Positions 1-64,000 of a DNA stretch of 64,000 bases are shown piece by piece. The notes below the pieces were generated by a model, which saw only the letters and a list, made by a program, of their open reading frames with translations, searched no databases and was not told where the DNA came from. The position numbers were made by a program, and so were the translations under genes. The stretch's first letter is position 1; every line of letters begins with the position of its first letter. The stretch is taken from assembly GCF_900177795.1 (NCBI RefSeq), contig NZ_FXWJ01000004.1:124001-188000 (forward strand). The letters are read 5' to 3'. Source of the DNA: Plantibacter elymi (nom. nud.) (lineage in GTDB: Bacteria; Actinomycetota; Actinomycetes; Actinomycetales; Microbacteriaceae).

Positions 1-563
1 AACGCGGCGAAGTCGAGCTGGCGCGGGTAGGCGGACCAACCGGCGATGATGACCTGCGGCTTGTGCTCGAGTGCCTTGTCGCGGACAACGTCCATGTCGA
101 CGAGGAAGGTCTCGGGGTCGACGCCGTAGGAGACCGCGTTGTAGAGCTTGCCCGAGAAGTTGAGCTTCATGCCGTGGGTGAGGTGACCACCGTGGGCGAG
201 CTCGAGGCCGAGGATGGTGTCGCCGGGGGTGGCGATCGCCGAGAGGACCGCGGCGTTGGCCGTGGCGCCCGAGTGCGGCTGGACGTTCGCGTACGCGGCA
301 CCGAAGAGGCTCTTGGCCCGCTCGATCGCGAGGGACTCGGCGATGTCGACGAACTCGCAGCCACCGTAGTAGCGACGACCCGGGTAGCCCTCGGCGTACT
401 TGTTGGTGAGGACACTGCCCTGCGACTGCAGGACGGAGACGGGCACGAAGTTCTCGCTCGCGATCATCTCGAGGGTGTTGCGCTGGCGACCGAGCTCCTG
501 CTCGAGGACCGCTGCGATCTCGGGATCGACCTCGGAGAGTGGCGCGTTGAAGGTGTCGGACAA
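1..563 (-). CDS. glyA: Serine hydroxymethyltransferase, N-terminal part (3' end outside window)
   Basis: Interconverts serine plus tetrahydrofolate and glycine plus 5,10-methylene-THF; cytosolic, PLP-dependent, main source of one-carbon units. The readable 187 residues include the family motifs [24 protein letters not shown] and [12 protein letters not shown], all near the N-terminus as expected for a roughly 420-residue enzyme, so about 45 percent of the gene is present. The start is a TTG at 563-561 (product begins [12 protein letters not shown]) preceded by an AAGGGAG ribosome site at good spacing; no ATG fits. The gene lies behind a ZTP riboswitch, which fits a folate-linked enzyme. The catalytic lysine lies beyond the window edge. 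Identification is secure. Confidence 0.96.
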
Positions 564-610
564 GACTGGCTCCCTTTTGTGACAGAACGGATGTCGGTGA
601 TGTGCCGTTT

Positions 611-716
611 CGGCCCAGGCGTGCGGCCGAATCCGCCCTTGTCTTCAAGGTGCAGGGTCGCTCCCCGATGGTGAACCATCTGAGGCGGAGCGGAACTCCG
701 TCTATACGCCAGTTGC
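611..716 (-). promoter_or_regulatory. ZTP (pfl) riboswitch upstream of glyA
   Basis: On the minus strand the conserved core ACTGGCG lies at 713-707, the GGGGAGCGACCC block at 666-655, and the second core CGCCTGGGC at 621-613. Order and spacing match the pfl/ZTP riboswitch consensus. This class binds ZTP/ZMP, which accumulate when 10-formyl-THF is short, and turns on one-carbon genes, glyA being a typical target. About 30 nt separate the aptamer from the AAGGGAG ribosome site and there is no U-tract, so control is more likely translational than by termination (inference). Confidence 0.88.
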
Positions 717-811
717 GACTGCTAGCAGCATAGCAACGGGACGCCCGACGCGCACCGTCCTGTGGAGAGGCCGGGCAGCCGTGGGGGCCGGTGTGTCAGG
801 ATGGCTGGACG

Positions 812-832
812 CTTGTTCACCCTCCGAACAAA
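812..832. promoter_or_regulatory. Candidate operator dyad before the hexosaminidase gene
   Basis: CTTGTTC (812-818), 7 nt, GAACAAA (826-832) form an inverted repeat about 50 bp before the GH20 start. The same half-site and the same 7-nt spacer recur at 22010-22030 upstream of the ROK kinase-nagB operon, which suggests one regulator for amino-sugar genes. The regulator is not identified. Confidence 0.45.
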
Positions 833-882
833 CCCTGATCCAGCCCCCACGATCCGCGTCGCCGACGCCGAAGGAACCACGC

Positions 883-2385
883 ATGAGCCTGCTGCCCCGC
901 CCCGTCTCGCAGACCACGGACGCCTCCGCTCCCCCGTTCCGGTTGTCGGCGGACTCGGTGATCCGTACCGACCCGTCGGCGGCGACCACGGCCCGGATCC
1001 TCGCCGACGCCCTGCGCGTTTCGACGGGGTTCGCGCTCCCGGTCGAGACCCTCGGCATGGAGCACGCCGTGGACTCCGTGAGTGCGGACATCGCGCTGTC
1101 GATCGACCCCCGCCTGTCGACGACGAGCGGGGCCTACCGATTGACCGCCGCGGCCTCCAGTGTCGAGATCGTCGGCGCGGACGCCGACGGGGTCCACCAC
1201 GGCACGCAGACGCTGAGGCAGCTCCTCCCGCCGGCCAATTGGGCACCGACGGCCGGCGCACAGGACTGGATCATCACCGCGACCGTCATCGACGACGCTC
1301 CGCGCTTCGCCTACCGCGGCGCGATGCTCGACGTCGCGAGGCACTTCTTCACGGTCGCGCAGGTGCAGCGGTTCATCGACCAGATCGCAGCACTCAAGCT
1401 CAACCACCTGCATCTGCATCTCACCGACGACCAGGGGTGGCGCCTCGAGATCGCCGGGTGGCCCGAGCTCACCGGGATCGGTGCGGCGACCGCAGTCGGT
1501 GGAGGCACGGGTGGCTCATACAGCGCCGACGACTACCGGGCGATCATCGAGTACGCCGCCGACCGCCGCGTCACAATCGTCCCCGAGATCGACGTCCCCG
1601 GACACACGAACGCGGTCCTCACGGCGTATCCCGAACTCAACCCGGACGGCGTCGCCCGCGAGCCGTACACCGGCACGGAGGTCGGCTTCTCGAGCCTCGA
1701 CATCCATGCCGAGTCCACCTACACGTTCCTCGACGACGTGTTCACCCAGCTCGCCGCGATGACCCCGGGCCCCTACCTCCACCTCGGCGGCGATGAAGCG
1801 CTCGCCACCACTGAAGCGGACTTCCTCCACTTCGCCCGTCGGGTGTCCGAGTTGGTCGCCACGACCGGGAAGACCGCCATCGCCTGGCACGAGTTCGGCG
1901 CGTCACGCGACCTCGCCCCCGGCACCATCGGCCAGTACTGGAACTACGTCTCCCCCGAGGACGGTCACGCCGACAAGCTGCGCTCGTTCGTGGATCAGGG
2001 CGGGCAGGTCATCATGTCCCCGGCCGATGCCGCCTACCTCGACATGCAGTACCCCGACGTCGCGACGGCCGGCCTCACCTGGGCGGACGGCCCCACGAGT
2101 GTCGAACGCTCCGCCGTCTGGGAGCCGACCGAGATCGTCGAAGGCGTCGGTGAGCAGGACATCCTCGGCGTCGAGGCCCCGCTCTGGACGGAGACCGTGG
2201 CCGACGTGCAGACGCTCGAGTTCCTCGTCTTCCCGCGGGTCGCGTCCATCGCGGAGATCGGCTGGTCGGAGCGACGCGCGCCGGACTGGAGCGACTTCCG
2301 GGTCCGACTGGCCGAGCTTGCGCAGGGCTGGTCGGCCGCGGGCATCGCCTTCCACCGCTCCCCCGAGGTCAGCTGGCTCGACTGA
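883..2385 (+). CDS. Beta-N-acetylhexosaminidase, GH20 family
   Basis: Releases terminal N-acetylglucosamine or N-acetylgalactosamine from chitobiose, peptidoglycan fragments or glycans by substrate-assisted catalysis. The 500-residue product has a GH20b-like N-terminal domain (about 1-145) and a GH20 barrel. Visible motifs are HLHLTDDQGWRLEI and YLHLGGDEA, with the catalytic Asp304-Glu305 pair intact. No signal peptide is seen at the chosen start, so the enzyme may act inside the cell on imported disaccharides. An in-frame ATG at 781 would add 34 residues of low-complexity sequence; the ATG at 883 is preferred because AAGGA precedes it. Together with nagA, nagB and the ROK kinase in this window it could supply amino-sugar catabolism. 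Confidence 0.93.
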   Translation: MSLLPRPVSQTTDASAPPFRLSADSVIRTDPSAATTARILADALRVSTGFALPVETLGMEHAVDSVSADIALSIDPRLSTTSGAYRLTAAASSVEIVGADADGVHHGTQTLRQLLPPANWAPTAGAQDWIITATVIDDAPRFAYRGAMLDVARHFFTVAQVQRFIDQIAALKLNHLHLHLTDDQGWRLEIAGWPELTGIGAATAVGGGTGGSYSADDYRAIIEYAADRRVTIVPEIDVPGHTNAVLTAYPELNPDGVAREPYTGTEVGFSSLDIHAESTYTFLDDVFTQLAAMTPGPYLHLGGDEALATTEADFLHFARRVSELVATTGKTAIAWHEFGASRDLAPGTIGQYWNYVSPEDGHADKLRSFVDQGGQVIMSPADAAYLDMQYPDVATAGLTWADGPTSVERSAVWEPTEIVEGVGEQDILGVEAPLWTETVADVQTLEFLVFPRVASIAEIGWSERRAPDWSDFRVRLAELAQGWSAAGIAFHRSPEVSWLD

Positions 2386-2408
2386 TCCGAGCGATGGACG
2401 GGAAAGGC

Positions 2409-2448
2409 GGCCGGGAGTGATGCTCGCCCCCGAGCACCACTCCCGGCC
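2409..2448 (+). terminator. Rho-independent-like hairpin after hexosaminidase gene
   Basis: GGCCGGGAGTG and TGCTCG at 2409-2426 pair with CGAGCA and CACTCCCGGCC at 2431-2448 across a CCCC loop, with one bulged base on each side. It starts 23 nt after the hexosaminidase stop. No long U-tract follows, as is usual in high-GC actinobacteria. Confidence 0.75.
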
Positions 2449-2790
2449 TGTCGACGGGTACGCACGAAGGCGCCCCCTCCCGTCGAGATCTGCAACGTTT
2501 CGGGTCCGTTGCCCGATGCGCACCGGCCGTGGCGCGCATCGTGGCCGTCCGGGGACGACCCAGCCGGGTCCCCGTCGCCGGGAATCCTGCTGTTCATCCT
2601 GAGAGAGTGCCTCCCGAGCAGGTCATGACGCGGTTTCCCAGAACAATCGAAACGGATCTTCCTCGGCGCCAGCGACTGTCCGCGAGACACCTCGTGCCAA
2701 GATGAGGAATCGGCGTCATGATCCCGCTTCACCCGACTCTCTTGAGCGGGCACGGTGCCCGGTAGTGCGCAGCTCGCAGACGGAGGCATC
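2449..2790. other. Gene-free spacer before the sigma-factor fusion gene
   Basis: No open reading frame with a ribosome site, no RNA gene and no strong dyad was seen. It presumably carries the promoter of the downstream sigma gene, but no convincing -35/-10 pair or ECF-type promoter could be assigned by eye. Confidence 0.5.
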
Positions 2791-5016
2791 ATGAGCCTGG
2801 ACACATCCCCGGCTTCATCGCTCACCGAGCGATCGGATGCCGAGCTCATCGAGCACACCCGAACGGGCTCGCAGGATGCCTATGCGGAGCTGTGGCGACG
2901 GCACTCGAACGCCGGACGGACCGTCGCCCGGTCCGTCACCTCGAGCCTCGATCCCGACGACCTCGTCTCGGAGTCCTTCGCCCGCATCTATCAGGCGGTC
3001 CGCCGCGGCAAGGGCCCCACCGGCGCCTTCCGCCCCTACCTGTTCACGACCATCCGGAACACCGCGGCCGCATGGGGCCGGTCGCGCCGGGAGACGTCGC
3101 TCGACACCCTCGACTCCTTCGAGGACCCGGACACGAACGAGGCGTCCTCGATCGAGGCCCTCGACCGCAGCCTGAGTGCCCGAGCGTTCCGGAGCCTGCC
3201 GACCCGGTGGCAGGAGGTGCTCTGGTATACGGAGATCGAGGCGATGACGCCCGCGGAGGTCGCGCCGCTCCTCGGGATGAAGGCCAACTCGGTGTCCGCG
3301 CTCGCCTACCGAGCACGCGAGGGGCTGCGCGAAGCGTGGATCCAGGCGCACCTGCAGGCCGTCGACGACGACTCGGAGCACGCCTTCACGATCAGCAGGC
3401 TCGGATCGTACGCGCGCGGGAACCTCTCCGCCCGCGACACGGCCAAGGTCGAGTCGCACCTGGACGCCTGTCAGCGGTGCACCATCGTGGCCGCTGAGGC
3501 GAAGGAGGTCGGCTCGCGCATGGCGCTCGTGCTCCTCCCCCTCGTCGCAGGCGCCGCCGGTGCAGCCGGCTACACCGCGTGGTTGCAGGCGAACGGCCCG
3601 TCGGCGACCGCGGTCGCCGCGATGCCGGCCGGTGTCACCAGCGGAGTCGCACTGACAGCGCACCTGAGCACCTCGGTGACGGCCGCCGGCGGAGCAGCGG
3701 CTTCCGGTGCAGTCGGTTCCAGTGGCGCCGCGTCGGGTGTCGGCGCCTCGTCGGGTGTCGGCGCCGCGTCGGGTGTCGGCGTCGCGGGTGCGGCGACGGC
3801 GGGTCTCTCCGGTGGGGTCATCGCCGCGATCGCCGTCGGCGTCGTCGCGGCGATGACCGCCGCCGCACTCGTCCTGGGTCCGATGGTGTTTCCGCCGAAC
3901 GCCGACACGCCGACCTCCGGCACGGCTGCTGGGTCCACCGATCCGTCCGCCGCCCCGTCGCCGGGTGCGGCCCCGATCGCCGGCCCGACGCCGACACCCT
4001 CATCCCCGGCACCGACTCCGAGTCCGAGTCCGAGCGACGATGGGACGCCGGATCCCGTCGTGGTCTCCCCGCAGGTTCCGACGCCCACTGCCCCACCGGT
4101 CGCTCCACCCGTCGCCCCGGTCGATCCCGTCGACCCGACCGAACCCACAGCGCTCCCGGCACCGACCATGGTCGCCGACTCCGGCGGCGGGTACCTGTGG
4201 CCCACATTCAGCGGCACCGGAGCGGCCGGAGCCACCATCGACGTCCTCGACGGCGACGTCGTGGTCGCTTCGACGGTCGTGCCGGGGTCCGCGCAGCGGT
4301 CATCGATCGCCGCCGCCCCGGTGACCGGGACCTGGTCGACAGGACCGGTCGTCCTCGACCGGTCTGGGTCCTTCACCCTCACCGTGCGCCAGACCCTCGG
4401 CGACCAGGTCACCGTGTCCGCGGAACCTGCCAGTATGACGATCATCGGACCCTCGATCTCCGGATTCGAGACGGTCCTGTCGTTCCCGGTCCTGGGGCCG
4501 GACGCACCGATCATCATCAGCGGTGCTCCGAACGGCGCGATCGGGTACACGCTCGACGGAGGTGACGAGCAACGCGTCGCGCTCGACGCCGGCGGTCGAG
4601 CGACACTCACCGGCGACGCTGTCGCCGTCGGGTTCCACGAGCTCAGCGTCTGGAGCGTCGACCCGTCCGACCCATCGCGCGTGGGACCTACGACCTCCGT
4701 CGAGTACTTCTCGCTGACCGGACTCCTGAATACCGACGCCGCCGTCGATCCGGCGACGGCCCCGCTCCCGGAAGCGGTTCCGGACACCGCATCGGACGCG
4801 CCTCCCGCACCGGACGCGGCTCAGGCCGTCGTCGACCCGATCGCGGAGCAGACCCCGGCGGAAGCGGCTCCCGCGACGGAGTCGGACGTGCCGGGTCCGA
4901 CCGAGCCGGATCCGGCGACGGAGACGCCGGTTGAGACCGCGCCCGACGTCACCGCGCCGACCGATGGCGCAGACGCCTCACCGGCGCCGACGACGGACGC
5001 ATCGGCAGCGCCGTGA
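2791..5016 (+). CDS. ECF sigma factor fused to zinc-finger, membrane and extracytoplasmic-type regions
   Basis: Predicted transcription factor with a built-in regulator, 741 residues. Residues 10-100 look like sigma region 2 and 125-185 like sigma region 4 (TPAEVAPLLGMKANSVSALA). A ZAS-like motif H223-x3-C227-x2-C230 follows, as in zf-HC2 anti-sigma factors. Hydrophobic stretches lie at about 244-264 and 341-366, separated by a Gly/Ser/Ala-rich segment; a Pro/Thr/Ser-rich linker (375-455), two Ig-like regions (about 455-660) and a Pro/Glu/Ala tail complete it. The start at 2791 follows GGAGG; an in-frame start at 2755 lacks one. Similar sigma-anti-sigma fusions are known in actinobacteria (ECF52-like, from memory). 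No separate anti-sigma gene is adjacent. Confidence 0.85.
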   Translation: MSLDTSPASSLTERSDAELIEHTRTGSQDAYAELWRRHSNAGRTVARSVTSSLDPDDLVSESFARIYQAVRRGKGPTGAFRPYLFTTIRNTAAAWGRSRRETSLDTLDSFEDPDTNEASSIEALDRSLSARAFRSLPTRWQEVLWYTEIEAMTPAEVAPLLGMKANSVSALAYRAREGLREAWIQAHLQAVDDDSEHAFTISRLGSYARGNLSARDTAKVESHLDACQRCTIVAAEAKEVGSRMALVLLPLVAGAAGAAGYTAWLQANGPSATAVAAMPAGVTSGVALTAHLSTSVTAAGGAAASGAVGSSGAASGVGASSGVGAASGVGVAGAATAGLSGGVIAAIAVGVVAAMTAAALVLGPMVFPPNADTPTSGTAAGSTDPSAAPSPGAAPIAGPTPTPSSPAPTPSPSPSDDGTPDPVVVSPQVPTPTAPPVAPPVAPVDPVDPTEPTALPAPTMVADSGGGYLWPTFSGTGAAGATIDVLDGDVVVASTVVPGSAQRSSIAAAPVTGTWSTGPVVLDRSGSFTLTVRQTLGDQVTVSAEPASMTIIGPSISGFETVLSFPVLGPDAPIIISGAPNGAIGYTLDGGDEQRVALDAGGRATLTGDAVAVGFHELSVWSVDPSDPSRVGPTTSVEYFSLTGLLNTDAAVDPATAPLPEAVPDTASDAPPAPDAAQAVVDPIAEQTPAEAAPATESDVPGPTEPDPATETPVETAPDVTAPTDGADASPAPTTDASAAP
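3733..3783 (+). repeat. 18-bp tandem repeat, three copies, inside the sigma fusion gene
   Basis: TCGGGTGTCGGCGCC recurs at 3733, 3751 and 3769 (last copy ends GTC), giving SGVGA repeats between the two hydrophobic segments. In-frame period of 18 bp, so copy number could vary without frameshift. Confidence 0.85.
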
Positions 5017-5056
5017 ACGCGCTCGCGCAACCCTCCCGCGAGGGGCTGTCGCGTGA

Positions 5057-6286
5057 TCAGACGGACTCTCGCTTGCGGGTGCGCAGCACGTCCGCCGCGA
5101 GAAGCGAGGTCGCAACGACGGCGAGGCACACGTACACCCACGGCAGCACGCCGAGACCGATCTCGGCGAGGAGCAACGCGCCGAGCGCCGAGCCGCCACC
5201 GATCCCCGTGTTGAACGCCGTCGTGTAGAACGCGTTCGCGGTGTCGCGGATGCGCGGGCTCGCCGCGTGCAGGAGGCGCGTCTGCATGAGCGGCGGCAGC
5301 ATGCCGAAGGCCGTCCCCCAGAGGAAGAACGCGACGAGTGCGCCCGGAAGCCAGCCTGCCGAGAGGGCGAGGACGCTCACCATGGCCGCCGAAACGGTCA
5401 GGGCGACGAACAGACCCGTGGTCGCACGCCTCGCGAAGACGCTGCCGGTGAGGATGAGGCCGATCGCGCCCGCGACGCCGTAGACGAGGAGGAGGATGCT
5501 GAGCTGGCCGGCCGGGACACCGACCTCGCCGATGAGGAAGGGCGCGATGTAGGTGTAGAACGCGTAGTGGCCCGCCATGATGACGCCGACCGCGATGCAG
5601 ACGATCGCGACCGGGACGATGCTCGGATCACGGCCCGTGGCGCCCGAGGCGGCCGCGTGCGACTCCTCCCGACCGACGGGCGGCAGCTTCCACCACACGA
5701 CGACGGCGCCGAGGAGCATGGCCGCGGCGAGCACGCCGAACGCGAGTCGCCAGCCGAGCGCGTGCCCGAGCGCGGTGCTGAGCGGGACGCCGAGGACGAA
5801 GGCGAGCGTGCCTCCCGCGATCGTCACTGACACGGCGCGGGCGAGCTGTTCCTTCGGGACCAGGTGACCGGCGTACGCGCCGACGACCGCCCAGAAGACG
5901 CCATGGGCGAGCCCGCCGAGCACCCGGGTGGCGACGAGGAGCTCGTAGTTCGGGGCGAGCGCGCCGAGACCGGTGCTCACGCCGAGGACGACGATGACGG
6001 CGACGAGCAACGCGTGTCGCGGGACACGCCTGGTGAGGTGGATGAGCGCGGTGCTCGACAGCACCACCGTGAAGGCGAACACGCTGACGAGGAGCCCGAC
6101 CTGCGACTCGGTCACGCCGAGCGAGGTGCTCATCTCCGGAAGGAGGCCGGTCGGGATCATCTCGCCGGTGACGGAGAGGAAGGTGCCCGCCGCGAGCGCG
6201 ATCAGGCCGACCCAGGGGAACGGCGGCGGTGACGACGGCTTGGTGGGTTCGGCGGCGCGCGCCGAGGAGGGCGAAGAGGAGGTCAT
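5057..6286 (-). CDS. MFS transporter, DHA1-type drug or sugar exporter
   Basis: Proton-driven exporter of the major facilitator superfamily, inner membrane, 409 residues with about 12 hydrophobic segments beginning at residue 24. Motifs include TGEMIPTGLLPEM in TM1, the SQVGLLVSVFAF segment and LTRRVPRHALL, which corresponds to the loop 2-3 motif A region in a divergent form; this resembles the AraJ/YdhP-like branch of DHA1. The start ATG has GGAG upstream. It is divergent from a MerR-like regulator, the usual arrangement for an inducible efflux pump. The substrate cannot be told from sequence. The stop lies 40 bp from that of the convergent sigma fusion gene. Confidence 0.88.
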   Translation of the reverse strand: MTSSSPSSARAAEPTKPSSPPPFPWVGLIALAAGTFLSVTGEMIPTGLLPEMSTSLGVTESQVGLLVSVFAFTVVLSSTALIHLTRRVPRHALLVAVIVVLGVSTGLGALAPNYELLVATRVLGGLAHGVFWAVVGAYAGHLVPKEQLARAVSVTIAGGTLAFVLGVPLSTALGHALGWRLAFGVLAAAMLLGAVVVWWKLPPVGREESHAAASGATGRDPSIVPVAIVCIAVGVIMAGHYAFYTYIAPFLIGEVGVPAGQLSILLLVYGVAGAIGLILTGSVFARRATTGLFVALTVSAAMVSVLALSAGWLPGALVAFFLWGTAFGMLPPLMQTRLLHAASPRIRDTANAFYTTAFNTGIGGGSALGALLLAEIGLGVLPWVYVCLAVVATSLLAADVLRTRKRESV

Positions 6287-6310
6287 CGGATTGCTCCAAC
6301 GATGGCGTTC

Positions 6311-6337
6311 ACTCGTCGGCTGACGTGGCGGACGAGT
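6311..6337. promoter_or_regulatory. Candidate operator between MFS exporter and MerR-like gene
   Basis: ACTCGTC (6311-6317) and GACGAGT (6331-6337) form an inverted repeat with a 13-nt spacer in the divergent intergenic region. A third GACGAGT half-site lies at 6391-6397. Assignment to the MerR-like protein is inferred from position. Confidence 0.35.
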
Positions 6338-6470
6338 TCGTCTACGCGCTGATGTGCGCGCCCAGGGTCAACCGACATCCGGCGACCGCGGACGAGTCTA
6401 CCCGAGGGCGGGAATGCGGAGGACTCGATCCGACGTTGCAGCTGACGTGAAGGTGACAGAGAGGCCGCTC

Positions 6471-6863
6471 ATGCGCATTGCAGAACTCGCTGAACGAACG
6501 GGTGTCCCGGCCACCCGGCTCCGCTCCTACGAGGAGGAGGGACTCCTGGTGGCGGTGCGTGCGTCGCACGCGCCCGACGAGTACGAACCGTCCGCGATCG
6601 ACCACGTCGTCACGGTCGACAACCTGTTCGACGCGGGGCTCACGACCCGTCTCGTGCGCGTGGTCCTCGATCTCGACGAGACACGCGCCTCGCGCGCGGT
6701 GCCCGACTGCTCCCGCGCGACGGCTGAGTCGCTCCACGCGCAGATCGCCTCGATCGACGCCCGCATCGACTGCCTGCGGCAGAGCCGCGAGACGGTGCGG
6801 TCGTACCTGCGGCAGTCCTCCCACGCCGACCTCGTCGACGAGCGGTCCGTCCCTGCGGCTTGA
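6471..6863 (+). CDS. MerR-family transcriptional regulator
   Basis: DNA-binding regulator of 130 residues. The N-terminus has the MerR winged-helix signature (IAELAERTGVPATRLRSYEE, then EEGLL), followed by a second helix region (YEPSAIDHV) and a coiled dimerisation helix (about residues 85-125). No conserved metal-binding cysteine pair is evident; the two cysteines lie near 80 and 100. The ATG at 6471 is chosen because AGAGAGG precedes it; a GTG at 6453 is the alternative. It is divergent from the MFS exporter gene and probably controls it (inference from layout). Confidence 0.85.
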   Translation: MRIAELAERTGVPATRLRSYEEEGLLVAVRASHAPDEYEPSAIDHVVTVDNLFDAGLTTRLVRVVLDLDETRASRAVPDCSRATAESLHAQIASIDARIDCLRQSRETVRSYLRQSSHADLVDERSVPAA

Positions 6864-6878
6864 GCGGTCGGGTCCCGG

Positions 6879-6884
6879 TAACCT
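6879..6884 (+). promoter_or_regulatory. -10 box of leaderless purU transcript
   Basis: TAACCT lies 6 nt before the GTG start of purU, so transcription should begin at or next to the start codon. This supports the chosen GTG, which has no ribosome site. Confidence 0.55.
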
Positions 6885-6890
6885 GAGTCG

Positions 6891-7787
6891 GTGACGAACT
6901 CGACCGATCCCTCCGCTGTGCCATCGACCACGCACGAGCGCTCCGTCCACTGGGTGCTCTCGATCATCTGCGAGGACCGGCCCGGCATCGTGCACGCGAT
7001 CAGCGGTGCGATCGTCGAGGCCGACGGCAACATCACCGAGAGCCAGCAGTTCTCGAGCGATGACACCGGACGGTTCTTCATGCGGCTCCAGGTCGAGGCT
7101 GCGGTCTCACGCGAGCGCTTCGAGGCGGCCATCGCGCCGGTCGTCGAGCGGTACGCGCTCCAGTGGCGGCTCGACGTCGTCGGTCGCCCGCTCCGGACGC
7201 TCGTCCTGGCCTCGACGGCGGCACACTGCGTCAACGACCTCCTGTTCCGCCAGCGGGCCGGCCAGCTCCCGGTCGAGATCCCCCTCGTGCTCAGCAACCA
7301 CGGTTCGCTCCGCGATCTCGCCTCCTTCTACGGCGTGCCCTTCGAGGCGCTGCCCGTGACGGACGCCACCTCGAAGGCGGCGTTCGAGGCCAGGGTCGTC
7401 GAGGCCGTCGAGGAGCACGACATCGAGCTCGTCGTCCTCGCGAGGTACATGCAGATCCTCTCCCCCGAGCTCTGCGAGCGCCTCGCCGGCCGGGCCATCA
7501 ACATCCACCACTCCTTCCTGCCCGGCTTCAAAGGTGCGAACCCGTACAAGCAGGCGCATGCTCGCGGCGTCAAGCTCATCGGCGCGACGGCGCACTTCGT
7601 GACCAGCGACCTCGACGAGGGGCCGATCATCGAGCAGAACGTCGTCCGTGTGGACCACTCCCGCTCCCCCGCAGAGCTCGTCGCCATCGGTCAGGACGAG
7701 GAGAGCCGCACCCTCACCCAGGCGGTGAAGTGGTTCGCCGAGGACCGCGTCCTCCTCGACGGCGCGCGGACGATCATCTTCCGCTGA
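6891..7787 (+). CDS. purU: Formyltetrahydrofolate deformylase
   Basis: Hydrolyses 10-formyl-THF to formate and THF, balancing the one-carbon pool; cytosolic. The 298-residue product has an N-terminal ACT domain (about 18-95, with EDRPGIVHAISG) and a C-terminal formyltransferase-fold domain (about 105-298). The catalytic-domain signature INIHHSFLPGFKGANPY and the downstream Asp in SDLDEGPIIEQ are present, matching PurU rather than PurN because of the ACT domain. It starts at GTG 6891 directly behind a -10 box. Its role links to glyA, purN and purH in this window, though it is not co-transcribed with them. Confidence 0.95.
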   Translation: MTNSTDPSAVPSTTHERSVHWVLSIICEDRPGIVHAISGAIVEADGNITESQQFSSDDTGRFFMRLQVEAAVSRERFEAAIAPVVERYALQWRLDVVGRPLRTLVLASTAAHCVNDLLFRQRAGQLPVEIPLVLSNHGSLRDLASFYGVPFEALPVTDATSKAAFEARVVEAVEEHDIELVVLARYMQILSPELCERLAGRAINIHHSFLPGFKGANPYKQAHARGVKLIGATAHFVTSDLDEGPIIEQNVVRVDHSRSPAELVAIGQDEESRTLTQAVKWFAEDRVLLDGARTIIFR

Positions 7788-7815
7788 CCCGGAGCGTGGT
7801 CCCGGCCATGCGCCG

Positions 7816-7821
7816 TAGAAT
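7816..7821 (+). promoter_or_regulatory. -10 box of leaderless yrdB-like transcript
   Basis: TAGAAT ends 6 nt before the GTG at 7828. The spacing picks this GTG over the in-frame GTG at 7825. It likely drives the run yrdB-like, nagA, glcD-like. Confidence 0.55.
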
Positions 7822-7827
7822 CGTGTG

Positions 7828-8184
7828 GTGTCTGAACGAACTCCCGCCGATGTGAAGATCGGCCCCAACGAGATCCTGCGGTTCTTCCTCGAACTCTTCG
7901 CCTTCTTCTCGCTCGGTTTCTGGGGCGTCGCGGTGTGGCCGTTCCCCCTGAACGTGGTCGTCGGGATCGCCGCGCCGGTCGTGGCGATCATCCTCTGGGC
8001 GCTGTTCCTCTCGCCGCGCGCCGTGATCCGGATCGACCTCTACGGCCAGGCGGTCGTCGAGCTCCTCATCTTCGCGGCGGCGGCGCTCGCCTGGTTGCAC
8101 CTCGGGCAACCGATCATCGCGACCGTCTTCGCCGTGGTCGCCGTCGCCAGTGGTGTCGTCCGCGGCCGGAAGCAGCTCGCATGA
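7828..8184 (+). CDS. YrdB-like DUF2568 small membrane protein
   Basis: Function unknown; 118 residues with about four hydrophobic segments separated by short loops (SPRAVIRIDLYGQAVVE between the second and third). Charge and length match the DUF2568/YrdB family of small integral membrane proteins as remembered. The GTG at 7828 is chosen because a -10 box lies 6 nt upstream. Its stop overlaps the nagA start (ATGA), so it is probably the first gene of an operon with nagA and the GlcD-like oxidase; no functional link is evident. Confidence 0.75.
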   Translation: MSERTPADVKIGPNEILRFFLELFAFFSLGFWGVAVWPFPLNVVVGIAAPVVAIILWALFLSPRAVIRIDLYGQAVVELLIFAAAALAWLHLGQPIIATVFAVVAVASGVVRGRKQLA

Positions 8185-9335
8185 CCGGGCTCCTGATCCA
8201 CTCCGCCACCAAGGTCGACGTCGACGGCCACCAGGACGCCTTCTGGCTGCACGCGGTCGACGGTGTCATCCGCTCCACCGGCACCGGCGACGACTGGCGG
8301 TCCGTCCCCGTCGGCGACGACGCATCCGTCGTCGACGCACACGGCGGCCATCTCACGCCAGGGTTCATCGACCTCCACGTCCACGGCGGTGGGGGGTCGT
8401 CATTCGACGACGGACGCGACGCCATCGGACGCGCGCTCGCGGCGCACCGGGCACACGGGACCACGAGAACGCTCATCAGTCTCGTCTCGAACCCGGTCGA
8501 CGCCCTCGTCGCGAGCCTCGAGGGGATCGCCGACCTCGTCGCCGAGGATCCCCTGGTCCTCGGAGCCCACCTCGAAGGCCCGTTCCTCTCACCGGTCAAG
8601 AAGGGCGCGCACGACCCCGGTGCGCTCATCGACCCGAGCCCGGCGGTCGTCGAACGCCTCATCGACGCGAGCCGAGGCACGCTCCGGCAGATCACGATCG
8701 CTCCCGAGCTGCCGAACGCACTCGAGGCCATCCAGGTCCTCGTCGAGGCCGGCGTCATCGTCGCCGTGGGGCACACGGACGCCGACGAGGCATTGACGAA
8801 GACGGCGTTCGACCTCGGTGCCCGACTCGTCACCCACGTCTTCAACGCGATGAACGGGATCCACCACCGCGCGCCAGGACCGATCATCGCCTCCTTCGCC
8901 GACGAGCGGGTCACGGTCGAGCTCATCCTCGACGGCGAACACGTGCACCCCGACGTCGCCAAGCTCGCCTTCGAGCAGGCCCCGGGCCGCGTCGCACTCA
9001 TCACCGACGCGATGGCCGCAGCCGGGTCCTCGGACGGCCGTTACCTCCTGGGAGCGCTCGAGGTCCAGGTGACGGACGGTCTGGCGCGGCTCGTGGAAGG
9101 CGACTCGATCGCCGGTTCCACGCTGACGCTCGACCGGGCGCTCCGACTCGCCGTCGCGAGCGGTGTCGCGGCGGACGCGGCGGTCGGTGCCCTCACGAGC
9201 ACCCCGGCCCGTGTCCTCGGCCTCGCCGACCGCTTCGGACGGCTGGCCCCGGGATACGCCGCGGACGCCGTCCTCCTCGACCACCAGTGGAACGTCCAGG
9301 CGGTCTGGGCCGACGGATCAGCCCTGCCGCGATGA
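8181..9335 (+). CDS. nagA: N-acetylglucosamine-6-phosphate deacetylase
   Basis: Removes acetate from GlcNAc-6-phosphate to give glucosamine-6-phosphate, the step before NagB. Amidohydrolase fold, 384 residues. Metal and catalytic positions are visible: HVH at 66-68, Glu132 in HLEGPF, His198 in VGHTDA, His219 in THVFNAM and the catalytic Asp276 in ITDAMAAAG. ATGA overlap with the upstream membrane-protein gene and again with the downstream oxidase shows translational coupling. nagB lies 11 kb away on the other strand, so the pathway is split over loci. Confidence 0.95.
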   Translation: MTGLLIHSATKVDVDGHQDAFWLHAVDGVIRSTGTGDDWRSVPVGDDASVVDAHGGHLTPGFIDLHVHGGGGSSFDDGRDAIGRALAAHRAHGTTRTLISLVSNPVDALVASLEGIADLVAEDPLVLGAHLEGPFLSPVKKGAHDPGALIDPSPAVVERLIDASRGTLRQITIAPELPNALEAIQVLVEAGVIVAVGHTDADEALTKTAFDLGARLVTHVFNAMNGIHHRAPGPIIASFADERVTVELILDGEHVHPDVAKLAFEQAPGRVALITDAMAAAGSSDGRYLLGALEVQVTDGLARLVEGDSIAGSTLTLDRALRLAVASGVAADAAVGALTSTPARVLGLADRFGRLAPGYAADAVLLDHQWNVQAVWADGSALPR

Positions 9336-10693
9336 CGACGCAGACCGTCCTCGACGCCCTCCGTGACGCCCTCGGCGACGCGGTCTCGACGACGGACGCC
9401 GTCCTCGCGGACGCACGGTCCGACAAATCGGGTCACGTGTCCGACGCCCCACCGATCGCCGTGGTCTCCGCGCGCTCCATCGCAAACGTCCAGACGGTGA
9501 TGCGGATCGCCACCGCGACCGGGACGCCGGTCGTGACGCGCGGCGCCGGTACCGGACTGGCCGGCGGCGCGCTCGGCGGCGCGGGCGAGATCGTCCTGTC
9601 GACGCTCCAGATGCAGCGCGTCCTCGAGATCAACGAACCCGACCTCCTCGCGGTGGTCGAACCAGGCATCATCAACGGCGCCTTCAACGACCTCCTGCTC
9701 GCCAGAGGGCTCTGGTTCGCGCCCGACCCGGCGAGCCGCGCGATCTCGACCGTCGGTGGGAACATCGCGACCGGTGCCGGCGGCCTGCTCTGCGCCAAGT
9801 ACGGCGTGACGCGCGACGCCGTCCTCGCCCTCAAGGTGGTGCTGGCCGACGGACGGCTCATCAGCGTCGGGCACCGGAGCGTGAAGGGGGTCACCGGCCT
9901 CGACCTCACGAGTCTCATGGTCGGCTCCGAGGGCGTCCTCGGCGTCATCGTCGAGGCGACCGTCCGCATCCGGCGCGTGACGCCGGGCACCGTCGCGACC
10001 ATCGCCGGGTACTTCCCGAGCGTGGTCTCGGCAGCGGAGGCCACCGCCGCCGTCACCGCATCCGGTGTCCAGCCGTCGATCATGGAGCTGCTCGACCCCG
10101 TCGCGCTCGTCGCCGTGCACCGCTACCTGCAGCTGCCGACCCCCACCAGCGGCGAGGCGCACGTCGTGATCCAGACCGACGGCCCGAACGCCGAGGCGGA
10201 GGCCGCCGCGATCCTCGAGGTGCTCCACGCCCGCGGCGGGCGTGCCGAGATGTCCACCGACCACGCGACGGGTGAGCATCTGTTGGCCGTCCGCCGCGCC
10301 CTGCATCCCTCGCTCGAGCAGTTCGGCACGCCGCTCATCGAGGACGTGTCGGTCCCCCGCAGCCAGTTGGCGGCGATGTTCACGGCGATCGGCGAGATCG
10401 AGCGCCGGTACGGCATCTCCATCCCCACGGTCGCGCACGCGGGCGACGGCAACCTCCACCCGAACTTCGTCTTCGAGGGTGTCGAGGTACCAGACCTCAT
10501 CTGGCAGGCCGCCGACGACCTCTTCACCACCGCGCTGCGGCTCGGCGGCACCCTCACCGGCGAGCATGGCATCGGCCTGCTCAAGAAGCGCTGGCTCGGC
10601 GACGAGCTCGGCGAGGATCAGCTCGCGCTCCAGCACGGGATCAAGCGGCTGTTCGACCCGGAGAACCTCCTCAACCCGGGCAAGATGTTCTGA
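9332..10693 (+). CDS. FAD-linked oxidase, GlcD-type (glycolate or D-lactate dehydrogenase)
   Basis: Oxidises a 2-hydroxy acid with FAD; 453 residues. The N-terminal PCMH-type FAD domain shows RGAGTGLAGGAL and the STVGGNIATGAGG loop; the C-terminal FAD-oxidase cap contains VAHAGDGNLHPN and TGEHGIGLLKKRW, which are the GlcD/D-LDH signatures. Glycolate and D-lactate cannot be separated from sequence, and no glcE/glcF partners follow. Start ATG overlaps the nagA stop (ATGA). It is the last gene before a convergent junction with mtlD that carries a long inverted repeat. Confidence 0.88.
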   Translation: MTTQTVLDALRDALGDAVSTTDAVLADARSDKSGHVSDAPPIAVVSARSIANVQTVMRIATATGTPVVTRGAGTGLAGGALGGAGEIVLSTLQMQRVLEINEPDLLAVVEPGIINGAFNDLLLARGLWFAPDPASRAISTVGGNIATGAGGLLCAKYGVTRDAVLALKVVLADGRLISVGHRSVKGVTGLDLTSLMVGSEGVLGVIVEATVRIRRVTPGTVATIAGYFPSVVSAAEATAAVTASGVQPSIMELLDPVALVAVHRYLQLPTPTSGEAHVVIQTDGPNAEAEAAAILEVLHARGGRAEMSTDHATGEHLLAVRRALHPSLEQFGTPLIEDVSVPRSQLAAMFTAIGEIERRYGISIPTVAHAGDGNLHPNFVFEGVEVPDLIWQAADDLFTTALRLGGTLTGEHGIGLLKKRWLGDELGEDQLALQHGIKRLFDPENLLNPGKMF

Positions 10694-10694
10694 A

Positions 10695-10808
10695 GCCCTT
10701 CGACAGGCTCAGGGACCCGAATGGGGCGCGCTCAGGGGCCGGAGACCGGCCGGGAAACGGCGACAGGCCCAGGGTCCGGAGATCCGGTCCCTGAGCCTGT
10801 CGAAGGGC
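10695..10808. repeat. Inverted pair of CCCTGAGCCTGTCGAAGGG elements at glcD/mtlD junction
   Basis: The element is present in inverse at 10695-10718 and directly at 10786-10808, about 67 bp apart; a degraded partial copy lies between (around 10761-10777). The two arms can fold into a stem of about 22 bp. It fills the space between two convergent genes and may serve as a two-way terminator. Related elements occur at 18534 and 50725. Confidence 0.85.
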
Positions 10809-10809
10809 G

Positions 10810-11964
10810 TTACGCGAGCGATGCCTGTCGGGCGACGACCTGCGCGAGAACCGCAGGAGCCAGCGGGTGCTCGGGGGCGAGCCCGGTGACCTCCTCGACG
10901 AAGGTGCCCGGAGCGAGCTCGTGGAGCTTCGCCTGCAGATGGACACTCTGCTCGTCGTCGGCGACGTCGAACTCGAGCGCGGCACCGATGGCCGAGACCA
11001 GTGCGTCGTGGGCCATGCCGCGCTCCGCCAGCTCGGCGGCGGGTCCGATGAACCGCTCGGTCCGGCTCAGCTTGCGCAGCGGCTGCCGACCGACGCGCTC
11101 GACGGTGTCGGGCAGGTGCACGTTCGCGAAGCGACGGAGGATCGTCTCGCGGTACTCGCGTTGCGCGTCGACGTCGAGCCCGTGCTTGGCGACGAGCAGC
11201 GCGGAGGTCTCCTCCAGCACCGCACCGACGGCTACGGCAATCGACGGCTCGGCGAGCGCTTCGGCGATGGTCCCGATACCGGCGCGCGCACCGAAGTAGG
11301 CGACGGAGGCGTGGCCGGTGTTCACGGTGAAGAGCTTCCGCTCGATGTACGGCGCGAGCTCCTCGACGAAGTGGGCACCGGGGATCGACGGCAGCGAGCC
11401 GTTGAACGCCGGGGTCTCGATCGCCCACTCGTAGAACGTCTCGACCGTCACGTCGATGCCCTGCCCGGCGGGCTGGCCCGGGACGATGCGGTCCACGGCC
11501 GTGTTCGCGAACACGGCCCGGGTCGACAGCGACGCCCAGGCCTCGTCGCCGACCGCCTGGCGCACCTCGGTGGCGAGCAGGTCGGTGGCGTTGATCGCGT
11601 TCTCGCAGGCCATGACCGCGAGCGGAGCGGCGTCGGCCGGACGGGCGGCGATCCCCCGAGCGATGACCGGAGCGACGAAGCGCAGGATGGTCGGCCCGAC
11701 GGCGGTGGTCACCACGTCGGCGGTGGCGATCTCCTGGACCAGGGCCTCCTCGTCGGTGGCACTGTTGACCGCGCGGAACCCGGTGACGACCGTGTCCTTC
11801 GCGCCGTCGCCCACCTCGTGCACCGTGTAGCTGTCGGCCGCGGCGATCGCATCGATGAGCTCGGCGTTGACGTCCGCGAAGACGACCTCGTAGCCCCCCT
11901 CGTGGAGGAGCAGGCCGACGAAGCCGCGCCCGATGTTGCCGGCGCCGAAGTGGACGGCTCGCAT
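10810..11964 (-). CDS. mtlD: Mannitol-1-phosphate 5-dehydrogenase
   Basis: Oxidises mannitol-1-phosphate to fructose-6-phosphate with NAD; cytosolic. The 384-residue product begins with the nucleotide-binding motif [15 protein letters not shown], followed by FADVN, and carries the family segments [11 protein letters not shown] and [16 protein letters not shown]. The ATG at 11964 overlaps the stop of the IIA gene (TGATG); the GTG one codon upstream is possible. Last gene of the mannitol PTS operon, after the enzyme that makes its substrate. Confidence 0.95.
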
Positions 11965-12398
11965 CACTCGTTGACCTCGCTCAGGAGCGCGTAGAGCTCC
12001 TCAGGCGTCTCGGCAGCGAGCAGCTTGGCGACCTCGTCGTCCTCGGAGAAGATGATGGCGATCTTGGAGAGGATCTCCATGTGCCCGCCGTCCTTGCCGG
12101 CGATGCCGACGACGAAGCGGACCTCGTCGCCGTCCCAGTCGATGGGGGTCTCGTAGCGGGTGAACGACAGGGCGGAATCGCGGACCGCCTCCTTCGCGTC
12201 GTTCGTCCCGTGCGGGATGGCGAGGAGGTTGCCCATGTAGGTCGACACGGACTGCTCGCGGGCGAGCATGGCCTCGAAGTACTCGTCGGTCACGGCGCCG
12301 GCCGCTTCGAGGGCGTCGGCAGCGCGGCGGATGGCCTCCTCCTGCGTCACCGTCCCGGTGACGATGGTGATCCGATCCTGGGTCAGTACCTGCGACAT
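11964..12398 (-). CDS. mtlF: PTS mannitol-specific EIIA component
   Basis: Accepts phosphate from HPr and passes it to the IIB domain of MtlA. 144 residues, the usual size of a free EIIA of the mannitol/fructose family. The phosphorylated histidine is His63 in LLAIPHGT. It is separated from mtlA by 118 bp that hold a strong hairpin, and its stop overlaps mtlD. A separate IIA with an MtlA IICB protein is the Gram-positive arrangement. Confidence 0.94.
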
Positions 12399-12471
12399 GT
12401 CTTCCTCTGCATTCGTCGTGCGGGGCTCCGCCGGTGCGGTCCGGAGCCGGATGAAGGGCGGTGGATGGAGC

Positions 12472-12504
12472 CCCGGGGCGCACGCCCTTCGCGTGCGCCC
12501 CGGG
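12472..12504 (-). terminator. Strong hairpin between mtlA and mtlF
   Basis: Fourteen-bp perfect arms (12472-12485 and 12491-12504, starting CCCGGGGCGC) around a 5-nt loop, 13 nt after the mtlA stop and about 75 nt before mtlF. No U-tract. It could be an attenuating terminator or an mRNA 3'-end stabiliser that lowers mtlF-mtlD relative to mtlA. Confidence 0.7.
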
Positions 12505-12516
12505 ATCGTTCCGTTG

Positions 12517-14103
12517 CTAGTGTGCTCCCTCTCCGCGGAGCAACTCCACCACTTCGTCGTACTTCGGAGAGTTCATGAAGTTGTCGACCGACATGTGCAC
12601 GGCACTCGGGGTCTTCTCCTTCGCGCGCTCCGTCAGCTCGCGCTGGGTGATGACGAGGTCGACGTCGTCGGCGAGGTTCGCGATCGCCTTGTTCGTGACG
12701 GTGATCTCGTCGATGCCGGCCTTCTTGATCTTGTTGCGGAGCACCGAGGCGCCCATCGCACTCGAACCCATACCGGCATCGCACGCGAAGACGATGTTGC
12801 GGATCGGTCCGCGCTCGAGCGTCGTGACGACGCCCTCGTCGACGACGTCAGCTCCGGCTGCGGCGCTTCCGGCGGAGAGGTTGCCGAGCACGCTCGACTT
12901 CTTGCCCTTGGCGGCTTCGGTCGCGGCGACGGCGGCCGAGAGGTCACCGGCGTTCTCGTTCTCGAGGTCGCGCTTCCGGCTGGCCCGCAGGATGATCGCG
13001 GAGATCGCGAACGAGACGGCTGCTGCGACGATGACCGACAGGATCACGCCGAAGTAGCTGTCGGGTGCCGTCTGGATGAGCACGGCGATGATGCTGCCGG
13101 GCGAAGCAGGGGCGCGGAGACCCGTGTTGAACGCGACGTTCGTCGCCACACCGGCCATGCCGCCACCGATCGCGGCCAGGACCAGCATCGGCTTCATGAG
13201 CACGTACGGGAAGTAGATCTCGTGGATGCCACCGAAGAACTGGATGATGACGGCGCCGGGAGCCGACGCCTTCGCGAGACCGATGCCGAAGAAGCAGAAC
13301 GCGAGCAGGATGCCGAGGCCCGGACCGGGGTTCGCCTCGAGGAGGAACAGGATGGACTTGCCGGTCTCCTCGGACTGCTGGACACCGAGCGGGGTCAGCA
13401 CACCGTGGTTGATGGCGTTGTTGAGGAAGAGGATCTTGCCCGGCTCGATGAAGATGCTCGCGATCGGCAGGAGCGAGTTGGCGACGAGCCAGTCGACGAT
13501 GCCCTCGAGGAAGCTGCTGAGCGCGGTGACGATCGGGGCGATGCCGTAGAACCCGCCGATGGCGAGGAGGGCTCCGAGGATACCCGCGGAGAAGTTGTTG
13601 ACCAGCATCTCGAAGCCGGCCTTGATCTTGCCGTCCCAGATCCGGTCCACCTGCTTCATGAGCCACGCGGCGAGCGGGCCCATGATCATCGCACCGATGA
13701 ACATCGGGATCGCGCTGCCGACGATGACGCCCATGGTCGCGATGGAGGCGACGACGCCGCCACGCTCACCGTAGATCATGCGGCCACCGGTGTTCGCGAT
13801 GAGCAGCGGGAGCAGGTACGTGATCATCGGGCCGACGAGCCCGACGTACTGCGGGAAGGTCGTGCCGTCGTCGGCCTGCGCGAGTGCCGTCGCGGCACCC
13901 TGCCAGCCGATGAGGTCGGCGTTGCCGAAGCCGCCGAGCACGCCGTTCGGGAGCCAGCCGGTGGCGATGAAGAACGCGGTGATGAGGCCCCAGGCGATGA
14001 AGGCCGCGATGTTCGGCATGACCATGCCGGAGAGGAAGGTGCCGAATCGCTGAACGCCGACTCGTGCACCTCCCGGCTTCTTGGGAGTAGACGTCGTTGT
14101 CAT
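12517..14103 (-). CDS. mtlA: PTS mannitol-specific EIICB component
   Basis: Membrane permease that imports and phosphorylates mannitol. 528 residues: IIC membrane domain at about 15-375 with the sugar-binding GGIHEIYFP motif (291-299), a linker, and a IIB domain at about 433-528 with the phosphorylated Cys441 in FACDAGMGSSAMG. The fused IIA domain of the E. coli protein is absent and encoded by mtlF. The start ATG at 14103 overlaps the ptsI stop (ATGA) and has GAGG about 8 nt upstream. An upstream in-frame extension of about 100 residues is low complexity and lies inside ptsI, so it is not used. Confidence 0.95.
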   Translation of the reverse strand: MTTTSTPKKPGGARVGVQRFGTFLSGMVMPNIAAFIAWGLITAFFIATGWLPNGVLGGFGNADLIGWQGAATALAQADDGTTFPQYVGLVGPMITYLLPLLIANTGGRMIYGERGGVVASIATMGVIVGSAIPMFIGAMIMGPLAAWLMKQVDRIWDGKIKAGFEMLVNNFSAGILGALLAIGGFYGIAPIVTALSSFLEGIVDWLVANSLLPIASIFIEPGKILFLNNAINHGVLTPLGVQQSEETGKSILFLLEANPGPGLGILLAFCFFGIGLAKASAPGAVIIQFFGGIHEIYFPYVLMKPMLVLAAIGGGMAGVATNVAFNTGLRAPASPGSIIAVLIQTAPDSYFGVILSVIVAAAVSFAISAIILRASRKRDLENENAGDLSAAVAATEAAKGKKSSVLGNLSAGSAAAGADVVDEGVVTTLERGPIRNIVFACDAGMGSSAMGASVLRNKIKKAGIDEITVTNKAIANLADDVDLVITQRELTERAKEKTPSAVHMSVDNFMNSPKYDEVVELLRGEGAH

Positions 14104-15779
14104 GATGATGTTGCCTCTTTCATTTCGGGAGTCGTTGCAGCGGTGGCCGCTGCCCTGGCTTCGGCCGCACCGTCGGCGGCCAATGCTGCTGCCGCGATGC
14201 GCCGGGCATCGTCGAGCGTGTACTGCTGGAGGGAGTGACGGACGTCGGCGAGCGCCGACGGTGACATGGACAGGGTGGTGGCGCCGAGTCCGACGAGGAC
14301 GACGGCGAGGAGCGGGTCGGCGGCTGCTTCGCCGCAGATGCCGACCGGCTTGCCGTGGTGCTGGCCGGCTTCGCCGACGAGCTGCACGAGACGGAGGACC
14401 GCCGGGTGCCACGGGTCCTGGAACGCACCGACGGAACCGAGCAGGCGGTCCGCGGCGAGCGTGTATTGCGTGAGGTCGTTGGTCCCGATCGACGCGAATC
14501 CGGCGTGGGCGAGGACGCGGTCGGCGAGGAGGGCGCTCGACGGCACCTCCACCATGACACCGGGCGTCTTCAGACCGTACTCGGCGGCGATCGCCATGAA
14601 GTACTTCGTCTCCTCGACGGTCGACACCATCGGGGCCATGACCCAGAGGTCGGCGTCCGTCGCGGCGTCGGCCTGGGCGAGCGCCGTGAGCTGCTCGCGC
14701 AGGATGTCCTCGCTCGCCCGCAGTGCACGGAGGCCGCGGAGTCCGAGCGCCGGGTTGTCCTCGTGCGCGTCGTTCAGGAACGCCAACGGCTTGTCTGCAC
14801 CGGCGTCGAGGACGCGCACGACGACCTTCTGGCCGGGGAAGGCGTTCAGGAGCTTCTCGTAGTGCGCACGCTGCTGCTCGACCGTCGGCGCGAGCGCCTG
14901 GTCGAGGAAGAGGAACTCGGTGCGGAAGAGGCCGACGCCCTCGGCGCCGAGCTCTGCGGCGGCGTCGGCGTGCTCGGCCGAGCCCAGGTTCGCGAGCAGC
15001 GGCACCGGGGTGCCGTCGGCCAACGCACCGGGGACGACCGGTGCGTTCACGAGCGCGAGGCGGTCGGCGATGCGCTGCTCCGTGGCGGCGACGAGCTCGG
15101 GGGTCGGATCGACCGTGACCTCACCGGTTGCCGCGTCGACGACGAGCGTCGTGCCGTCGGTCAGCTCGGCTGCTCCGACGACGCCGACGATCGCGACGAT
15201 CGACTTCTCGCGGGCGAGGATCGCCGTGTGCGAGGTCGGGCCGCCGTCGCTCGTGACGAGGCCGAGGACCAGGTCGAGGTCGAGGAGTGCGGTGTCGGCC
15301 GGCGCGAGGTCGCGGGCGACGAGGATGAACGGGTGGCCGGGCGAGGGGACACCGGGGGCCGGCACGCCCATGAGGTCGGCGATGACCCGCTGCGACACGT
15401 CATCGAGGTCGGCGGCGCGCTCCCCGAGGTAGCCGCCCATCGCGGCGAGCTGGTCGCGGAACGAGGCGAAGGCCGCGTGGACCGCCCACTCGGCGGTCTT
15501 GCCGTCCGCGAGCCGCGTGGCGATCTCCTCGGCGAGGGTCGGGTCCTCCGCCATCATCGCCTGGGCCTCGAGGACGTCACGAGCAGCACCACCGGCAGCG
15601 GCGCCTCGGGCCTCGAGCTCGCGGGCGACCGCGGCGAGCGAGGTGTTCGCGCGCTCGGTCTCGGTCGCGAGGTCGAGGGTGCTGGCGACGTCGGCGGGCG
15701 CGGGGAGCGGGTCGGCCATGCGGGCCACCGGGCCGACGGCGACGCCCTGGCCGATACCGATGCCCTGGAACGCGGTCAT
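14100..15779 (-). CDS. ptsI: PTS enzyme I (phosphoenolpyruvate-protein phosphotransferase)
   Basis: Starts the PTS phosphate relay by transferring phosphate from PEP to HPr. 559 residues, normal length. The active His184 lies in SDGGPTSHTAILAR; the PEP-binding barrel has GLFRTEFLF and the C-terminal GICGEAAADP motif. Start: ATG 15779 gives the usual MTAFQGIGIGQG beginning and lies just after the ptsH stop; an ATG at 15797 would overlap ptsH by 14 nt. No strong ribosome site precedes either, which suggests coupling to ptsH. A general PTS gene inside a mannitol operon suggests that mannitol may be a principal PTS sugar here. Confidence 0.95.
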   Translation of the reverse strand: MTAFQGIGIGQGVAVGPVARMADPLPAPADVASTLDLATETERANTSLAAVARELEARGAAAGGAARDVLEAQAMMAEDPTLAEEIATRLADGKTAEWAVHAAFASFRDQLAAMGGYLGERAADLDDVSQRVIADLMGVPAPGVPSPGHPFILVARDLAPADTALLDLDLVLGLVTSDGGPTSHTAILAREKSIVAIVGVVGAAELTDGTTLVVDAATGEVTVDPTPELVAATEQRIADRLALVNAPVVPGALADGTPVPLLANLGSAEHADAAAELGAEGVGLFRTEFLFLDQALAPTVEQQRAHYEKLLNAFPGQKVVVRVLDAGADKPLAFLNDAHEDNPALGLRGLRALRASEDILREQLTALAQADAATDADLWVMAPMVSTVEETKYFMAIAAEYGLKTPGVMVEVPSSALLADRVLAHAGFASIGTNDLTQYTLAADRLLGSVGAFQDPWHPAVLRLVQLVGEAGQHHGKPVGICGEAAADPLLAVVLVGLGATTLSMSPSALADVRHSLQQYTLDDARRIAAAALAADGAAEARAAATAATTPEMKEATSS

Positions 15780-15783
15780 CGGA

Positions 15784-16059
15784 CTACTGCTCGTCATGGT
15801 CGGTCACCAGGAGCTCGGAGAGCGTGTCGAGGGTGCCCTCGGCTGCGGCGCCCTCGCCGTCGACGGACAGGGTCACGTAGTCGCCGTGCTCGACGGCGAG
15901 CGCGATCACGCCGAGGATGCTCGCCGCGTTGACGGGCTTGCCGCTGCCCTTGGCGATCGTCACCGGGACCCCGGCGTCCTTCGCAGCCTGCGTGAACAGC
16001 TTCGCGGGCCTGGCATGCAGGCCGTGCGACGAGCCGATGCGGACGGTTCGAGTTGCCAT
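15784..16059 (-). CDS. ptsH: HPr phosphocarrier protein
   Basis: Carries phosphate from enzyme I to EIIA proteins. 91 residues. His15 in SSHGLHARPA is the phosphorylation site. The region that holds the regulatory serine in Firmicutes reads NAASILGVIAL, with Ser47 conserved, but no HPr kinase is seen in the window. Stop and downstream ptsI start are 4 nt apart, and the upstream IIB gene ends 4 nt before this start, so all are one transcript. The start ATG follows AGGAGGTAAC-type sequence. Confidence 0.95.
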   Translation of the reverse strand: MATRTVRIGSSHGLHARPAKLFTQAAKDAGVPVTIAKGSGKPVNAASILGVIALAVEHGDYVTLSVDGEGAAAEGTLDTLSELLVTDHDEQ

Positions 16060-16063
16060 GGGG

Positions 16064-16387
16064 TTACCTCCTGGTTGGTGAGTGGATCGAGAGGACGAGT
16101 TCGAGGGCTCGCGCGCCACCCTCGACGCCGAAGACGTCGCCGGGCAGGACGGCGACCGCGGTGCCGGTGGGCTCGGCCGCAGCGCGCAGCGCGGCTTCGT
16201 GGTCGGCGAGGTGGGCGCCGACGAGCAGGACGTCGACACCGTCGAGGGCGATCGTGCCGCTGAGGACCTGCGATTCGGCACCGGCCGCGACGGAGACGTC
16301 GACCGAACGGTCGGCTGCTGCGCGACGCAGGCGTTGGGCCATGAACGTGCTCGACGCACCCGCGCCGCAAATCACCAGGATCTTCAT
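16064..16387 (-). CDS. Orphan PTS EIIB-like protein, lactose/cellobiose type
   Basis: 107 residues with the phosphocysteine loop at the N-terminus (MKILVICGAGASSTFMA, Cys8), typical of lactose/cellobiose-class EIIB proteins. It is the first gene of the mannitol PTS operon although MtlA already contains its own IIB domain, and no lactose-class IIC or IIA is nearby. It may serve a permease encoded elsewhere or act as a phosphorylation-dependent regulator of MtlR (both inference). ATG has AGAAGG 5 nt upstream. Confidence 0.82.
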   Translation of the reverse strand: MKILVICGAGASSTFMAQRLRRAAADRSVDVSVAAGAESQVLSGTIALDGVDVLLVGAHLADHEAALRAAAEPTGTAVAVLPGDVFGVEGGARALELVLSIHSPTRR

Positions 16388-16463
16388 CGAACCTTCTCCA
16401 GAACCGCCGATTGCCTACCTATCCATCATTCCGTCGCACCCCTCGCGGCTCCACCAGAAGCTC

Positions 16464-16479
16464 TTCCGCCGGGGCGGAA
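16464..16479. promoter_or_regulatory. Dyad in the mtl divergent promoter region
   Basis: TTCCGCC (16464-16470), GG, GGCGGAA (16473-16479) is a compact inverted repeat between the PTS operon and mtlR. It may be an MtlR site, but B. subtilis-type MtlR sites look different, so the assignment is weak. Confidence 0.3.
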
Positions 16480-16574
16480 AGGTCGTCGAACGCGCGGAAG
16501 CGGCTGGGAAGGTGGTTGACTCGGTGGAGCGGTTCGCCCGGACCGCGCGACGGCCGACCGACGGAGAGGGCATC

Positions 16575-18497
16575 GTGGCACGCGAGAAACACGACCGCAT
16601 GCTCGGCTACCTCGCGGGACGGGACGGCTGGACGACGGCCACGGAGGTCGCGGAGGTGCTCGGCGTCACACCGCGGAGCGTCCGCAGCTACGTGACGGCG
16701 GTCAACACCCGCACGGCTCCGCACGACGTCGTCGAGTCCGGGCCGAACGGGTATCGGCTGAACGCCGACGGCTATGCGGTCTACCGACGCCGAGCCGCAT
16801 CGGCGTTCGAATCGGAGACCCCCCGGGATCGGCTGTACGGGCTCGTCCGGCTGCTCATCAGCGCCCCCTCGGGAATCGACGTGCACGAGACGGCACAGCG
16901 GCTCCACGTCAGCGAGTCGACCGTCGAGGGCGACCTCGGCCGGGTCCGCGCCATGCTCGCCGACACCGCCCTCACGCTCGACCGTTCCGGATCGACGGTG
17001 ACGATGGCCGGCGGCGAGACCGAGCGACGGCGCCTCCTCAGCCGCATGTTCCGCGACGAGACCGACCGCGGCATCGTCGAACTCGAGGCGCTCCAACGCG
17101 CGTTCGCGCCGAACGAGTTCAGCCCGTTCAAGGGCGAGCTGCTCGAAGCGTTGACCGCGCGCGGGTACTACGTGAACGAGTACGGCATCGCGAACGTCCT
17201 GCTCCACATCGCGATCGCCATCGACCGCGTCACGAAGGACCGTCCGGCGGAGCCCGCCGACCACGCTCCGCGCACCCCGGAGGTCGAGGCGGTCGCGGAG
17301 GATCTGGCGAGGCTCGTCGACGCCCACTTCCACGTCGAGCTCGGCGAGGGTGACCTCGTGTACCTCAGCTACCTGCTCGTGACACGGGTGGTGACGCCGG
17401 GCAGTGGGGCTCCCGCCGAAGTCCTCGTCGACGACTACGTCAACCAGGACGACCTCGCCGCCGTCCGTCAGGCCGTCGACCGCGCCGGCCGCGAGTACCT
17501 CGTCGACCTCTCCGACGAGGACTTCATCGTCCGGCTCACCCTCCACGTCCAGAACCTCATCCGTCGTGCACAGGACCAGTCCTACTCCCGCAATCCGCTG
17601 ACCCGCTCGATCAAGACCTCGTACCCGATGATCTACGAGCTCGCGGTCTTCATCGCCAGCCAACTGCAGCGGCACGGCTCCATCATCATCAACGACGACG
17701 AGATCGCCTACATCGCGATGCACGTCGGCGCCCAGCTCGAGCAGAAGGCCCGCAAGGAGGCCCTCCTCGGCTCCACGATCGTCTCCGCCGGCTACTACGA
17801 CATGCACGAGGTGCTGCGCCGACGCGTCGAATCGCAGCTCGGCGACGTCCTCGACGTCCGATCCGTCATCACCCGCACCGACGTCGACTGGGCCGCCATC
17901 GACACCGACCTCGTGCTCACGACGATCGAGCCACCAGCCCCTGCCGACGGCATCGTCGTCATCCAACCGTTCCTCACCGCGGCCGACGTGGAGCGCGTCC
18001 GCACCGCGGTCAGCCGCGTCCGTCGATCGTCCCGCTTGTCGGAGATCACCGACGAACTGCTGCAGTACTTCCACCCGGACCTCTTCCTCCGGAACGCGCA
18101 TGCCGAGGACGAGGAGGGCATGATCCGCCTGCTCGGCGAGCGCATGATCGCCCGAGGGATCATCGACGAGAGCTACCTCACCGCGGCGATCGAGCGGGAG
18201 CGGATGTCGTCGACGGCGTTCACCGACACCCTGGCCGTGCCGCACGCCATGGCGATGACCGCGCACTCGACGGCCATCGCGATCGCCGTGAACGAGACGC
18301 CGATGGAGTGGGGCGGAGCGCGCGTGAGCGTCGTCGCACTCGTGGCGTTCAGTGAATCGGGTCGCGCGGCGTTCCAGACGGTGTTCGACCAGTTCGTCGA
18401 GGTGTTCTCGGAGCGCTCGAGCGTCGCCCGGATCATCCGCCGTTCCGAGGACTTCGCCGGCTTCATCGACGAGCTCGTGCACGTCATCGACGGCTGA
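16575..18497 (+). CDS. mtlR: PRD-containing mannitol operon activator (BglG/MtlR type)
   Basis: Transcription activator whose activity is set by PTS phosphorylation. 640 residues: N-terminal helix-turn-helix (about 8-45), second HTH (about 100-128), two PRD domains (about 165-275 and 290-395, with His212, His324 and His383 at candidate phosphorylation sites), an EIIB-like region (about 398-485) and a EIIA domain (about 505-640) with His557 in AVPHAMA. The EIIB-like region lacks the usual phosphocysteine (reads TIVSAGYYDM), so input there is probably lost. Start is GTG 16575 after GGAGAGGG. Divergent from the mannitol PTS operon, which it probably controls. Confidence 0.9.
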   Translation: MAREKHDRMLGYLAGRDGWTTATEVAEVLGVTPRSVRSYVTAVNTRTAPHDVVESGPNGYRLNADGYAVYRRRAASAFESETPRDRLYGLVRLLISAPSGIDVHETAQRLHVSESTVEGDLGRVRAMLADTALTLDRSGSTVTMAGGETERRRLLSRMFRDETDRGIVELEALQRAFAPNEFSPFKGELLEALTARGYYVNEYGIANVLLHIAIAIDRVTKDRPAEPADHAPRTPEVEAVAEDLARLVDAHFHVELGEGDLVYLSYLLVTRVVTPGSGAPAEVLVDDYVNQDDLAAVRQAVDRAGREYLVDLSDEDFIVRLTLHVQNLIRRAQDQSYSRNPLTRSIKTSYPMIYELAVFIASQLQRHGSIIINDDEIAYIAMHVGAQLEQKARKEALLGSTIVSAGYYDMHEVLRRRVESQLGDVLDVRSVITRTDVDWAAIDTDLVLTTIEPPAPADGIVVIQPFLTAADVERVRTAVSRVRRSSRLSEITDELLQYFHPDLFLRNAHAEDEEGMIRLLGERMIARGIIDESYLTAAIERERMSSTAFTDTLAVPHAMAMTAHSTAIAIAVNETPMEWGGARVSVVALVAFSESGRAAFQTVFDQFVEVFSERSSVARIIRRSEDFAGFIDELVHVIDG

Positions 18498-18533
18498 GCA
18501 GCCATCACGCCGTCCCGGCACCGAATCATCCCT

Positions 18534-18590
18534 GTCACCGAGCGGTCCCGGTCACCGAGCGGTCCCGGTCACCGAGCTTGTCGAGGTGCT
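18534..18590. repeat. 17-bp tandem repeat ending in a GAGCTTGTCGAGG element
   Basis: GTCACCGAGCGGTCCCG is repeated at 18534 and 18551, and a third copy at 18568 diverges into GTCACCGAGCTTGTCGAGG. The last part resembles the CCCTGAGC(C/T)TGTCGAAGGG elements at 10695 and 50725. It lies between the convergent mtlR and the cupin regulator gene. Confidence 0.75.
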
Positions 18591-19162
18591 CAGACGTGCT
18601 CAGTGACCACCACGGCGGTCGTGCCCGGCTCGAGCGCCTCGAAGACGTGCGGCACGTCTCCGGCATGGGCGAGGTAGTCCCCCGGACCGAGTTCGACCTC
18701 CTCGCCGACGGGTCCGACGGACGCGCGACCGGTGCTGAGGATCCAGTGCTCGACGACGCCCGGCATGTGCGGCTCCGAACGCCTCGGCTCACCCGGTTCG
18801 ACGACGATGCGGTAGATGTCGCGTCGGGCGTTCGGCGGGCAGGCCGACAGCACCGTCGCGACGTAATCCGCCCCGGACGCGGCGAGGGTCGGCCCCTCAC
18901 CGGCACGGATCACCTGGACCGGTCGCCGCACCGGCTCGACCAGGCGGGCGAACGGGACGTCGAGGGTGACGCTGAGTGCCCAGAGGGTCTCGAGACTCGG
19001 GTTCCCGAGCCCCGCCTCCAGCTGCGAGAGGGTCGACTTCGCGATCCCGGCTCGACGGGCCACCTCGGCGAGTGACAGCCCGGTGCGTTGCCGCTCGCGG
19101 GTCAGCGCCGCCGCGACCGCGGCGTGCGGTGCTCCGTCGTCGGATGGTTCGACCTGCGTCAT
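18590..19162 (-). CDS. XRE-family regulator with C-terminal cupin domain
   Basis: 190-residue regulator: HTH_3 domain at about 16-72 (LSLAEVARRAGIAKSTLSQL then EAGLGNPSLETLW) and a cupin sensor domain at about 110-190 (SEPHMPGVVEHW, LGPGDYLAHAGDVPH). Proteins of this build usually repress an adjacent transport or catabolic gene and sense a small ligand in the cupin. It is divergent from azlCD, and a perfect palindrome sits between them. The ATG at 19162 has GGAG upstream. A much longer in-frame extension crosses the azlC gene antisense and is rejected. Confidence 0.9.
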   Translation of the reverse strand: MTQVEPSDDGAPHAAVAAALTRERQRTGLSLAEVARRAGIAKSTLSQLEAGLGNPSLETLWALSVTLDVPFARLVEPVRRPVQVIRAGEGPTLAASGADYVATVLSACPPNARRDIYRIVVEPGEPRRSEPHMPGVVEHWILSTGRASVGPVGEEVELGPGDYLAHAGDVPHVFEALEPGTTAVVVTEHV

Positions 19163-19183
19163 GCGTTCGCTCCAGAGTATTAC

Positions 19184-19203
19184 GCGTTCGATTTGACGAA
19201 CGC
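19184..19203. promoter_or_regulatory. Candidate operator of the cupin-HTH regulator
   Basis: Perfect inverted repeat GCGTTCG-N6-CGAACGC. It covers the -35 box of the azlC promoter (TTGACG, 19193-19198). Further GCGTTC half-sites lie at 19163, 19211 and 19231. Position and symmetry suggest autoregulation plus repression of azlCD. Confidence 0.6.
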
Positions 19204-19224
19204 TCGACCGGCGTTCAATATAGT
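19193..19224 (+). promoter_or_regulatory. azlC promoter
   Basis: TTGACG at 19193-19198 and TATAGT at 19219-19224 with a 20-bp spacer (CAATAT at 19216 gives 17 bp). Start of transcription should fall at about 19229-19231, that is on the GTG start of azlC, so the message is probably leaderless. Confidence 0.5.
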
Positions 19225-19228
19225 GTAC

Positions 19229-19918
19229 GTGCGTTCGATATGGAGTCACCTCGGTCGGCCGACCACGCGGGCCATCGCGCTGGTCTGCATCGCCGACGGG
19301 CTGGTCGGCATCTCCTACGGAGCCGTCGCCGTGCACTCCGGCATCCAGCCCTGGGTCGTACTGGCGCTCGCCCTGCTCGTCCTCGCCGGTGCCTCGGAGA
19401 TCCTGTTCGTCGGGATCGTCGCGGCCGGCGGGAGTCCACTGACCGCCGCCCTGGCCGGGCTGCTCGTGAACGCCCGTCACCTGCCGTTCGGCCTCGCGAT
19501 CCACGAGGTCGTCGGTACGGGCTGGCGCCGCGTGCTCGGTACACACCTCCTCAACGACGAGTCCGTCGTCTTCGCGCTCGACCAGGACACCCTGGAGCGG
19601 AAGCGCGCCGCGTTCTGGGCCTGCGGCCTCGGCATCCTCCTCTGCTGGCCCGCGGGTGCCGCACTCGGAGCCTTCGCCGGCACCGTGATCGAGGACACGG
19701 ACGCCTTCGGACTCGACGTGATGTTCCCCGCCGTCCTGCTCGCCCTCATCTTCCCCGCCCTTCGCGAGCGCCGGACGCGCCGAGCCGCGCTCGTCGGCGC
19801 GGTCGTCGCCGTCGCCGCGACGCCGTTCCTCCCGGCGGGGATCCCCGTCCTGTTGTCGCTCGTCGGTCTCCTGTTCGGCTTCGGCCGGAAGCAGCCGAAG
19901 CAGGAGGTCACCGCATGA
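19229..19918 (+). CDS. azlC: AzlC-type branched-chain amino acid exporter, large subunit
   Basis: Large subunit of a two-component amino-acid exporter of the LIV-E family, inner membrane, 229 residues with several hydrophobic helices. Family features are ADGLVGISYGAVA near the N-terminus, NARHLPFGLAIHE and HLLNDESVVFA. The start is uncertain: no ribosome site is present, and GTG 19229 is chosen because it coincides with the expected transcription start; GTG 19223 is the alternative. Its end overlaps azlD (ATGA). Controlled most likely by the divergent cupin-HTH protein. Confidence 0.9.
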   Translation: MRSIWSHLGRPTTRAIALVCIADGLVGISYGAVAVHSGIQPWVVLALALLVLAGASEILFVGIVAAGGSPLTAALAGLLVNARHLPFGLAIHEVVGTGWRRVLGTHLLNDESVVFALDQDTLERKRAAFWACGLGILLCWPAGAALGAFAGTVIEDTDAFGLDVMFPAVLLALIFPALRERRTRRAALVGAVVAVAATPFLPAGIPVLLSLVGLLFGFGRKQPKQEVTA

Positions 19919-20238
19919 ACCAGTCGATGCTCGTGCTGGTCGGGATCGCGATCCTCGCGGTGGGCACCTACACGTTCCGCCTGGCCGGGCCACTCCTGCG
20001 GACCCGTACCGAGGTCTCGGAACGGGTCGAGACGCTGCTCGCGGACGCCGCCATCGTCCTGCTGATGGCGGTGCTCACGACCACGGCACTGACCCAGGAC
20101 CAGCAGTTCGCGGGATTCGCGCGACTCTCGGGCGTCATCATCGCCGGCGTCCTCGCCTGGAGGAACGCACCATTCGTCGTCATCGTCCTCGCAGCAGCCC
20201 TCACAACGGCGCTCCTCCGCCTGGCGGGCGTCGCCTGA
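19915..20238 (+). CDS. azlD: AzlD-type branched-chain amino acid exporter, small subunit
   Basis: Small membrane subunit paired with AzlC; 107 residues, about four hydrophobic segments, with the family stretch VGTYTFRLAGPLL and LAWRNAPFVVIV. Ribosome site CAGGAGG sits inside the azlC end and the start overlaps the azlC stop, so the two are made together. The stop is 4 bp from that of convergent nagB, leaving no room for a terminator. Confidence 0.92.
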   Translation: MNQSMLVLVGIAILAVGTYTFRLAGPLLRTRTEVSERVETLLADAAIVLLMAVLTTTALTQDQQFAGFARLSGVIIAGVLAWRNAPFVVIVLAAALTTALLRLAGVA

Positions 20239-20242
20239 GCCG

Positions 20243-21022
20243 TCAGATGCCCTGCCAGGCGGGCTTGTTGGCATATGCGTAGCGGTAGTAGTCGGCGTGC
20301 TGCAGCTCGGACGCAGCCGCTTCGTCGAGGACCACCGTGGCGCGCGGGTGCAGCTGCACGGCCGAACCGGGGAGGTTCGCGGAGAGCGGTCCCTCGAGCG
20401 CGGCGGCGATCGCAGCGGCCTTCCCCGCACCGAAGGCGAGGAGGACGAGGTGTCTCGCGCGGAGGATGGTGCCGAGCCCCTGGGTGATGCAGTGCATGGG
20501 TACGTCGTCGATCGAGTCGAAGAACCGCGCGTTGTCCCGGCGGGTCTGCTCCGTCAGGGTCTTCACGCGGGTGAGAGACGCGAACGACGAGCCAGGCTCG
20601 TTGAACCCGATGTGGCCGTCGGTCCCGATGCCGAGGATCTGCAGGTCGACACCACCGGCGGCCTGGATCGCCGCTTCGTAGTCGGCGCCGGCGTGCTGGA
20701 TGGTCTCGGCTGCACCGTTCGGCACCTGGATGCGCTCGGGCACGAGACCGAGTGGCTCGACGACCTCACGCGTGATGACGGAACGGTACGACTCGGGGTG
20801 CCCGGCCGGCAGGCCGACGTACTCGTCGAGGGCGAACCCGCGCACCCGCGAGACGTCGAGGTCGCGGGACCGGGTCGCGAGCGCTTCGTAGACGGGGAGC
20901 GGTGTCGAACCAGTCGCCAGTCCGAGGACGGCGTCTGGACGCTCCTCGATCAGGGAGACGATCGCCTCCGCGACGAGGGCGCCGGCGGCACCGCTGTCCC
21001 CCACGATCACGACTTCAGCCAT
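20243..21022 (-). CDS. nagB: Glucosamine-6-phosphate deaminase
   Basis: Converts glucosamine-6-phosphate to fructose-6-phosphate and ammonia, the last committed step of amino-sugar use. 259 residues, normal length. Motifs: LGLATGSTPLPVY (phosphate binding), FALDEYVGLP with the catalytic Asp, and GIGTDGHIGFNEPGSSF. Start ATG overlaps the end of the ROK kinase gene by 8 nt, which makes a two-gene operon. nagA is at 8181 on the other strand. Confidence 0.96.
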   Translation of the reverse strand: MAEVVIVGDSGAAGALVAEAIVSLIEERPDAVLGLATGSTPLPVYEALATRSRDLDVSRVRGFALDEYVGLPAGHPESYRSVITREVVEPLGLVPERIQVPNGAAETIQHAGADYEAAIQAAGGVDLQILGIGTDGHIGFNEPGSSFASLTRVKTLTEQTRRDNARFFDSIDDVPMHCITQGLGTILRARHLVLLAFGAGKAAAIAAALEGPLSANLPGSAVQLHPRATVVLDEAAASELQHADYYRYAYANKPAWQGI

Positions 21023-21926
21023 GCGACGATTCTCCTCTTCCCACGAGCGCTGCGCCGATCGCCGCGACGGGGGATCCCGTCGGCACGAGGCGCACGCGCT
21101 GTTCCAATTGCAATGATGCGACGAATCGAGACCCGGCGGCGGATTCGGCCAAAGCCTCGCGGATGACGGCGAGCAGTCGCTCGCCGAGAGCGGTGAGCCC
21201 TCCGCCGAGGACGATGTCGTCGGCGTCGACGGTGAGGGTCAGGATGCGGACGGCCGCGGCCGCTCCGTGACCGAGGCGTGCGCGGAGGGCGAGGGCCCGT
21301 GGGTCGCCTGCGTCGGCGTGGTCGAAGAGGTCGAGCACCGGCAGTGCCACGTCGGCTCCCCAGGCAGCGGAGACCGCACCGCCGGCGGCCATGGTCTCGA
21401 CGCACCCGCGCTGTCCGCACCCGCAGCGGTCGCCGAGCGGATCGACCGACAGATGCCCCACCTCGCCGGCGACCCCGCTCGAGCCCTGCCAGAGCCGGCC
21501 GTCCGTGACGATGCCGGCGGCGACGCCCGTGCCGAGGTTGAGGTAGGCCATCGTGCCGGAGCCGTCGAGGAGCTGCCAGGCGCCGAGGGCGGCCGCCTTC
21601 ACATCGTTCTCCACGGCGACGGGGACCCCGAGGCGCTGGGCGAGGATCGCGCCGAGCTCGAGTTCCTCCACATCGAGGTTGACGGCGTGGGTCACGCGGC
21701 CGGTGCCCGGGACGATGAGGCCGGGGATACCGACGCCGACCGATGTGAAGGCGTCGATCGGACGAGCGACGGCGTCGGAGAGCCGACTGACGGCCTCGAC
21801 GGCGGTCTCGACGACCGCGTCCGGGCCGCGTCCGGTGACCAGTCTGAGCCGATGCAGGAGCGCGCCGTCGTCCGTCACGACGACCGCATCGGTCTTCGTG
21901 CCGCCGATGTCGAGTCCGACCCTCAC
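21015..21926 (-). CDS. ROK-family sugar kinase
   Basis: ATP-dependent sugar kinase of the ROK family, 303 residues without an N-terminal HTH, so a kinase and not a repressor. It shows the phosphate loop GLDIGGTKTDAVV, catalytic Asp in VENDVKAAALG, the GEVGHLSV histidine and the zinc motif CGCGQRGCVET. The overlap with nagB points to an amino sugar such as N-acetylglucosamine as substrate; glucokinase activity cannot be excluded. GTG 21926 is used: GGAG lies upstream and no ATG fits the family N-terminus. Confidence 0.88.
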   Translation of the reverse strand: MRVGLDIGGTKTDAVVVTDDGALLHRLRLVTGRGPDAVVETAVEAVSRLSDAVARPIDAFTSVGVGIPGLIVPGTGRVTHAVNLDVEELELGAILAQRLGVPVAVENDVKAAALGAWQLLDGSGTMAYLNLGTGVAAGIVTDGRLWQGSSGVAGEVGHLSVDPLGDRCGCGQRGCVETMAAGGAVSAAWGADVALPVLDLFDHADAGDPRALALRARLGHGAAAAVRILTLTVDADDIVLGGGLTALGERLLAVIREALAESAAGSRFVASLQLEQRVRLVPTGSPVAAIGAALVGRGESSHG

Positions 21927-21983
21927 GCGGCTCGTCTCCGGAGGGCGTCGTGGCGCGTCTGCATGCTGTGGTTCCTTCGATCC

Positions 21984-22006
21984 GTGGTGCGACCCGCTCG
22001 CACCAC
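21984..22006. promoter_or_regulatory. Perfect inverted repeat in ROK kinase leader
   Basis: GTGGTGCGA (21984-21992), CCCGC, TCGCACCAC (21998-22006). It lies 58 bp before the ROK kinase start and next to the 22010-22030 dyad. It may be an operator or an mRNA leader hairpin. Confidence 0.45.
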
Positions 22007-22009
22007 CGG

Positions 22010-22030
22010 TTTGTTCGCCAAGCTTACAAA
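22010..22030. promoter_or_regulatory. Candidate operator shared with the hexosaminidase gene
   Basis: TTTGTTC (22010-22016), 7 nt, TTACAAA (22024-22030). Layout and half-sites match the dyad at 812-832 with two mismatches in the right arm. The shared element links the two amino-sugar loci. Confidence 0.42.
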
Positions 22031-22184
22031 TAAACGGGGCTCGCGTCCATGTCGACGACGACCGCGCACCAGGATCGGACGGCGCACGCCTGCGGGTGGC
22101 GGGCTCCACCGGGTAGCCTGGAGGCCGACCGCAGCGTGCGGGCGGGCCCGCCACGGGCTCCGAACACGGGGGAATCACACCACC

Positions 22185-22598
22185 ATGAAGAAGAACGCAG
22201 CAGCATTCCTCGGCGCGATCGCCGTTTCGGGCCTGCTCCTCACCGGCTGTGCCGGCGGCGCCCAGAGCAAAGAGGATGCGTGCAAGCTCATCCAGTCCGA
22301 GGTGACGGAGTCGGCTTCGCAGCTGCAGTCGGGCCTGAGCTCGCTGTCCTCCGACCCCGAGGCGGCCGTCACCCAGCTCGACGACTTCTCCGGAACGTTC
22401 AAGGCGGCGGCCGACAAGGTCACGAACGACGAGGTGAAGACCGCGGCGAACGACTCGGTGAAGGCGCTCAACGACTTCATCGACGTCGCGAAGACGGCTG
22501 TCGACGACCCGCAGAACGTCGACCAGACCGGGCTCACGGATTCACTCACGAAGCTCCAGGACAAGTTCACCACGCTCGGGAACACCTGCAGCCTCTAG
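22185..22598 (+). CDS. Small putative lipoprotein, function unknown
   Basis: 137 residues with a lipoprotein signal: charged start (MKKN), hydrophobic core and lipobox LLTGC with Cys22 as lipidation site. The mature part is acidic, helical and rich in Ser, Asp, Lys and Val (for example LNDFIDVAKTAVDD), with two more cysteines at the ends (DACKLI and NTCSL) that could form a disulfide. No named family recognised. Probably anchored outside the cell membrane. The gene stands alone between the divergent ROK kinase and a convergent ABC permease. Confidence 0.8.
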   Translation: MKKNAAAFLGAIAVSGLLLTGCAGGAQSKEDACKLIQSEVTESASQLQSGLSSLSSDPEAAVTQLDDFSGTFKAAADKVTNDEVKTAANDSVKALNDFIDVAKTAVDDPQNVDQTGLTDSLTKLQDKFTTLGNTCSL

Positions 22599-22613
22599 CT
22601 CGGCACGACTGAC

Positions 22614-22647
22614 GACGGGCCCCGGATCGGCTGATCCGAGGCCCGTC
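22614..22647. terminator. Two-way terminator between lipoprotein and ABC permease genes
   Basis: GACGGGCC and CGGATC pair with GATCCG and GGCCCGTC around a GGCT loop, one bulge on each side. It serves two convergent genes whose stops lie at 22598 and 22667. Confidence 0.75.
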
Positions 22648-22666
22648 TCCGTCTCCGCGCCGGTGG

Positions 22667-23584
22667 CTACTTCACGGATCCCTCGGTGAGCCCGCCACGC
22701 CAGAAGCGTTGCAGCACGATCATCGCGATCGCCAACGGGATGATCGACAACAGCGCGCCGCCGGTCGTCAGCTCGTAGAACTCCGGCAAGCGGTCGACCT
22801 GGCTCCGCCAGTTGTTGAGGCCCAGGGTGATCGGGTACAGCGTGCTGTCGGACAGCATGACGAGTGGCAGGAAGTAGTTGTTCCAGATGCCGACCAGCTG
22901 GAAGAGGAAGACGGTCACGAGCGCTGGCGTGAGGATCTTCAGCCCCACGGTGTGGAAGATCCGCAGCTCGCTCGCCCCGTCGATCCGCGCGGCCTCGATG
23001 AGCGAGTCGTCGATCGTCGCATCGGCGTAGATCCGGCAGAGGAACAACCCGAACGGCGAGACGAGCGACGGCAGGAGTACCGACCAGTACGTGTTCGCGA
23101 GCCCCATCTGGCTGAAGAGCAGGAACAGCGGGAGCGCGGTGGCCGTCCCCGGCACGAGGACCCCGCCGAGGATGGTGCCGAAGACGAGGTTGCGCCCGCG
23201 GAACCGGTACTTCGCGAGCGCGTACCCACCTGCGGCGGCGAGGTACGTCGCGATGAGGGCCCCCACGCCCGCGTACAGCACCGAGTTGCCGAACCAGCGG
23301 ACGAAGATGCCACCGTCGTAGATGAGCACCTCGTGGAGGTTCGACCACAACGAGAACTCGGAGCCGAGGAGGAAGCCGTTGCTGCCGAACAGATCCTCGG
23401 TGCTCTTGGTCGCAGCGATCACCACCCAGTACACCGGCACCAGGAAGTAGACCGCGACGACGACGAGGATGCCCGTCACGAGCACCCGCATCGCCCTGGA
23501 TCCACCTGGGCGTCCCTGCTGATCGCTCAGCCGCTGGGCTCGCTTCGACGAGCTCGCGGTCGTGATGCTCCGGGTCTCGCTCAT
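22667..23584 (-). CDS. Carbohydrate ABC transporter permease, MalG type
   Basis: Inner membrane subunit of a CUT1-type sugar importer, 305 residues with six hydrophobic helices. The EAA loop that contacts the ATPase reads EAARIDGASELRIFHTVGLK; the C-terminal GSVK ending is typical of MalG-like proteins. ATG 23584 follows GAGGAGGG and overlaps the upstream permease stop (ATGA). No ATPase gene is in the operon, so a shared MsiK-like ATPase from elsewhere probably energises it (known for actinobacterial CUT1 systems). Confidence 0.92.
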   Translation of the reverse strand: MSETRSITTASSSKRAQRLSDQQGRPGGSRAMRVLVTGILVVVAVYFLVPVYWVVIAATKSTEDLFGSNGFLLGSEFSLWSNLHEVLIYDGGIFVRWFGNSVLYAGVGALIATYLAAAGGYALAKYRFRGRNLVFGTILGGVLVPGTATALPLFLLFSQMGLANTYWSVLLPSLVSPFGLFLCRIYADATIDDSLIEAARIDGASELRIFHTVGLKILTPALVTVFLFQLVGIWNNYFLPLVMLSDSTLYPITLGLNNWRSQVDRLPEFYELTTGGALLSIIPLAIAMIVLQRFWRGGLTEGSVK

Positions 23585-24534
23585 GATGCCCTCCTCGACG
23601 TCAGGCGCAGGAAGATGAACGACAGCGCGAACGCGACCACGGCGATGAGCACCGCCTGCGCTGCGGCGACGTTGTAGTCGTTGTAGGCGAACGCGGTCGT
23701 GTAGGCGCTGAGGTTCGGCGTGTACTCGTTGTCGATCGCGGGCGACACCGTCTGCAGCACCTGGGGCTCGGCGAAGAGCTGGAGCGTACCGATGATGGAG
23801 AACACGGTCGTGAGGATGAGCGCCGGCCGGATGAGCGGGAGCTGGATGCTCACCGCGACCCGGAACGGCCCGGCGCCGTCGACCTTCGCGGCCTCGTACA
23901 CCTCGCCGGGGATGGCCTTCAACTGGGCGACGATGATCATCATGTTGTAGCCGGTGTAGGTCCACGTCACGATGTTGGCGATGGACCAGAGCACGGTGCC
24001 TGCGCCGAGGAAGTCGAGCTCGATCCCCATCGCCCCGGCGATGTCGATGATCGGGCTGAGTCCCGGGACGTAGAGGAACGACCAGAGGATCGTCGCGATC
24101 ACGCCGGGGATGCCGTAGGGCAGGAAGTACACGGCACGGAAGAACCCCGGCCACTTCGCGGAGGCGGACTCGAGGAGGAGCGCCAGCAGGGTGCACAGGG
24201 CGATCATGACCGTGACCTGCACGACGCCGAAGAGGAGCATCCGGCCGATCGAGGCGATGAAGTTGCCGTTCTCCAGGGCCTGGGCGTAGTTGGAGAACCA
24301 CGCGAACTCGGTTGTGACTCCCTCCTCGCCGAAGACACCCTTCCGTGAGACGCGGAGGAAACTGCTGCCGATCGCGACGATGATCGGCAGGATGAAGGTG
24401 AGGACGAAGAGCGCCAGGAACGGTCCGAGGAGCACCCACGGAGCCGCGACCGAGGTCCGGCGTCGGCGCTGCGCCCCCGACCGCGACGGGTCGTCCGCCA
24501 CACCGCGCGCCGGGCGTTCCGTGACGGCGCTCAC
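23581..24534 (-). CDS. Carbohydrate ABC transporter permease, MalF type
   Basis: Partner membrane subunit, 317 residues, about six hydrophobic helices after a basic cytoplasmic N-terminus. EAA loop: EVYEAAKVDGAGPFRVAVSI. GTG 24534 overlaps the stop of the solute-binding protein gene (GTGA), showing coupling. Together with the MalG-type protein it forms the channel of a sugar importer; the sugar is unknown. Confidence 0.92.
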   Translation of the reverse strand: MSAVTERPARGVADDPSRSGAQRRRRTSVAAPWVLLGPFLALFVLTFILPIIVAIGSSFLRVSRKGVFGEEGVTTEFAWFSNYAQALENGNFIASIGRMLLFGVVQVTVMIALCTLLALLLESASAKWPGFFRAVYFLPYGIPGVIATILWSFLYVPGLSPIIDIAGAMGIELDFLGAGTVLWSIANIVTWTYTGYNMMIIVAQLKAIPGEVYEAAKVDGAGPFRVAVSIQLPLIRPALILTTVFSIIGTLQLFAEPQVLQTVSPAIDNEYTPNLSAYTTAFAYNDYNVAAAQAVLIAVVAFALSFIFLRLTSRRAS

Positions 24535-25868
24535 GACGCCGCCTCGATCCGGAGGCCCTTGTTGCGGAACGCGGTGATGACGTCGCGCTGCCCCTGGACC
24601 ACGGCGTCCACGAGGGTGCCGCCCGAGGCCTTGGCCCGGAACCCGTCGGCGAGGATGTTGAAGGTCTGCTGGGTGAGCGGCCACCACTGCCACTCGTTGT
24701 TCTGTTCCTTGGCCGCCGGCACGAAGACCTCCTCGTTGTAGTTCTGGCCACCGAAGAACTCGCTCGGCTGCTGTCGGCGCGCGCCGATGTAGGCGTCGTT
24801 CGGCGACCACCCGATGCCGGAGTGCTCGATCATGGCGTCGATGCCGGCGTCGCTCGTGGTCATCCACACGGCGAACTCGAGCGCCTCCCTCGGGTGGGCG
24901 CTGTTCGCCAGGACGGCAGCCGTGGACCCGCCCTGGAAGGTCGAGCCGTACCCCTCGCTCCCCCACCGCGGCAACGGCGCGACCCGCCACTTGCCCTCGG
25001 CCCCCGAGACGCCCTGGAGCAGGGCGTCTCCCCAGCTGGCTCCGGCGAGCGACGCGATCGAGTCCTTCGCCGCAGCGGCGAACCATGCCGGCGAGAACTG
25101 GCTGTAGGAGGTGGTCATGAGGCCCTCGTCGATGGCCCGGTCGAAGAACCTGGCCGTCTCCAGGGTCGCGTCGTCCGTCATGTCCACGATCCACCGGTCG
25201 CCGTCGACACGGAACCAGGACGCGCCGGCCTGGGTCGCCATGGCCGCGAACCACGACGCGTCGTCGAGGGCGAAGCAATCCAGGTACATGTCGGCCTCGC
25301 GCACCGCCCCCGCCACCTGGAACCAGTCGTCCCAGGTGGTCGGTGGCTTCGCGCCCACCCGGTCGAGCAGGTCCGGGCGGTAGTAGAGCGCCATCGGACC
25401 GGAGTCCTGCGGGATCCCGTAGACCCCGTCGACGTAGGAGACCTGGTTCCAGAGGGTCTCGTTGTACCGCGACGCGACCTCGTCCGCGCCATAGCGCCGG
25501 AGGTCGACCAACCCGTTCACGAGCAGGAACTCGGGGAGCGTGCGCATCTCGACCTGTGCGAGGTCCGGACCGCCGCCCGCGGCGAGCGCCGAGTAGAGCT
25601 TCTGATACCCGCCGTCGTTGCCGCCGGGGATCCACACGGCCTCGACCTGCACGTTCGGGTGGTCGGCGTTCCAGACGTCCGCGACCTTCTGGAGGTCCTT
25701 CAACCAGGCCCAGTACGTGAGCGTGATCCGTTCGCCGGCGGCGGCCGGGGCGATCGTCGGACCGGTGTTCGGCGACACCGTCCCCGGGGTGGAACAGCCC
25801 GCCAGGAGCGCGGTCGCACCACCCGCTGCAGCCCAGGCGAGCAACTGTCTTCTCGTCATCGGTGACAT
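24531..25868 (-). CDS. Sugar ABC transporter substrate-binding lipoprotein
   Basis: Extracellular solute-binding protein (family 1), 445 residues. The N-terminus has twin arginines (MTRRQLLAWAAAG) and lipobox LLAGC, so export may be by Tat with lipid anchoring. The mature part starts with the family pattern ITLTYWAWLKD and contains EALEFAVWMTTS near the C-terminal lobe. First gene of the three-gene importer operon; GAGGA precedes ATG 25868, with ATG 25859 as the alternative. Upstream region 25869-25946 shows no clear operator. Substrate unknown. Confidence 0.9.
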   Translation of the reverse strand: MSPMTRRQLLAWAAAGGATALLAGCSTPGTVSPNTGPTIAPAAAGERITLTYWAWLKDLQKVADVWNADHPNVQVEAVWIPGGNDGGYQKLYSALAAGGGPDLAQVEMRTLPEFLLVNGLVDLRRYGADEVASRYNETLWNQVSYVDGVYGIPQDSGPMALYYRPDLLDRVGAKPPTTWDDWFQVAGAVREADMYLDCFALDDASWFAAMATQAGASWFRVDGDRWIVDMTDDATLETARFFDRAIDEGLMTTSYSQFSPAWFAAAAKDSIASLAGASWGDALLQGVSGAEGKWRVAPLPRWGSEGYGSTFQGGSTAAVLANSAHPREALEFAVWMTTSDAGIDAMIEHSGIGWSPNDAYIGARRQQPSEFFGGQNYNEEVFVPAAKEQNNEWQWWPLTQQTFNILADGFRAKASGGTLVDAVVQGQRDVITAFRNKGLRIEAAS

Positions 25869-25946
25869 CGATGGTCCTCACTTCGTCGTCGAGGTGGTCC
25901 ATCGACGCTAACACGACCGTCAGGACCGGCGTCGAGACCCGAACGG

Positions 25947-25986
25947 CGGACGGGGTCCGGGAGCATGTGCTCCCGGACCCCGTCCG
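25947..25986 (-). terminator. Terminator after icd
   Basis: Nineteen-bp perfect arms (25947-25965 and 25968-25986, starting CGGACGGGGTCC) around a central TG, located about 30 nt past the icd stop. One of the strongest hairpins in the window; it separates icd from the sugar importer operon downstream. Confidence 0.85.
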
Positions 25987-26017
25987 TGTGGTGCTGGTGT
26001 CGGTCAGGCCGACGTCA

Positions 26018-27232
26018 TCAGGCCAGGCGCGCCTTGAGGTTCGCCGAGATGGTCTCGAGGAACTCCTCGGTCGTCTGGTAGGCCTGGTCGGGTCCGACGA
26101 GGAGCGCGAGGTCCTTCGTCATGGCGCCGGACTCGACCGTCTTGATGACGACGTCCTCGAGGGTCGCCGCGAACTCGATGAGCTCCTGGTTGCCGTCGAG
26201 CACGCCTCGGTGCTGCAGGCCACGAGTCCACGCGAAGATCGAGGCGATCGGGTTCGTCGACGTGGGCTTGCCCTGCTGGTGCTGGCGGTAGTGGCGCGTG
26301 ACGGTGCCGTGTGCGGCCTCAGCCTCCACGATCTTGCCGTCGGGCGTGGCCAGCACGCTCGTCATGAGACCGAGCGAGCCGAAGCCCTGCGCCACGGTGT
26401 CGGACTGCACGTCGCCGTCGTAGTTCTTGCAGGCCCAGACGTAACCGCCCTCCCACTTCATGGCCGAGGCGACCATGTCGTCGATGAGTCGGTGCTCGTA
26501 GGTGATGCCGGCAGCCTCGAACTGCTCCTTGAACTCCGCGTCGAAGATCTCCTGGAAGATGTCCTTGAACCGGCCGTCGTAGGCCTTGAGGATGGTGTTC
26601 TTCGTGGAGAGGTACACCGGGTAGTTGCGGTTCAAGCCGTAGTTGAGGCTGGCACGCGCGAAGTCGCGGATCGAGGCGTCGAGGTTGTACTGCACCTGTG
26701 CGATGCCGTCGCCGGGCGACTGGAAGACCTCGAACTTCTGCGGCTCGGAGCCGTCGTCGGGCGTGAACTCGACCGTGAGCTTGCCCTCGCCCTTGAACAG
26801 GAAGTCGGTCGCGCGGTACTGGTCGCCGAACGCGTGGCGGCCGATGATGATCGGCTTGTTCCACCCGGGCACGAGACGCGGGATGTTCGAGATGATGATG
26901 GGCTCGCGGAAGATGACGCCGCCGAGGATGTTGCGGATGGTGCCGTTCGGGCTCCGCCACATCTTCTTGAGTCCGAACTCCTCGACACGGGCCTCGTCGG
27001 GGGTGATGGTCGCGCACTTGACGCCGACGCCGTGCTTCTGGATGGCGTGTGCGGCGTCGATCGTGATCTGGTCGTCCGTCTCGTCACGCTTCTCGATGCC
27101 GAGGTCGTAGTACTCGAGGTTCACATCGAGGTAGGGGTGGATGAGCGAGTCCTTGATGAACTGCCAGATGATGCGAGTCATCTCATCGCCGTCGAGTTCG
27201 ACGACGGTGCCTTCGACCTTGATCTTCGACAC
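26018..27232 (-). CDS. icd: NADP-dependent isocitrate dehydrogenase
   Basis: Oxidative decarboxylation of isocitrate to 2-oxoglutarate in the TCA cycle. 404 residues, the size of the homodimeric eukaryote-like type rather than the 740-residue monomer seen in some actinobacteria. Motifs: [12 protein letters not shown] at the start, [12 protein letters not shown] with the substrate-binding Ser, [12 protein letters not shown] with the metal-binding Asp, and [18 protein letters not shown] for NADP binding. Start is GTG 27232 with GAAAGGA upstream. Confidence 0.96.
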
Positions 27233-27360
27233 TGGTTGTCCTTTCTGATGCCGCCCTGAGCCGAGCGGCCTACGGAGGTGCGCACGCGGTGGAGTGCTCC
27301 GCATGGCATGGAGGAGACCGCATCCGAAAGGTGGACGGCACGGCCACGCCCTAGCTTACA

Positions 27361-27375
27361 AGACCTGCCAGGTCT
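27361..27375. promoter_or_regulatory. Dyad upstream of icd
   Basis: AGACCTG-C-CAGGTCT perfect inverted repeat in the 281-bp divergent region between icd and the GNAT gene, next to TTGACA at 27377. A regulatory role is possible but untested; the rest of this spacer shows only the GNAT -10 box. Confidence 0.35.
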
Positions 27376-27501
27376 CTTGACATCGAGACAGTTGCGGATG
27401 GCCTGGTTCCGTCCCCGACCTCAGCTGTGGGTCGGCCGTGGAAGTCGGCGGTCACCGCGTGTCGCCCCGGGGCCGGACTATCCGCGGTCGGCTCGACCGG
27501 T

Positions 27502-27507
27502 TAGCCT
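27502..27507 (+). promoter_or_regulatory. -10 box of leaderless GNAT transcript
   Basis: TAGCCT lies 6 nt before ATG 27514, so the mRNA should start at the start codon. The AAGGAC directly against the ATG is too close to act as a ribosome site. Confidence 0.55.
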
Positions 27508-27513
27508 AAGGAC

Positions 27514-27966
27514 ATGGCTGAGCTGCGTCTGGAAGAACTGTCCGCATCGACGATCGTGGCGGTCAACGCGCTCACCATGAAACCCGGGCAGGAACAGTTC
27601 ATCGCCCCGGTGTCCTATGCGGTGGCGGCCGCGGTCGTGAACCCCGCCACCTCCTGGCAGCGCGTCGTCCTCGACGGTGACGAGGTCGTCGGCTTCGTCT
27701 CCGCCAACTTCGACCACGAGTCGTTGCAGGAGGAGTTCCGTTCCGCCCTCTGGCGGATCAACGTCGACGCGGACGACCAGGGGCGCGGTGTCGGCCGGTT
27801 CGCGGTCAAGTCCCTCATCGACGAGGCGCGGAAGCGCGGCTTCGACCACGTGAACGTCATCTACGAGCCCGGCGACCCCGGTCCCGAGGCGTTCTTCCTC
27901 CGCGTCGGGTTCACCCCCGTCGGCGAGACCCAGTACGGCGAGACCATCGGCAGCATCAGTCTCTGA
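27514..27966 (+). CDS. GNAT-family N-acetyltransferase
   Basis: Acetyl-CoA dependent transferase of 150 residues. The acetyl-CoA loop is in RINVDADDQGRGVGRFAVK, and the C-terminal part has YEPGDPGPEAFFLRVGFTPVGE, as in polyamine acetyltransferases of the BltD/spermidine type. Substrate assignment is tentative. Four nt separate its stop from the next gene, so the two are probably co-transcribed. Confidence 0.86.
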   Translation: MAELRLEELSASTIVAVNALTMKPGQEQFIAPVSYAVAAAVVNPATSWQRVVLDGDEVVGFVSANFDHESLQEEFRSALWRINVDADDQGRGVGRFAVKSLIDEARKRGFDHVNVIYEPGDPGPEAFFLRVGFTPVGETQYGETIGSISL

Positions 27967-27970
27967 GGCC

Positions 27971-28291
27971 GTGAGCGGGTCGTCACCGACGGACTCGGCT
28001 GAGGCGTTCGCCGAGGCCGTACTGGCCGTCGTCGCCGACATCCCCGAGGGTTGCGCCCTGAGCTACGGCCAGGTCGCATCGATCATCGGTTCGAAGTCTG
28101 CGCGCGGCGTCGGTCGCGTGATGGCGCAGTACGGGCACGCCGTGCCCTGGTGGCGGGTCGTCCGTTCGGGCGGTCTCCCCCCGGCGGGGCACGAGGATCG
28201 CGCGCTGGAGCACTACGAGGCCGAGGGCACACCGATCGTCCCGATGAGCGGCGGGCGGTACCGCCTGGGCCGCGAGGCGCTGCTGTACTGA
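27971..28291 (+). CDS. Alkyltransferase-like (ATL) DNA-binding protein
   Basis: 106-residue member of the MGMT/Ogt C-terminal family. It keeps the DNA-binding part (LSYGQVASIIG, ARGVGRVMA) but the active-site motif PCHRV reads PWWRV, with Trp60 at the alkyl-acceptor Cys. By analogy with Atl1 and eAtl it should bind O6-alkylguanine without repairing it and hand lesions to nucleotide excision repair. GTG 27971 is the start; co-transcribed with the GNAT gene. Confidence 0.87.
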   Translation: MSGSSPTDSAEAFAEAVLAVVADIPEGCALSYGQVASIIGSKSARGVGRVMAQYGHAVPWWRVVRSGGLPPAGHEDRALEHYEAEGTPIVPMSGGRYRLGREALLY

Positions 28292-28307
28292 CCGGGTTCG
28301 CGCCCGA

Positions 28308-30086
28308 TCAGCCGGGAAGATGGATCGAGACGACCGTCCCGGCGCCGACCGGGCTCTCGACGCGCATCGTCCCGCCGACGGCGTCGACCCGGTCCGCGAG
28401 ACCGCGCAACCCACTCCCCCGCGCGGGGTCGGCGCCGCCCACACCGTCGTCCGCAACCACGACCCGGAGCCCGCCGTCGGGGTCGTCGGAGACGACCACC
28501 TCGCAGCTGGACGCCCCGGAGTACTTCGTGACGTTGGCCAGGCACTCCGAGACGACGTAGTAGACGGTCGCCTCGATGAGCTGCCCGGGCCGCTCGCGCA
28601 GCTCGACGGCGACCTTGGTGACGACGGTGCACCGGCGCCCGAGTTCGGCGATCGCCGGCACCAGTCCCCCCTCGGCCAGGAGCGCCGGATGCAGTCCTCG
28701 GGCGAGCTCGCGGAGCTCCTTGATGGCGCTCGCGAGTTGATCGATGGTGGTCTCGAGGCCGTCGGCCAGGGCGAGTTGGCCGTCGGCGCGTGCCGCGTCG
28801 CTCGCCATCCGGAGCCGCAGCGCGACGGAGAACAACTGCTGCTGCGAGCCGTCGTGCAGGTCGCGCTCCGCCCGTCGGCGCGCTTCGTCGGCCGCCTGCA
28901 CGATGCGCAACCGCGAGCGACTCACCTCGCGCAACGAGTGGCGGAGTTCAGCGGTGAGTCGTTCGTTGTCGATCATGATGCGCAGTGACGCCGACACCGA
29001 CCGGAGCAACTGCGGATTGTCGAGCAGAGCCGCATCGTGCTCGATGTACACGAGCGGCGCGTCCGCATCGCCGACGCTCGACATCGCCCGACCGCGTGGG
29101 TCCCGGTCGGTGGTCCGCTGCGATCCCGGCCAGACGAGCCGGGCGGTGCGGTCCCCGAGGACGGTCTTCACGGCACCGTCCCAGCGGTCGTGGCCGGTCT
29201 CGCTCAGCCGTCCGGTCTGCACGAGGTCGACGGCCCTGGAGCGGATCGCCCGCATCCGGATGAGACCCGTCGCGTACGCGGCAGGAACGAGCACCACCGA
29301 GAACGCGTTGAGGTCCTCGACGACGAGGCTGAGGTGCTCCGGCCATCCCCCCAGGCGGACGAGAGACCAGGCCACGCCGATGACGAGCCACAACACGAAC
29401 GCGACCGGCATGATGAAGGCCACCTGTCTGGCCGCTCCGCTGCTCCGCGCCCATCGCAGGAGCACGACACCTGCGACCACGACCGCGAAGGCCCCCATGA
29501 CACCCGCGTGGACCCGACCGAGCACGTCGGCGACGTCTCCGGTGGCGAGGACGGCGTACCGACTCCGCTCGTGACTCGCGTCGAGCACGTGGTTCGGCGT
29601 CACCAGAAGGGTCACGATCGCATAGGTGACGAGGTAGACCGAGGCGGTGATGACCAGCCGCCGATCGAAGCCGCGCCGCAGCCGCCCGGCGGGGAAGGCC
29701 AGCGCGAGCCACACCAGTGCGACCCCCGGGAGCACGGAGATCGACATGAGGAGCGGCCAGAGCCAGCCCGCGTCGACGCCGTAGGCCCACATGTAGGCCG
29801 TCTCGGCCAGTGCGTACCCGACGATCACCCAGCCCGGAGTGGCCGTCGGAGCCAGCCACCAGATCAGCCCTGCCGCCACCAGCGCCGCGAGGTGGCCCAC
29901 CAACCAGGGCAGACTGTTGCCGTCGGCGACGCCCGGCTGGACGACGCCGAACACGACCGACAGGGCGCACACGAGTGCAGCGGCGAGCAGGATGCCGAGT
30001 CGCAGCGGCCACGGCAGTCGACCGCGGCCGGCCGGTGCCGGGATCGGCAGCGATGTCGCCCGTCCGTGTGGGCGACCGTCAGCCAT
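28308..30086 (-). CDS. NarL-type sensor histidine kinase
   Basis: Membrane sensor kinase, 592 residues. Several hydrophobic segments fill residues 27-275, with no large extracellular loop, so sensing is probably within the membrane. HisKA_3 phospho-acceptor His411 lies in ERDLHDGSQQQ; the ATPase domain shows the N box ECLANVTKYS (514-523) and the G box DDGVGGADPARGSGLRG. The segment 290-390 may be a degenerate GAF-like domain. The start overlaps the end of the response regulator gene by 8 nt. Confidence 0.92.
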   Translation of the reverse strand: MADGRPHGRATSLPIPAPAGRGRLPWPLRLGILLAAALVCALSVVFGVVQPGVADGNSLPWLVGHLAALVAAGLIWWLAPTATPGWVIVGYALAETAYMWAYGVDAGWLWPLLMSISVLPGVALVWLALAFPAGRLRRGFDRRLVITASVYLVTYAIVTLLVTPNHVLDASHERSRYAVLATGDVADVLGRVHAGVMGAFAVVVAGVVLLRWARSSGAARQVAFIMPVAFVLWLVIGVAWSLVRLGGWPEHLSLVVEDLNAFSVVLVPAAYATGLIRMRAIRSRAVDLVQTGRLSETGHDRWDGAVKTVLGDRTARLVWPGSQRTTDRDPRGRAMSSVGDADAPLVYIEHDAALLDNPQLLRSVSASLRIMIDNERLTAELRHSLREVSRSRLRIVQAADEARRRAERDLHDGSQQQLFSVALRLRMASDAARADGQLALADGLETTIDQLASAIKELRELARGLHPALLAEGGLVPAIAELGRRCTVVTKVAVELRERPGQLIEATVYYVVSECLANVTKYSGASSCEVVVSDDPDGGLRVVVADDGVGGADPARGSGLRGLADRVDAVGGTMRVESPVGAGTVVSIHLPG

Positions 30087-30756
30087 CCGTGTGTTCCAGC
30101 CATCGCACGACCGCGAGGACGCGGCGGTGGTCCGCCGATGAGTCCTCGAGTCCGAGCTTGGCCAGGATGCGGCTGATGTGTGCTTCGACGGTCTTCAGAC
30201 TGACGACCAGCGCCTTCGCGATGCCGGAGTTCGACCGCCCCTCGGCCATGAGTGTGAGGACTTCGCGTTCCCGCTCCGTGAGGTGGTCGAGACCGTCGGA
30301 CCGGGTCCGCTCCGCGACGAGGAGGGAGACGACCTCGGGATCCACCACGGACTCGCCTGCCGCCACGCGCTCCACGGCGTCGACGAGCGTCCCGGAGTCG
30401 GCGACGCGATCCTTCAGCAGGTAACCGGTGCCTCCACCGGAGCCGAGCGCGCGGACCGCATAGGACGGCACGGCGTAGGTGCTCAGCAGGAGCACCCCTG
30501 CAGCGAATCCCGACGCCCGCAACTGCTCGAGGGCGACGATGCCCTCGTCGGTGTGGGTGGGCGGCATCCGGATGTCGAGCACGACGGCGTCGAGCTGCAG
30601 GCCCGCGTCGATGCGATCGACCAGGTCGACCGCCGAACCGAACGAGCCGACCACGTCGTGACCACCCGCCTTGAGGATCTGCGCGACACCCTCACGGAGG
30701 AGCACCGCGTCGTCCGCGACGGCGACACGCAGCGAACGCGGTTCCAGACTGGTCAT
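30079..30756 (-). CDS. NarL/LuxR-type response regulator
   Basis: 225 residues: receiver domain with phospho-acceptor Asp61 in VVLDIRMPP and acidic pocket VADDAVLL, and a C-terminal LuxR-type HTH (LTEREREVLTLMAEGRSNSG onward). Cognate partner of the kinase downstream. ATG 30756 is chosen because a CACAAT -10-like box lies 6 nt upstream (leaderless); an in-frame start at 30834 would run through the terminator hairpin of the neighbouring operon. Targets unknown; the ABC exporter upstream on the same strand is a candidate. Confidence 0.92.
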   Translation of the reverse strand: MTSLEPRSLRVAVADDAVLLREGVAQILKAGGHDVVGSFGSAVDLVDRIDAGLQLDAVVLDIRMPPTHTDEGIVALEQLRASGFAAGVLLLSTYAVPSYAVRALGSGGGTGYLLKDRVADSGTLVDAVERVAAGESVVDPEVVSLLVAERTRSDGLDHLTEREREVLTLMAEGRSNSGIAKALVVSLKTVEAHISRILAKLGLEDSSADHRRVLAVVRWLEHTDG

Positions 30757-30791
30757 CCGCTCATTGTGGCAGGTCGACGAGACGAGGTGTA

Positions 30792-30834
30792 GTGCCCACG
30801 GGGTCAGTCCGTCACCGGAGGACCCCGTGGGCAC
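30792..30834 (-). terminator. Terminator after the ABC exporter operon
   Basis: GTGCCCACGGGGTC (30792-30805) pairs perfectly with GACCCCGTGGGCAC (30821-30834); the loop contains a further TCCG/CGGA stem. It starts 17 nt after the second exporter gene. Confidence 0.85.
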
Positions 30835-30850
30835 GCCTGCGCGGTCGGGG

Positions 30851-32671
30851 TCAGCCGACCGAGGACCGCCAGGCCGCGTGCATCGCGGCGAACCGCCCCG
30901 TCCCGCCGATGAGCTCCGCGGGCGCGCCGTCCTCGATCACCCGGCCATGCTCCATCACGAGCACCCGGTCGGCGATCGCGACGGTCGACAGCCGGTGCGC
31001 GATGATGATCGCGGTGCGGTCCGCGAGCAGGGTCTGCAGCGCCTCCTGGACGAGTCGCTCGCTCGGGATGTCGAGCGAGGCGGTCGCCTCGTCGAGGATC
31101 AACACGGCCGGATCCGCGAGGAACGCCCGCGCGAACGACAGGAGCTGCCGCTGACCGGCCGAGACCCGACCACCGCGCTTGTTCACGTCGGTGTCGTAGC
31201 CGTTCGGCAACGCCTCGATGAAGGCGTGCGCACCGACGGCCTTCGCGGCAGCCGTGATCTCCTCGATCGTCGCATCGGGCTTACCCAACGCGATGTTGTC
31301 GGCGACCGAGCCGGAGAACAGGTAGGCCTCCTGCGTCACCATGACGATCGCCCGACGGAGGTCCTTCGGGTGCAGGTCACGCAGGTCGATGCCGTCGAGG
31401 CGCACCGCACCGTCGGTCGGGTCGTAGAACCGGCTGATGAGCTTCGCGAGCGTCGACTTGCCCGCTCCGGTCGTGCCGACGAGCGCGATGGTCTGCCCGG
31501 CCGGGATCTCGAGGTCGAACTTCGGGAGGACCACCCGATCGGCGGCGTACGCGAACGTCACGTCGTCGAAGGTGATCCGCCCCTGAGACGTCCACAGGTC
31601 GACCGGCGCGACCGGATCGGGCACTCCGGGACGCTCCTCGAGCACGCCGGAGATCTTCTCGAGCGCCGCAGCGGCCGACTGGTAGGAGTTGTAGAACATC
31701 GCCATCTCCTCCATCGGGTCGAAGAACCGACGCGTGTAGAGGAGCGCCGCGAGCAGCGCTCCGATCGCGAGCTGTCCGTCCGCGACCCGGAATCCGCCGA
31801 CGAGGAGCACCACGGCGACGGAGACGTTGCCGATGAACACCAGTCCGGGATCGAACACCCCGAACAGCTGGATGACCCGGGCGTTGGTGTCGCGGTACTG
31901 CTCCACGAGCTCGCCGAACGCGCGCTCGTTCCGCCGCTCCTTCCGGAACGCCTTCACGGCACGGATGCCGGTCATCGCCTCCACGAAGAACACGATGAGC
32001 TTCGCCGAGCGGACCCGCGACTCGCGGAACATCCGCTGCGAGCGGAGCTGGAACCAGCGGGTGAGCACGAACAACGGGATGAGCGATCCGAGCAGCACCA
32101 GACCGCTGACCCAGTCCACGAGGACGAGGGCCACCGCGGTGAACCCCATGTACAGCACGCCGGACACGAGCTGGTTGATGCCGGAGTCGAGCAGTTCGCG
32201 GATGGAGTCGAGGTCGCTCGTCTGCCGGGAGATGATGCGACCCGAGGTGTAGCTCTCGTGGAAGTCGAGGCTGAGCCGCTGCGTCTGCAGGAACACGCGC
32301 TTCCGGAGGTCGATCAGGATCGCCTGGCTGATCCGTGCGGCGAGCACGGTGTACCAGGAGATGAGCGTCGCTCCGAGGGCACCCGTCAGCAGGTACGCGC
32401 CGACCACGAGGAAGGCCGGCATCCAGTCGGCGCGTTCCAGGACGGCCGGCAGGGCGCGGTCGATGCCGAGGGCGATCAGCGCGGGCCCGGCGACCTGGGC
32501 CGCGGTCGACACCACGACGATGGTCATGGCGGCGATGACGCGCAGGCGCAGGGGCGCGAGCAGCGATCCGAGCAGTCGCAGCGAACGGCGCCGGATGTGC
32601 GCGGACTCGTCACGGGTGAGGTCGTCGCGCTCCTCACCCTCCACTCCGTGGACGGTCGTCGGCGGGGTCAC
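30851..32671 (-). CDS. ABC exporter half-transporter B (catalytic-site ATPase)
   Basis: Type-I (MDR-like) exporter half, 606 residues: six-helix membrane domain (about 40-330) plus nucleotide-binding domain (about 365-606). Walker [10 protein letters not shown] (399-407), Q-loop Gln447, Walker B VLILDE with catalytic Glu528 and H-loop AHRLST are normal; the signature is degenerate (VSAGQ, 503-507, for LSGGQ). The partner has the reverse pattern, as in asymmetric heterodimers such as TM287/288 or BmrCD. GTG start overlaps the partner stop (GTGA). Probably exports drugs, lipids or peptides. Confidence 0.93.
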
Positions 32672-34500
32672 AGGTTCACCTCCTGGCGGTTGGACTCTCG
32701 TTCGTCGTCTTCCAGACTCGAGATCACGTAGCGGTAATGGGCGTTGTGCTGCAGCAGCTCGGTGTGGCGACCCACCGCGGTGATGCGGCCGTCCTCCAGG
32801 AGGGCGACGCGGTCCGCGAGGGTGACGGTGCTCGGTCGGTGGGCGACGATGAGGGCCGTGGTCGAGGCGAGCACTCGGCGGAGCGCCGCTTCGACGAGCG
32901 CCTCGGTGTCGACGTCGAGCGCCGACAACGGGTCGTCCAGCACCAGCACCTCCGGCCGCGCGGCCACCGCGCGGGCGAGTGCGAGCCGCTGACGCTGCCC
33001 ACCGGACAGGCTGAGCCCCTCTTCACCGACCATCGTCTCGACGCCGTTCGGCAGTTCGTCGACGAACCCGGCCTGGGCGATGTCGAGCGCCTCGCGCAGG
33101 ATCCGATCGGCCTCCGCGGAGTCGAGGTCGATGTCGTCCCGCCCGAGGAGGACGTTCTCCTTGACGCTCGCCGAGAAGAGGGTCGCATCCTCGAACGCCA
33201 TCGCGATGTGCCGGCGCAGGTCCTCCCGCGTGAGCGCCCGGATGTCGACCCCGTCGAGCAGGATCCGCCCGCCCGTGACGTCGTACAGGCGGGTGGTCAG
33301 TGCCGTGATGGTCGACTTCCCGGAGCCCGTCAGACCGACGAGTGCCATGGTCTCCCCTGGCTCGAGCCGGAGGTCGACGCCGTTCACCACGTCCGCGTAG
33401 CCGTCGGGGGCGTCCTGGTAGCGGAAGTGCACGTCCTCGAACACGAGCTCACCACGCGGTTCACGGATGCGCTCGGGGTGCTCGGGGTCGGTGATCGTGT
33501 TGACCGAGTCGATGACCTCGAAATACCGGTCGGTCGCCGTCCGGGTGTCGAAGGTCATCGCGAGCAGGAAGCCGATCGACTCGATCGGGAACCGCAGGAT
33601 CGTGGCCGTCGCGAAGAAGGCGAACAGCTGACCGACGGTGAGTTCACCGATCGACGCGAGCCAGACGCCCGCCAACAGGCAGAGCGCGAAGGCGACGTCC
33701 GGCAACAGGACGAGCCAGAACCAGATCCCCGCGATGGCCTTCGCCTTCTCGATCTCGGTGCCCCGCAGGTCCTCGGCGCGCGACGCGAAGCTCCGCAGGG
33801 CGTGCTTGCCTCGACCGAACGCTTTGAGCACGCGGATGCCGTGGACGGACTCCTCGACGGCGGTCGCCAGGTCACCGGCCTGATCCTGGCTGCGCCGGGC
33901 GATCACCGAGTACCGCCCCTCGAAGGTGAACCCGAACACCCACACGGGGATGGCGAGCGCGATGAAGATGAGTCCGAGCAGCCAGTTCCAGGTGAACAGG
34001 ATGACGGCACCGATGACGATCGTGACGCCGTTGACGATCAAGAGGACGAAGCCGAACGAGATCCACCGGCGGATGAGTCCGAGGTCGCTGACGGCGCGGG
34101 AGAGCAGCTGCCCGCTCTGCCAGCGGTCGTGGAAGGTCACGGGGAGGTCCTGCAGTTTGGCGAACAGCGCGTTGCGCATCCGCGCCTCGACATGCGTCCC
34201 GGGGGTGAGGACGAACCAGCGGCGCAGCGCGATCATGACCGCCTCGAGGACGCCGAGGGCGAGGACCACGAGCACCGCCGGCCAGATCTGCGAGGAGTCG
34301 CCGGTCGAGAGCGGACCGTCGACGAGGGCTTGCAGCACGAGCGGGATCGCGAGCGCCACCAGGCCGGCGACGAGCGCGGCGACCATGCCGAGCACGATCC
34401 GCGGCATGGCGGTCTTCGCGAACGGGTAGATCCGCATCAGGGCACGGAAGGTGCTCTGGCGCGGTTGGACAGGACGGCGTTCATCGCCGAGCGGAGTCAT
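32668..34500 (-). CDS. ABC exporter half-transporter A (degenerate-site ATPase)
   Basis: 610 residues, same build as its partner. Walker [10 protein letters not shown] (389-397) and signature LSGGQ (498-502) are intact, but the Walker B catalytic Glu is Asp523 (VLVLDDP) and the Q-loop Gln is Glu437 (MAFED), so its own ATP site should be hydrolytically weak. Combined with the VSAGQ signature of the partner this gives one degenerate and one active site, the mark of a heterodimer. ATG 34500 follows AAGGA. Preceded by a leader with a short reading frame and a 24-bp palindrome. Confidence 0.93.
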
Positions 34501-34521
34501 TGCGGGGATTCCTTGCGAGAG

Positions 34522-34545
34522 CGTCGGTGACGTCGATCACCGACG
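34522..34545. promoter_or_regulatory. Palindrome just upstream of the ABC exporter operon
   Basis: CGTCGGTGA (34522-34530), CGTCGA, TCACCGACG (34537-34545): 9-bp perfect arms with a self-complementary-looking centre. It ends 22 nt before the exporter start and next to its ribosome site. It may be an operator or an mRNA hairpin that controls access to the ribosome site. Confidence 0.5.
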
Positions 34546-34659
34546 GAATGATGGTCGTGGAGCTGCCGGACGGCGAGGTCGCTGTGCGAGGTCGCAGCAT
34601 CCGGTGACGGGCCCGGACGAGGCCGGACGGATGGTGAGATGGACTGCCTGGCGCTCGTG

Positions 34660-34785
34660 CTACGCGTCGGCGTCCGCTGCGGCGGCGCGTCCGGCTGGCG
34701 CCGGGACGGCCACAGGGCGGCGGCTCGAGGCGGAGCGGGCACGATCGACCGTCGGCGCGAGCGCGGTGTGGTTCGAGAGCGTCAT
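34660..34785 (-). CDS. Possible 41-residue leader ORF of the ABC exporter operon
   Basis: ATG 34785 is preceded by an unusually good ribosome site (GAGGAGGATGCC). The product starts MTLSNHTALAPTVDRA and is rich in Ala, Arg and Pro, without hydrophobic or family features. It lies 159 nt before the exporter start on the same strand and behind a promoter at 34893-34922. It could be a regulatory leader peptide that senses translation-blocking drugs; a chance frame is possible because high-GC sequence opens such frames easily. Confidence 0.42.
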   Translation of the reverse strand: MTLSNHTALAPTVDRARSASSRRPVAVPAPAGRAAAADADA

Positions 34786-34892
34786 GGCATCCTCCTCATC
34801 CTGTGGGGCGAGAGCCGCGGGCCGGATGCACAGGTCGCACTCGAACGCGGGCGGCGACCGATCACGGTGAACGCGGTTCGGCGCAGCAGACC

Positions 34893-34922
34893 AGACTATG
34901 GGAACCGACCACCAGGCTGCAA
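34893..34922 (-). promoter_or_regulatory. Promoter of the ABC exporter leader
   Basis: On the minus strand TTGCAG (34922-34917), 18-bp spacer, TAGTCT (34898-34893). Transcription should begin near 34886, giving a leader of about 385 nt to the exporter start. Confidence 0.5.
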
Positions 34923-34965
34923 GGGATCCATGCGGTTGCACGCACCGGACCGGGTGCGCTCGTCG

Positions 34966-35361
34966 TCAGGAGGTCGGTTCGTCGACGATGCCGACGAAGG
35001 CTCCGATGCCGTCGACCTCGCGCCGACGCGCTCCCTCGGGCACCGGCGGCAGCTCGTCGGCGCCGTGCCAGGAACAGCTCACCATCGAGAACTCGGGCCA
35101 CCACTTCTTCGGGCGGAGCGTCTCGCTCGTGCCGCAGATCGCGCACCGCAACTCCACCCAGACCGGCCGTTTCCCGGTCCGGTTCGCGCGGGACTGCACG
35201 TACCAGGCCGGCGGGTCGGCCAGGAACGCCGCCAGCTGGTCCGCCGACCAGAACGGCGGGATCCCGTGGTGTCTGGCCATCTCGAGCGGGATGTCCAATC
35301 GCTGCGCGACGGTCCTCCGGCTCAGATCCCGACCGCCGCGCGCTCCAGCCTGCTGCTCCAC
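34966..35361 (-). CDS. Hypothetical protein with CxxC...CxxH zinc-binding-like motif
   Basis: 131 residues, no named family recognised. Cys73-x2-Cys76 (LRCAICGTSE) and Cys96-x2-His99 (SCSWHG) could coordinate zinc. The N-terminal part (RRTVAQRLDIPLEMARHHGI) is helical and basic; PPFWSADQLAAFLADPPAWY is a recognisable aromatic stretch. It begins with GTG 7 nt after the stop of the DDAH-like gene, so they form an operon. Function unknown; a nucleic-acid or protein-binding role is possible but speculative. Confidence 0.72.
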   Translation of the reverse strand: MEQQAGARGGRDLSRRTVAQRLDIPLEMARHHGIPPFWSADQLAAFLADPPAWYVQSRANRTGKRPVWVELRCAICGTSETLRPKKWWPEFSMVSCSWHGADELPPVPEGARRREVDGIGAFVGIVDEPTS

Positions 35362-35368
35362 GATCGGC

Positions 35369-36580
35369 TCAGCTGACCCGCACGGACAGGCAGGTCACGC
35401 AGCCCTCGAGCTTCTCGAACTCGCTGATGTCCACCTGGACCACGGTGTAGCCGCGGTCCTCGAGCAGCGCAGCCGTCTTGGGAGCGGCGGCGGAGATGAG
35501 CACGGTGTCCTCCGCGAGTTCGACCACAGCGACGCCCTCGCGCTCGGGCACGACGAGGTGGCGACCGAAGAAGGACGGGTCCTCGACGAGGTCGGGGTGG
35601 ACGAGCACGGTCCCGTCGGGGAGCGCGGTGACCGTCGACTTCAGGTGGAGGGCCGTCGTGACGGGGACCGCCACGACGTCGAACCCGAGCGGCGCGAGGA
35701 TGGCTCGGAGCTGTCGGACGCCTTCGGCGTTGGTGCGGCCGCTGCGACCGACGTAGACGGTCGTGCCGACCCGGAGGACGTCGCCTCCCTCGAGGGTGCC
35801 CTCGCCCTCGATCCGGTGGATCCGGAGGCCGAGCTCACGGGCGGTGGTCTCGGCTGCGACGACCTCGGGGCGACGGCTCTCTGCGCCCGGTCGGGTCACC
35901 ACGGCGACGTCGCCGATCACGATGACGGCGTCCTCGATGAAGACGGAGTCGGCGAGCTGGTCGGCCCAGGAGACCTCGGTGGTGTCCCAGCCGGCGGCGT
36001 CGAAGGCGGCGACGTACGCGTCCCACTGCTTGTCGGCGAGCTCGGTGTCGATCGGCGTGCGCTCCAGGTGCGTCACGAGGCCTTCGGCGAGGTTGGAGGC
36101 GGGCATCCGCACGAGTGCGATGCGGCGTCCGTCGTCGAGCACGGCGTCCTGCGTGCGGACGACCATCCAGTACACGGGGTATCCGATGAATGCCGCGGAG
36201 AGCGCGACGACGACCACGAAGACGAGGTTGAGGCTGATGAGCGTCGCGACGATGCTGCCGAGCACGGCGCTGTCGATGGGCTGCCCCGTCGTCGCCACCT
36301 GGACGACGAGTCCGAGGAGCGCTCCGATGACGGCGAGGGCGGCGCCCGCCAGCAAGGCGAGGAGCCGGTACCGGTAGAGGCCGACGACACCCACGATCAG
36401 CAGCAGCACGAAGGTGATGATCGTGCTCTCGAAGAAGTACGGGCTCGCCTGGGCGAAGATCGTCCCGGCGAACTGGTAGCCGACGAATGTGACGAACATG
36501 ACCCCCAGGAAGCCCACGACGATGGTCGCGACGGCGGCGGCGGCGGATGCGATGAGCTTGCGGCTCCAGGTGGCAGTCAT
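35369..36580 (-). CDS. Membrane-fused dimethylargininase/arginine deiminase-like protein
   Basis: 403 residues. The N-terminal 140 residues hold about four hydrophobic helices; the C-terminal 260 residues resemble the DDAH branch of guanidino-modifying enzymes, with DSVFIEDAVIV, EGTLEGGDVL, candidate catalytic His312 (LHLKST) and Cys397 (GCVTCLSV). DDAH enzymes hydrolyse methylarginine to citrulline and are normally soluble and about 255-285 residues, so the membrane part is an addition. ATG 36580 is used because a TACGGT -10 box lies 6 nt upstream; an ATG-less extension to 36604 is rejected. Co-transcribed with the zinc-motif protein. Confidence 0.84.
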   Translation of the reverse strand: MTATWSRKLIASAAAAVATIVVGFLGVMFVTFVGYQFAGTIFAQASPYFFESTIITFVLLLIVGVVGLYRYRLLALLAGAALAVIGALLGLVVQVATTGQPIDSAVLGSIVATLISLNLVFVVVVALSAAFIGYPVYWMVVRTQDAVLDDGRRIALVRMPASNLAEGLVTHLERTPIDTELADKQWDAYVAAFDAAGWDTTEVSWADQLADSVFIEDAVIVIGDVAVVTRPGAESRRPEVVAAETTARELGLRIHRIEGEGTLEGGDVLRVGTTVYVGRSGRTNAEGVRQLRAILAPLGFDVVAVPVTTALHLKSTVTALPDGTVLVHPDLVEDPSFFGRHLVVPEREGVAVVELAEDTVLISAAAPKTAALLEDRGYTVVQVDISEFEKLEGCVTCLSVRVS

Positions 36581-36586
36581 CCGACA

Positions 36587-36592
36587 ACCGTA
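36587..36592 (-). promoter_or_regulatory. -10 box of leaderless DDAH-like transcript
   Basis: TACGGT on the minus strand, 6 nt before ATG 36580. It lies between the purH terminator and the gene, and fixes the start. Confidence 0.55.
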
Positions 36593-36603
36593 GCCCAACG
36601 ACA

Positions 36604-36638
36604 CAGCGGCGTCGGGCCACGAGGGCCCGACGCCGCTG
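36604..36638 (-). terminator. Terminator after purN-purH
   Basis: CAGCGGCGTCGGGCC pairs with GGCCCGACGCCGCTG around a 5-nt loop: 15-bp perfect stem, about 50 nt past the purH stop. Confidence 0.85.
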
Positions 36639-36689
36639 GGAGATCACCACGAGCCTGCCCAGAACCCCCACAGGGGCGGGCGGCACTGC

Positions 36690-38297
36690 CTAGTGGAAGA
36701 AGTGACGCTCCCCCGTGAAGTACATGGTCACGCCGGCGGCTTCGGCCGCAGCGATGACCTCTTCGTCGCGGACGGAACCACCGGGCTGCACGACCGCGCG
36801 CACGCCGGCGTCGAGCAGGACCTGCAGGCCGTCGGCGAACGGGAAGAAGGCGTCCGAGGCCGCGACGGAACCCGCGGCGCGGTCACCGGCCCGGCTCACG
36901 GCGAGGTGGCAGGAGTCGACGCGGTTGACCTGCCCCATGCCGACACCCACGCTCGCACTGCCCTTGGCGAGCAGGATGCCGTTGGACTTCACCGAGCGGC
37001 ACGCCTTCCACGCGAAGATGAGGTCGAGCAGGGTGTCGTCGTCGGCCGGTTCGCCCGTGACGAGCGTCCAACCCTTGGCGGTGTCCTGCGGGTCGTCGGC
37101 GAAGCGGTCCGCGTCCTGGTAGAGCAGGCCACCCGAGATCTGCCGGACCTCGCGGTCCTCGCGCACGAAGTCCTCCGGCAGCTGCAGGAGCCGCAGGTTC
37201 TTCTTCGTCTTGAGCACCTCGAGCGCGGCATCCTCGAAGCCCGGGGCGACGAGTACCTCGGTGAAGATCTCCTTGACCGTCTCGGCCATACCGAGGGTCA
37301 CGACGCGGTTGGCGGCGATGACGCCGCCGAAGGCGGAGACCGGGTCGCACTCGTGCGCCCGACGGTGGGCCGAGGCGATCGGGTCGGGTGCCTTCGGGTT
37401 CGCGAAGGCGATACCGCACGGGTTCGCGTGCTTGATGATCGCGACGGCGGGGTTGGCGAAGTCGTAGGCCGCGCGGACCGCCGCGTCGGCGTCGACGTAG
37501 TTGTTGTACGACATCTCCTTGCCGTGCAACTGCGTCGCCTGGGCGATCCCGGCACCACCCGGACGGACGTACAGCGCCGCGGCCTGGTGCGAGTTCTCGC
37601 CGTAACGAAGCACCGCCTCGCGATGACCCGTGACGGTCAGCGTGCCGGGGAAGGCCTCGGCTTCGGTCGTCTCCGTGCTCGCGAACCACGCGGACACCGC
37701 CGCGTCGTACGAGGCGGTGTGGTCGAAGGCCTGCGCGGCGAGGGAGCGACGCTGAGCGAGCGTGGTGCCGCCGGCGGCGACGGCCTCGGTGATCAGCCCG
37801 TAGCGTTCCGGAGAGACGACGATCGCGACGTTGGCGTGGTTCTTCGCCGAGGCGCGCACCATCGCCGGTCCACCGATGTCGATCTGCTCGACGACGTCGT
37901 CGCCCGCGGCGCCGCTCGCGACCGTCTCGACGAAGGGGTACAGGTTGACGACGACGAGCTGGAACGGCTCGATGCCGAGATCGGCGAGCTGGGCCTCGTG
38001 GGATTCGAGCCGCAGGTCGGCGAGGAGTCCGGCGTGCACCGAGGGGTGCAGGGTCTTGACCCGACCGTCGAGCGATTCGGGGAATCCGGTGACCTCGGAC
38101 ACGTCGGTCACCGGGTGGCCCGCACCGCGGATGGTCGCCGCGGTGGACCCGGTGGAGACGATCTCGACGCCCGCTGCGGCGAGCGCTCCCGCGAGCTCGA
38201 GCAGCCCGGTCTTGTCGCTCACCGAGATCAGCGCGCGGCGGACGGAGACGAGGTCGCGTTCGCGGTAGAGGCTGTGGTCGTGGCTGGGACCGCTCAT
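36690..38297 (-). CDS. purH: Bifunctional AICAR formyltransferase/IMP cyclohydrolase
   Basis: Last two steps of IMP synthesis. 535 residues: IMP cyclohydrolase (MGS-like) domain at about 18-145 ([40 protein letters not shown]) and AICAR transformylase domain (about 150-535) with the KHANPCGIA motif holding the catalytic Lys-His pair and [13 protein letters not shown] 38297 follows AAGGAG and overlaps the purN stop. Uses 10-formyl-THF, so it links with glyA and purU; AICAR/ZMP accumulates when this step stalls and is the ligand of the riboswitch before glyA. Confidence 0.97.
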
Positions 38298-38920
38298 GAC
38301 TGGGGTGCTCCTTCTGCTGGCGGGCGGGACGCCGTGGAGAGCGCCTCGAGGTCGATGGTTCCGGTGGCGAGATCGCGGACGGCCTGGACGAGGAGTCGAC
38401 GCTCCACCGGCTTGATCCGCTCATGGAGGCTGTGCTCCGTGTCGTCGGGCAGGACGGGGACACGCTCCTGCGAGATGATCGGGCCCGCGTCGACACCGTT
38501 GTCGACGACGATGATCGACGCACCGGTCTGCGAGGCGCCTGCCGCCAGCGCGTCCCGGACGCCGTGTGCCCCCGGGAACTCGGGGAGGTACGCGGGGTGC
38601 GTGTTGATGATGCGCGGCGAGAGGGCGTCGACGACCACGGGTGGCAGGAGGCGCATGAGGCCGCTGAGGACGAGGACGTCCGGGTTCCAGACCCGGATCT
38701 GCTCGAGGAGGGCTGCGCCCCATTCCGCCCGCGAGTCGAAGGACGAGTAGGGGACGGTGAACGACGGGATGCCGAACTCCTCGGCGTGAGCGAGGCCGTC
38801 AGCCTCCCGATCGGCACCGACGGCGATGACGCGAGCGGGGAAATCCGCGTCGCGTGAGGCTTCGAGGAGGGCGCGGAGATTGGATCCGCCACCGGAGATC
38901 AGCACGACGAGTGACAGCAC
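38294..38920 (-). CDS. purN: Phosphoribosylglycinamide formyltransferase
   Basis: Third step of purine synthesis, transferring formyl from 10-formyl-THF to GAR. 208 residues: [14 protein letters not shown] for substrate phosphate, the active-site Asn-His in [20 protein letters not shown] and Asp in [12 protein letters not shown]. No ACT domain, which separates it from purU. Start is GTG 38920 directly behind a -10 box. First gene of purN-purH; perM upstream ends 9 nt away, so read-through is also possible. Confidence 0.96.
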
Positions 38921-38926
38921 CAGAGC

Positions 38927-38932
38927 ATCCTA
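38927..38932 (-). promoter_or_regulatory. -10 box of leaderless purN transcript
   Basis: TAGGAT on the minus strand 6 nt before the GTG start at 38920. It overlaps the 3' end of perM. Confidence 0.5.
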
Positions 38933-40207
38933 TCGGTCGCGGGCACCCCGGCCGCTCGGCTGGGCGTGCAGCTCCGGGAGGCGGTCCTCCTCGGCGAGAT
39001 GCGTCGGGCCGGCCGCCATGCCGACCACGGCCGCGATCCCGACCGTCAGCGTGGTCCACAGGCCCGTCGCCCAACCGTTCGGGCCGACCTCGATGAGGCG
39101 ACCGGGGCCTGCCGCGCCCGCCGAGAGGGAAGCGAGGACTCCGACGATGACGCCCGCGGTGACCCCGACGCCGAGACCGACGACCGCCAGTCGTGCGAGG
39201 CCACCCCGCCCGTCGAGGTCGACGAGCAGACGACGGCGCAGCACCACGGCGGCGGCGAATCCGATGACGACCGGGACCACGAGGACCGCGAAACCGAGTG
39301 GGCTCTCCCCCGTCGGGATGGCGCCGAGGACCGGCACGGCCGGCATGGGCCCGACGAGCGTGCCGATCGGCGAGATCGCCGTACCGCTCCCGATGGCGAA
39401 GCCCGCGCCGGTGATCCAGCTCATCGCCCAGATCACGAGGTTCGGGAGGTACAGGAGTTCGGCGCCGGTGACGATGGCACCGCCCAGGACACCGAACTGC
39501 GCGCTCTCGTGCAGGGAGATGATGGCGCCGCAGCCGACGGCGATGAGGATGGCGGTCAGGACCGCGGAGACCGCCACGAGTCCGGTGGCGGCGAGTGCTC
39601 CACCACGCAGCGCCGCGACGGCCATCGACCAGGACCCGTCCGGCATCCGGTCTCGCATCGCACGGAGTCCGTCGAGGATCGGATCGGCCGCGTCCTGCTC
39701 ACGGAACCGGACCCACAGCGCGGCGACCACGACCCCGCCTGCGAAGCGCACGGTCGGCGCGAGGGTCCCCTGGACGATCGACGGACGCACCGCCGGGTGG
39801 AGGGCGGTGAGGGTCACGAGGAAGGACAGCAGGGCGAACACGAGCACCGACAGCACGACGGCACCCTGCCACCAGGTGCTGCGTGCCGCGCGGGCTCCGG
39901 TGCGCAGGCCGAACAGGACCGTGCCGATCGTGAAGGCGAGGGGCGCCAGGGAGACGAGGAACGGCTCCATCCCGGCGGGCAGTCCGAGCTGGGTGACGAG
40001 GGCCGTGTCGAGGGTGATGCGCATGCTCGAGCCGTTGCCGAGCGCCCAGATGTCGACGGCCCCCCGCCAGAGCGCGGCCGGGTCGACGTCCAACTGGAAA
40101 TGCAGGGCCCACAGGGCGAGGAGTGGGACGAGTGCGACACCGATGCCGATGGCCACGGCGAGGGTGGCATCGAGGGCGGCGAGGAGGGCGACGGTCAGAC
40201 GGTTCAT
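38930..40207 (-). CDS. PerM/DUF6350-type integral membrane protein
   Basis: 425 residues with about ten hydrophobic segments and no soluble domain. Length, hydropathy and position directly before purN-purH and after sucCD match the mycobacterial PerM (Rv0955) type, now DUF6350, linked there to cell-division stability (from memory). Within the sequence, GSSMRITLDTALVTQLGLPA and LYLPNLVIWAMSWITGAGFA are the parts most like the family. Identification rests largely on synteny. ATG 40207 has GAAGG 4 nt upstream. Confidence 0.8.
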   Translation of the reverse strand: MNRLTVALLAALDATLAVAIGIGVALVPLLALWALHFQLDVDPAALWRGAVDIWALGNGSSMRITLDTALVTQLGLPAGMEPFLVSLAPLAFTIGTVLFGLRTGARAARSTWWQGAVVLSVLVFALLSFLVTLTALHPAVRPSIVQGTLAPTVRFAGGVVVAALWVRFREQDAADPILDGLRAMRDRMPDGSWSMAVAALRGGALAATGLVAVSAVLTAILIAVGCGAIISLHESAQFGVLGGAIVTGAELLYLPNLVIWAMSWITGAGFAIGSGTAISPIGTLVGPMPAVPVLGAIPTGESPLGFAVLVVPVVIGFAAAVVLRRRLLVDLDGRGGLARLAVVGLGVGVTAGVIVGVLASLSAGAAGPGRLIEVGPNGWATGLWTTLTVGIAAVVGMAAGPTHLAEEDRLPELHAQPSGRGARDR

Positions 40208-40275
40208 GCGCCTTCGACCCTACCTGGAGCCGCGCGTGCGGACGGTCAGGCACACGGCGCGCGTGGGCCGAAACG

Positions 40276-40312
40276 CCACGACGCGACGCCCGAACCGGGC
40301 GCCGCGTCGTGG
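40276..40312 (-). terminator. Terminator after sucC-sucD
   Basis: CCACGACGCG...CGCCCG pairs with CGGGCG...CGCGTCGTGG across AACC with a single internal mismatch; about 20 nt past the sucD stop. Confidence 0.82.
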
Positions 40313-40332
40313 TCGTAGTCGAGCTGCGGGTG

Positions 40333-41223
40333 TTACAGCGAGGCGATGATCTCGCGCATGAGGTCGGCGGTCTCGCTCGGCGTCTTGCCGACCTTGACGC
40401 CGGCGGCCTCGAGAGCCTCCTTCTTCGCCTGCGCGGTGCCTGCGGAGCCCGAGACGATCGCGCCGGCGTGGCCCATCGTCTTGCCCTCGGGCGCGGTGAA
40501 GCCCGCGACGTAGCCGACGACCGGCTTCGTGACGTTCGCCTTGATGAAGTCGGCCGCACGCTCCTCGGCGTCGCCACCGATCTCACCGATCATGACGATG
40601 GCCTTGGTCTCGGGGTCTGCCTCGAACGCGGCGAGCGCGTCGATGTGCGTCGTGCCGATGATCGGGTCGCCGCCGATGCCGATCGCCGTCGAGAACCCGA
40701 TCTCGCGCAGCTCGTACATCATCTGGTACGTGAGGGTGCCCGACTTCGACACGAGGCCGATGGGGCCCTTGCCGGCGATGTTCGCAGGCGTGATGCCCAC
40801 GAGCGACTCCCCCGGCGTGATGATGCCGGGGCAGTTCGGGCCGATGATGCGGGTCTTCGAGCCCTTCGACTGGGCGTAGGCCCAGAACTCGGCGGAGTCG
40901 CCGACCGGCACACCCTCGGTGATGATGACGAGCAGCGGGATCTCGGCGTCGATGGCCTCGATGACCGCGTCCTTGGTGAATGCCGGGGGCACGAAGGCGA
41001 TCGACACGTCTGCGCCGGTCTCCTTGATGGCCTCGGCGACCGTGCCGAACACGGGCAGCTCGACGCCGCCGTCGTGGGTGACGGTCGTGCCGGCCTTGCG
41101 AGCGTTCACGCCACCGACGACCTGGGTGCCGGCCTTCAGCATGAGCGCCGTGTGCTTGGTGCCCTCGCCGCCCGTGATGCCCTGGACGATGACCTTGGAG
41201 TCCTTGTTGAGGAAGATTGACAT
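40333..41223 (-). CDS. sucD: Succinyl-CoA synthetase alpha subunit
   Basis: TCA cycle enzyme making ATP or GTP from succinyl-CoA. 296 residues with CoA-binding [11 protein letters not shown], the [11 protein letters not shown] segment and the phosphohistidine loop [11 protein letters not shown]. It lies 14 nt after sucC and shares its transcript. Normal length. Confidence 0.97.
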
Positions 41224-41237
41224 GCTTGTGCGATCCC

Positions 41238-42401
41238 TTACTTCGAAGCCAGCTCGGCGGCCTTGTCGGCGCCTTCGTCCATGGTTGCGGCGAGCGTGAT
41301 GAGCGGGTGCGCGGCGGCGGCGAGGATCTCGCGGCCCTCCGCGACCTTGTTGCCGTCGAGGCGGACCACGAGCGGCTTCGTCGCTGCGTCACCGAGGATC
41401 TCGAGCGCCTTCACGATGCCGTTCGCGACCGCGTCGCAGGCGGTGATGCCACCGAAGACGTTGACGAACACGCTCTTCACCTGGGCGTCGCCGAGGATGA
41501 CGTCGAGGCCTGCGGCCATGACCTCGGCCGAGGCGCCGCCGCCGATGTCGAGGAAGTTGGCCGGCTTCACGCCGCCGTGCTGCTCGCCCGCGTAGGCGAC
41601 GACGTCGAGCGTGGACATGACGAGTCCAGCGCCGTTGCCGATGATGCCGACCTCACCGTCGAGCTTGACGTAGTTGAGGTCGTTCTCCTTGGCCTTGAGC
41701 TCCAGGGGGTCCTCGGCTGCGGTGTCTTCGAGTTCGGCGTGGTTCGGGTGACGGAAGGCGGCGTTCTCGTCGAGCGAGACCTTGCCGTCGAGGGCGACGA
41801 TGCGCCCCTCCTCCGTGAGGACGAGCGGGTTGACCTCGACGAGCGTCGCGTCCTCGCCCTTGTAGACGTCGTAGAGCTTCACGAAGACGTCGGAGACCTG
41901 GTCGATGAGCTCCTCGGGGAAGTTCGCAGCCTTGGCGATCTCGACCGCGGCCGCCTTGTCGACACCGGTGAGCGGGTTCACCTCGATGCGCGCGAGCGCC
42001 TCGGGCTTCTCGACCGCGAGTTGCTCGATCTCCATGCCGCCCTCGACGCTCGTGAGCGACAGGTAGGACCGGTTGGCGCGGTCGAGCAGCACCGAGAAGT
42101 AGAACTCCTGGGCGATGCGTGCGCCGGCCGCGACCATCACGCGCTTGACGACGTGACCCTTGATGTCGAGTCCGAGGATGGCCTTCGCCGCCTCGTAGGC
42201 CTCGTCGGGGGTCTTGGCGACCTTGACGCCGCCGGCCTTGCCGCGGCCTCCGACCTTCACCTGCGCCTTCACGACGACCACGCCGCCGAGACGCTCGGCC
42301 GCGGCCCGCACCTCGTCCGGGGTGTCGGCGATGATGCCGGCGAGGACCGGCACCTCGTACTGCTCGAACAGGTCTCGTGCCTGATACTCGTAAAGATCCA
42401 C
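41238..42401 (-). CDS. sucC: Succinyl-CoA synthetase beta subunit
   Basis: Nucleotide-binding subunit of the same enzyme, 387 residues, ATP-grasp fold at the N-terminus ([39 protein letters not shown]) and the C-terminal ligase domain with NIFGGI-like [11 protein letters not shown]. Start is GTG 42401 with GGGA upstream. Upstream 160 bp contain the promoters of this operon and of the divergent DUF2236 gene. Confidence 0.97.
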
Positions 42402-42548
42402 GTGTCATTCCCATCCGCGCTTCGCGCGTTCTGCTGTGATTGTCGTGGCGATTTTCGGCCGCGCGTTATCTCGGCGGCGAGAGAAAAAGGGCCAGTGACG
42501 ACTCTACCCCCAGCGCTGCGCCGCAACCGGACGTTCACAGTGAACGAC

Positions 42549-42554
42549 TAAGGT
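42549..42554 (+). promoter_or_regulatory. -10 box of leaderless DUF2236 transcript
   Basis: TAAGGT lies 7 nt before ATG 42562. Confidence 0.5.
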
Positions 42555-42561
42555 CGGGTCC

Positions 42562-43362
42562 ATGACCGGCATGGCGGACCTCGCTCGCGAGGGCATCCTC
42601 GTCGCCGGTGCCGGACGGGCCATCCTGCTCCAGATCGCGGACCCCTCGGTCGCCGCCGGGGTGGCGCGGCACAGCGACTTCGGCTCCCGTCCGCTCGACC
42701 GGCTGCACGCCACCCTCACCTTCGTCTACGCGCTCGCCCTCGGCACGCCGGACGAGCAGCGCAGCGCGGCCCGGCGGGTGAACCACGCCCACGCGCCGGT
42801 CCGTGCGTCGCCGGGCGAGGCCGCTCCCGGGTACTCGGCGTTCGACCACGACGCGCAACTCTGGGTCGCGGCCACGCTGTACGACACCGCCGTCCAGGTC
42901 TACGAGCTCGTGTTCGGGGCGCTCGACGAGGAGTCGCGGGAGCGCCTGCACCGTGAGTACGCGATCGTGGGGACGAGCCTGCAGCTCCCGCCCGACCGTT
43001 GGCCTCCGACCCGGGCCGCGTTCGACGAGTACTTCGCAGCCCGGGTCACGGGACTCCACGTCACCGCGGAGGCGCGTGCCGTCTCGGTCGAGCTCCTGAC
43101 CGCGCGCGCGGCGCCCCTCCTCGTCCGGTGCCTGCTCCCGCTCGTCCGGCTCGTGACTGCGGGACTGCTGCCCGACGGCTTGCGGAGCGCCTACGGGTTC
43201 CGTTGGACGCCGCGGCAGCAGCGTCGCTTCGCGCGGCGGGTCGCCGTCGCGCGGGTCGTCTGGCCGCGTCTTCCGCATCGACTCCGTGCGGCACCCTCCG
43301 CCTGGTACCTCCGGGCGATGCGAGAGCGGGATCACACGGAGGCGGCCCGCCACCCCGGCTGA
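42562..43362 (+). CDS. DUF2236/MpaB-like oxygenase family protein
   Basis: 266 residues of the DUF2236 family (ER-bound MpaB/Lcp-like, presumed haem oxygenases or their relatives). Visible family features: GRAILLQIADPSVAAGVARH, DRLHATLTFVYALALGT, RRVNHAHAPV and FDHDAQLWVAATLYDT. His residues in the last two are candidate haem ligands. No signal peptide. Substrate unknown. The gene stands alone, divergent from sucCD. Confidence 0.83.
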   Translation: MTGMADLAREGILVAGAGRAILLQIADPSVAAGVARHSDFGSRPLDRLHATLTFVYALALGTPDEQRSAARRVNHAHAPVRASPGEAAPGYSAFDHDAQLWVAATLYDTAVQVYELVFGALDEESRERLHREYAIVGTSLQLPPDRWPPTRAAFDEYFAARVTGLHVTAEARAVSVELLTARAAPLLVRCLLPLVRLVTAGLLPDGLRSAYGFRWTPRQQRRFARRVAVARVVWPRLPHRLRAAPSAWYLRAMRERDHTEAARHPG

Positions 43363-43466
43363 CGTCGTTCCAGCACCGCCCTCCACAGCCCGCTGGCAGA
43401 GCCGTCCCGTCCACATTCGGATCCTCGCCCGGCTGTTCGAGGTGCCGCGATTCGCACGATGGGGGC

Positions 43467-45041
43467 ATGACAACACACCACCTCCCCCAGACCGGCCGCC
43501 TCCTCGGCGGCAGACCGCGGATCCTCCGGCTCCTGGCGGCCGTCCCGATCCTGCTGACGCTCGTCCTCGGCATCGTCCTCGGCGGCGCCACCGCATCCTC
43601 CGCTCTGACCGCGACCGGCGCCGCCTACGGCCACCGCGACGCGTCGAACGGCCGCTGGCTCGGCTCGTGGGCCTTCGACGACGGGACGGTCGGATTCTGC
43701 ATCAATCTCGACCTCCCGATCCCGCCGGGTCACGCCTACGAGCACGTCGACGGATCATCGCTCGGGTGGTTCACCCCTGAAGACGCCGCCCGCCTGGCGT
43801 ACCTCTCCCGGCACTGGGGCGCCAGCCAGAACGCCGACGAGGCGGCCGCTGGCCAGCTCGCCACCTGGATTATCACCGGCCTGAACGGATGGACGCCGGC
43901 GCAGATCGCCGCTCGGGCAGGAGCGAGCGCCGACCGCGTGCTCTCCCGGGCCCATCAGATGCTCGCCGAGGCCGACGGACCCGGCGGCGCGAGTCGAGGA
44001 GCGAGCGCGACCATGTCCATCCAACGCGGCGAGGACGGATTCGACCTCGTCCGAACGGAACTCGCCGTCGACTTCATCTCCTCCGGCGTCACCACCCTGC
44101 CGCCGGGCACCCACACCGGCACGGTCACCCTCGACGGCGCGACCTTCGAGGACGGCACGTCCGAACGGGCCGTCGGGAACGGTGAGAGCCTGCGGATCCT
44201 GCCGAGCACCGATGCCGCCGTCGTGGCCTTCTCAGCGAACGCCACCTTCGGTGAGCTGCCCTACGGTGCCGGGCTCACGATCGCTCAAAGCGCCGCCAAC
44301 GTGCAGAGCGTCCTCATCGCCCGCCCGATCACGGTCGCCGCCGGAGCGAGCGCCGACCGCGAGCGCCCCACGCCACTCCCCTTCCAACCGATCGTCGTCA
44401 CCACCACCTCGCATGTGACGGCGACACCGGGAACCGAGATCAGCGACCGGCTGTCGGTCGGGATCGCGACCAACACCGGCCTCGCCGCGGAATGGGGCCT
44501 GATCGGGCCTGAGGGTGGACCGTACACGCCGATCCCGGTGACCGTCCGCAGCCAGCTGCTCGGTCCGTTCGCGGAGCGCCCGGTCGAGGCACCGGAGGTC
44601 CCGCTCGGAGCACCGGTGGTCTGCGAGGTCGAGACGCTCGTGGATGCAGGCCCCGGCGAGTACACGACGCCGTCCTGCATCCTCCCCGACGACGGCTACT
44701 ACGTCTGGGTCGAGCGCATCGAGCCGAGCGACACCCTGCCGGAGAACGGCGGCACGATGATCCGCCCGTGGAGATCCGCCTTCGGGGTCGCGTCGGAGAT
44801 CACGCTCGCGTCCACACCACCCGTCCACGAGGAGCGCCTCGCCGAGACCGGAGCCGACGACCGGTCCTTGCTCCTCGCCGGTTCGACGGCGACCGGAGCG
44901 CTCGCCCTCGGTGGTGTCCTACTCGCGTTCCGACGTCGGCTGGCTCTGAGTGGGCCGGCCGCGGCGCTCAGCGGACGTCGAGCAGGGGTGCGAGCTGGGC
45001 GCGGTCGACGTCCAGCCACGGCGCCGCAGGGTTCACGATGA
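43467..45041 (+). CDS. Cell-wall-anchored thioester-domain surface protein
   Basis: 524 residues. Signal/transmembrane segment at 20-46, then a TQXA-type thioester domain: Cys78 (GFCINLDLP) and Gln130 in the GQLATWIITG motif can form the internal Cys-Gln bond that lets such proteins attach covalently to host or cell surfaces. Long beta-rich repeats follow (about 165-445), then a sortase signal LAETG (458-462), hydrophobic segment (468-489) and RRR. A 35-residue basic tail after RRR is unusual and overlaps the 3' end of the convergent sseB-like gene by 74 bp. ATG 43467 is close behind a CACGAT -10-like box. Confidence 0.86.
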   Translation: MTTHHLPQTGRLLGGRPRILRLLAAVPILLTLVLGIVLGGATASSALTATGAAYGHRDASNGRWLGSWAFDDGTVGFCINLDLPIPPGHAYEHVDGSSLGWFTPEDAARLAYLSRHWGASQNADEAAAGQLATWIITGLNGWTPAQIAARAGASADRVLSRAHQMLAEADGPGGASRGASATMSIQRGEDGFDLVRTELAVDFISSGVTTLPPGTHTGTVTLDGATFEDGTSERAVGNGESLRILPSTDAAVVAFSANATFGELPYGAGLTIAQSAANVQSVLIARPITVAAGASADRERPTPLPFQPIVVTTTSHVTATPGTEISDRLSVGIATNTGLAAEWGLIGPEGGPYTPIPVTVRSQLLGPFAERPVEAPEVPLGAPVVCEVETLVDAGPGEYTTPSCILPDDGYYVWVERIEPSDTLPENGGTMIRPWRSAFGVASEITLASTPPVHEERLAETGADDRSLLLAGSTATGALALGGVLLAFRRRLALSGPAAALSGRRAGVRAGRGRRPATAPQGSR

Positions 45042-45963
45042 TCCCGGTGATGCCCTCGTCGCTGCGAAGCGCGGCCGCGAGTTCCGCTGCGGTGACCGGG
45101 TACGCGTCATCCCCTCGTCCCAGTGCGGCGATCTCGATGGGTGAGGTGAAGACCTCCAGCAGACGACGCTCGCCGAGGCGGGTCTCCGCGATGCCGACGG
45201 TCTTGCGGTTGCCGTCCTCGTCGACCTCGGCGCGACCGGCGACGAATCCGCCGTGTGCGGCGAGTGCGGCGACCAGCCGCTGGAGGGCATCGGCCTCCCG
45301 TGGCTGGGCGAGCGCCTGCTTCGCGGGGTCGTTGTTGCGGCCATCCCCGAACAGACGCACGATCAGCGTCTTCGGGACGACCGCACTCGCCTTGCCGTCG
45401 GCGGGGTTCAGCACGATGCCGGCGTAGCCGTCGCCGGTCGCCTGACGGAGTGCCCAGACGGCGTCCACCGCGACCCCGGAGACGGGCCCCTCCGCGGTCC
45501 GCGTCTTCTCGAGCTCTCGAGGCGAGGTGAAGGCGAGGAGGTAGACGGCGCCCTCCGGGTCGCGGTGGACGCCGAGCGGGACGCGTCCCGCGGCCTTGTC
45601 CTCCTCCGAGACACCGTCGAGGCTCGTGGACAGCAGGAGCTTGCCCTGGATGCTCTGGCGCAGGACGTGCATCATCGCGCGCTCGTCACCGCCTTCGGCC
45701 AGAGCGGTGAGCGCCTGCGCGAGGTCGACGTTCGAATCAGGCTCGACGGGCGCGGGCGCCGGGGCCGGCGCCGCAGCAGGCACGGAGACAGGCGCCTCCG
45801 GTGTCCGAGCGGCTGCGTTGACCGTCGTGACCGAAATCGACACCTGCGGCACGGTCTCCGGGGCTTCCGCGGGCGGATCCACCTCATCCTCAGGTGCCGA
45901 TGTCTCGGCCTCCACGGCTGCAGATCGGGCATCGGACGCGTTGCGCTTGGAGAACAGACCCAT
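44968..45963 (-). CDS. SseB-family protein, tandem domains
   Basis: 331 residues. After a Pro/Ala/Glu-rich low-complexity N-terminus (20-80) come two SseB-type domains (about 85-205 and 210-331), the first with VPLGVHRDPEGAVYLLAFTSPREL and the second with RRLLEVFTSPIEI. SseB-like domains have been linked to type III and type VII related functions and to rhodanese-unrelated binding roles; the job here is unknown. Cytoplasmic, no signal peptide. TAGGCT lies 8 nt before ATG 45963. Confidence 0.8.
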   Translation of the reverse strand: MGLFSKRNASDARSAAVEAETSAPEDEVDPPAEAPETVPQVSISVTTVNAAARTPEAPVSVPAAAPAPAPAPVEPDSNVDLAQALTALAEGGDERAMMHVLRQSIQGKLLLSTSLDGVSEEDKAAGRVPLGVHRDPEGAVYLLAFTSPRELEKTRTAEGPVSGVAVDAVWALRQATGDGYAGIVLNPADGKASAVVPKTLIVRLFGDGRNNDPAKQALAQPREADALQRLVAALAAHGGFVAGRAEVDEDGNRKTVGIAETRLGERRLLEVFTSPIEIAALGRGDDAYPVTAAELAAALRSDEGITGIIVNPAAPWLDVDRAQLAPLLDVR

Positions 45964-46033
45964 GATGCATCAGCCTAGATGCTGGACTCCGCTCAGGGAA
46001 CAGGCCGGACCGACGGCGCGCGCCTCAGCGCAC

Positions 46034-48502
46034 TCAGTCGAGCTTCTCGATGGGTGCGATCTTGATCAGCAGCTTCTTTGCTCCGGCTGACTCGAACTGC
46101 ACGTGGGCGATGCGTTTCGCGCCCTCGCCGGTGACGGCGTTCACCCGACCCACACCGAAGTCCGCGTGGGAGATGCGGTCACCGGGGACGAGCTCGAGGT
46201 CGCCGTTGTCGCGGACCTTCGCCGTGATGCGGTTGGCCCAGGCCGTCTCCGGCTTGCTCGAACCGCCGGAGAACCGGGTGTCGCCCGCGGAGGCGCCCTC
46301 AGGGAGCGCGCGGACCGACCAACGGTCGCTCGAGGGGGCACGGCGGGCGTTCAGGGCGCGCGACTGCGTGCCACCACGACCGTTGACGTTGCCGGGCGAC
46401 TGACGCCACTCGATCAGTTCCGCCGGGATCTCCTGCAGGTAGCGGCTGGGCATGGCGACGGCCGTCTCGCCGTACTGGGCACGCGTCATCGCCAGCGAGA
46501 GGTACAGACGCTTGCGCGCACGGGTGATGCCGACGTAGAACAGGCGTCGCTCCTCGGCCGGGCCGCCCGGCTCGTTCGCCGACATCCGGTGCGGGAGGAG
46601 ATCCTCCTCGATGCCCGTCAGGAAGACCGCGTCGTACTCGAGGCCCTTCGCCGTGTGCAGGGTCATGAGCGACACGCTGCCCGTCGCGTCGTCGAGGTCG
46701 TCGGCCGCGGCGACGAGCGAGACCTCGGTCAGGAAGTCGACGATGCCGCCGTCGGGGTTGTTCTTGGCGAACTCCTTGGTGACGGCGATGAGCTCGTCGA
46801 CGTTCTCCGCTCGTGCCTCATCCTGCGGGTCGCGACTGTTGCGCAGCGAGTCGAGGTAGCCGCTCTTCGTCATGAGGAGCGACAGGACGTCGCCGACAGC
46901 GGTCGCTGACGCCGTCGGGCGGTCGGCTGCAGCGGCGTCGTCGAGCGCGGCCTGCGCTTCGTCAAGGAGCGCCGACAGCTGCAGGATCGCGCTCGTGACC
47001 TTCGGCCCGAGCCCGAGGGCGTCGGCGCGCCGCATCGCCTCGCGGAAGGTGACGCCGTTGTTCTCGGCGAAGCTCGCGAGTGCCGTCTCCGTCGCCGGCC
47101 CGATGCCACGCTTGGGCGTGTTCAGGATGCGCCGCAGCGCCATGATGTCGGCCGGGTTCGCGACCGACACGAGGTAGGCGAGGGCGTCCTTGATCTCAGC
47201 GCGTTCGTAGAACTTGGTGCCGCCCATGATCCGGTACGGGAGGGCCGCACGGATGAAGATCTCCTCGAGCGCACGGGTCTGGGCGTTCGTGCGGTAGAAC
47301 ACCGCGATGTCGCTGTAGGCCGTGCCGGCGTTCCGGAGCTTCTCGATCTCATCGGCGATGAACTGCGCTTCATCGTGGCCGGAGTACCCCGTGAAGCCGA
47401 CGATCTTCTCCCCGTCGCCGACGGCCGTCCAGAGCTTCTTGTCCTTGCGGTCGAAGTTGTTGGAGATGACCGCGTTCGCCGCCGAGAGGATGTTCTGCGT
47501 GGAGCGGTAGTTCTGCTCGAGCAGCACCACCTTGGCGCCAGGGAAGTCACGCTCGAATTCGGTGATGTTCCGGATGTCGGCCCCACGGAACGCGTAGATC
47601 GACTGGTCCGAGTCGCCGACGACGGTGAGCGAGGCACCCTCGGTGCGTGTGATGGCGAGCTGATCCGTGCCGGCCTCGGGGGCACGGGTGAGCTCCCGGA
47701 TCAGCGAGTACTGGGCGTGGTTGGTGTCCTGGTATTCGTCGACGAGGATGTGGCGGAACCGCTGCTGGTACTGCGCGGCGACGTGTGGGAACGCCCGGAA
47801 GAGGAACACGGTCTGGCTGATGAGGTCGTCGAAGTCGAAGGCGTTCGCGTCGGCCAGCGCGCGCGTGTACTTCCGGAAGACCTGCAGGAACACGAGTTCC
47901 TGCGGGTCGTTCGTGTTGATCGTGCGGGAGTACGACTCGACGTCCGACAGCTCGTTCTTGAGCTTCGAGATCTTCGCCGAGGTGTTCGACGGCGTGAAGC
48001 CGTACGCGTCGGCCTCGAGCTCCTTGATGATGCGCTTCAACAGGGCGCGTTGGTCGCCGCTGTCGTAGATCGTGAAGTTCTTGGTGAAGCCGAAGTGCTC
48101 GGCCTCGCGGCGGAGGATCCGGACGCAGGCGGAGTGGAAGGTGGAGATCCACATGCCCTGAGCGGCCTGCCCGACGAGCGCCTGCACCCGCTCGCGCATC
48201 TCGGCGGCGGCCTTGTTGGTGAAGGTGATCGCCAGGATCTGGCTCGGCCAGGCCTCCCGCTGTTCGAGCAGCAGCGCAACGCGGCGGGTGAGCACACTCG
48301 TCTTGCCGGATCCGGCACCGGCGACGATGAGCAGGGCCTGCCCGCGGTACTCCACCGCGATCCGTTGCTGCGGGTTGAGCCCCTCCAGCAGCCGACTCCC
48401 GCCGGCACGCTCGTCGGAGGACGACTCGGGGACGGTTGCCGTGGGCCAGCCGACGATCACCGGTTGCACGGCGTCGGCGTTCGAAGAAGGAGAGCTCGCC
48501 AT
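46034..48502 (-). CDS. pcrA: ATP-dependent DNA helicase PcrA/UvrD1
   Basis: Superfamily 1A 3'-5' helicase for repair and replication restart. 822 residues: Walker A AGAGSGKT (61-68), ITFTNKAAAEMRER (motif Ia), DEYQDTN (motif II), VGDSDQSIYAFRGA (motif III), LEQNYRST (motif IV), LMTLHTAKGLEYDAVFL (motif V) and VGITRARKRLYL (motif VI). The C-terminal Tudor-like part (GDRISHADFGVGRV) fits PcrA. ATG 48502 is used, with an ATG at 48535 as the alternative. Position upstream of sucCD-perM-purNH repeats the mycobacterial order of uvrD1. Confidence 0.97.
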   Translation of the reverse strand: MASSPSSNADAVQPVIVGWPTATVPESSSDERAGGSRLLEGLNPQQRIAVEYRGQALLIVAGAGSGKTSVLTRRVALLLEQREAWPSQILAITFTNKAAAEMRERVQALVGQAAQGMWISTFHSACVRILRREAEHFGFTKNFTIYDSGDQRALLKRIIKELEADAYGFTPSNTSAKISKLKNELSDVESYSRTINTNDPQELVFLQVFRKYTRALADANAFDFDDLISQTVFLFRAFPHVAAQYQQRFRHILVDEYQDTNHAQYSLIRELTRAPEAGTDQLAITRTEGASLTVVGDSDQSIYAFRGADIRNITEFERDFPGAKVVLLEQNYRSTQNILSAANAVISNNFDRKDKKLWTAVGDGEKIVGFTGYSGHDEAQFIADEIEKLRNAGTAYSDIAVFYRTNAQTRALEEIFIRAALPYRIMGGTKFYERAEIKDALAYLVSVANPADIMALRRILNTPKRGIGPATETALASFAENNGVTFREAMRRADALGLGPKVTSAILQLSALLDEAQAALDDAAAADRPTASATAVGDVLSLLMTKSGYLDSLRNSRDPQDEARAENVDELIAVTKEFAKNNPDGGIVDFLTEVSLVAAADDLDDATGSVSLMTLHTAKGLEYDAVFLTGIEEDLLPHRMSANEPGGPAEERRLFYVGITRARKRLYLSLAMTRAQYGETAVAMPSRYLQEIPAELIEWRQSPGNVNGRGGTQSRALNARRAPSSDRWSVRALPEGASAGDTRFSGGSSKPETAWANRITAKVRDNGDLELVPGDRISHADFGVGRVNAVTGEGAKRIAHVQFESAGAKKLLIKIAPIEKLD

Positions 48503-48515
48503 ATCGCCTGCAAGT

Positions 48516-49601
48516 CTAGGCGCTGCCTCCGACATCGCTCGGCAGAGCACCGCCGTCGCGGTGATCCGCACCGGCGCCGGCCGCCGATCGTGCGGCGACG
48601 CCGAGGTCGGCCTGGTCGACGAAGCAGCCGTCGACCCCCGTGGAGAGCACCAGGACGAACTCCTCGAGCCAGCGGCCGACCGCCGCCGGATCGACCCCGT
48701 CCCGGAAGGGCGGCGCGAGGAACCGGTTCTCGGGGCGGAGGGTCCAGGTGTAGACGCGCAGGCCAGCCGCGTGGGCGCGCTCCACGAGGTCCGTCGGGCG
48801 GGCGCCGTCGTCGTCGCCCAGGTCGATGAGCATCGCCTTGTCCACGCTGATGGCATCGACCTCGAGGGCGAGCGCCGCGAGTCCGGCGTCGGTCATCGCG
48901 TCGGCGTAGGTCGGGGCCGCATCACCCAGCCGGGCGACGAGGTCGGTCGGCCTGCCGGACCGCTCGATGAGGTACACGAACTCCGCCTGCACCCGACGGG
49001 CCTGCAACGCCATGAGGACCGACTGCTCGAACGACTCGATGATGAGCGGCTCGGCACCGGGATCGGCGCCGAAGCCCAGGGCGGCGAGCTCTTCGGCCAG
49101 GAGTCGATCGAGCGGGAGGCCGATGGACGCGAAATAGTCGGCGTGCTTCACCTCGGCCACGATGCCGACGGGTCGTCGGTGCGATCCGGCGGCACTGCGC
49201 ACGACCGCGACGAGGTCGGCGAACCGCAGGATGCCCTCGGTGCCGTCGAATCCCGCGCTCACCGTCCGCACCTCGGGGATCCGCTCACGCGCGGTCAGGG
49301 TCGACAGCTCGGCCCAGGTGAAGTCCTCGGTGAACCATCCGGTCAGCTCGTGGCCGTCGACGCGCTTCGTCGTCCGCCGGTCGGCGAACTCCGCCCGGAT
49401 GGCGACATCGGTCGTCCCGGAGATCTCGTTCTCGTGTCGGACCACGAGGACACCGTCCTTCGACGCGACGAGATCGGGCTCGACGGCGTCCGCACCGAGC
49501 GCGACGGCCAAGCGGTAGGAGGACTCGGTGTGCTCCGGGCGGTAACCGGGAGCCCCGCGGTGTCCGATGACGAGCGGGTTGGGCAGGGAGTCGATGCGCA
49601 C
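48516..49601 (-). CDS. Glycerophosphodiester phosphodiesterase
   Basis: Hydrolyses glycerophosphodiesters to glycerol-3-phosphate and an alcohol. 361 residues, GDPD barrel with VIGHRGAPGYRPEHTESSY, DAVEPDLVASKDGVLVVRHE (metal-binding Glu and Asp) and the catalytic His in those motifs; C-terminal VYTWTLRPENRF. No signal peptide, so cytoplasmic. GTG 49601 lies 6 nt behind a TAGGCT -10 box. glpD at 55859 could use the product, but the two are not linked in an operon. Confidence 0.92.
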   Translation of the reverse strand: MRIDSLPNPLVIGHRGAPGYRPEHTESSYRLAVALGADAVEPDLVASKDGVLVVRHENEISGTTDVAIRAEFADRRTTKRVDGHELTGWFTEDFTWAELSTLTARERIPEVRTVSAGFDGTEGILRFADLVAVVRSAAGSHRRPVGIVAEVKHADYFASIGLPLDRLLAEELAALGFGADPGAEPLIIESFEQSVLMALQARRVQAEFVYLIERSGRPTDLVARLGDAAPTYADAMTDAGLAALALEVDAISVDKAMLIDLGDDDGARPTDLVERAHAAGLRVYTWTLRPENRFLAPPFRDGVDPAAVGRWLEEFVLVLSTGVDGCFVDQADLGVAARSAAGAGADHRDGGALPSDVGGSA

Positions 49602-49607
49602 GCCGAC

Positions 49608-49613
49608 AGCCTA
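49608..49613 (-). promoter_or_regulatory. -10 box of leaderless GDPD transcript
   Basis: TAGGCT on the minus strand, 6 nt before GTG 49601. Confidence 0.55.
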
Positions 49614-49789
49614 GGACCACGACCAGCGGCTCTGGCAGGGAGCCAGCTGTCAGCCCGCGGCGAACATCGGCTCCGGTTCGGGCTATTCCACACCTGACCC
49701 GGCTGATTCAAAGGGAACTCGGATACTCTGGGTGTCAGCAGCGCCGCCTGGCGCGACACAGCCTCCACGACTGAGAGTAGGAATCAGCC

Positions 49790-50647
49790 ATGGCCCTCGA
49801 CAATCCCGCGTTCTCGAAGAACCCGGCATTCGCGAAGCAGGGAGGCGGGACGCTGCAAGCAGCTCAAGCAGCGAACCCCTCGCTGACCGCCGAACAGCTC
49901 CGCAAGATGTACGAGCAGCCCACCGCACCGGCGGGTGTCGGCACCGCCGACCGCATGACGATCGAGAACACGCTCGTCAAGACGCTCGGCTCGTTCGCCG
50001 TCCTCGTCGTGTTCGCCGTCATCTCCTGGATGTGGACGACGTCCCTCCTGCAGGCGGGCAGCGGCTACGCCCTCCCCATGATCATCGGCATGATCGGCGG
50101 CCTCGGTCTCGGTCTCGTCAACTCCTTCAAGAAGGAGCCGGTCCCGGCGCTCATCCTCGGGTACGCCGTCTTCCAGGGGCTCTTCGTCGGCGGCATCTCG
50201 CGCGTCTTCGAGGCGAACCCGGCCTGGTCCGGCGTCGTCGTCCAGGCGGTCCTCGCGACCCTCGCCGTCGTCGGCGTGACCCTCGCCCTCTTCGCGAGCG
50301 GTAAGGTCCGCGCCTCGAAGAAGCTGACGAAGGTCTTCCTCGTCGCCATCATCGGCTACGGCGTCTTCCAGCTCCTCAACCTCGTGCTCATGTTCACGGG
50401 CGTGCTGAACAACCCGTTCGGCCTCTACGGCGCGACGATCTTCGGCATCCCGCTCGGGATCGTCATCGGCATCTTCGCGGTGCTGATGGGTGCGTACTCG
50501 CTGGTGCTCGACTTCGACTTCATCCAGCGTGGCGTGCAGAACCGCGCACCTGCCAAGTACGGCTGGACCGGCGCCTTCGGCATCATGGTCACGGTCATCT
50601 GGATCTACGTCGAGATCCTGCGTCTGCTGGCCATCTCCCGCAACTAG
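49790..50647 (+). CDS. Bax inhibitor-1/YccA-like membrane protein
   Basis: 285 residues; a soluble N-terminus (MALDNPAFSKNPAFAK) typical of the actinobacterial group, then seven hydrophobic helices and family stretches YAVFQGLFVGGISRVFE and SLVLDFDFIQRGV with the conserved acidic pair. Members of this fold are leak channels for protons or calcium in other bacteria (BsYetJ). AGGA lies about 10 nt before the ATG. Single gene followed by a terminator. Confidence 0.9.
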   Translation: MALDNPAFSKNPAFAKQGGGTLQAAQAANPSLTAEQLRKMYEQPTAPAGVGTADRMTIENTLVKTLGSFAVLVVFAVISWMWTTSLLQAGSGYALPMIIGMIGGLGLGLVNSFKKEPVPALILGYAVFQGLFVGGISRVFEANPAWSGVVVQAVLATLAVVGVTLALFASGKVRASKKLTKVFLVAIIGYGVFQLLNLVLMFTGVLNNPFGLYGATIFGIPLGIVIGIFAVLMGAYSLVLDFDFIQRGVQNRAPAKYGWTGAFGIMVTVIWIYVEILRLLAISRN

Positions 50648-50662
50648 GAGCGCACACGCTGC

Positions 50663-50692
50663 AAGGCCCGTCCCGTTCGCGGGGCGGGCCTT
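50663..50692 (+). terminator. Terminator after the Bax-inhibitor-like gene
   Basis: AAGGCCCGTCCC pairs with GGGGCGGGCCTT around GTTCGC, 16 nt past the stop, followed by TCGTCGTT. Confidence 0.8.
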
Positions 50693-50724
50693 CGTCGTTC
50701 GAGGAATCGGCCAGTCGAGGCACT

Positions 50725-50860
50725 CCCCTTCGACAGGCTCAGGGACCGAATCCCTCGCACGCGGGCACCTTCCCCGTCCCTGAGCCACCCACCGCGGTCC
50801 CTGAGCCCCCACCGCGCGGTCCCCGAGCCACCCACCGCGGTCCCTGAGCTTGTCGAAGGG
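50725..50860. repeat. Repeat array built on GGTCCCTGAGC(C/T)TGTCGAAGGG
   Basis: Inverse element at 50725-50747 and a direct element at 50839-50860 flank three truncated tandem copies of a 21-22 bp unit (GTCCCTGAGCCACCCACCGC, starting at 50776, 50797 and 50819). It sits between the two terminators of the convergent Bax-inhibitor and guaA genes. Same element family as 10695 and 18534. Confidence 0.85.
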
Positions 50861-50870
50861 CGCGGACGAC

Positions 50871-50902
50871 GGAAGGCCGCCCCGCGAACGGGACGGCCTT
50901 CC
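50871..50902 (-). terminator. Terminator after guaA
   Basis: GGAAGGCCGCCCC pairs with GGGACGGCCTTCC around a 6-nt loop, about 18 nt past the guaA stop. Confidence 0.82.
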
Positions 50903-50919
50903 GATGACTCAGGGAGCGA

Positions 50920-52520
<1,601 letters not shown>

Positions 52521-52524
<4 letters not shown>

Positions 52525-52964
52525 TGCATGGACTCCACGGGTTCGGCGGCCGCTGCTGCTTCGCGGCCGGAGAGGTAGCCCTTCACTTCCCGCGGGATGC
52601 GGCTCTCGAAGAAGAAGGACAGGAACGGGATGATGCCGCCGAGCGCGAGCCAGAGCAGACGCAGGACGTTCCACCGCATGAGGCTCCAGAGCCGGAACGC
52701 GGCGAACAGGTACACGACGTAGAACCAGCCGTGGATGATGAGGATGCCCGTGCTCAGGTTGACAGCGGTGGCGGTGCCGGAGGGCACGAAGGCGAGGAAG
52801 CCGTAGGCACCGCCGAGCTCGAGCTCGAGGCCGAACGCGTACTTCATGAGCATCTCGGCGCAGAGCGACAGGAGCAGCACACCCGTGATGGGGGCGGCCA
52901 CCTGGTAGAACTTCAGCGCGCCTCGGATCGCGGGAAACGTCGACGGTTTCGGCTGGAGGGGCAT
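52521..52964 (-). CDS. DUF3817 membrane protein
   Basis: 147 residues with about four hydrophobic helices; the stretch [20 protein letters not shown] is typical of DUF3817, a family often found next to guaA in actinobacteria as remembered. Function unknown. Translational overlap with guaA (GTGA) suggests a role tied to its expression or simply a stable operon. ATG 52964. Confidence 0.82.
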
Positions 52965-53001
52965 GCCCCCATCCTACCCGCGGCCGCCAGGCCACCGGAC
53001 A

Positions 53002-53778
53002 TCACGGACGGAGCGCTGCGGCCTCCTCCTCGGCGTCCTCGAGCTCCTCGATCTCGCGCTCCCAGGCGTCCTTGGCGAGCCGGAACCAGAGGAACACGGC
53101 GAAGCACGCGAAGACGACCCACTCGGCCGCGTAGAAGATGTTCAACCAGTTGAGCTGGATCTCCTGGCTGGGCGCGGGTGACGAGATGGGCTCGAGTCCG
53201 TCGACGGCGACGTCGTCCACGACGAAGGCGCTGAACACCCGCAGGCCGTCGGCGTCGTTCCACCGGTTCAGCAGTGCGGCGACCGACATGTTGTCGAGGT
53301 CGGTCGGTGCGGCGTCCGCTGCCGGCTCCTCCGGGCCCTCCGGCGGGTTCAGCCGCCCTTCGAGCTCGACGGCGCCGGTGGGGGCGTCCGCGTTCAACGC
53401 CTCGGCGACGCGGTCGGCGGTCTCGCGGTCCTTCGTCCAGCCGAGCGCGACCGCGAGACCGGCCTGGTCAGGGCGGTCCGTCGCGAGGTGGCCCGTCACC
53501 CAGTACCCGAGCGTGCCGTCGTTCACCCGGTTACCGACCACGAGGTAGTCCTCCGGCACCCAGGTGCCCGACACGCTCACCCGCTGGCCGGCGTCGGCCT
53601 CTCGGATCCCCACACCCGGTTCGAGGACGTCCGCGAGCGGCCGGACCGACTCGGTCTCGGTCGGCACCACCTGCCCGGATTCGATGGCGCGTGCGAGCTG
53701 CCACTGCCCGAGCGCGGCGAACGCGCCGGCGACGGCGAGACAGAGGACGAGGACGCCGATCCACCGGGGACGCAGCAT
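53002..53778 (-). CDS. SURF1-family cytochrome oxidase assembly protein
   Basis: 258 residues with a transmembrane helix at each end (about 7-27 and 216-237) and an extracytoplasmic middle, the SURF1 layout. Signatures GQWQLARAIESG after TM1, VSVSGTWVPEDYLVVGNR and the NIFYAAEWVVFACFAVFLWF C-terminal helix. Helps assemble haem-copper oxidase. It lies 37 nt downstream of the DUF3817 start region on the same strand as guaA, and may head that operon. Confidence 0.88.
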   Translation of the reverse strand: MLRPRWIGVLVLCLAVAGAFAALGQWQLARAIESGQVVPTETESVRPLADVLEPGVGIREADAGQRVSVSGTWVPEDYLVVGNRVNDGTLGYWVTGHLATDRPDQAGLAVALGWTKDRETADRVAEALNADAPTGAVELEGRLNPPEGPEEPAADAAPTDLDNMSVAALLNRWNDADGLRVFSAFVVDDVAVDGLEPISSPAPSQEIQLNWLNIFYAAEWVVFACFAVFLWFRLAKDAWEREIEELEDAEEEAAALRP

Positions 53779-53842
53779 GACGGAGCGGAGCGTCGGACGA
53801 ACCTGTCCGTGGTTGTCGGGGCCTGGTGCCGACGGGGCGGTG

Positions 53843-55219
53843 CTAGTAATCGGGCTCTCGCTTTCGTGCTGGTGGTTCCGGGTCGTTCATCGCCTGTTCG
53901 ACGAGTCGGTCGATGGCCGCCTGATCGGTGTCGGCGGGTGTCGTGTCCTGGTGGTCGCCCGCACCCTCGACGAGCGCGATGGCCTCCTCCGCCGTCGTGT
54001 CGACCTGCTCCACTCGGCGCGCCTTCCGGCGACGCGGACGCAGGATGACGGTGCCGATCTGCTCGGACCGACCGGCGACGATCGGGCCCATCACGGCCAT
54101 GATAAGCACGTAGAGCCCGGCGAACGGTTGGATGAGCGGGTTGAGCCCCGCGCTCAGCGAGAGCGTCGCGAGGATGAGGGCGAACTCGCCGCGATTCTGC
54201 AGGATGACCGCGGCGTTGATCCCCGCTTGCGGCCCGAGTCCGTTGAGCCAGGCGACGAACTGACCGGCCAGGACGTTGAGGACCACCGTCATGAGGACGG
54301 CGAGGAGCACCGGGACGAGGACGCTGCCGAACTTCGTCGCGTCGAGCGCGAGGCCGAAGTTCAGGAAGAAGAACGCACCGAACACGTCGCGGAGTGGGAT
54401 CGCGATCTGCTCGATCTTGTTGCGGAACCGGGTGGCACCGAGGACCAGGCCGATGAGGAACGCACCGATCGCGTCGGTGACTCCGAGGAGCTCCCCGATG
54501 CCGCCGAACGCGACCGCGAGGCCGAAGAACAAGATGGTGAAGAGCTCGTCGTCCTTGGTGCGGAACAGCCGCGACACGAACCGTCCGCCGAACCGCGCGA
54601 TCGCGAACATCACGAGGATGAACGTGAAGGCGATCGCGAGCTTGCCGATGACGGGCCACACCTCGGTCTCGCCGCTCAGGACGACACCGACGATGGCGAG
54701 GTAGATCGCGATGAAGATGTCCTCCACCACGGTGACGCCCAGGATCATGGGCGTCTCATCGTTCGTCAGCCGTTTGAGCTCGATGAGGAGCTTCGTGACG
54801 ATCGCGCTCGAGCTCGTCGCCGTGATGCCGGCGATGATGAGCGCCTCCCGCGTGCCCCACCCGACCAGGAAGCCGAACACGAGCCCGGCGGCCATGTTGA
54901 CGAGGATGTAGGAGCCGCCCGAGACGATGAGCTTCCCGGCGTTGCCGAAGAACTCGTCCTGGTCGAACTCCAGGCCGAGGTTGAACAGCAGGAGCACGAG
55001 GCCGAAGACGGCGATGAGTTCGATCTGCGCGCTGGCGAAGTCGAGCGGGAACCAGCCCGTGTACGGACTCGCGAGCAGGCCGACGAGCATGTAGACGGGG
55101 ATCGACGGGAGGCCGATCAGCTTGCCGAGGCGGCCGAGGATGTAGGCGATGACGAACAGGACGCCGAGGATGAGCAGATCCTGGCCGAGGTGGGGGTTGT
55201 CGGTCGCGGCGTGCAGCAT
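53843..55219 (-). CDS. khtU: Cation/proton antiporter, CPA2 type (KhtU-like)
   Basis: 458 residues, about 12 hydrophobic helices with family motifs LFNLGLEFDQDEF, GWGTREALIIAGI and SSSAIVTKLL; C-terminal charged tail replaces the RCK domain of Kef-type proteins. The regulator with a TrkA-C domain is a separate gene 2 nt upstream, as in the B. subtilis khtTU K+/H+ antiporter. The gene symbol is assigned on this arrangement. Start ATG 55219. Confidence 0.85.
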   Translation of the reverse strand: MLHAATDNPHLGQDLLILGVLFVIAYILGRLGKLIGLPSIPVYMLVGLLASPYTGWFPLDFASAQIELIAVFGLVLLLFNLGLEFDQDEFFGNAGKLIVSGGSYILVNMAAGLVFGFLVGWGTREALIIAGITATSSSAIVTKLLIELKRLTNDETPMILGVTVVEDIFIAIYLAIVGVVLSGETEVWPVIGKLAIAFTFILVMFAIARFGGRFVSRLFRTKDDELFTILFFGLAVAFGGIGELLGVTDAIGAFLIGLVLGATRFRNKIEQIAIPLRDVFGAFFFLNFGLALDATKFGSVLVPVLLAVLMTVVLNVLAGQFVAWLNGLGPQAGINAAVILQNRGEFALILATLSLSAGLNPLIQPFAGLYVLIMAVMGPIVAGRSEQIGTVILRPRRRKARRVEQVDTTAEEAIALVEGAGDHQDTTPADTDQAAIDRLVEQAMNDPEPPARKREPDY

Positions 55220-55221
55220 GC

Positions 55222-55749
55222 CTACCCTCCGGGCGGAGCGTCGACGGCGACCTTCTTGACGGCGCCCGAACGGAAGTAGGCGAAGGCCTTGGCGACCTTC
55301 TCGGGACTGCCCGCGACGACGAGGGTGTCTCCCGGGAAGACCCGGAAGTCCGCAGCAGGGGCCGGGTTGGCGGAGTCGCCGCGCACGACGGCGACGACGG
55401 TCAGCCCGACCATGCCCTTCTCGGCGGGGTTGCCGAGCGGCTGCCCGGCGATGTGGTCCTCGTAGTCGACGGTGAACCAGTCGATGCTGAGGCCGGGGAT
55501 CTGGTCGAGCGCGCTGAGCGACTCGGTGATCTGCGTGCCACCGAGGAGTTCGGCCAGCGTGTGCGCCTCGTCCTCGTTGAGTCGGAGCGACACCTTGCCG
55601 GCATCGGCACCGTCCTCGTGGTCGGCGAAGGTGATGAGGTCGCTGTGGCCGGACCGGTGGGCGATGACGCCGACCTTGCCGCCGTCGTCCGTGACGAAGG
55701 TGTGGAGCACACCGACCCCGGGAAGTTTGACCCGCCGAACATCCACCAT
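55222..55749 (-). CDS. khtT: KhtT-like regulatory subunit with TrkA-C domain
   Basis: 175 residues. N-terminal domain (about 1-75) starting VDVRRVKLPGVGVLHTFVT, C-terminal RCK_C/TrkA-C domain (about 85-165) with DFRVFPGDTLVVAGSPEKV. In B. subtilis, KhtT binds nucleotide and gates KhtU. Good ribosome site GAGGAG before ATG 55749, and a TAGACT box about 35 nt upstream as likely -10. Confidence 0.87.
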   Translation of the reverse strand: MVDVRRVKLPGVGVLHTFVTDDGGKVGVIAHRSGHSDLITFADHEDGADAGKVSLRLNEDEAHTLAELLGGTQITESLSALDQIPGLSIDWFTVDYEDHIAGQPLGNPAEKGMVGLTVVAVVRGDSANPAPAADFRVFPGDTLVVAGSPEKVAKAFAYFRSGAVKKVAVDAPPGG

Positions 55750-55821
55750 GGCTGTACTCCTCAGGCTTGTTGTGGCAGTCCTCCTAGTCTATCCGCCACA
55801 CCTGGCCCGCCTGCCCGAGGC

Positions 55822-55845
55822 GCCCGCAGCCGTTGCGCTGCGGGC
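55822..55845 (-). terminator. Terminator after glpD
   Basis: GCCCGCAGC pairs with GCTGCGGGC around a 6-nt loop, 14 nt past the glpD stop. Confidence 0.75.
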
Positions 55846-55858
55846 GATCACCGCCCGT

Positions 55859-57592
55859 TCAGGCCCCTGGGACGATGTCCGGGGCCTCCAGGCGCACGCG
55901 GTCGGCGGCCTCGTCGTTCGGCTGCTCCTGCGAGGCCCGCTCCGCCGCGACCCGCTTCAGGTAGTAGGAGACCTCCTTCTCGATGCGCTCCTCGTCCCAC
56001 CCCAGGACCCCACCCATGAGCTTCGCCGCGACCGGGGCCGCCGAGACACCGCGGTCCCAGGCCTCGATGGAGATGCGCGTCCGACGGGCGAGGACGTCGT
56101 CGAGGTGGAGGGCACCCTCGTGGGAGGCCGCGTAGACGACCTCCGCCCCGATGTAGTCGTCCGCCCCCGGCAGCGCTTCGGCGAGCGTCGGGTCGTCCTT
56201 GATGAGGTCGAGCAGTTCGTCCGTCAGCACGCCGTAGCGGTTCAGCAGGTGCTCGATGCGAGCCGTGTGCACCCCGAAGGCCCGCGCGATCTTGCCACGC
56301 TTGTTCCAGGCCGCCTGGTACCCCTCGGCTCCGAGGAGGGCGATGTTCTCCGTCGCGCTGGCCGGGATCTTGCCGTCGAGTGCGTCCACCGCGGCGTCGA
56401 TCGCGTCCTTCGCCATGACCCGGTAGGTGGTCCACTTGCCGCCGGCGATGACCACGAGACCGGGCACGGAGTGCGCGACGAGGTGCTCGCGAGAGAGCTT
56501 CGACGTCTGCTCCGACTCACCGGCCAGCAGCGGACGGAGTCCGGCGTAGACGCCCTCGACGTCCTCTCGGGTCAGCGGCACGGCCAGGATCGTGTTGACG
56601 TGGTCGAGCAGGTAGTCGATGTCGGCCGCCGTCGCCGCCGGGTGCGCCTTGTCGAGGTGCCAGTCCGTGTCCGTCGTGCCGATGAGCCAGTGCCGACCCC
56701 ACGGGATGACGAAGAGCACGCTCTTCTCCGTACGGAGCAGGAGGCCCATGTTCGACTGGAAGCGGTCGCGAGGGACGACGAGGTGGATGCCCTTCGATGC
56801 GCGGACCTTGAACTGGCCCCGCTCCCCCACCATCGATTGCGTGTCGTCGGTCCACACCCCGGTCGCGTTGACGACCTGCTTGGCGCGGATCTCGAAGCGC
56901 TCGTCGGTCTGCAGGTCGTGCGCTTTGACGCCCACGACGCGCTGTCCGACCTTGACGAACCCCTCGACCCGTACGCGGCTCGCGACGTGCGCGCCATAGG
57001 CCGACGCCGTCCGCGCGAGGGACGAGACGTATCGGGCGTCGTCGACCTGGGCGTCGTAGTAGGTGAGTCCGCCCACGAACGCGTCCGACTTGAGGCTCGG
57101 GATCGAGGTCAGGACCTGACGCTTGGACAGGTGCCGGTGGTGCGGGACGCCGGGCGGACGGCCACCGCTCCAGCTGAAGAGGTCGTAGAGCAGCATGCCG
57201 GCGCCGATGTAGAGGCGCTCGAAGACCGGCTTGTTGAGCGGGTACAGGAACCGGACCGGCTTCACGAGGTGCGGCGCGATGCGCTGCAGCAGCAACCCGC
57301 GCTCGATGAGCGCCTCTCGGACGAGTCGGAAGTCGAGTTGTTCGAGGTAGCGGATGCCGCCGTGCACGAGCTTCGAGGACCGGCTCGAGGTGCCGCTCGC
57401 CCAGTCACGCGCCTCGAGCAGACCGGTGCTCAGACCGCGCGTGACGGCGTCGAGCGCAGCACCGGTGCCCACGATGCCACCACCGACGACGAGGATGTCG
57501 AGCTCTTTCGACTTCAACGCTTCGATCGCGGCGTCGCGCTCCTCCATCCCCAGCTTGGTGGAACGTGACACGTTGTTGTGGGTGGTGGCCAT
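55859..57592 (-). CDS. glpD: Glycerol-3-phosphate dehydrogenase (FAD-dependent)
   Basis: Membrane-associated oxidation of glycerol-3-phosphate to dihydroxyacetone phosphate, electrons to quinone. 577 residues: Rossmann motif ILVVGGGIVGTGAALDAVTR near the N-terminus, SSRSSKLVHGGIRYLEQLDF (GlpD signature), GTTDTDW and VVIAGGKWTTYRVMA for FAD; C-terminal helical domain from about 430. ATG 57592 after GGAG. No glpF/glpK adjacent. Confidence 0.95.
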   Translation of the reverse strand: MATTHNNVSRSTKLGMEERDAAIEALKSKELDILVVGGGIVGTGAALDAVTRGLSTGLLEARDWASGTSSRSSKLVHGGIRYLEQLDFRLVREALIERGLLLQRIAPHLVKPVRFLYPLNKPVFERLYIGAGMLLYDLFSWSGGRPPGVPHHRHLSKRQVLTSIPSLKSDAFVGGLTYYDAQVDDARYVSSLARTASAYGAHVASRVRVEGFVKVGQRVVGVKAHDLQTDERFEIRAKQVVNATGVWTDDTQSMVGERGQFKVRASKGIHLVVPRDRFQSNMGLLLRTEKSVLFVIPWGRHWLIGTTDTDWHLDKAHPAATAADIDYLLDHVNTILAVPLTREDVEGVYAGLRPLLAGESEQTSKLSREHLVAHSVPGLVVIAGGKWTTYRVMAKDAIDAAVDALDGKIPASATENIALLGAEGYQAAWNKRGKIARAFGVHTARIEHLLNRYGVLTDELLDLIKDDPTLAEALPGADDYIGAEVVYAASHEGALHLDDVLARRTRISIEAWDRGVSAAPVAAKLMGGVLGWDEERIEKEVSYYLKRVAAERASQEQPNDEAADRVRLEAPDIVPGA

Positions 57593-57733
57593 CGTCGAAC
57601 TCCGCTCGCTGGAACCGCCCTCGCGATGATCCTGCCGGAGGCAGGTGCTCGTCCACGAGGCTCTGCCTCAGAGGCTAGTCGGCGCGATGCGACCCGACAA
57701 CCGCTTGCGGAAGCGGCTCGGTTCCGGCAGGGC

Positions 57734-58858
57734 TCAGGCGCCCTGGTACGGCGCGACGACGACCTCGACCCGCTGGAACTCCTTGAGGTCGGAGTACCCG
57801 GTGGTGGCCATCGACCGACGCAGCGCACCGATGAGGTTCGCCGTGCCGTCCGACTTCGGCGACGGGCCGTAGAGGATCTCCTCGAGGGTGGCCACGGTGC
57901 CGACCTCGACCCGACGACCGCGCGGCAGGTGCAGGTGGTGGGCCTCGGCACCCCAGTGCCAGCCACCGCCGGGTGCGTCCGTGGCGCGGGCCAACGCGGT
58001 CCCGAGCATGACGGCGTCGGCACCCATCGCGACGGCCTTGACGATGTCGCCCGAGGTCCCGAGACCGCCGTCGGCGATGACGTGCACGTAGCGGCCGCCG
58101 GACTCGTCGAGGTAGTCGCGACGCGCACCGGCGACGTCGGCCACGGCGGTCGCCATCGGGGCGTGGATGCCGAGCGAGGCCCGCGTGGTGGAGGCGGCAC
58201 CGCCACCGAAGCCGACGAGAACGCCGGCTGCTCCGGTCCGCATGAGGTGGAGGGCCGCGGTGTAGGTGGCCGCGCCGCCGACGATCACGGGGACGTCGAG
58301 TTCGTAGATGAACTTCTTGAGGTTGAGCGGCTCCTGGTTCTTGGAGACGTGCTCGGCGGACACGGTGGTGCCGCGGATGACGAAGAGGTCGACCCCTGCG
58401 GCGACGACGGTCTCGTAGAGCTCCTGGGTGCGCTGCGGCGAGAGGGCGGCGGCGACGGTGACACCGGCCGCGCGGATCTCGGCGAGCCGTGCCGTGACGA
58501 GTTCGGGCTTGATGGGCTCCGAGTAGATCTCCTGCATGCGCGCGGTCGCGCGGCCGACCGGCAACGACCGGATCTCGGACAGCAACGGCTCAGGGTCTTC
58601 GTACCGCGTCCAGAGGCCCTCGAGGTCGAGGACGCCGACGCCGCCGAGCTGGCCCATCATGATCGCGGTCGTCGGCGAGACGACGGAGTCCATCGGTGCT
58701 GCGAGCACCGGGATCTCGAACTGGTAGGCATCGATCGACCAGGACACCGAGACGTCCTGTGGGTCGCGGGTCCGCCGCGACGGGACGACGGCGATGTCGT
58801 CGAACGCGTAGGCGCGCCGTGCGCGCTTTGACCGGCCGATCTCAATATCCATGCTCAC
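57734..58858 (-). CDS. guaB3: GuaB3-type IMP dehydrogenase family protein
   Basis: 374-residue IMPDH/GMPR barrel protein without CBS domains, of the actinobacterial GuaB3 group. VLAAPMDSVVSP near the N-terminus and HVIADGGLGTSGDIVKAVAM for phosphate binding are clear. The loop that holds the catalytic Cys in IMPDH (SICTTR) reads AASTTR with Ser223, and the whole protein has no cysteine, so IMPDH activity is doubtful. A cyanobacterial GuaB3 has been reported with GMP reductase activity. GTG 58858 is chosen because TAGGCT lies 6 nt before it. Confidence 0.92.
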   Translation of the reverse strand: MSMDIEIGRSKRARRAYAFDDIAVVPSRRTRDPQDVSVSWSIDAYQFEIPVLAAPMDSVVSPTTAIMMGQLGGVGVLDLEGLWTRYEDPEPLLSEIRSLPVGRATARMQEIYSEPIKPELVTARLAEIRAAGVTVAAALSPQRTQELYETVVAAGVDLFVIRGTTVSAEHVSKNQEPLNLKKFIYELDVPVIVGGAATYTAALHLMRTGAAGVLVGFGGGAASTTRASLGIHAPMATAVADVAGARRDYLDESGGRYVHVIADGGLGTSGDIVKAVAMGADAVMLGTALARATDAPGGGWHWGAEAHHLHLPRGRRVEVGTVATLEEILYGPSPKSDGTANLIGALRRSMATTGYSDLKEFQRVEVVVAPYQGA

Positions 58859-58864
58859 CGCACC

Positions 58865-58870
58865 AGCCTA
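58865..58870 (-). promoter_or_regulatory. -10 box of leaderless guaB3 transcript
   Basis: TAGGCT on the minus strand 6 nt before GTG 58858; this favours the GTG over the ATG two codons later. Confidence 0.55.
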
Positions 58871-58911
58871 CCGGTCGCTTGGTGGACGAACACCGGATCC
58901 CGTCAACACTC

Positions 58912-58940
58912 TGGACGTTTGATTCAGAAATATCTATATT
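58912..58940 (+). promoter_or_regulatory. Promoter of the small secreted-protein cassette
   Basis: TGGACG (58912-58917), 17-bp spacer, TATATT (58935-58940). The spacer and -10 region (58918-58943) are strikingly AT-rich for this genome. Leader of about 45 nt with AGAAGGGG before the start. Confidence 0.6.
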
Positions 58941-58992
58941 AACGACCAGGTTCGCACCGCGGCGCACCAATCAGAGAAGGGGATACCAAGTC

Positions 58993-59538
58993 ATGCTCAC
59001 CACTTCACGGGCCTTCAGTCTCGGAACAATCCTGGCGGTCGTCGTCGCTCTCGCTGCGCCGGCAACAGCCAACGCTGCTCCTCCACCTGTTACCGCGACG
59101 CCCCTGAGCACATCAGCTCAGCCCGAGATCACTCCCGAACAGCTTCGACTGGCCGTCGAGGAGTTGAAGGCAGCACAAGTCCCGTTCACCACACAGCAGG
59201 TAGGTGAGGACACGATCGAGACATTCGTATTCGAGAACGGGTTCAGCTTCTCGGTGGGACAAGGCCCTTCCGACACGCGTCTCGGCGGAGGGCAGGACTC
59301 CGGTGGGATCTATGTCCTGTTCAATGCCTTCGACCAAGGCCTCATCATCGGTGGAGGCGCGATGGCCCTTCAAGGAGCGTTGTGCCTCCTCCCAGGGGTC
59401 GGCGCCGCGCTGTGCGTCGTCTTCGGAGCCATCCTCTTGGTCGCATCCACCGCTCTCGCGACGAACGGCATCTGCCAAGGAGGACGAGAGATGAAGATCT
59501 ACATCGGCGGCAACCAAGGCCGCTGCGTCTACGTATGA
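58993..59538 (+). CDS. Secreted cysteine-containing hydrophobic protein, bacteriocin-like, unknown family
   Basis: 181 residues. Sec signal peptide with likely cleavage after TANA (residue 28), a proline/threonine-rich stretch, an acidic middle (45-90), then a Gly-rich hydrophobic segment (118-158) and a basic C-terminus. Four cysteines at 131, 141, 161 and 178 could form two disulfides; the tail reads GICQGGREMKIYIGG then NQGRCVYV. Small secreted proteins ending in a hydrophobic helix plus Cys-framed tail are often bacteriocins or membrane-active toxins, but no family is recognised. Translationally coupled to a membrane protein (ATGA). GC and codon choice are lower than in neighbours. Confidence 0.78.
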   Translation: MLTTSRAFSLGTILAVVVALAAPATANAAPPPVTATPLSTSAQPEITPEQLRLAVEELKAAQVPFTTQQVGEDTIETFVFENGFSFSVGQGPSDTRLGGGQDSGGIYVLFNAFDQGLIIGGGAMALQGALCLLPGVGAALCVVFGAILLVASTALATNGICQGGREMKIYIGGNQGRCVYV

Positions 59539-59753
59539 GCCCTGAGACCCACAACGTTCCTCCTAAGCGACCTCTACGCGTCCGCCAATCAGTCCTCGCC
59601 AGCACCATTGTCGGGATCGTCATCTGTGGCACGACGGCGGTCCGTTTGGGATTCGGCCTCGATGGCTACCTGCTATACGCCCTGTGGATCGGAGGCTTCG
59701 CCCTAGTCATGTGGGTGACGCTAACCGCTCTGAACAAGCGTCGGATGCGCTGA
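59535..59753 (+). CDS. Small two-helix membrane protein coupled to the secreted protein (possible immunity protein)
   Basis: 72 residues, basic N-terminus (PPKRPLRVRQ), hydrophobic helices at about 18-37 and 43-66, basic end (NKRRMR), so both ends are likely cytoplasmic. The ATG overlaps the stop of the secreted-protein gene. Size, topology and coupling are like immunity or accessory proteins of small bacteriocins (inference). No family recognised. Codons such as CTA, CCT and CAA are more frequent than in flanking core genes. Confidence 0.72.
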   Translation: MSPETHNVPPKRPLRVRQSVLASTIVGIVICGTTAVRLGFGLDGYLLYALWIGGFALVMWVTLTALNKRRMR

Positions 59754-59763
59754 CCACACCTAC

Positions 59764-59803
59764 GCCGACGGTCCGGCAGGCGGAAGCCTGCCGGGCCGTC
59801 GGT
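59764..59803. terminator. Two-way terminator between cassette and guaB
   Basis: CCGACGG and CCGGCAGGC pair with GCCTGCCGG and CCGTCGG around GGAA, one bulge on each side. Lies between two convergent stops (59753 and 59818). Confidence 0.82.
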
Positions 59804-59817
59804 GTTCGTGCGGGTGC

Positions 59818-61320
<1,503 letters not shown>

Positions 61321-61539
61321 TTATCCCTCTCATAGCCACGAACACACCGGAGAAACGCAGACCTGCCGGTATCACCATCGTAACCGAGCAGGGCCTACCC
61401 CTATTCCACGATCCCGACAAATCGATGCGGAGAAATACGCACGGGCGAAACATGTAGGCAATAATCAGGTTCTATCGTCGAACAGCGTTGTCCGACGCAG
61501 GAGAACGGTTCACGGAAGTGGCCCGGCACTGGAGGTGCA

Positions 61540-62853
61540 GTGAAGTTCGCTGGAACGACCCGAAACCCGAGACTGGCACGGAGATTCGTGCTCCTCATCG
61601 CCCTGTTGTTCGGGGCCATCACCCTCACGTCCGTCATGAGCGCCGTCCCGGCTCATGCTGACGAGGTGGGCGAGGAGTACGACTTCTACTTCGCTGGGAA
61701 CGTCAAGTACGACGACAAACCACTCGAAGGCGTGAACATCACGGTCGACGGCAACGGCTACAAGGCCGATGTCGACACCGACGCCGACGGCAAGTGGAAG
61801 ATCGGCGTCCCCGAGAAAGGTACGTACAAGGTAACGCTCGACGAGGAGACCCTCCCGAAGGGCGTCATCGTCGCCGAGGGCGGCTCGACCATCGAGGCGA
61901 AGTTCGGCCTCACCCAATCGAAGGCCGTGAACTTCTTCCTCGGCGAGGGCGTCCGCGTCACCGTCAGCTTCTGGGATCAACTCGCAGAACGACTCGTCAA
62001 CGGCCTGAACTTCGGGCTCATGCTGGCCCTGGCGGCCATCGGAGCCTCCCTGGTGTTCGGCACCACCGGACTCAGCAACTTCGCCCACGCGGAGATGGTG
62101 ACCTTCGGCGCGATCATGGCGCTCGTGTTCGGGGTGTTCCTGCAATGGCCGATCTGGTTGGCCATCATCATCGCCCTCGCTCTGAGTGCCGCGTTCGGCT
62201 TCGCGCTCGACGCCGGCATCTGGAGACCCTTGAGACGCAAGGGCGTCGGCATCGTGCAGGTGATGATCGTCTCGATCGGCCTGTCGCTGGCGCTCCGCTA
62301 CGTCTTCCTCTACTTCATCGGCGGCGGGACGTTCCAGCTGCCCGGTTCGGGAGAGGAGAACATCAAGCTGTTCGGTACGGTCTCGCTCAGCGTCACCGAC
62401 ATGATCAGCATGGCGGTCAGCGTCGTGGTGCTCCTCGGCGTGGCCTGGTGGCTCATCAAGACGAAGACCGGCAAGGCGACGCGAGCCATCTCGGACAACC
62501 CGAGCCTGGCAGCGGCCAGCGGCATCGACGTCGACCGCGTGGTCCGCATCGTCTGGATCCTCGCAGCGACGCTCGCCGGCCTCTCCGGCATCCTGTGGGC
62601 GTACTTCCGACCGGGCATCAAGTGGGACATGGGAGCGCAGCTGCTCCTCCTCATCTTCGCGGCCATCACCCTCGGCGGGCTCGGAACCGCCTTCGGCGCC
62701 ATGGTCGGCGCCCTCATCATCGGCATCCTCGTCGAGGTCTCGACGCTCTGGATCCCGTCTGACATCAAGTACGTCGGCGCCCTCGTGGTGCTCATCGCGG
62801 TGCTCCTCGTGAGACCGCAGGGCATCCTCGGACGTCGCGAGAGAATCGGTTAG
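61540..62853 (+). CDS. livH: LivH-type branched-chain amino acid ABC permease with N-terminal Ig-like domain
   Basis: 437 residues, about 145 longer than LivH. An N-terminal signal/TM segment (15-38, possible cleavage after AHA at 40) is followed by a carboxypeptidase-regulatory/Ig-like domain (about 48-125: [20 protein letters not shown]), then the LivH permease (about 150-437) with [33 protein letters not shown] (EAA-like loop) and [10 protein letters not shown]. The extra domain should lie outside the membrane. Start GTG 61540 after GGAGG. First gene of the importer operon shown; no binding-protein gene precedes it. Confidence 0.9.
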
Positions 62854-62863
62854 GGGCACGCGC

Positions 62864-63844
62864 ATGGACTGGGGAAGCATTCTCTCGAACACGCTCGCTT
62901 GGGTCATCAGCCCGGAGACGATCGCGTACGCGCTCGCAGCACTCGGCTTGGCCGTGCACTTCGGCTACGGCGGTCTGTTGAACTTCGGTATGGCGGGGTT
63001 CATGGCGCTCGGCGCCTACGGCTACGCCATCTCGATCCTGAGCTTCAACCTCCCGTGGTGGGCGGGCATCATCGTCGGCTGTCTGGCCTCGGTGGTCTTC
63101 GCCTTCATCCTCGGCATCCCGACCCTGCGGCTGCGGGCGGACTATCTGGCCATCGTCACCATCGCGGCGGCCGAGATCGTCCGACTCCTCTTCACGACGC
63201 AGGTCTTCGACGAGTTCACCAACTCGGCCGACGGACTCGGCAACTACCACGAGGGCTTCCGCGCGGCGAACCCGATCCCGGAGGGCATCTACGGCTTCGG
63301 CCCGTGGGAGCTCAACGCGAACCAGTGGTGGGTCCGCATCTTCGGCATCCTGCTGCTCGCCGTCGCCGCGCTCCTCGTGTTCCTCCTCATGCGCAGCCCC
63401 TGGGGCCGCGTGCTGAAGGGCATCCGTGAGGACGAGGACGCCGTGCGCGCACTCGGCAAGAACGTGTTCGCCTACAAGATGCAGGCGCTCGTCGTCGGTG
63501 GCGTCTTCGGCGCACTCGGCGGGGTGGTGCTGGCACTCCCCTCCGCGGTCGTGCCGAGCGTGTACGTCACGAGTCTCACCTTCTTCATTTGGACGATCCT
63601 CCTCCTGGGTGGAGCCGCGACGGTCTTCGGGCCGCTACTCGGCTCGGTGATCTTCTGGGTGATCATGGCGTTCCTCTCGAACGTCCTCCCGGCGCTCGTG
63701 AAGGCGGACGTCCTGCCGTTCATGAGCTCGACGCAGGCGTCGACGCTCCGCTACGTGCTGGTCGGTGTCGCGCTCATGCTGATCGTCATCTTCAGGCCGC
63801 AAGGCATCCTCGGAAACAAGAAGGAGCTGACCTTTGTCAAGTAA
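62864..63844 (+). CDS. livM: LivM-type branched-chain amino acid ABC permease
   Basis: 326 residues with about nine hydrophobic segments. LivM features: GYGGLLNFGMAGFMALGAY, TLRLRADYLAIVTIAAAEIV, the coupling-loop motif GIREDEDAVRALGKNVFAYK and the C-terminal RPQGILGNKKEL. It lies 10 nt after livH and overlaps the following livG. Importer substrate (amino acid, amide or urea type) is not fixed. Confidence 0.93.
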   Translation: MDWGSILSNTLAWVISPETIAYALAALGLAVHFGYGGLLNFGMAGFMALGAYGYAISILSFNLPWWAGIIVGCLASVVFAFILGIPTLRLRADYLAIVTIAAAEIVRLLFTTQVFDEFTNSADGLGNYHEGFRAANPIPEGIYGFGPWELNANQWWVRIFGILLLAVAALLVFLLMRSPWGRVLKGIREDEDAVRALGKNVFAYKMQALVVGGVFGALGGVVLALPSAVVPSVYVTSLTFFIWTILLLGGAATVFGPLLGSVIFWVIMAFLSNVLPALVKADVLPFMSSTQASTLRYVLVGVALMLIVIFRPQGILGNKKELTFVK

Positions 63845-64000
63845 CAGCTCACCCACCTCGCGACCGGTCAAGACCACCGGCCTCCACGTCGGCGAGATCG
63901 TCCCGGGCGTCAAGAAGGTCGACCCGATCCTCATCGCGGACCAGGTCACCCGGACCTTCGGCGGCCTGCAGGCGGTGAACGTGGAGCACCTGGAGGTGCC
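63834..64000 (+). CDS. livG: LivG-type ABC ATPase, N-terminal fragment (cut by window end)
   Basis: Only 55 codons are inside the window: a 35-residue polar lead (SSNSSPTSRPVKTTG) and the start of the ATPase domain (ILIADQVTRTFGGLQAVN), which matches LivG/BraF N-termini. Walker A lies outside. Start is TTG 63834, preceded by AAGGAG at good spacing, and it overlaps the end of livM by 11 nt, so the three genes are coupled. Confidence 0.85.
   Translation, partial: MSSNSSPTSRPVKTTGLHVGEIVPGVKKVDPILIADQVTRTFGGLQAVNVEHLEV

Follow-up and report, generated by a model that had tools for sequence, protein, structure and literature searches.

Positions 2791-5016 on the forward strand of the window (the whole 64,000-nucleotide stretch of Plantibacter elymi DNA that was analysed) form a single open reading frame of 741 codons plus a stop. 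The frame starts with an ATG preceded by a ribosome-binding GGAGG at 2782-2786, and an in-frame GTG lies at 2755. The encoded protein combines sigma, anti-sigma, hydrophobic and tail regions in one chain, and two copies of a two-box motif lie upstream of its gene. The features of the locus were as follows.

2409-2602, minus strand: possible short transcript reading leftward (an RNA or a short ORF), running to a G+C-rich inverted repeat at 2409-2448
2603-2631, minus strand: divergent copy of the two-box motif, reading left
2713-2741, plus strand: predicted promoter of the ECF type, leading into the sigma gene (boxes GCGTCA at 2713-2718 and ACTCTC at 2736-2741, 17-bp spacer)
2791-5016, plus strand: fused ECF sigma / zinc anti-sigma / Ig-tail protein of 741 aa with one predicted span (frame, domains, orthologues)
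2893-3090, plus strand: sigma region 2, residues 35-100 (Pfam)
3181-3321, plus strand: sigma region 4, residues 131-177 (Pfam; recognition helix compared)
3394-3480, plus strand: zinc anti-sigma motif H223-x3-C227-x2-C230, residues 202-230 (Pfam, family alignment, profile match)
3520-3576, plus strand: hydrophobic segment 1, residues 244-262, with the conserved ALVLLPLxxG, read as the cytoplasmic last helix of the anti-sigma domain
3817-3873, plus strand: hydrophobic segment 2, residues 343-361, predicted single membrane span
3898-4170, plus strand: Pro/Thr/Ser-rich stalk, about residues 370-460 (sequence)
4171-4701, plus strand: two Ig-like beta domains, about residues 461-558 and 567-637 (AF2, Foldseek)
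4708-5013, plus strand: acidic, Pro/Ala-rich C-terminus without Lys (sequence)

The fused sigma gene and its relatives

The preliminary description had read this frame as a one-piece sigma factor, anti-sigma factor and sensor. That reading held, and proteins of this kind have already been described (PMC5826349, PMC8999054). Pfam domains Sigma70_r2 (residues 35-100) and zf-HC2 (residues 202-230) exceeded their cut-offs, Sigma70_r4_2 (residues 131-177; E = 4e-5, 23.5 bits) fell slightly below its cut-off of 25.7, and TIGR02937 (sigma70-ECF) matched above cut-off with E = 1e-18; the protein thus carries sigma-70 regions 2 and 4 of the ECF type. Its H-x3-C-x2-C motif, as well as its kinship to solved anti-sigma domains, places the adjoining region among class I zinc anti-sigma factors, and H223, C227 and C230 were invariant across 51 aligned family members. 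Both hydrophobic segments that had been pointed out were present with slightly shifted limits (244-262 and 343-361; previously 244-264 and 341-366), and the tail was indeed Pro-rich by sequence and Ig-like by AF2 and Foldseek.

The frame is not a chance one, since it was present in all seven of the same-genus genomes searched, with identities of 70-100% in six of them and a copy in two pieces (79% and 53% identity) in G004. In their best segment, three named Plantibacter records were 68-88% identical to the window protein. At E ≤ 0.001, the genome of the window has no second copy of the protein, and zf-HC2 matched only one further place there; the sigma/anti-sigma part was matched in 16 of 69 genomes drawn from the class at E ≤ 1e-20.

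Fifty-one full-length relatives, the window protein included, formed the family set. Pieces shorter than 280 aa, the pieces of a broken copy (L078) and the short frame L021 were removed; frames cut at the locus end (L022 and L024) were dropped and their longer versions (L067 and L069) kept. At E ≤ 0.01, Pfam detected sigma region 4 in 51/51 members, region 2 in 50/51 and zf-HC2 in 38/51. Removal of near-copies left 42 non-redundant members, which were used for the topology counts.

A two-box motif upstream of the sigma gene

The motif GCGTCATGA-N14-(A/C)(G/C)TCTC was present upstream of the sigma gene, in both directions, at 7/7 Plantibacter and 4/4 Agromyces loci. We read it as a -35 box (GCGTCA) and a -10 box (NNTCTC) separated by a 17-bp spacer, and scanned for it with 13 fixed letters. 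The inward copy had no mismatch at any of these 11 loci; the divergent copy had one mismatch in one Plantibacter locus, one to three in three Agromyces loci and none in the rest. Classic AAC/CGT-type ECF promoters were not found in Plantibacter. The association of this motif with this fused sigma clade is new here: a literature search for the string GCGTCATGA returned, by title, nothing on such sigma factors, although the search missed subscription papers and absence is not proven.

The region of the possible leftward transcript was conserved in Plantibacter. The long G+C-rich inverted repeat at 2409-2448 lacks a T run, and a terminator scan returned no hit there. A conserved Plantibacter protein expressed from the leftward promoter was considered and rejected, as codon-position changes of 12/7/4 in the ATG frame were not coding-like.

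Predicted regulon in Plantibacter

Scanning the genome to which the window belongs (4.1 Mb) returned exactly three perfect motif sites, namely the one reading into the sigma gene, the divergent one and an unlinked one. The unlinked site is on a different contig, with its first base 121 nt from the start codon of a gene for a 64-aa CxC protein. It recurred in 7/7 Plantibacter genomes, five times perfectly and twice with one mismatch; the boxes were preserved and the spacer was variable, and the 64-aa gene itself showed a coding-like pattern of changes between two species (11/7/22 by codon position). When up to one mismatch was allowed, the seven Plantibacter genomes gave 46 matches vs 20 for the reversed control. 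Because this result is noisy, only the 15 perfect matches are informative, and all of these fell at the sigma-inward, divergent or 64-aa-gene loci. No surface-protein target of the motif was found in Plantibacter.

The 64-aa protein had no Pfam family. A search of 80 family genomes with it gave eight matches at E ≤ 0.001 (two Plantibacter and six weak), and none in G009 at the same threshold.

The motif in Agromyces, G009 and the wider family

A further set of eight genomes, selected for having the motif at their sigma locus, gave 21 matches to its exact form and 0 to the reversed pattern, with one to five sites in seven genomes and none in G033. The 16 matches in the four Agromyces genomes were distributed as four into the sigma gene, one divergent, six before genes for small CxC proteins, three before genes for sortase-type surface proteins and two unexplained. 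All three motif-led sortase-type proteins looked secreted; two of them (1070 aa each) had DUF5979 repeats, and the third (482 aa) an ice-binding-like adhesive domain. The small Plantibacter protein aligned with four Agromyces ones at z scores of 4.2-8.5 (equalled by 0-2 of 500 shuffles). Genome G009 had just two exact matches, both at the fused sigma gene L042: one pointed inward, and the other preceded, by 191 nt from first base to start codon, a divergent gene for a secreted-looking 2597-aa fibre with 16 Big_6 stretches.

Fifty-nine other family loci were scanned at up to two mismatches (L135 was left out). The motif was detected at 10 of them, compared to a mean of 0.63 and a maximum of 2 in 30 shuffled sets, and was absent at this threshold from the other 49. 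At L067, L069, L071, L116 and L117, its first base lay 35-38 nt before the start of a divergent gene encoding 213-259 aa (start codons picked by us), which puts the end of the -10 box 6-9 nt from that start, as it would be in a leaderless promoter. Pfam analysis of seven divergent proteins returned a sole weak match, to GGDEF_2 (E = 7e-4), in one protein. The -35 recognition helix was closer to that of the window protein in motif-bearing members (0.71, n = 6) than in the others (0.51, n = 52), a larger difference than in other regions (0.44/0.39 and 0.45/0.36), a comparison that is confounded with kinship and counts L010, L126 and L128 (two mismatches) as motif-less.

Alternatively, the motif may be the site of another regulator, either a different sigma factor or a dimer binding inverted repeats, in which case the predicted regulon would not belong to this protein. 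The two copies at the Plantibacter locus are indeed inverted relative to each other, a common arrangement for operators. However, single copies with the same box spacing read into unlinked genes, the leaderless-like placement of the -10 box (6-9 nt before the divergent start) was seen in five other genomes, and the motif is enriched beside the fused sigma family, which together make control by another regulator unlikely.

Relationship to known fused sigma factors

A known protein of similar build is SCO4117 of Streptomyces coelicolor (ECF52), called the first characterised member of its group in 2018 (PMC5826349); a review of 2022 rates this group as the best understood among the fused kinds (PMC8999054). 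Like the window protein, SCO4117 has an ECF sigma factor, a zinc finger, a membrane part and a Pro-rich stretch in one chain, and its authors suggest proteolytic release and positive autoregulation (PMC5826349). It differs in ending with a carbohydrate-binding module (smart00776), for which no counterpart was found in the window protein with its Ig-like domains; its putative promoter motif, CSGYN-17-SRHA, also differs from the motif described here (PMC5826349). The review describes ECF48 and ECF53 as actinobacterial sigma factors with a fused zinc anti-sigma domain, one to two helices and expected proteolytic release, and IutY of Pseudomonas putida (ECF243) as a single chain that unites a sigma factor with a membrane anti-sigma factor and for which proteolytic release is reported (PMC8999054). 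IutY, which is likened to the window protein by description only, differs in that it serves Gram-negative cell-surface signalling (PMC8999054). The architecture of the window protein is therefore of a known kind, ECF48/52/53-type by the published descriptions (PMC5826349, PMC8999054), and it has the broad ECF52/53-type features of an actinomycetotal sigma factor with a zinc domain, a helix or helices and a long C-terminal extension.

Stricter features of ECF52 were lacking, in that Pfam detected no C-terminal carbohydrate-binding domain in the window protein and the protein did not group with NPCBM-tailed members in the tree. Three such members, L119-L121, carry NPCBM (Pfam, E = 2e-29 to 3e-27) and, judging by domain order, are likely SCO4117 orthologues. 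A regulator-like gene, read as a candidate only, adjoins the NPCBM-tailed genes and fits the published atrA synteny of SCO4117. The tree was a quick one of 69 sigma/anti-sigma parts (SH-aLRT only, midpoint root; SCO4117, L124 and L135 left out). The Plantibacter and Agromyces proteins fell within a 21-row group (SH-aLRT 99), L119-L121 formed a separate group (SH-aLRT 99), and 4 of the 25 G009 rows lay in the 21-row group with the others elsewhere.

The window protein might nonetheless be an ordinary ECF52 member that senses sugars in the manner of SCO4117 and controls metabolism or differentiation. Its architecture is the same, its sigma and anti-sigma parts are ~42-47% identical to those of the NPCBM-tailed proteins, and there are neighbouring genes that we take, from their sequences, to be GH20-like in Plantibacter and NagA-like in one Agromyces. 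Against this stand the carbohydrate-binding domain that Pfam did not find, the well-supported separation of the two tree groups, and the three NPCBM members, which lack the motif at up to three mismatches; we consider a sugar-sensing role of this kind improbable.

Structure of the tail

Pfam found no Ig domain in the tail of the window protein itself, but did so in the tails of some relatives. Across the family set, the tail domains were Big_6 (8/51), Big_13 (7/51) and a ricin-type lectin (1/51), and among eight further members that were scanned, three had NPCBM and three a ricin-type lectin. Two AF2 runs, made on too few sequences, reached mean pLDDT values of 44.6 and 41.1 and were usable for the Ig part alone; at these values, AF2 was abandoned as a test of sigma-anti-sigma contact or of the span. 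Per ten residues, pLDDT was 65-88 in the first Ig domain, except for residues 501-510 (37), and 46-69 across most of the second. Foldseek matches for the model, of which the tail is the only confident part, were mostly Ig-fold cell-surface proteins, with the adhesin 4p99 at rank 1 and the adhesins or biofilm proteins 7dm0 and 5irb at ranks 4 and 7, among animal receptors. The length of the model and its unreliability over most of the chain account for the low TM-scores.

Membrane topology

Segment strength was estimated as a simple biological hydrophobicity sum. Residues 244-262, which contain a proline, summed to +3.4, and residues 343-361 to -1.3. Segment 2 was the stronger of the two in 37/42 non-redundant members, a count that, like the charge and Cys counts below, includes six in which the automatic segment choice clearly failed (L027, L054 and L073) or was doubtful (L053, L055 and L058). 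The preliminary description had taken segment 1 for the better membrane helix, and this ranking reverses that order. The same two segments were seen in most full-length relatives: segment 1 follows the zinc motif and is weakly hydrophobic, with ALVLLPLxxG conserved in the nine nearest sequences, and segment 2 is strongly hydrophobic and unconstrained in sequence.

A profile of the zinc region, built from 30 of the 51 members, matched the solved proteins RslA (structure 3hug_B; E = 6e-6), ChrR (2e-4) and RsiW (3e-4). ChrR is a soluble, cytoplasmic protein, and both ChrR and RslA, which share the zinc anti-sigma domain with the window protein, differ from it as separate proteins that are not fused to their sigma factors. 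Because the ChrR alignment extends ungapped from the zinc motif across segment 1, this segment most plausibly forms the final helix of a cytoplasmic anti-sigma domain.

The loop between the segments was net positive in 27 of the 42 members, negative in 6 and neutral in 9, and the 30 residues after segment 2 were net negative in 39/42 and positive in one. The loop of the window protein carries no charge, and the loop part of the positive-inside signal therefore derives from the relatives. Exactly two Cys were present in 18/42 tails, and the tail of L066 ends with a third hydrophobic helix followed by RRRR. Together with the segment ranking, the alignment of segment 1 to ChrR and the Ig folds, these observations indicate that segment 2 is most likely the single span, with the sigma factor inside and the tail outside the cell. 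The odd topology suggested earlier, in which the tail might be internal, is thus disfavoured, and a tail inside the cell was rejected on the basis of charges, segment strength and the segment 1 alignment. A double crossing that leaves only the 80-residue Ala/Gly/Ser loop outside and the Pro-rich, Ig-like tail in the cytoplasm could draw on the presence of two hydrophobic segments in most members and on the strong conservation of segment 1 in the nearest relatives, but it is very unlikely given the poor span score and proline of segment 1, the more often positive loop and acidic region after segment 2 (the reverse of the charges required), tail Ig folds resembling extracellular proteins, and the additional C-terminal helix plus RRRR of one relative. 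With the odd topology gone, the remaining interest lies in the small, sharply defined predicted regulon and its link to surface proteins.

Proposed mechanism

We consider it probable, with some reserve, that this protein is a membrane-anchored one-component ECF sigma factor with a fused anti-sigma domain, a single span and an outside Ig tail, which activates its own gene and, via the motif, surface-linked targets. The domains, hydrophobicity, charge pattern, motif positions and conservation are properties of the sequences themselves; we infer the topology, the reading of the motif by this sigma factor, the signal and the release step, the last two by analogy with what PMC5826349 and PMC8999054 describe for SCO4117 and IutY.

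Residues 1-190 would constitute the sigma factor and residues 195-265 or so, including segment 1, its class-I zinc anti-sigma domain; residues 343-361 would be the sole span, and both Ig-like domains would lie outside together with the Pro-rich stalk. At rest, the protein's own anti-sigma domain would keep the sigma factor at the membrane. A surface or wall change felt by the outside tail may then free or expose the sigma factor, through either intramembrane proteolysis or a conformational change; proteolytic release is plausible by analogy with IutY and ECF52. Sensing of cell-wall signals had been raised in the preliminary description, and the predicted regulon of relatives does include surface proteins. 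Once freed, the sigma factor would read the predicted GCGTCATGA-N14-(A/C)(G/C)TCTC promoters of its own gene, the divergent transcript and the unlinked CxC gene, and the same sigma factor in sister genera may additionally drive surface proteins.

Few signals or regulons are known for fused sigma factors of the ECF48/52/53 kind. One clade would now have a small predicted regulon that is open to testing, together with a definite prediction of topology and a connection with surface proteins, such that the question of what a one-piece sigma factor controls would become a simple reporter experiment, and G009 would provide a genome with an expanded module.

Surface-protein genes near the family

No surface gene adjoined the Plantibacter sigma gene in our gene calls. 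Two candidates were considered and rejected: the only Big_9 gene of the own genome, which lies in an unrelated operon (presumably MoxR/FHA/kinase-like) without a fused sigma gene, and window positions 43128-45038 as a thioester surface protein, for which there was no Pfam match at E 0.01. A link between fused sigma factors and sortase proteins was not found in the literature by title or abstract start, in a search that missed subscription papers, and its absence is not proven.

In G009, 28 places matched the window protein, and 25 full-length fused paralogues were read. Fourteen of its 21 Big_9 Ig-repeat genes (grouped by us from the 150 of 170 first-look candidates that were scored) lay no more than 1 kb from a sigma place, compared to a mean of 0.80 for rotated positions, none of which reached 14 in 20,000 trials; likewise, 14/28 sigma places had a Big_9 neighbour. 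By a simple pattern, eight giants of >1000 aa in the fetched loci ended in a sortase-type motif. 

A possible, though still rather doubtful, extension is that the system acts as a surface-fibre homeostasis switch, in which a sensor with an outside Ig-type domain of the general fibre kind would turn on both the fibre gene and its own gene from a two-way promoter and drive the CxC protein as an internal partner. On this view, the switch has multiplied in one Microbacteriaceae genome to as many as two dozen fused sigma factors, roughly half of which adjoin a giant surface protein, and these may form a repertoire for choosing which of the surface proteins is displayed. Comparing 10 tails with 12 surface proteins by blastp, we found no sigma tail that was specifically like its adjoining fibre; L070 was the sole tail with matches, which were weak (E = 0.002 and 0.003) and to the fibres of another genome. 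The proposed mechanism does not require the tail to bind the fibre, and the tested tails resembled the adjoining fibre only at the level of domain family.

The proximity to surface-protein genes was also seen in G023, where two paralogues adjoin giants, and on an Arthrobacter alpinus plasmid, where pilin genes adjoin one such sigma gene and another gene annotated as sigma-70, known from one end, lies 2.3 kb further on.

Genes and a possible transcript associated with the fused sigma factors

The two-box promoter motif predicted for the fused ECF sigma factor precedes the gene of a 64-aa CxC...H protein in 7/7 Plantibacter genomes. This protein, which has no Pfam match, is encoded outside the window in the window's own genome:

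G000:C5:190744-190935 (-), 64-aa CxC...H protein, downstream of the motif

Six weak matches to it were found in other genomes, and proteins that are likely its relatives stand behind 6 of the 16 Agromyces motif hits. In the leftward direction, the sequence behind the divergent promoter, a motif copy reading away from the sigma factor gene, is well conserved across Plantibacter and may be a small RNA:

2409-2602 (-), intergenic stretch with a long inverted repeat at its end

At five other loci, a gene divergent from that of a fused sigma factor encodes a protein of about 230–260 aa. These proteins form one family, and several contain a GGDEF-like 'DPLTGL' stretch; most of their genes are apparently leaderless:

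L067:5197-5952, divergent protein
L069:7252-8019, divergent protein
L116:3398-4174, divergent protein
L117:4408-5184, divergent protein
L010:3185-3871, divergent protein

Expanded and unusual family members

One Microbacteriaceae genome (G009), the single representative of its genus among the genomes searched, encoded 25 full-length fused ECF sigma factors (loci L042-L066). Many of these are paired head to tail with giant proteins bearing Ig repeats, and several of the giants carry sortase-type motifs at the C-terminal end. The tail of the fused sigma factor at L066:4800-6431 ends in a third hydrophobic helix and RRRR, resembling a sortase-type anchor; from its sequence, this protein may be a transcription factor anchored at both ends. 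In another genome (G015), a second fused sigma copy (L078, G015:C1:1634000-1645000) is split into three frames.

Other features of the window

43128-45041 (+), secreted-looking protein
606-724 (-), ZMP/ZTP riboswitch (46.5 bits, above the gathering score)

The secreted-looking protein had no Pfam match, and no motif copy with ≤ 2 mismatches was found 5' of its gene. The presence of LAETG together with a hydrophobic segment and an end rich in Arg makes it a likely sortase substrate.
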